This document shows positions 1 through 14,942 of a DNA stretch of 14,942 bases, one piece after another; position 1 is the first letter of the stretch, and every line of letters starts with the position of its first letter. A program made the position numbers and the translations under genes. Location of the stretch: positions 1-14,942 of the forward strand of contig QMNM01000006.1 in NCBI GenBank assembly GCA_003647765.1, read 5' to 3'. The notes under the pieces were generated by a model. The model was not told the origin of the DNA. It ran no database searches and was given only the letters and a program-made list of their open reading frames with translations. This stretch comes from Candidatus Cloacimonadota bacterium (GTDB taxonomy: Bacteria > Cloacimonadota > Cloacimonadia > JGIOTU-2 > B8-G9).

Positions 1-1
1 A

Positions 2-199
2 GAAAATGTAAAAATATTAATAGCTGATTACATAATACATCCTGATAGTAAAGGATACTATTCTATTGATATATCTCCAAATGTATATAATATGGCTGTT
101 TTCTTATCCGGCTATAAAACACAAACGAAAGATGAAATAAAAGTATCAGAGGGATTGACTACTAGAAAAGTCAATTTTACATTAAAATCGTTAAAGTAA
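2..199 (+). CDS. C-terminal end of a beta-sandwich (carboxypeptidase-regulatory-like) protein, partial
   Basis: An open frame enters from the left edge and ends at TAA 197-199, giving the last 65 residues of a protein whose start lies outside the window. The visible part has the pattern of a carboxypeptidase-regulatory-like (CarboxypepD_reg / Ig-like) fold end: a 'YYSIDISPN' strand, a 'VFLSGYKTQT' strand with the typical aromatic after Gly, then 'IKVSEGLTTRKVNFTLKSL', the usual closing strand ending in NF-L. In many FCB proteins such domains occur in secreted or outer-membrane proteins. No catalytic residues are visible, so the function of the whole protein cannot be given. The fold call is by eye from the strand pattern only. 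Confidence 0.55.
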   Translation, partial: ENVKILIADYIIHPDSKGYYSIDISPNVYNMAVFLSGYKTQTKDEIKVSEGLTTRKVNFTLKSLK

Positions 200-216
200 T
201 AAAGTTGCAATGACTT

Positions 217-290
217 CAAGGTTTGAGATTAGATGCGATTGCAAAATTTAATAATAAGTTCGTTGAGTTAGTGACGAGTTTGCGTTTAAT
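217..290 (-). repeat. Degenerate copy of the GCGAACTTA-type intergenic repeat
   Basis: Read on the minus strand, this spacer has an ACGCAAACT-type start, then ACGAACTTATT, and ends in a GCATCTAATCTC-like block. This is the same order of motifs as the 123-bp repeats at 4098-4220 and 6449-6572, which end in GCGTCTAA. Similarity is patchy, so this looks like a decayed relative. No gene is seen between 200 and 299. Confidence 0.4.
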
Positions 291-299
291 TAGAAATAA

Positions 300-328
300 T
301 TGACATTAAATTTGTATCATTTTCTTAT
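300..328 (+). promoter_or_regulatory. Sigma70-type promoter for the SRP RNA gene
   Basis: TTGACA (300-305), a 17-nt spacer and TCTTAT (323-328) form a housekeeping-type promoter. The predicted start near 335 lies about 22 nt before the 5' strand of the SRP terminal stem, so a short leader would need trimming. The same two hexamers with the same 17-nt spacing occur in front of the DUF47 gene on the minus strand (13195-13167), which supports both calls. Confidence 0.5.
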
Positions 329-356
329 TTGACTAATAGGAAAATGTAATATTCAA

Positions 357-621
357 GGTGTGCAAGGTGGGGAGCTAGCGGTGCCCTGTTACCTGCAATC
401 CGCTATAGCAGGACCTATAGCTATTTGCGGGATTTGATTGTAATATATTTTTTTGGTAAGTGGTGTTGATAATCAAGCCTAACGCAATATAGTTCCGTGA
501 ACCTTGTCAGGACCGGAAGGTAGCAGCAATAAGCGGATTTCTATATGTGCCGTTAGCCCACTTGGTTTGAGCTAACTGCCAAAAAATGCTTTGCATAGAA
601 TCTCAAGGATAGTCGCACACC
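357..621 (+). ncRNA. ffs: Signal recognition particle RNA, long bacterial form (Alu + S domain)
   Basis: The RNA scaffold of the signal recognition particle, which binds Ffh and targets nascent membrane and secreted proteins. The ends close in a perfect stem: GGTGTGC (357-363) with GCACACC (615-621), extendable by A356-T622. The 5' part carries the Alu-domain signature around 370-412 (GGTGCCCTGTTACCTGC, then AATCCGCTATAGCAGG). The S-domain helix 8 is unmistakable at 506-530, with GTCAGGACC, a GGAA tetraloop at 515-518 and AGGTAGCAGCAA forming the Ffh-binding asymmetric loop. At about 265 nt this is the long type, like Bacillus scRNA, not the 4.5S type of most Proteobacteria. It is followed by a T-rich tract (622-630) that could help termination. 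Confidence 0.95.
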
Positions 622-666
622 TTTTATTTATATCAATGTTAAAGAAAAAGTATTAGGAGAGCTAAT

Positions 667-1743
667 ATGCCAAGTTATAGAATATTGGTTATAAATCCAG
701 GTTCAACTTCTACAAAAATAGCAGTATTTCAAGACGATAATGAAATATTCAACAGGACAATAAAACATTCTCCTGAACAACTTACTGGCTATACAAAAGT
801 AATTGACCAGTATGAGTTTCGCAGAAAAATTATTGAAGAGCAATTAAAGGAGAATAATATTGATTTAAGAAGTTTTGATTCAGTCGTAGGAATTGGTGGA
901 CTTACCAGACCTGTGGAAAGCGGCACATATATAATAAATAAAAAGATGCTTGATGATTTAGCTGATAAATCTATTTGGGGAATGTCTCATGCTTCGGCTC
1001 TTGGTGCTTATATTGCAAAATCTATATCTGATGAATTAAATATACCTGCATTTATTGTTGACCCTATAAGTGTTAATGAATTTGATGATATTGCTCGTAT
1101 TTCTGGAGTCGTAGAAATAGAAAGGAAATGTCTATCTCATGCATTGAATATTAAAGCAGTTGGACGAGAGCTTGCACAAACACTCTGTAAGAATTTTAAT
1201 GAATGTAATTTCATAGCTGCTCATTTAGGTGGAGGAATAACAATATCGCCTTTAAGAAAAGGAAGAATTATAGACGCAAATAATGCAATGTTAGGAATGG
1301 GACCTTTTTCTCCTCAAAGAGCTGGTGCATTGCCAATAGGTGGAGTAATTGATTTATGTTTCTCAGGTAAATATACGAAAAAAGAATTGGAACGAAAATT
1401 TGTAAAAGAAAGTGGTTTTATTGCATATCTTGGCACAGATGACGGAATTGCAATTGTTAAGGAAATTGAGAAAAATAATAAAAAATTCATAACAATAGTT
1501 CAAGCAATGGCTTATCAAATAGCTAAGGAAGTAGGAGCATGTGCTACGGTTCTAAAAGGTAAAGTTGATGCTATTTACTATACAGGCGGTCTGGCAAATA
1601 ATAAATATTTGATGAAATGGATAAAAGAGCGAACAGAATTTATTGCACCAATTTACATATATCCTGGTGAAAAAGAGATGTATGCAATGGCTCAGGGTGT
1701 AATTCGTGTGCTTAAAGGAGAAGAACAAGCAAAGGAATATTAA
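667..1743 (+). CDS. buk: Butyrate kinase family protein, copy 1 (divergent)
   Basis: An ASKHA-fold acyl kinase that interconverts butyryl- (or branched acyl-) phosphate plus ADP with the acid plus ATP at the end of fermentation. Its 358 residues match the usual butyrate kinase length. Visible are the N-terminal phosphate loop NPGSTSTK (10-17), SHASALGA (107-114), the AHLGGG motif (185-190), GPFSPQRAG (212-220), LCFSGKYTK (230-238), TGGLA (306-310) and YPGEKEM (332-338). The start ATG has AGGAG at 655-659, 7 nt upstream. It is a paralogue of the next gene. Odd points: the family's GRGGL motif reads GIGGL here (Ile76), GEHASNLGA reads GMSHASALGA, and the 'SVGAH.KG' stretch reads 'TISPLRKG'. A change of substrate, or weak activity, is therefore possible. 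No phosphate butyryltransferase lies next to it. Confidence 0.88.
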   Translation: MPSYRILVINPGSTSTKIAVFQDDNEIFNRTIKHSPEQLTGYTKVIDQYEFRRKIIEEQLKENNIDLRSFDSVVGIGGLTRPVESGTYIINKKMLDDLADKSIWGMSHASALGAYIAKSISDELNIPAFIVDPISVNEFDDIARISGVVEIERKCLSHALNIKAVGRELAQTLCKNFNECNFIAAHLGGGITISPLRKGRIIDANNAMLGMGPFSPQRAGALPIGGVIDLCFSGKYTKKELERKFVKESGFIAYLGTDDGIAIVKEIEKNNKKFITIVQAMAYQIAKEVGACATVLKGKVDAIYYTGGLANNKYLMKWIKERTEFIAPIYIYPGEKEMYAMAQGVIRVLKGEEQAKEY

Positions 1744-1917
1744 GCAAAGCATTTTGATACAGCATTTCACAGAAAATTTCATATAAATTTAAATAAATTT
1801 TATACATCGTCAATTACAAGCTTATGAGAAAAATCCGAGTTTATATCTGTTATTGTGGTAAAAATGAATGCAGTAATGTTATGTTTAGATAACAAAAATA
1901 ATCGTGAGGTATGATTT

Positions 1918-3078
1918 ATGTGTAATAATAATGCTTCATCAGAATTGAATGAGAAGGGATATTCTCTAAAAAAATATAAGATTCTGGCTGTAAATCCAGG
2001 TTCTACTTCCACAAAAATAAGTGTATTTGAGAACGAGAAATGTCTAGTTTCAGAAGAAATTCAGCATCCGCAAGATGTAACACAGAAATTTGAGAAAATT
2101 ATTGACCAACACGAATTTAGAAAGAATCTTGTTCTAGAAGCTCTTAAAAAGAAAAAAATCAACATACATGATTTAGATGCTATTGTTGGAAGAGGTGGCT
2201 TGATTTATCCTGTTAAAAGCGGAGCTTATTATGTTAATCAGCAAATGATAGATGACTTGAAAGCAGCTGTTCAGGGCGAGCATGCATCTAATTTAGGAGC
2301 TATTATCGCGGCAGATATAAGAGATGATATTTTCAAAGGAACAGGCAGGAAAATTCCTGCGCTCATAGTTGATTCAGTTGTTGTAGATGAGATTGAGGAT
2401 ATTTGCAGGATAACTGGATTTAAGGAGATAAGAAGAAAAGCAATTTCTCACGCACTTAGTCAAATAGCATCCGTAAAGAAATTTGCAGAAGAGAGAGGAG
2501 TGTCATATAAGAAGTTGAATCTAATAGTTGCTCATCTTGGCGGTGGAATATCTGTTGGTGCGCATCATAAAGGAAAGTATTGTGATGTTAATAATGCATT
2601 GAATGGAGAGGGACCATTCACGCCAGAAAGAAGCGGCTCTTTGCCTGTTGGACAATTGATTGAAATGTGTTATTCAGGCAAATACACACTTCAAGAGATG
2701 AAATTGAAAAATAAAGGAAAAGGTGGACTTATTGCTTTATTAGGCACTTCTGATTTCCGAGAGGTTGAACAAAGAATAAAATCAGGAGATAAACAAGCAA
2801 TACTTGTTTTTCAAGCTATGGCTTATAGAATTGCAAGAGAGATATGTTCTCTTATTCCAGCATTTGAAGGAGAGAAACTTGACCAAATTATTCTTACAGG
2901 TGGATTGGCTCGTGCTAATATATTTGTTAATGAAATCAAAAGCAGACTAAAAGCATTAGATGTTGGGATAACTGTATATCCCGGTGAAAATGAGATGGCA
3001 GCTTTACGAGATGGTGCATTAAGAGTTTTACAAGGTAAAGAACAAGCAAGAGAATATTTCGGCAAGATAATGAAGTAG
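1918..3078 (+). CDS. buk: Butyrate kinase, copy 2 (canonical)
   Basis: Same reaction as the preceding paralogue: reversible transfer between acyl-phosphate and ATP, yielding butyrate or isobutyrate and energy. Its 386 residues include about 19 extra, hydrophilic residues before the family start 'KYKILAVNPGSTSTK'. All signature motifs are intact: GRGGL (91-95, with Arg92), GEHASNLGA (120-128), AHLGGGISVGAH (205-216), GEGPFTPERSG (230-240), CYSGKYT (251-257) and YPGENEM near the C-terminus. GAGGT at 1905-1909 lies 8 nt before the ATG and supports this start. The 174-nt gap from copy 1 may hold a weak promoter (TTGTGG 1853-1858, TGTTAT 1877-1882), so it need not be one transcript with copy 1. 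The MeaB-type gene begins within 10 nt of its stop, which suggests co-expression. Confidence 0.93.
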   Translation: MCNNNASSELNEKGYSLKKYKILAVNPGSTSTKISVFENEKCLVSEEIQHPQDVTQKFEKIIDQHEFRKNLVLEALKKKKINIHDLDAIVGRGGLIYPVKSGAYYVNQQMIDDLKAAVQGEHASNLGAIIAADIRDDIFKGTGRKIPALIVDSVVVDEIEDICRITGFKEIRRKAISHALSQIASVKKFAEERGVSYKKLNLIVAHLGGGISVGAHHKGKYCDVNNALNGEGPFTPERSGSLPVGQLIEMCYSGKYTLQEMKLKNKGKGGLIALLGTSDFREVEQRIKSGDKQAILVFQAMAYRIAREICSLIPAFEGEKLDQIILTGGLARANIFVNEIKSRLKALDVGITVYPGENEMAALRDGALRVLQGKEQAREYFGKIMK

Positions 3079-3087
3079 GTTATATTG

Positions 3088-4068
3088 GTGAGGATAATAG
3101 ACAGGTTTTTTTTGAAGGACACTTTTGCATTAGCAAGGATAATATCTTGTATAGAGGATCATTGTAGCGATTATGAAGCCATTTTATCTAAACTTTTTCC
3201 GAAAAGCGGCAATGCTTATAGAGTTGGAATAACAGGACCAACTGGTGCAGGTAAAAGTACTTTGGTTGATAAATTAGCAGTAATATTAGGCGACAAAAAT
3301 AAAGAGATAGGAATTATTTCTATTGATCCGACAAGTCCATTTTCTGGTGGTGCACTTCTTGGAGACCGTATTCGTATGAGAGAACTTGCAAAATACGAAA
3401 ATATTTACATTAGAAGTATGGCTACAAGGGGCTCAATTGGTGGGCTTGCAGAAAGCACAAAGGATGTAATAATAGCACTTGAAGCCTATGGCAAAGAATA
3501 TATTTTAGTGGAGACCGTTGGAGTTGGACAAATTGAGATAGACATTGCTGATGCATGTGATACAATAGTAGTTGTGCTTATTCCAGAGGCAGGAGATTCT
3601 ATTCAAGCGATGAAAGCAGGACTAATAGAGATTGCAGATATTTTTGTCATAAATAAATCTGATAGAGAAGGTGCTGATAGATTTGCACAAGAATTACAAA
3701 TCATCCTTGATATGAAAAAAGAAAATGGATGGAGACCACCTATTATTCCTACTATTGCTGTAAAAGGAAAGGGAATATCTGAACTCCTTACTGCAATTGA
3801 ACAGCATAAAGCATATATTAAAGGAAATGGAATTTTCCAAAATCACCGCAAGCAACAGATAAAGCATAAAATTACCAAGATTATTGAACAAAGAATTAGT
3901 GAGATAGTTTATGGAAAATTTTTGAAAGTAATAGATATTGACACTCTATCTGTTCAGGTTTTTGAAGGGAAAACTGACCCTTATTCAATAGTGGATAAGT
4001 CATTTAAGAATATGCCATTATTATTAAAAGAACAAGCATTCTATAGAAATCGTCTGCAAAATGAGTAA
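3088..4068 (+). CDS. meaB: MeaB/ArgK-type GTPase, chaperone of an adenosylcobalamin-dependent acyl-CoA mutase
   Basis: A G3E-family P-loop GTPase that loads and protects B12-dependent acyl-CoA mutases (methylmalonyl-CoA or isobutyryl-CoA mutase). Visible are the Walker A GPTGAGKST (about residues 50-58), the DPTSPFSGGALLGDRIRM block typical of MeaB (80-97), ETVGVGQ (142-148) and the guanine-specificity motif NKSD (189-192). The length of about 326 residues is normal. It follows buk2 with a 6-9 nt gap. GTG 3088 is preferred because the SD-like AGG at 3077-3079 is 8 nt away; TTG 3085 in the same frame is the alternative. No mutase subunit lies in the window, so the client is unknown. Linkage to two butyrate kinases suggests an isobutyryl-CoA/butyryl-CoA or methylmalonyl-CoA mutase elsewhere (inference). 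Confidence 0.9.
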   Translation: MRIIDRFFLKDTFALARIISCIEDHCSDYEAILSKLFPKSGNAYRVGITGPTGAGKSTLVDKLAVILGDKNKEIGIISIDPTSPFSGGALLGDRIRMRELAKYENIYIRSMATRGSIGGLAESTKDVIIALEAYGKEYILVETVGVGQIEIDIADACDTIVVVLIPEAGDSIQAMKAGLIEIADIFVINKSDREGADRFAQELQIILDMKKENGWRPPIIPTIAVKGKGISELLTAIEQHKAYIKGNGIFQNHRKQQIKHKITKIIEQRISEIVYGKFLKVIDIDTLSVQVFEGKTDPYSIVDKSFKNMPLLLKEQAFYRNRLQNE

Positions 4069-4097
4069 ATTTTATATTAGGCGATATAGTAGTACAT

Positions 4098-4220
4098 AAT
4101 CGCGAACTTGCAGACGCTAACTTATACGAACTATGCGAACTTACGCGAACTTTTTTATCCTTTTTGTAAATTCAATTTTTTGCGATAAGTCTGTAAAGTC
4201 GGAGTTTAGTTTGCGTCTAA
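4098..4220 (+). repeat. Left arm of a 123-bp inverted repeat pair
   Basis: This spacer segment matches the reverse complement of 6449-6572 at 108 of 123 aligned positions by hand, with a single 1-nt gap. The outer third is itself built from about five degenerate repeats of roughly 10 nt on the theme CGCGAACTTA (4101-4151). The inner end finishes in TTTGCGTCTAA. The two arms enclose the GT2 and WlbA-like genes. It has no coding potential and shows no obvious target-site duplication. Confidence 0.85.
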
Positions 4221-4248
4221 ATCTCTTACATAAAAAATTGGCTAAGTT

Positions 4249-5262
4249 ATGTTAATTTCAATTATAATACCTGCTTATAATCGTGCAGAAGAAATTGATG
4301 AGTTGTTAGACTCATTTTCAAAGCAAGAAAAAAAGAATTTTGAGATAATCATTGTGGATGATGGCTCAACTGATAATACAAAAGATATTGTCAAATCTTA
4401 TCAAAGCAGAGGAATGGCAATTCGTTATTTCTATCAGCAAAATAAGGGTCCGGGTCCTGCACGAAATAATGGAATGAAAAAAGCAAATGGTGATGTATTT
4501 GTATTCATTGACTCAGATTGCACTGTGCCAAACGATTATACAAAAAATTTGGAGAGACATCTTACAAGTGAAAATATTGATGCTTATGGTGGACCTGATA
4601 CTTATCGTGAAGATTTTCCACCATTATTAAAGGCGATAAATTATACAATGACATCTTTTCTTGGCACAGGTGGCACAAGAGGGACTACTGGAAAAAGCGT
4701 AGCAAAGTATTATCCGCGTAGTTTCAATATGGGCATAAGGAAAGAAGTATATAAGAAAATTGGTGGAATGAATAATCTTCGTCATGGACAAGATATGGAA
4801 TTTTCTAATAGAATTTACAATGCTGGGTTTAATGTAAAATTTTTGCCTGATGTCTTTGTATATCATAAACGACGAACATCAATGAGAAGATTTTTCAAGC
4901 AGATTTTCAACTGGGGAGTTACAAGAAATAATTTAGGACGCATAGATAAAGAAATGATGAAATTTGTTCATTTTTTGCCATCAATAGTAATTCTTACTAT
5001 GCTTATAATAATTATACTATCAATTTTATCAAAATTTTTCTATCCAGTATTATTAAGTGTGGGATTAGTGCTTATTGTATTGCTTATTGCATTTATTCAA
5101 TCAGCAAAAAAATATCATTCTGTTTATGTTGGTGTATTATCAGCTTTTATGTTAATTTGGCAAGTCATTGCTTATGGATTAGGATTTATAACTGGATTTA
5201 TAAAGAGCATATTCACTAAACAAGGCGAAATAAAGGGTTTTACTAAAAAATATTATCAATAG
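4249..5262 (+). CDS. Membrane-anchored family 2 glycosyltransferase
   Basis: A GT-A fold inverting glycosyltransferase, probably adding a sugar to a lipid-linked or surface glycan on the cytoplasmic face. The N-terminus 'ISIIIPAYNR' leads into the nucleotide-binding VDDGS (36-40). The metal-binding DSD is at 88-90, and a QDME motif at 181-184 would supply the catalytic acidic residue. Three hydrophobic segments (about 241-261, 266-284, 293-315) anchor the C-terminus. The length of 337 residues is normal for GT2 proteins with a membrane tail. The ATG has no clear Shine-Dalgarno site. The donor and acceptor cannot be read from the sequence. The neighbouring WlbA-like dehydrogenase suggests a role in an O-antigen or exopolysaccharide containing a diacetamido-uronic acid (inference from context). 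Both genes lie between the inverted repeat arms. Confidence 0.87.
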   Translation: MLISIIIPAYNRAEEIDELLDSFSKQEKKNFEIIIVDDGSTDNTKDIVKSYQSRGMAIRYFYQQNKGPGPARNNGMKKANGDVFVFIDSDCTVPNDYTKNLERHLTSENIDAYGGPDTYREDFPPLLKAINYTMTSFLGTGGTRGTTGKSVAKYYPRSFNMGIRKEVYKKIGGMNNLRHGQDMEFSNRIYNAGFNVKFLPDVFVYHKRRTSMRRFFKQIFNWGVTRNNLGRIDKEMMKFVHFLPSIVILTMLIIIILSILSKFFYPVLLSVGLVLIVLLIAFIQSAKKYHSVYVGVLSAFMLIWQVIAYGLGFITGFIKSIFTKQGEIKGFTKKYYQ

Positions 5263-5287
5263 AAACATTTTGCTTGGAATGTTTTTT
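5263..5287 (+). terminator. Possible AT-rich intrinsic terminator after the GT2 gene
   Basis: AAACATT (5263-5269) pairs with AATGTTT (5278-5284) around an 8-nt loop. The stem sits immediately after the stop codon and runs into a further TTT. It is GC-poor, so termination would be weak. Confidence 0.35.
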
Positions 5288-5306
5288 GACATAGTTTAGT
5301 TATATT

Positions 5307-5325
5307 GCCACAGAGAGAGAAATAA
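5307..5325 (+). repeat. GCCACAGAGAGAG intergenic repeat, copy 1
   Basis: A short GCCACAGAGAGAGAAATAA stretch in the spacer. A related GCCACAGAGATAAAT followed by CGCAGAGAGAGAG occurs at 9109-9143. It appears to be a degenerate CACAGAG-type spacer repeat with no coding role. Confidence 0.45.
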
Positions 5326-5391
5326 CCAATTAATCAAAAATTTTCACTGAGATATTACTCATTACTAATCCTTATCTTGATAATATATAAT

Positions 5392-5395
5392 GGAG
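5392..5395 (+). promoter_or_regulatory. Shine-Dalgarno site fixing the start of the WlbA-like gene
   Basis: GGAG lies 5 nt before ATG 5401. An in-frame earlier start (5377) has no such site and would add eight residues before the nucleotide-binding strand, so 5401 is taken as the start. Confidence 0.75.
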
Positions 5396-5400
5396 AGCTT

Positions 5401-6429
5401 ATGAAGAATATTAAATTAGGGCTAATAGGTTGTGGGCGAATATCAACAAAGCATTTTGAAGCAATAGAAAAGATAGAAAATGCTGAAATTATTGCTTGCT
5501 GTGATATTATAAAACAAAAAGCAGAAGAAAAAGCAAATCAATTCAATATTAAAGAGATATACGAAAATTATAAAGAGATGTTGGACAATGTGAAAATGGA
5601 TGCTGTTATTATAGCAACTCCAAGTGGAATACATCCGGACATTGGTATAGATGTCGCAAAGAAAAAAATCAATGTTATAACAGAAAAGCCGATGGCTACT
5701 TCATTGGATAAAGCAGACAAATTGATTTATGCGTGTGATGAAAATAAAGTTAATCTATTTGTTGTTAAGCAGAATAGATTAAATCCACCTATCAGATTAT
5801 TAAAGAATGCTATTGATAAAGGTCGTTTTGGCAGAATTTATAGTGGAAGTATAATTGTTCATTGGACTCGTCCACAAGCTTACTATGATATGGCTGATTG
5901 GCGTGGAACCTGGGAATTTGATGGTGGAGCATTTCTAAATCAAGCGAGTCATTATTTTGACCTATTATATTGGCTGATTGGACCAGTAGAAAGTGTAATG
6001 GCTATTACAAATACCATAGCTCATACAATAGAAGTTGAAGATCAAGGTGTCGGTATAATAAAATTTCGTAATGGAGCTCTTGGTAGTGTAGATGTATCTA
6101 TGAATACTTACCCAAAGAATCTTGAGGGCTCAATCACTATAATCGGAGAAAAAGGAACTGTCAAAGTAGGTGGTATTGCTGTGAATAAAATAGAAGTGTG
6201 GGAATTTAAAGATTATAATGATGATGACAAGTATGTATTTGAAGCAGATACTAATCCATTAGATGTTTATGGATTCGGGCATTTGGGATATTTGAAAAAT
6301 GTTATAGATGTCTTGAATGGCAAAGCCAAAGCGTCCACAGATGGACGAAGTGGAAGAAAGTCCTTAGAAATTATATTAGCAATGTATCGTTCAGCAAAAA
6401 CAGGAAAAATAGTGAATTTGCCTTTGTAA
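5401..6429 (+). CDS. wlbA: Gfo/Idh/MocA oxidoreductase, WlbA/WbpB-like UDP-N-acetylglucosaminuronate 3-dehydrogenase
   Basis: This probably oxidises C3 of UDP-GlcNAcA with NAD(+), an early step to UDP-2,3-diacetamido-2,3-dideoxy-glucuronic acid, an O-antigen sugar. In the 342-residue protein the Rossmann motif is GLIGCGRISTKH (7-18) and the catalytic-site EKP is at 95-97 (Lys96). The substrate domain has the WlbA-type sequence VVKQNR (121-126), HWTRPQAYYD (154-163), WRGTWEFDGGAFLNQASHY (167-185, His184), then TYPKNLEGSITIIGEKGTVKVGG. These long matches to the WlbA/WbpB pattern, as I know it, are why I go beyond the general family name. The usual partners (UDP-GlcNAc 6-dehydrogenase, aminotransferase, acetyltransferase, epimerase) are not in the window. 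It shares the inverted-repeat-bounded segment with the GT2 gene. Confidence 0.85.
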   Translation: MKNIKLGLIGCGRISTKHFEAIEKIENAEIIACCDIIKQKAEEKANQFNIKEIYENYKEMLDNVKMDAVIIATPSGIHPDIGIDVAKKKINVITEKPMATSLDKADKLIYACDENKVNLFVVKQNRLNPPIRLLKNAIDKGRFGRIYSGSIIVHWTRPQAYYDMADWRGTWEFDGGAFLNQASHYFDLLYWLIGPVESVMAITNTIAHTIEVEDQGVGIIKFRNGALGSVDVSMNTYPKNLEGSITIIGEKGTVKVGGIAVNKIEVWEFKDYNDDDKYVFEADTNPLDVYGFGHLGYLKNVIDVLNGKAKASTDGRSGRKSLEIILAMYRSAKTGKIVNLPL

Positions 6430-6448
6430 GAAGACAATAAGGAAAAGA

Positions 6449-6572
6449 TTAGACGCGAACTAAACGCTGACTTTACAAACTCATCACAAAAGATTTAATC
6501 TATTAAAAGGATAAAAATGTTCGCGTAAGTTCGCATAGTTCGTATAAGTTCGCGATTGCAATGTTCGCGATT
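6449..6572 (-). repeat. Right arm of the inverted repeat pair
   Basis: Reverse-complement partner of 4098-4220, with 108 of 123 aligned positions identical by hand count. The CGCGAACTTA-like tandem part now lies at its right, outer end (about 6518-6572). It stops 16 nt before the TTG start of the GGPP synthase gene, so it forms nearly all of that gene's upstream region. Confidence 0.85.
6472..6499 (+). promoter_or_regulatory. Candidate promoter for the ether-lipid operon, inside the right repeat arm
   Basis: TTTACA (6472-6477), a 16-nt spacer and TTTAAT (6494-6499) each differ from the sigma70 consensus at one position. It points toward the GGPP synthase gene 90 nt downstream. The left arm conserves the equivalent on the minus strand (TTTACA 4197-4192, TTGAAT 4175-4170), pointing outward. 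Hexamers like these arise by chance in AT-rich DNA, so the call is tentative. Confidence 0.3.
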
Positions 6573-6579
6573 AAATAAA

Positions 6580-6585
6580 GGAGAG
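6580..6585 (+). promoter_or_regulatory. Shine-Dalgarno site fixing a TTG start for GGPP synthase
   Basis: AAAGGAGAG around 6577-6585 has its GGAG (6580-6583) 5 nt before TTG 6589. No in-frame ATG lies before the conserved region. An earlier TTG at 6556 lies within the repeat arm and has no such site. Confidence 0.7.
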
Positions 6586-6588
6586 ATT

Positions 6589-7476
6589 TTGTTATTACAA
6601 AAATATTTTGATGTTAGAAAAAAGATGATCAATCAAGCTCTTGATAAGTATATAGGAGCAGAAGATAATTATCCGCCTGAATTGTATCAAGCGATGCGAT
6701 ATTCTACACTTGATGGTGGAAAGCGATTGCGTCCTATTTTGATGATGGCAGTTTATGAAATGATAAAAGGCAAAAATAATCTCCGTTCATTAAAAGTAGT
6801 ACTGCCGCCTGCTTGTGCATTAGAGATGGTTCATACTGCTTCTCTTATACATGATGATTTGCCTTTTATTGACGACTCCGATGAAAGACGAGGCAAGCCA
6901 AGCTGTCATAAAAAATTTGGTAATGCCATTGCTATCCTTGCTGGAGACGCTTTACTTACAAAAGCATTTGGAATTATGTTAGAACCAAATAATAAGAAAA
7001 AAGCCATCATCTGTCTTGATATTCTAACAAAATCTATTGCAACCAGAGGTATGATTTCTGGGCAAGTAGTTGACATTTTAGTTACAAGGAAAAAAGCCAA
7101 GCTGCATATGCTACGAGATATTCATATCAAAAAAACTGGCTCATTGCTAAAAGCTGCTGTATTGATTGCCTGTGTATTAGCAGATGCAGAAGAACAACAA
7201 ATGAACGCTCTTGCTGATTTTGCTATCAATATTGGACTTGCATATCAGATTATTGATGATATTTTAGATGAAGTTGGTGCTAATGAAATCCTGCAAAAAG
7301 AAACAGGTGAAGATGAGAGAAATGAAAAGGTAACTTATCCTGTTTTGATAGGACTTGAAGAATCACAAAAACAAGCAATAAAATTGCTAAAAGATGCCAA
7401 TAATCTTATCAAAAATATGGATAATAATATAGTGCTAATGGAATTTGTAAAAATGATTAGAGATAGGATGCCATAG
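6589..7476 (+). CDS. Geranylgeranyl diphosphate synthase (trans-polyprenyl synthase)
   Basis: Condenses IPP with allylic diphosphates, here most likely to the C20 chain GGPP. In the 295-residue product the substrate motif GGKRLRP is at 43-49, the first Asp-rich motif DDLPFIDD with the two-residue bacterial insertion (DDxxxxD) is at 89-96, RRGKP follows at 100-104, and the second Asp-rich motif DDILD is at 223-227. The residue five before the first Asp-rich motif is Ala84 (TASLIHDD), a small residue as in CrtE-type GGPP synthases, where farnesyl synthases usually have an aromatic. This favours C20 or longer. It is first of three closely spaced prenyl-lipid genes (33 nt to the next start). The same enzyme could also feed quinone or carotenoid synthesis. 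The TTG start is chosen from its Shine-Dalgarno site. Confidence 0.88.
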   Translation: MLLQKYFDVRKKMINQALDKYIGAEDNYPPELYQAMRYSTLDGGKRLRPILMMAVYEMIKGKNNLRSLKVVLPPACALEMVHTASLIHDDLPFIDDSDERRGKPSCHKKFGNAIAILAGDALLTKAFGIMLEPNNKKKAIICLDILTKSIATRGMISGQVVDILVTRKKAKLHMLRDIHIKKTGSLLKAAVLIACVLADAEEQQMNALADFAINIGLAYQIIDDILDEVGANEILQKETGEDERNEKVTYPVLIGLEESQKQAIKLLKDANNLIKNMDNNIVLMEFVKMIRDRMP

Positions 7477-7508
7477 AATTAAAACAATGATTGTTTCTTC
7501 CTGACCAA

Positions 7509-8381
7509 ATGAAAATTAAACAAGCTATAACTAAAATTCTGGCAATTTTGCAACTCATTCGCCCTGTAAATATTTTGGTTATAGCATTAACAACATTTTT
7601 TGGAATAGCTTATCATACAGAGATTATACATTGGAATATAGTAATACCGACAGTGCTTGTACCTGTATTCATTGCGGCTGGTGGATTTGCTATTAACGAT
7701 TTCTTTGACTTACAAATAGATAAAGCAAATAAAATAAGCCGTCCTTTAGTAACAGGAAAATTATCCATTAATCTTGTTTATGGCTTTTCTATTTGCGCAT
7801 TTATCATCGGTATTATTTGCACTATTTTTATTAAAAATATTGAAATGATTTTATTAGCTGGGTTAAATGCTATTCTACTTTACTATTACGCAAAAAGTTG
7901 GAAAAAGATAGCTCTTTTAGGCAATTTTATAGTATCATTTGCTTGTGCTTGTACTTTTATGTTTGGAGCATTTGCCAATAGCAATTTAAAAAATGTCTGG
8001 ATTATCTCTATATTAGCATTTTTTTACACTTTCATCAGAGAATTGGTCAAAGACGCAGAAGATATTGAAGGTGATAGGAAATACAATGCAAAAACATTAC
8101 CTATTATTATTGGCAACAGAAGAACTATTATTTTTTCCATAATATTATGTATCCCTATATTTTTTTTTTCTTATTTAGGGTTTCATCTGAAATTATATGA
8201 CTTATTCATATTTTTAGCAATTATTATGTTTATATTATTTTCAATGTATTTATTATTACACCTTATTATTATTGATAGTAATAAAAAAGATTTTCATAGA
8301 GTTCAGAGATTAATGAAGTTGAATATTTTGCTATCATTAATAATATTATGGATTGGACAATGGGGACATATCAATATTTAA
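7509..8381 (+). CDS. UbiA-family prenyltransferase, probable digeranylgeranylglyceryl phosphate (DGGGP) synthase
   Basis: An integral membrane prenyltransferase with nine or so hydrophobic segments and two Asp-rich Mg-diphosphate motifs: NDFFDLQID (63-71) and KDAEDIEGD (181-189). SRPLVTGKLS (77-86) after the first motif is typical of the DGGGP-synthase/(S)-2,3-di-O-geranylgeranylglyceryl phosphate branch and of related UbiA proteins. Its position, between GGPP synthase and GGGP synthase and overlapping the latter, is the main reason to propose transfer of the second geranylgeranyl chain onto GGGP. Alternatives are a chlorophyll-, heme- or quinone-type UbiA enzyme, but no genes of those pathways are nearby. 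The length is 290 residues from ATG 7509. A TTG at 7491 in frame is less likely because it adds only six residues and neither start has a strong Shine-Dalgarno site. Confidence 0.82.
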   Translation: MKIKQAITKILAILQLIRPVNILVIALTTFFGIAYHTEIIHWNIVIPTVLVPVFIAAGGFAINDFFDLQIDKANKISRPLVTGKLSINLVYGFSICAFIIGIICTIFIKNIEMILLAGLNAILLYYYAKSWKKIALLGNFIVSFACACTFMFGAFANSNLKNVWIISILAFFYTFIRELVKDAEDIEGDRKYNAKTLPIIIGNRRTIIFSIILCIPIFFFSYLGFHLKLYDLFIFLAIIMFILFSMYLLLHLIIIDSNKKDFHRVQRLMKLNILLSLIILWIGQWGHINI

Positions 8382-9100
8382 AGAATGTAATATCAGAAAA
8401 AGGTGCTGGATATTTATGCTTGATTGATCCAGATAATCATAACACTGAGCAATCAGTAAAAATCGCAACTACTTGTGAATATTGTGATGTAGATGCTTTA
8501 CTTGTTGGTGGGAGTATTATGTTCAAAAACAAATTTGAGCATAATCTACGGAAAATCAAAGAATCTGTCAATATACCTGTAATTATTTTTCCTGGAATAT
8601 TTCATAGCATATTTCCTTGTGCTGATGCTTTACTTATGTTAAGTATGATGAGTAGTCGTAATCCTGACCTATTGATAGGAGAGCAAGTAAAAGCTGCGCC
8701 TCTGATTAAAAGCTACGGATTAGAGACCATCCCTACTGCATATTTATTGATTGAGTCAGGTTCATTAACCTCTGTGCAATATATGTCTCATTCATTTCCG
8801 ATACCAAGAGCAAAAACAGCTATTGCTGTAGCTCACTCTCTTGCGGCTCAATACTTGGGAATGAAACTTATCTATTTAGAAGCAGGAAGTGGTGCAAAGA
8901 ACTCTGTCCCAAATAAGATGATCCGTGAAGTGAAAAATAATGTTGATATACCAATTATTGTAGGTGGTGGCATAAGGACTCCAAAAGAAGCAAAAAAAAA
9001 AGTTGAAAATGGTGCAGATCTTATTGTTACTGGGACTATTATTGAACATAATAATAACGAAGATTTAATTAAAGAATTTTCAAGAGCTATTCATAGGTGA
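8360..9100 (+). CDS. Geranylgeranylglyceryl phosphate synthase (GGGP synthase, TIM barrel)
   Basis: Links GGPP to sn-glycerol-1-phosphate, the step that sets archaeal lipid stereochemistry. The 246-residue TIM barrel shows all family motifs: LIDPD (21-25), LLVGGS (47-52), the SRNPDLLIGEQ segment (99-109), AYLLIESGSLTSV (127-139), YLEAGSGA (172-179), the phosphate-binding VGGGIRT (201-207) and VTGT (223-226). The sequence resembles the group II enzymes of Bacteroidetes and some archaea more than the Bacillus PcrB type. The start ATG 8360 overlaps the UbiA gene by 22 nt and has GGATTGG just before it; it places LIDPD at the usual distance from the N-terminus. ATG 8348 is a possible alternative. 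The overlap points to translational coupling with the UbiA gene. Glycerol-1-phosphate dehydrogenase is not in the window. Confidence 0.92.
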   Translation: MGTYQYLKNVISEKGAGYLCLIDPDNHNTEQSVKIATTCEYCDVDALLVGGSIMFKNKFEHNLRKIKESVNIPVIIFPGIFHSIFPCADALLMLSMMSSRNPDLLIGEQVKAAPLIKSYGLETIPTAYLLIESGSLTSVQYMSHSFPIPRAKTAIAVAHSLAAQYLGMKLIYLEAGSGAKNSVPNKMIREVKNNVDIPIIVGGGIRTPKEAKKKVENGADLIVTGTIIEHNNNEDLIKEFSRAIHR

Positions 9101-9337
9101 ATTTATATGCCACAGAGATAAATTTATGGACGCAGAGAGAGAGATAATCTTGGTGTCGTATTATGCATTACGCCTTACGTAATTACAAATCGTCTTAGGA
9201 GCATCAATTTTTACTGTGTATACATAGTGATCAATACAGTGGTTAGACAATTTTTCACAGATTTCAGGAAACTGCAACGCCCTGTCTAATTGGGACTAAA
9301 ATTTTTCTATTATGCCATAAGTTTTTACGGTATATTT
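9101..9337. repeat. Spacer with several degenerate short repeats, no gene
   Basis: The 237 nt after the GGGP synthase gene hold a GCCACAGAG / CGCAGAGAGAG pair (9109-9143), an ATTACGCCTTACGTAATTAC stretch (about 9166-9187), and a TTTCACAGATTTCAGG segment (9254-9269). These are AT-rich, short-period spacer repeats like those elsewhere in the window. I see no RNA gene or clear terminator here. A frame open from 9290 joins rsmB but lacks family similarity before 9338. Confidence 0.45.
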
Positions 9338-10660
9338 ATGAATATCCGAGCCATTTCTTATAACATACTTTGTAAAGTATTTCAAAATAATGCCTATTCT
9401 AACAAATTACTTTCTTATTACTGCAAAAAATTTAACCTTTCTTCACAGGATAAGAAACTGCTTTATATACTTACAAAAGGTATAATTAAACAACGAAATT
9501 TCCTTGATTTTATTCTGAGCCAATCAATCAAGAATAGAGATTTTAAGTGTATTAAGGAAAGTATTAAGTGTCTGTTAAGATTGGGGTTATATCAAATTAT
9601 TTTTATGGATAGTATTCCAGATAGAGCCGCGGTCAATGAAACAGTAGAAATTGCCAAAAAAGTGAAAAATCAAACCACAGCAAACTTTGTCAACGCTGTA
9701 TTAAGAAATTACATTAGAAATAAGGATGCTATTAAACTACCAGATAAGAATAATACTTCAGAATATTTATCAGTTAAATACTCATTCCCAAAGAAATTGA
9801 TTGAGAAGTGGCTTACGCTATTTACTGAATATGAAGTAGAATTGATGTGTGAATATTTTAACAAACCACCAAAATTATCAATAAGATATAACTGTTTGAC
9901 AACTAATAAAGATTCGTTATCAGCATATTTATTGAAGAAAAATATCAGATTTTCTTATGGACAATATTCATCTAATATTTTTCATATTATTGACCAGTTT
10001 GATTTATCCAAAGATGAGTATTTTATACAAGGCAAATATTCTGTTCAAGATGAGAGTTCAGCATTAGCTGTAGAATTGTTGAATCCTCATCAAGATGAGC
10101 GGATTTTAGATATGTTTGCTGCTCCTGGTGGGAAAACATCTTATATTGCAGAATTATTGAACAATGAAGGGAGTATTACAGCAGTTGATATTTATCCTCA
10201 TAAAGTAAAAGTAATGAAGGCGAATTTAAGCAGATTATATATTAAGAATGTGGATATAATTTGCGGTGACATTTTTGCATTAGATTTTTCTGAGAAATTT
10301 GATAAAATATTAGTAGATGCACCTTGTAGTGGATGGGGCGTTATGGCTAAAAAAGCGGATTTACGATGGCATTACCAGAAGAATTTATCTCAATTGATTG
10401 AATTACAAGAAAAGGCACTTAACAAGGCAGACAAATTGCTTAAACATAATGGACAGATAGTTTATAGTACTTGCACTTTTAATATAAATGAGAATGAACT
10501 GCTAATAAAAAAGTTTATAGACAATACAGGGAATTACAAAATTGTTAGTCCAGACAATTTAATCCATAAGGAAATTATTGAACATCATAATATTATCAAA
10601 ACATTGCCATTTAAACATCAAATAGATGGTAGTTTTGCTGTTAAGTTAAAGAGGTGTTAA
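9338..10660 (+). CDS. rsmB: 16S rRNA (cytosine-967-C5)-methyltransferase RsmB
   Basis: Methylates C967 of 16S rRNA with SAM. In the 440-residue protein the N-terminal NusB-like RNA-binding domain (about 1-135) starts with the family pattern 'MNIRAISYNILCKVFQNNAYSN'. It includes LGLYQIIFMDSIPDRAAVNETVEIAK (82-107). The Rossmann methyltransferase domain has AAPGGKT (261-267) for SAM, VDIYPHK (283-289), DAPCSGWG (327-334) with Cys330, and YSTCT (376-380) with the second catalytic-site Cys379. The start 9338 is chosen because the family similarity begins there; upstream in-frame codons from 9290 look like spacer. The stop codon touches the ATG of the PASTA gene, so the two are probably co-translated. 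Confidence 0.93.
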   Translation: MNIRAISYNILCKVFQNNAYSNKLLSYYCKKFNLSSQDKKLLYILTKGIIKQRNFLDFILSQSIKNRDFKCIKESIKCLLRLGLYQIIFMDSIPDRAAVNETVEIAKKVKNQTTANFVNAVLRNYIRNKDAIKLPDKNNTSEYLSVKYSFPKKLIEKWLTLFTEYEVELMCEYFNKPPKLSIRYNCLTTNKDSLSAYLLKKNIRFSYGQYSSNIFHIIDQFDLSKDEYFIQGKYSVQDESSALAVELLNPHQDERILDMFAAPGGKTSYIAELLNNEGSITAVDIYPHKVKVMKANLSRLYIKNVDIICGDIFALDFSEKFDKILVDAPCSGWGVMAKKADLRWHYQKNLSQLIELQEKALNKADKLLKHNGQIVYSTCTFNINENELLIKKFIDNTGNYKIVSPDNLIHKEIIEHHNIIKTLPFKHQIDGSFAVKLKRC

Positions 10661-11248
10661 ATGAAATATGTTAAATTAGCTATATTCTCAATAATAATTT
10701 TAGTAGTACTATTTTCGTTCGGATTTTTTGCCACAAATATATTGTTAAAAATATTTACGAGGCATGGCGACGAAGTAATGGTGCCTGATTTAATTGGTAA
10801 AAATTTTAAGGAAGCCAGAAATGATTTGATAAAATATGGATTATATATTGAAAAAACAGGTGAAGATTTTAGTAATGAGATTTTGAAGGGCTATATTATT
10901 TCACAGAAACCATCACCAAATATTCATATAAAAAAAGGAAAAACAATAAAGGTTATTGTTAGTAAAGGAAAAGCAATGACCGAAGTTCCCATCCTGGATA
11001 ATCTTACAATAACAGAAGCAAAAATAAGATTACAAAATGTTAAGCTGCGATTAGGAAAAATTAGTTATGCGTATTCCAATGATATTGGCAAGAATAAAGT
11101 TATTTATAGTCAGCCAATTGCTGGAGCCAAAGTGGCAAAAAATTCTATGGTAGAACTCATTATCAGTTTAGGCAAACTACCTACAATTACAGATAAAAAA
11201 GATATGTATAAATCATTATTAGAGGATGCATTAAAAGATACAAATTAG
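10661..11248 (+). CDS. Membrane-anchored protein with two PASTA domains
   Basis: A 195-residue protein with one N-terminal transmembrane helix (about 5-30) that would place the rest outside the cytoplasm. Two PASTA repeats follow: residues 39-103, starting EVMVPDLIGKNFKEA and ending IKVIVSKG, and residues 106-172, starting TEVPILDNLTITEAK and ending VELIISLG. PASTA domains bind peptidoglycan stem peptides or muropeptides in kinases and penicillin-binding proteins. Here there is no kinase or transpeptidase domain, so a wall-binding or scaffold role is likely (inference). GAGGTG at 10651-10656, inside the end of rsmB, is a good ribosome site, and the ATG directly follows the rsmB stop. Co-translation with rsmB is likely. 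The gene converges on the phosphate transporter gene with only 34 nt between stops and no clear terminator. Confidence 0.9.
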   Translation: MKYVKLAIFSIIILVVLFSFGFFATNILLKIFTRHGDEVMVPDLIGKNFKEARNDLIKYGLYIEKTGEDFSNEILKGYIISQKPSPNIHIKKGKTIKVIVSKGKAMTEVPILDNLTITEAKIRLQNVKLRLGKISYAYSNDIGKNKVIYSQPIAGAKVAKNSMVELIISLGKLPTITDKKDMYKSLLEDALKDTN

Positions 11249-11282
11249 GCTAATCCAGTATAGCAGCTAATGCTTGAAATTA

Positions 11283-12329
11283 TTATAAAATATCTTGCAT
11301 AAAAACATTTTGCATAAAAAATAATGTGATATATGAGATTATAGCGGATACAACTGGAGTTGCGAGCCATCCAATACAAATTTTGCCAATAACTTGAAGA
11401 TGTATATTTTTCCCGCCTTTTGCAATACAAATTCCCATAACTGCTCCTACTACTGCTTGTGAACTTGAAACAGGCACTAATGGAAATGAAGGTAATCCAA
11501 ATGATTCAAGAAATGTCTTCAAAGTTTGTGAAGCAAAAATAAAAAGCACGGACGAACTTGCTAAAACTACTACAAAAGCAGTAATAGGAGAAAGTTTGAA
11601 AATATCAGAACCAACAGTCATCATAACGCCTTTTGAATATGTGAAGACTCCAGTAGCAATAGCTATACCACCTAAAAGGAAGAGCTGTTGTATGCTTGTA
11701 ATATGAAAAACTCTTCCAATTTGTATGCTATTAAATGGAGAAGAATTTATAAAAACACCCATTACATTTGCTATATTGTTTGCTCCTAAACTATATGCAC
11801 CAAAAGCACCAACAATTAAAAGTCCTTTTCTTGTTAGAGCATCTAATCTTATAAGATGAATCTTTGAATGTTCAACGATTCTTTTTACTATAATAAATAA
11901 GATAATAGCAAATGCAGCAGAAAGTATTGGTGAGAAAATCCATGAGCCAAATATTTTATATAGAGAGTTCATATCTGTCGGATTACCAGAAAAAACGTTC
12001 CAACCAATTATAGCTCCTACTATTGCTTGACTAGTAGATACAGGTAATCCCAATTTGGTCATCCACATAACAGTAATAGCAGAACCAAAAGCCACAGTAA
12101 AAGCTCCTGCTAATTTATTTATTGAACCTAATTCTCCAAGAGTATGCGAAGTGCCAGAACCACTAATCACTGCTCCGAGAATAATAAATATACTACAAAC
12201 TATAGCCGCGGTTTTGAATCTTATCATATTTGTGCTTACTGCTGTTCCAAAAATATTTGCGGCATCATTTGCACCAAGAGACCATCCTAAAAATAGACCA
12301 CTTGATAAAAAAAATAATATTTTCAACAT
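11283..12329 (-). CDS. pit: PiT-family inorganic phosphate transporter
   Basis: A low-affinity phosphate:cation symporter of the inner membrane, 348 residues with about ten hydrophobic segments. The two inverted halves each have the PiT signature: GANDAAN (19-25) and GANNIAN (182-188), and each has a PVS(T/S)SQA(I/V)VGA motif (96-106 and 286-296). The length is short compared with E. coli PitA but usual for the compact PiT proteins paired with DUF47. It lies 155 nt downstream of the DUF47 gene on the same strand, the common DUF47-pit pair. No strong Shine-Dalgarno site is seen before this ATG, and the spacer is filled with repeats, so expression may depend on the upstream promoter. Confidence 0.92.
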   Translation of the reverse strand: MLKILFFLSSGLFLGWSLGANDAANIFGTAVSTNMIRFKTAAIVCSIFIILGAVISGSGTSHTLGELGSINKLAGAFTVAFGSAITVMWMTKLGLPVSTSQAIVGAIIGWNVFSGNPTDMNSLYKIFGSWIFSPILSAAFAIILFIIVKRIVEHSKIHLIRLDALTRKGLLIVGAFGAYSLGANNIANVMGVFINSSPFNSIQIGRVFHITSIQQLFLLGGIAIATGVFTYSKGVMMTVGSDIFKLSPITAFVVVLASSSVLFIFASQTLKTFLESFGLPSFPLVPVSSSQAVVGAVMGICIAKGGKNIHLQVIGKICIGWLATPVVSAIISYITLFFMQNVFMQDIL

Positions 12330-12351
12330 TATATCACTATTTACTTTTTAG

Positions 12352-12410
12352 AAGACAAGAAGACAAGAACACAAGAAATCAAGAGTTCAAGAAAACAAGA
12401 AAAGAACACT
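12352..12410 (+). repeat. AAGACAAG/CAAGAA short tandem repeat in the DUF47-pit spacer
   Basis: Begins with GAAGACAAGAAGACAAGAAC and continues as a decaying series of CAAGAA-type units of 7-9 nt. The part at about 12373-12401 closely matches 13290-13318 (AAGAAAT, then AGTTCAA, then AAAACAAGA in the same order) on the other side of the DUF47 gene. It lies in the mRNA leader or spacer of pit. Confidence 0.6.
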
Positions 12411-12432
12411 GATGCTGTGGAATAGGAATATT

Positions 12433-12472
12433 TCAGTAGGAATTTCTTCATGTTTCTTCGTGGCTAAAAATT
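12433..12472 (-). repeat. TTAGCCACGAAG-type repeat, minus-strand copy
   Basis: On the minus strand this reads TTAGCCACGAAGAAAC, then ATGAAGAAAT. It is a relative of the TTAGCCACAAAG...CACGAAGAAAC units at 13412-13504, in opposite orientation. Confidence 0.5.
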
Positions 12473-12484
12473 TTTTGTGGTTTG

Positions 12485-13138
12485 CTATATAAAACGCTTT
12501 ATAGCATAAACTGATAATCGTTCACTTACTTCTTCTGCTTCATCTGATAATAAAGCAATTCTTTCAACAAAATATCTTATATGCATTTTTCTACTAAAAC
12601 TTGTTATTTCTTTAGATTTAAAAACTTTTCTCTCTAATTGTTCTTCAATTTTATCAGCTTCATGCTCATAAAAATGTATTTTGTTAATATAGTCATTTAC
12701 AATTTTGATTTCTTTGAAAAATGCCCGTTCACCTTTAACAAGCTCTTCAACAGCTTTACAAGAAAAATCAGCTAACCTCAAAAAGTCAGCTTTTAGAAAA
12801 TCAGGAATTTTAGGTGTTTCTATGGATAATTGTTCCAACACTTTTTTTGCAGTATCTATAACATTATCCGTTGTCTCTATAAGGCCTAAAACATCACCTC
12901 TTGAATCAGGAATTAACATAAAAGTATAGAGTTTATACTTAATATCTCTCCTGACATTATCTGCTTTATTTTCAATAATTGTTATCTCTTTAAGATGCTC
13001 ATCAAATCTATTCATATTGTCATTTATGTAGTCCTTCACACCTTCATTAAATAAAAGTGCAGATTTTTCAACTCTATCAAGATATCTATCTATATCTACT
13101 TCTAATTCCTTTGTTTTGCTTGAAAATAACTTCTTCAT
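12485..13138 (-). CDS. DUF47 / PhoU-like phosphate transport regulator
   Basis: A 217-residue, nearly all-helical protein of the DUF47 (TIGR00153-type) family, related to PhoU. It is charged and lacks membrane segments. PhoU-like metal-site patterns are visible in each half: ENKADNVRRDI (about 56-66) and EHEADKIEEQL (about 153-163). Members are usually encoded beside PiT transporters and are thought to control phosphate uptake through them. Here it is first in a DUF47-pit pair, with AAAGGAG (13143-13149 on the minus strand) 4 nt before the ATG and a sigma70-like promoter just upstream. No two-component phoB/phoR or pst genes are in the window. Confidence 0.9.
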   Translation of the reverse strand: MKKLFSSKTKELEVDIDRYLDRVEKSALLFNEGVKDYINDNMNRFDEHLKEITIIENKADNVRRDIKYKLYTFMLIPDSRGDVLGLIETTDNVIDTAKKVLEQLSIETPKIPDFLKADFLRLADFSCKAVEELVKGERAFFKEIKIVNDYINKIHFYEHEADKIEEQLERKVFKSKEITSFSRKMHIRYFVERIALLSDEAEEVSERLSVYAIKRFI

Positions 13139-13166
13139 TTTTCTCCTTTTATCGTCTTCTAATTGG

Positions 13167-13195
13167 ATAAGATTGAGTTATCAAAAGTATGTCAA
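13167..13195 (-). promoter_or_regulatory. Sigma70-type promoter for DUF47-pit
   Basis: On the minus strand TTGACA (13195-13190), a 17-nt spacer and TCTTAT (13172-13167). The expected start near 13160 leaves a leader of about 22 nt that still contains the AAAGGAG ribosome site. The hexamers and spacing equal those before the SRP RNA gene. Confidence 0.55.
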
Positions 13196-13281
13196 GAAAA
13201 TCTTACTGAATGAAGAAAATCATAAGTAATCACTGAGTTATCAATGTAAATTTTTTATGGGACAATCTTTTCTTAACTTAA

Positions 13282-13319
13282 ACAAGCTCAAGAAATTCAA
13301 AAGTTCAATAAAACAAGAG
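13282..13319 (+). repeat. CAAGAA-type spacer repeat, second copy
   Basis: Same motif order as 12373-12401 in the same orientation: AAGAAAT, AGTTCAA, AAAACAAGA. The two copies flank the DUF47 gene. Confidence 0.5.
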
Positions 13320-13411
13320 GCAGACCTGTTTTGTTGGTAAATCATTTGTACAGATGCTTAATCAAAAATAAATTGACAAATTTTAAGGAAAGCTCGGAAT
13401 TCTATCTTTAA

Positions 13412-13560
13412 TTAGCCACAAAATTACACTAAAAAACACAAAAACTTGATAAAAATAGTTAGCCACAAAGAACACGAAGAAACACAAAAACTTGATAAAA
13501 ATAGTTAGATGCAAAATTATACGAAAACATACAAAAATGGTTAATGCAAACTCGCAAAAC
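13412..13560 (+). repeat. Degenerate 46-nt tandem array (TTAGCCACAAA...)
   Basis: Unit 1 is 13412-13458 (47 nt) and unit 2 is 13459-13504 (46 nt). Both begin TTAGCCACAAA and end with the identical 20 nt AAAACTTGATAAAAATAGTT shared into the next unit. A shorter, eroded third unit (13505-13540, TTAGATGCAAAATTATACG) and a fragment (13541-13560) follow. There are no unique spacers, so this is a tandem repeat and not a CRISPR array. Confidence 0.7.
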
Positions 13561-13599
13561 ACCTTTATTTGTTATTTGAAATTTTATTAGAAATTAGAC

Positions 13600-13622
13600 A
13601 TTTGAAATTAATTATTTCAAAT
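13600..13622 (+). repeat. Perfect 9-bp hairpin upstream of waaF
   Basis: ATTTGAAAT (13600-13608), loop TAATT, ATTTCAAAT (13614-13622). It ends 36 nt before the waaF ATG. It is AT-rich and lacks a T-run, so an operator or chance palindrome is as likely as an RNA structure. Confidence 0.4.
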
Positions 13623-13658
13623 TTGCTTCTTTATAAATCTTTTAATATTTTGCTAAAT

Positions 13659-14666
13659 ATGAAACATTATCTTATAATCCAAACTGCGTTTTTAGGTGAT
13701 GCGATTCTTTCTACTCCACTAATTTCATCTTTGTATAATACAAATGATGATTGCGACATTGATATTATTTGTGATGTGCGTGGACTTCCAATTTTTGAAA
13801 CAAATCCATATCTTAATAGAATAATAGTATTCAACAAAAGCCAAAATAAATGGTTGAATTTTATCAGAATTGTTAGAATAATTAGAAATGAAAACTACGA
13901 CTGTATTCTTTTGCCACATCGTTCTTTTACAAGTGCTTTAGCTGCACGATTAGCCAAAACATCTTGTAGAATCGGTTTCAACAAAAGCAAATTCTCTTTT
14001 CTATATTCTAATATAATCAAGTATCAGCAAAAGCACGAAATTGAACGCAATTTAGATTTACTTTATCCTCTTGCAAAAGAATATAAATTTAGCCATCCTG
14101 AAATATTCCCATTAGAAAAAGAAATTCAAAAGGTTGGTTCTCTTATTAAGAAAAATGGTTTAGATGATTTTGTAGCTATAGCACCTGGAACTAAATGGAA
14201 AACTAAGCAATGGTTACCTGAATACTTTAAAAGATTGGCATTGTATATCTTACTTGACGCAGAACTTCCTGATAAGATTGTAATTATCGGAGGCAAAGAG
14301 GACATTGCATTATGTAGATATATTTCTAATGATAAAAAAAATATCTATAATTTTTGTGGTAAATTATCCATCCGTGAGAGCTATCAGCTAATTAAAAATG
14401 CAAAATTTATTGTATGTAATGATAGTGCATCTGTACACCTAGGATCTGCGGCACAAATCAAAGTTGTAGTTATTTACGGTTCAACTGTCCCAGAATTTGG
14501 TTTTTATCCTTATGGAGAGAATCATATTATCATTGAGAATAATAATCTAAAGTGTCGTCCCTGTGGAATTCACGGGCATCAGAAATGCCCAAAAGGACAC
14601 TTTAAATGCATTATGGAAATTTTGCCTGAATTTGTCTATTATAAGATTAAGACCAGTGCAGTGTAA
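13659..14666 (+). CDS. waaF: Glycosyltransferase family 9, lipopolysaccharide heptosyltransferase II-like
   Basis: A GT-B fold enzyme that transfers heptose from ADP-heptose to the inner core of LPS on the cytoplasmic side. The 335-residue product starts with 'KHYLIIQTAFLGDAILSTPLI', the GT9 N-terminal signature with the catalytic-site Asp in LGD. The C-terminal half has IAPGTKWKTKQW (donor phosphate binding) and CNDSASVHLGSAA. The tail FGFYPYGENH, LKCRPCGIHG and CPKGHFKC is the Cys-rich ending common in WaaF-like proteins. ATG 13659 is chosen because family similarity starts at once; an in-frame TTG at 13569 would add 30 residues translated from spacer repeat. No clear Shine-Dalgarno site. 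It implies an outer membrane with heptose-containing LPS. Whether it adds heptose II or another heptose cannot be told. Confidence 0.9.
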   Translation: MKHYLIIQTAFLGDAILSTPLISSLYNTNDDCDIDIICDVRGLPIFETNPYLNRIIVFNKSQNKWLNFIRIVRIIRNENYDCILLPHRSFTSALAARLAKTSCRIGFNKSKFSFLYSNIIKYQQKHEIERNLDLLYPLAKEYKFSHPEIFPLEKEIQKVGSLIKKNGLDDFVAIAPGTKWKTKQWLPEYFKRLALYILLDAELPDKIVIIGGKEDIALCRYISNDKKNIYNFCGKLSIRESYQLIKNAKFIVCNDSASVHLGSAAQIKVVVIYGSTVPEFGFYPYGENHIIIENNNLKCRPCGIHGHQKCPKGHFKCIMEILPEFVYYKIKTSAV

Positions 14667-14696
14667 AGTAAGATGAGTATAAAACAATAAATTCAT

Positions 14697-14849
14697 AACC
14701 ATTTCAACGGTTTTCAAACCAGTAAAATAGTTAAAATTGGTGATTCTAACACCATTTGTAATGGTATTTTATATATAAATACAGGATTATAAATCCTATA
14801 TGATCATACAATTTAACCACTTGTAATGATACCCACAATTAAAATCGTG
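14697..14849. repeat. Cluster of REP-like palindromes downstream of waaF
   Basis: Several small hairpins in a row: AACCATT-TC-AACGGTT (14697-14712, one mismatch) overlapping GGTTT-TC-AAACC (14709-14720), GGTG...CACC (14739-14753), ACCATT-TGT-AATGGT (14751-14765), AGGATT-ATA-AATCCT (14783-14797), a decayed ACCACT-TGT-AATGAT (14816-14830), and CACAAT...ATCGTG (14834-14849). Most share a 6-bp stem and a 3-nt loop. This suggests an array of extragenic palindromes. The remaining bases to 14942 show no gene. Confidence 0.5.
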
Positions 14850-14942
14850 AGCTTCTATAAGTATAATCCAAAAATACTATCTATCAAAACTAACTTTACA
14901 ATTTACAGTTTATAATGTATGTTCTTTTGAGTGATGATATAC

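Follow-up and report, generated by a model that had tools for sequence, protein, structure and literature searches.

The three genes at positions 6589 to 9100 of the window, by which we mean the whole stretch of 14,942 nt analysed here, very probably encode the core enzymes for archaeal-type diether lipids in a bacterium of the phylum Candidatus Cloacimonadota. The original prediction, that a bacterium here carries an archaeal-type ether-lipid operon, is supported by protein matches along with active-site and chain-length residues, and GGGP synthase (GGGPS) and DGGGP synthase (DGGGPS) are the best assignments for two of the products. That the gene class was already known was also correct. The gene pair and its arrangement have been published for this phylum by Villanueva et al. 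(2020; PMC7852524), who reported co-localised GGGPS and DGGGPS genes in Ca. Cloacimonetes, with a geranylgeranyl reductase (GGR) present and egsA and carS missing. New here are the pairing counts and the reductase co-occurrence over 124 genomes of the phylum, and the locus extends the published case to another family.

In the pathway that we propose from homology and residues, the first enzyme would make C20 GGPP, GGGPS would join it to glycerol 1-phosphate (G1P), and the UbiA-type protein would attach another geranylgeranyl chain, yielding DGGGP. Saturation would fall to the GGR encoded elsewhere in the genome; in place of the absent CarS, the bacterial CdsA probably forms CDP-archaeol for head-group attachment. 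The substrate of GGGPS may be G3P, or G1P from some other route. We counted in favour of the pathway the family matches and residues of the individual enzymes, the presence of GGR and CdsA, and the co-occurrence of GGGPS, DGGGPS and GGR in the phylum; counted against it were the lack of a G1P dehydrogenase and of CarS, and DGGGPS scores below the NCBIfam cut-offs. No report of an archaeal-type lipid measured from a cloacimonad was found in the literature examined. A cloacimonad enrichment exists (PMC11129491), and the lipids in that study were analysed for pure cultures.

The operon and its surroundings

All three genes lie on the forward strand, and the 32 nt gap and 22 nt overlap noted between them were borne out by the open reading frame coordinates. 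The first gene (6589-7476) encodes a type II GGPP-type synthase and starts with TTG at 6589 behind AAAGGAGAG, within a longer in-frame ORF from 6556. The UbiA-superfamily prenyltransferase, predicted to be a DGGGP synthase, follows at 7509-8381; its ATG at 7509 leaves the 32 nt gap, and the earliest possible start is a TTG at 7491. The group II GGGPS (8360-9100) overlaps it by 22 nt when read from the ATG at 8360, and a further in-frame ATG is found at 8348. The leader of the operon (6516-6569) holds three AATGTTCGCG-like repeat copies, and GTTCGCGT words are enriched in the genome of the window as well. In the contigs of this genome that were examined (for instance L191, L184 and L177) the dispersed short repeat ACGCATTACGC occurs 79 times, compared with a single copy in 757 kb of sequence from relatives, and words of the CGACTCGAGTTCAAAGAACC type occur about 25 times.

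Upstream of the operon the window carries two butyrate kinases, MeaB, a GT2 glycosyltransferase and a WlbA-like oxidoreductase, and downstream RsmB, a PASTA protein, a phosphate transporter with a PhoU-like partner and a GT9 glycosyltransferase. The butyrate kinase genes (667-3078) are adjacent and differ from each other, and MeaB follows them. The PASTA protein (10661-11248) adjoins rsmB and stands alone: it has a membrane anchor and two PASTA domains but lacks a kinase domain. As the original prediction stated, no genes for G1P dehydrogenase, geranylgeranyl reductase or CDP-archaeol synthase are found inside the window.

The three operon enzymes

The GGPP-type synthase scores 295 bits with NF045485 and 270 bits with the CrtE model, matches PF00348 and has GGPP/FPP synthases, 7mxz, as its closest PDB chains. 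Its first Asp-rich motif (DDxxxxD), HTASLIHDDLPFID, carries the two-residue insertion, and the small residue Ala stands at position -5, as in type II GGPP synthases. As Ala is found five residues before the motif, a C20 product is expected. The same residue is present in the other operon copies in which the motif was read (one copy was missed by the pattern), and E. coli IspA, a farnesyl synthase, has Tyr here.

For GGGPS, the TIGR01769 score of 216 bits lies above the cut-off of 161.55, and NF003198 gives 293 bits. Like the scores of the other two proteins with NF045485 and PF01040, these values greatly exceed chance. Alignment to the Methanothermobacter enzyme (4mm1, 7e-52, 38% identity over 238 aligned columns) shows the catalytic residues Tyr132, Tyr176 and Glu178 conserved, Ile88 at the proposed limiter position, where Methanothermobacter has Val and Flavobacterium Ile, and Tyr145 at the aromatic-anchor position. 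Here the residues are numbered from the ATG at 8348; their roles are named in PMC9385802 under a different numbering offset. The reactions predicted here are those of the archaeal diether pathway, as represented by the Methanothermobacter GGGPS and the Methanocaldococcus DGGGPS (6m31). The enzyme also resembles the group IIb GGGPS of Bacteroidetes such as Flavobacterium johnsoniae, being a bacterial group II protein with the limiter Ile reported for FjGGGPS, but differs from these in having a co-localised DGGGPS.

The use of heptaprenyl diphosphate, which had been named as a finding that would speak against the operon, is not indicated. PcrB, the heptaprenylglyceryl phosphate synthase of Bacillus, belongs to the same TIM-barrel family but is a group I enzyme that uses C35, and it is very distant from the protein of the window (3vzx, 1.7e-6, as compared with the value above for 4mm1). 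The residues and matches fit a C20, group II enzyme and argue against heptaprenyl use.

The UbiA protein matches PF01040 with 127 bits. Its best models are GGGP geranylgeranyltransferases at about 180 bits, followed by ChlG with 63 bits and by UbiA, heme O and MqnP models with at most 54. Since it stays below the NCBIfam equivalog cut-offs (180 bits where 296 are required, and 182 where 269 are), we claim that it works like a DGGGP synthase, and not that it is a member of the equivalog. The best solved relative is the DGGGPS of M. jannaschii (6m31, 2.8e-36). A UbiA tree that included the E. coli enzymes was affected by long branches, and the assignment is based on the scores instead.

UbiA is a large superfamily and ChlG does give a score, so a quinone, heme or chlorophyll prenyltransferase, with an operon that makes no diether, had to be weighed. 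We find this scarcely credible, as the scores of the DGGGPS-type models are ahead by over 110 bits, BLAST finds the M. jannaschii DGGGPS at 1e-28 but no match to E. coli UbiA, MenA or CyoE, and a UbiA-type gene is co-localised with GGGPS in 63 of the 67 genomes of the phylum that have GGGPS. The original prediction had allowed that the protein might go with quinone or heme enzymes, and it does not. The sole other UbiA protein in the genome, on contig C139, is a distant prenyltransferase, and so no menA-like gene was found in the genome of the window.

Distribution in the phylum

The genome of the window (G000) belongs to the bacterial phylum Ca. Cloacimonadota, and its assembly is 88.8% complete. 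No other genome of the set belongs to its family (f1); a Candidatus Cloacimonadota MAG with 60% GGGPS identity is the nearest named relative, and the DGGGPS is 33-41% identical to those of relatives. In a survey of the phylum GGGPS was present in 67/124 genomes, and in the 63 paired cases DGGGPS is found on the GGGPS contig at a distance of at most 220 bp. The exceptions are G118, with both genes at contig ends, and G054, G058 and G059, which have DGGGPS elsewhere. At all further loci that were read and have DGGGPS beside GGGPS, a GGPP synthase gene comes first in the operon. The GGGPS tree groups by family, which suits vertical descent of the gene within the phylum. According to PMC7852524, a co-localised DGGGPS has within bacteria been reported only from Ca. 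Cloacimonetes.

The locus agrees with that of the published Ca. Cloacimonetes MAGs in phylum, in the gene pair, in a polyprenyl synthase gene on the same scaffold, in the presence of GGR and in the missing egsA/araM and carS. It differs in that the genome stands alone in its family, in the lack of the usual CpsB-like 3' gene and in PlsY, which was not found. In most families (loci L111-L130) GGGPS is followed by PF19567 CpsB_CapC, a PF01370 epimerase, a methyltransferase and a PF03706 flippase-like gene, all of which are absent from the window.

On the 5' side, the WlbA-like gene (5401-6429, forward strand), a Gfo/Idh/MocA oxidoreductase, precedes the GGPP synthase gene in families f1, f7 and f12; seven loci besides that of the window have it in this position. 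We considered this oxidoreductase as a hidden G1P dehydrogenase and rejected it, its closest solved relatives being 3q2k/3q2i (1e-112), which we take to be WlbA, sugar-nucleotide enzymes. It is probably a surface-sugar gene and not an enzyme of the lipid core.

These neighbours raise the question whether GGGPS and DGGGPS, instead of bulk membrane lipids, make minor isoprenoid glycerolipids that serve a special role, for example as anchor of a surface glycan, with the CpsB/CapC-like and accompanying genes and the WlbA-like gene sharing in that role. The conservation of the four 3' genes in most families and of the WlbA-like gene on the 5' side in three agrees with this, as does the precedent of PcrB, which in Bacillales makes a minor ether lipid. 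We regard it as possible but rather unlikely, since the full set from GGPP over GGGP and DGGGP to GGR exceeds what a minor lipid needs, the CpsB/CapC-like and other 3' genes of relatives are missing from the window, and the enzymes of relatives feed the formation of archaeal-type phosphatidylglycerol in E. coli (PMC7852524).

G1P supply and CDP-archaeol formation

It had been proposed to search the genome for EgsA/AraM, geranylgeranyl reductase and CarS. Only the reductase turned up; a family search of the 88.8% complete assembly gave no candidate for G1P dehydrogenase, and CarS was not found in it either. Of the 67 genomes in the phylum that have GGGPS, not one shows a strong match to the G1P dehydrogenase family. 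Matches to PF13685 above 60 bits were seen only in G060, G038 and G039 (3/124 genomes), and we do not accept them as G1P dehydrogenases of the pathway, as none of these genomes has GGGPS. The genome does encode one copy of a bacterial CdsA (197 bits). Unlike the archaeal diether pathway, the genome of the window therefore lacks EgsA and CarS in our searches and has MEP-type isoprenoid genes, a bacterial CdsA and an outer membrane.

The same gaps have been described for relatives in PMC7852524, where no G1P dehydrogenase was found in four MAGs. The authors note that CdsA is able to take the place of CarS and that G3P is accepted by GGGPS. The enzymes of relatives were active in vitro and in E. 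coli, and GGGP formation was shown for a relative. A 2025 survey of the Black Sea found no Tes in the phylum (PMC11868695).

The geranylgeranyl reductase locus

The GGR lies apart from the operon, on contig C161, and scores 223 bits against a cut-off of 158.8, with a GGR_cat domain. It is followed after 3 nt by a gene for a 211-aa membrane protein of the CTP-transferase superfamily (locus L131, 3270-5240 for the two genes). GGR and this small membrane protein stand in a conserved row that also holds a GT2 glycosyltransferase and a protein recognised by eye, from its sequence, as DHH-type.

Among the 124 genomes 61 have both GGGPS and GGR, 6 GGGPS only, 7 GGR only and 50 neither. GGR is hence present in 61/67 genomes with GGGPS and 7/57 without (Fisher 3e-20, a value that ignores the relatedness of the genomes). 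Three of the six genomes with GGGPS only are less than 65% complete. The family of the 211-aa protein is present in 108/124 genomes. At two sampled loci of the GGGPS-less family f3 the gene order is the same and the CTP-transferase-type and GT2 genes are kept, but GGR is absent.

No family in Pfam or NCBIfam names this genome's copy of the membrane protein, and 9 of 18 members of its family match PF01148 (CTP_transf_1). The closest structures to its confident model (pLDDT 90) are 4q2e, a CDP-diglyceride synthetase (Z 8.5, rmsd 6.5 over 174), and CarS 5guf (Z 8.0, rmsd 3.4 over 103). Between helical membrane proteins a Z of about 8 makes this resemblance to CdsA/CarS no more than suggestive. 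The protein probably acts as a CTP-dependent lipid kinase of the SEC59/DGK1 type. We do not favour it as a dedicated CDP-archaeol synthase, because f3 has the gene without GGGPS.

With a CTP-transferase-type protein and a GT2 glycosyltransferase as phylum-wide neighbours, the GGR could act on another isoprenoid. It might serve a dolichol-like sugar carrier in place of archaeol: GGR would saturate a polyprenol, the SEC59/DGK1-like protein would phosphorylate it with CTP and the GT2 protein would load a sugar, and the diether would stay unsaturated. The three genes adjoin in most families, the CTP-transferase-type protein shows the CdsA/CarS-like fold and PF01148 matches given above, and archaeal GGRs do reduce dolichol (PMC5088576, PMC10821996). 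On the other hand, f3 keeps the CTP-transferase and GT2 genes without GGR, and GGR tracks GGGPS across the phylum. We hold such a role of GGR in place of saturating the diether to be possible but rather unlikely, and saturation of archaeol is the preferred reading. The archaeol and dolichol-like roles could also be combined.

Ordinary lipids and the outer membrane

In our probe search of the genome of the window 790 kb of unmasked sequence were covered, which is 40% of the assembly, with 26 small contigs masked. In this 40% no match was obtained with any of the 19 probes for lipid A, acylation and the synthesis of fatty acids; of the E. coli housekeeping probes from outside lipid metabolism, about half matched. 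A single fabG match was set aside as a generic short-chain dehydrogenase. It should be noted that the p-value for the depletion of lipid probes (Fisher 2e-5) ignores gene clustering and is not used as proof. PlsY (PF02660), present in 120/124 genomes of the phylum, was not found in the searchable contigs of this 89%-complete genome. LptD is present along with homologues of BamA and MlaE, and together they show that the bacterium has an outer membrane.

The mixed membrane of the original prediction, with diethers beside ordinary lipids, may or may not exist in this species; of the bacterial lipid genes sought, CdsA is present. A loss of acyl-lipid genes in the lineage of the window is possible. 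We do not conclude that the fatty-acid genes are lost, because 40% of the assembly was read with the 26 contigs masked, the genes are clustered, the assembly is 88.8% complete and LptD is present. That the lineage has gone further and lost the fatty-acid phospholipid route, with a cytoplasmic membrane mainly of archaeal-type ether lipids, we consider highly improbable; if true, the membrane of this bacterium would be archaeal instead of mixed.

Implications

Among the puzzles of early evolution, the 'lipid divide' is a central one. Across this phylum the ether-lipid genes and GGR are kept or lost together, and no carrier has a strong match to a G1P dehydrogenase. The questions of where G1P comes from and whether cloacimonads also keep ordinary lipids are thereby sharpened, and the G1P source, the conserved GGR locus and the fatty-acid lipids of family f1 are worth pursuing.
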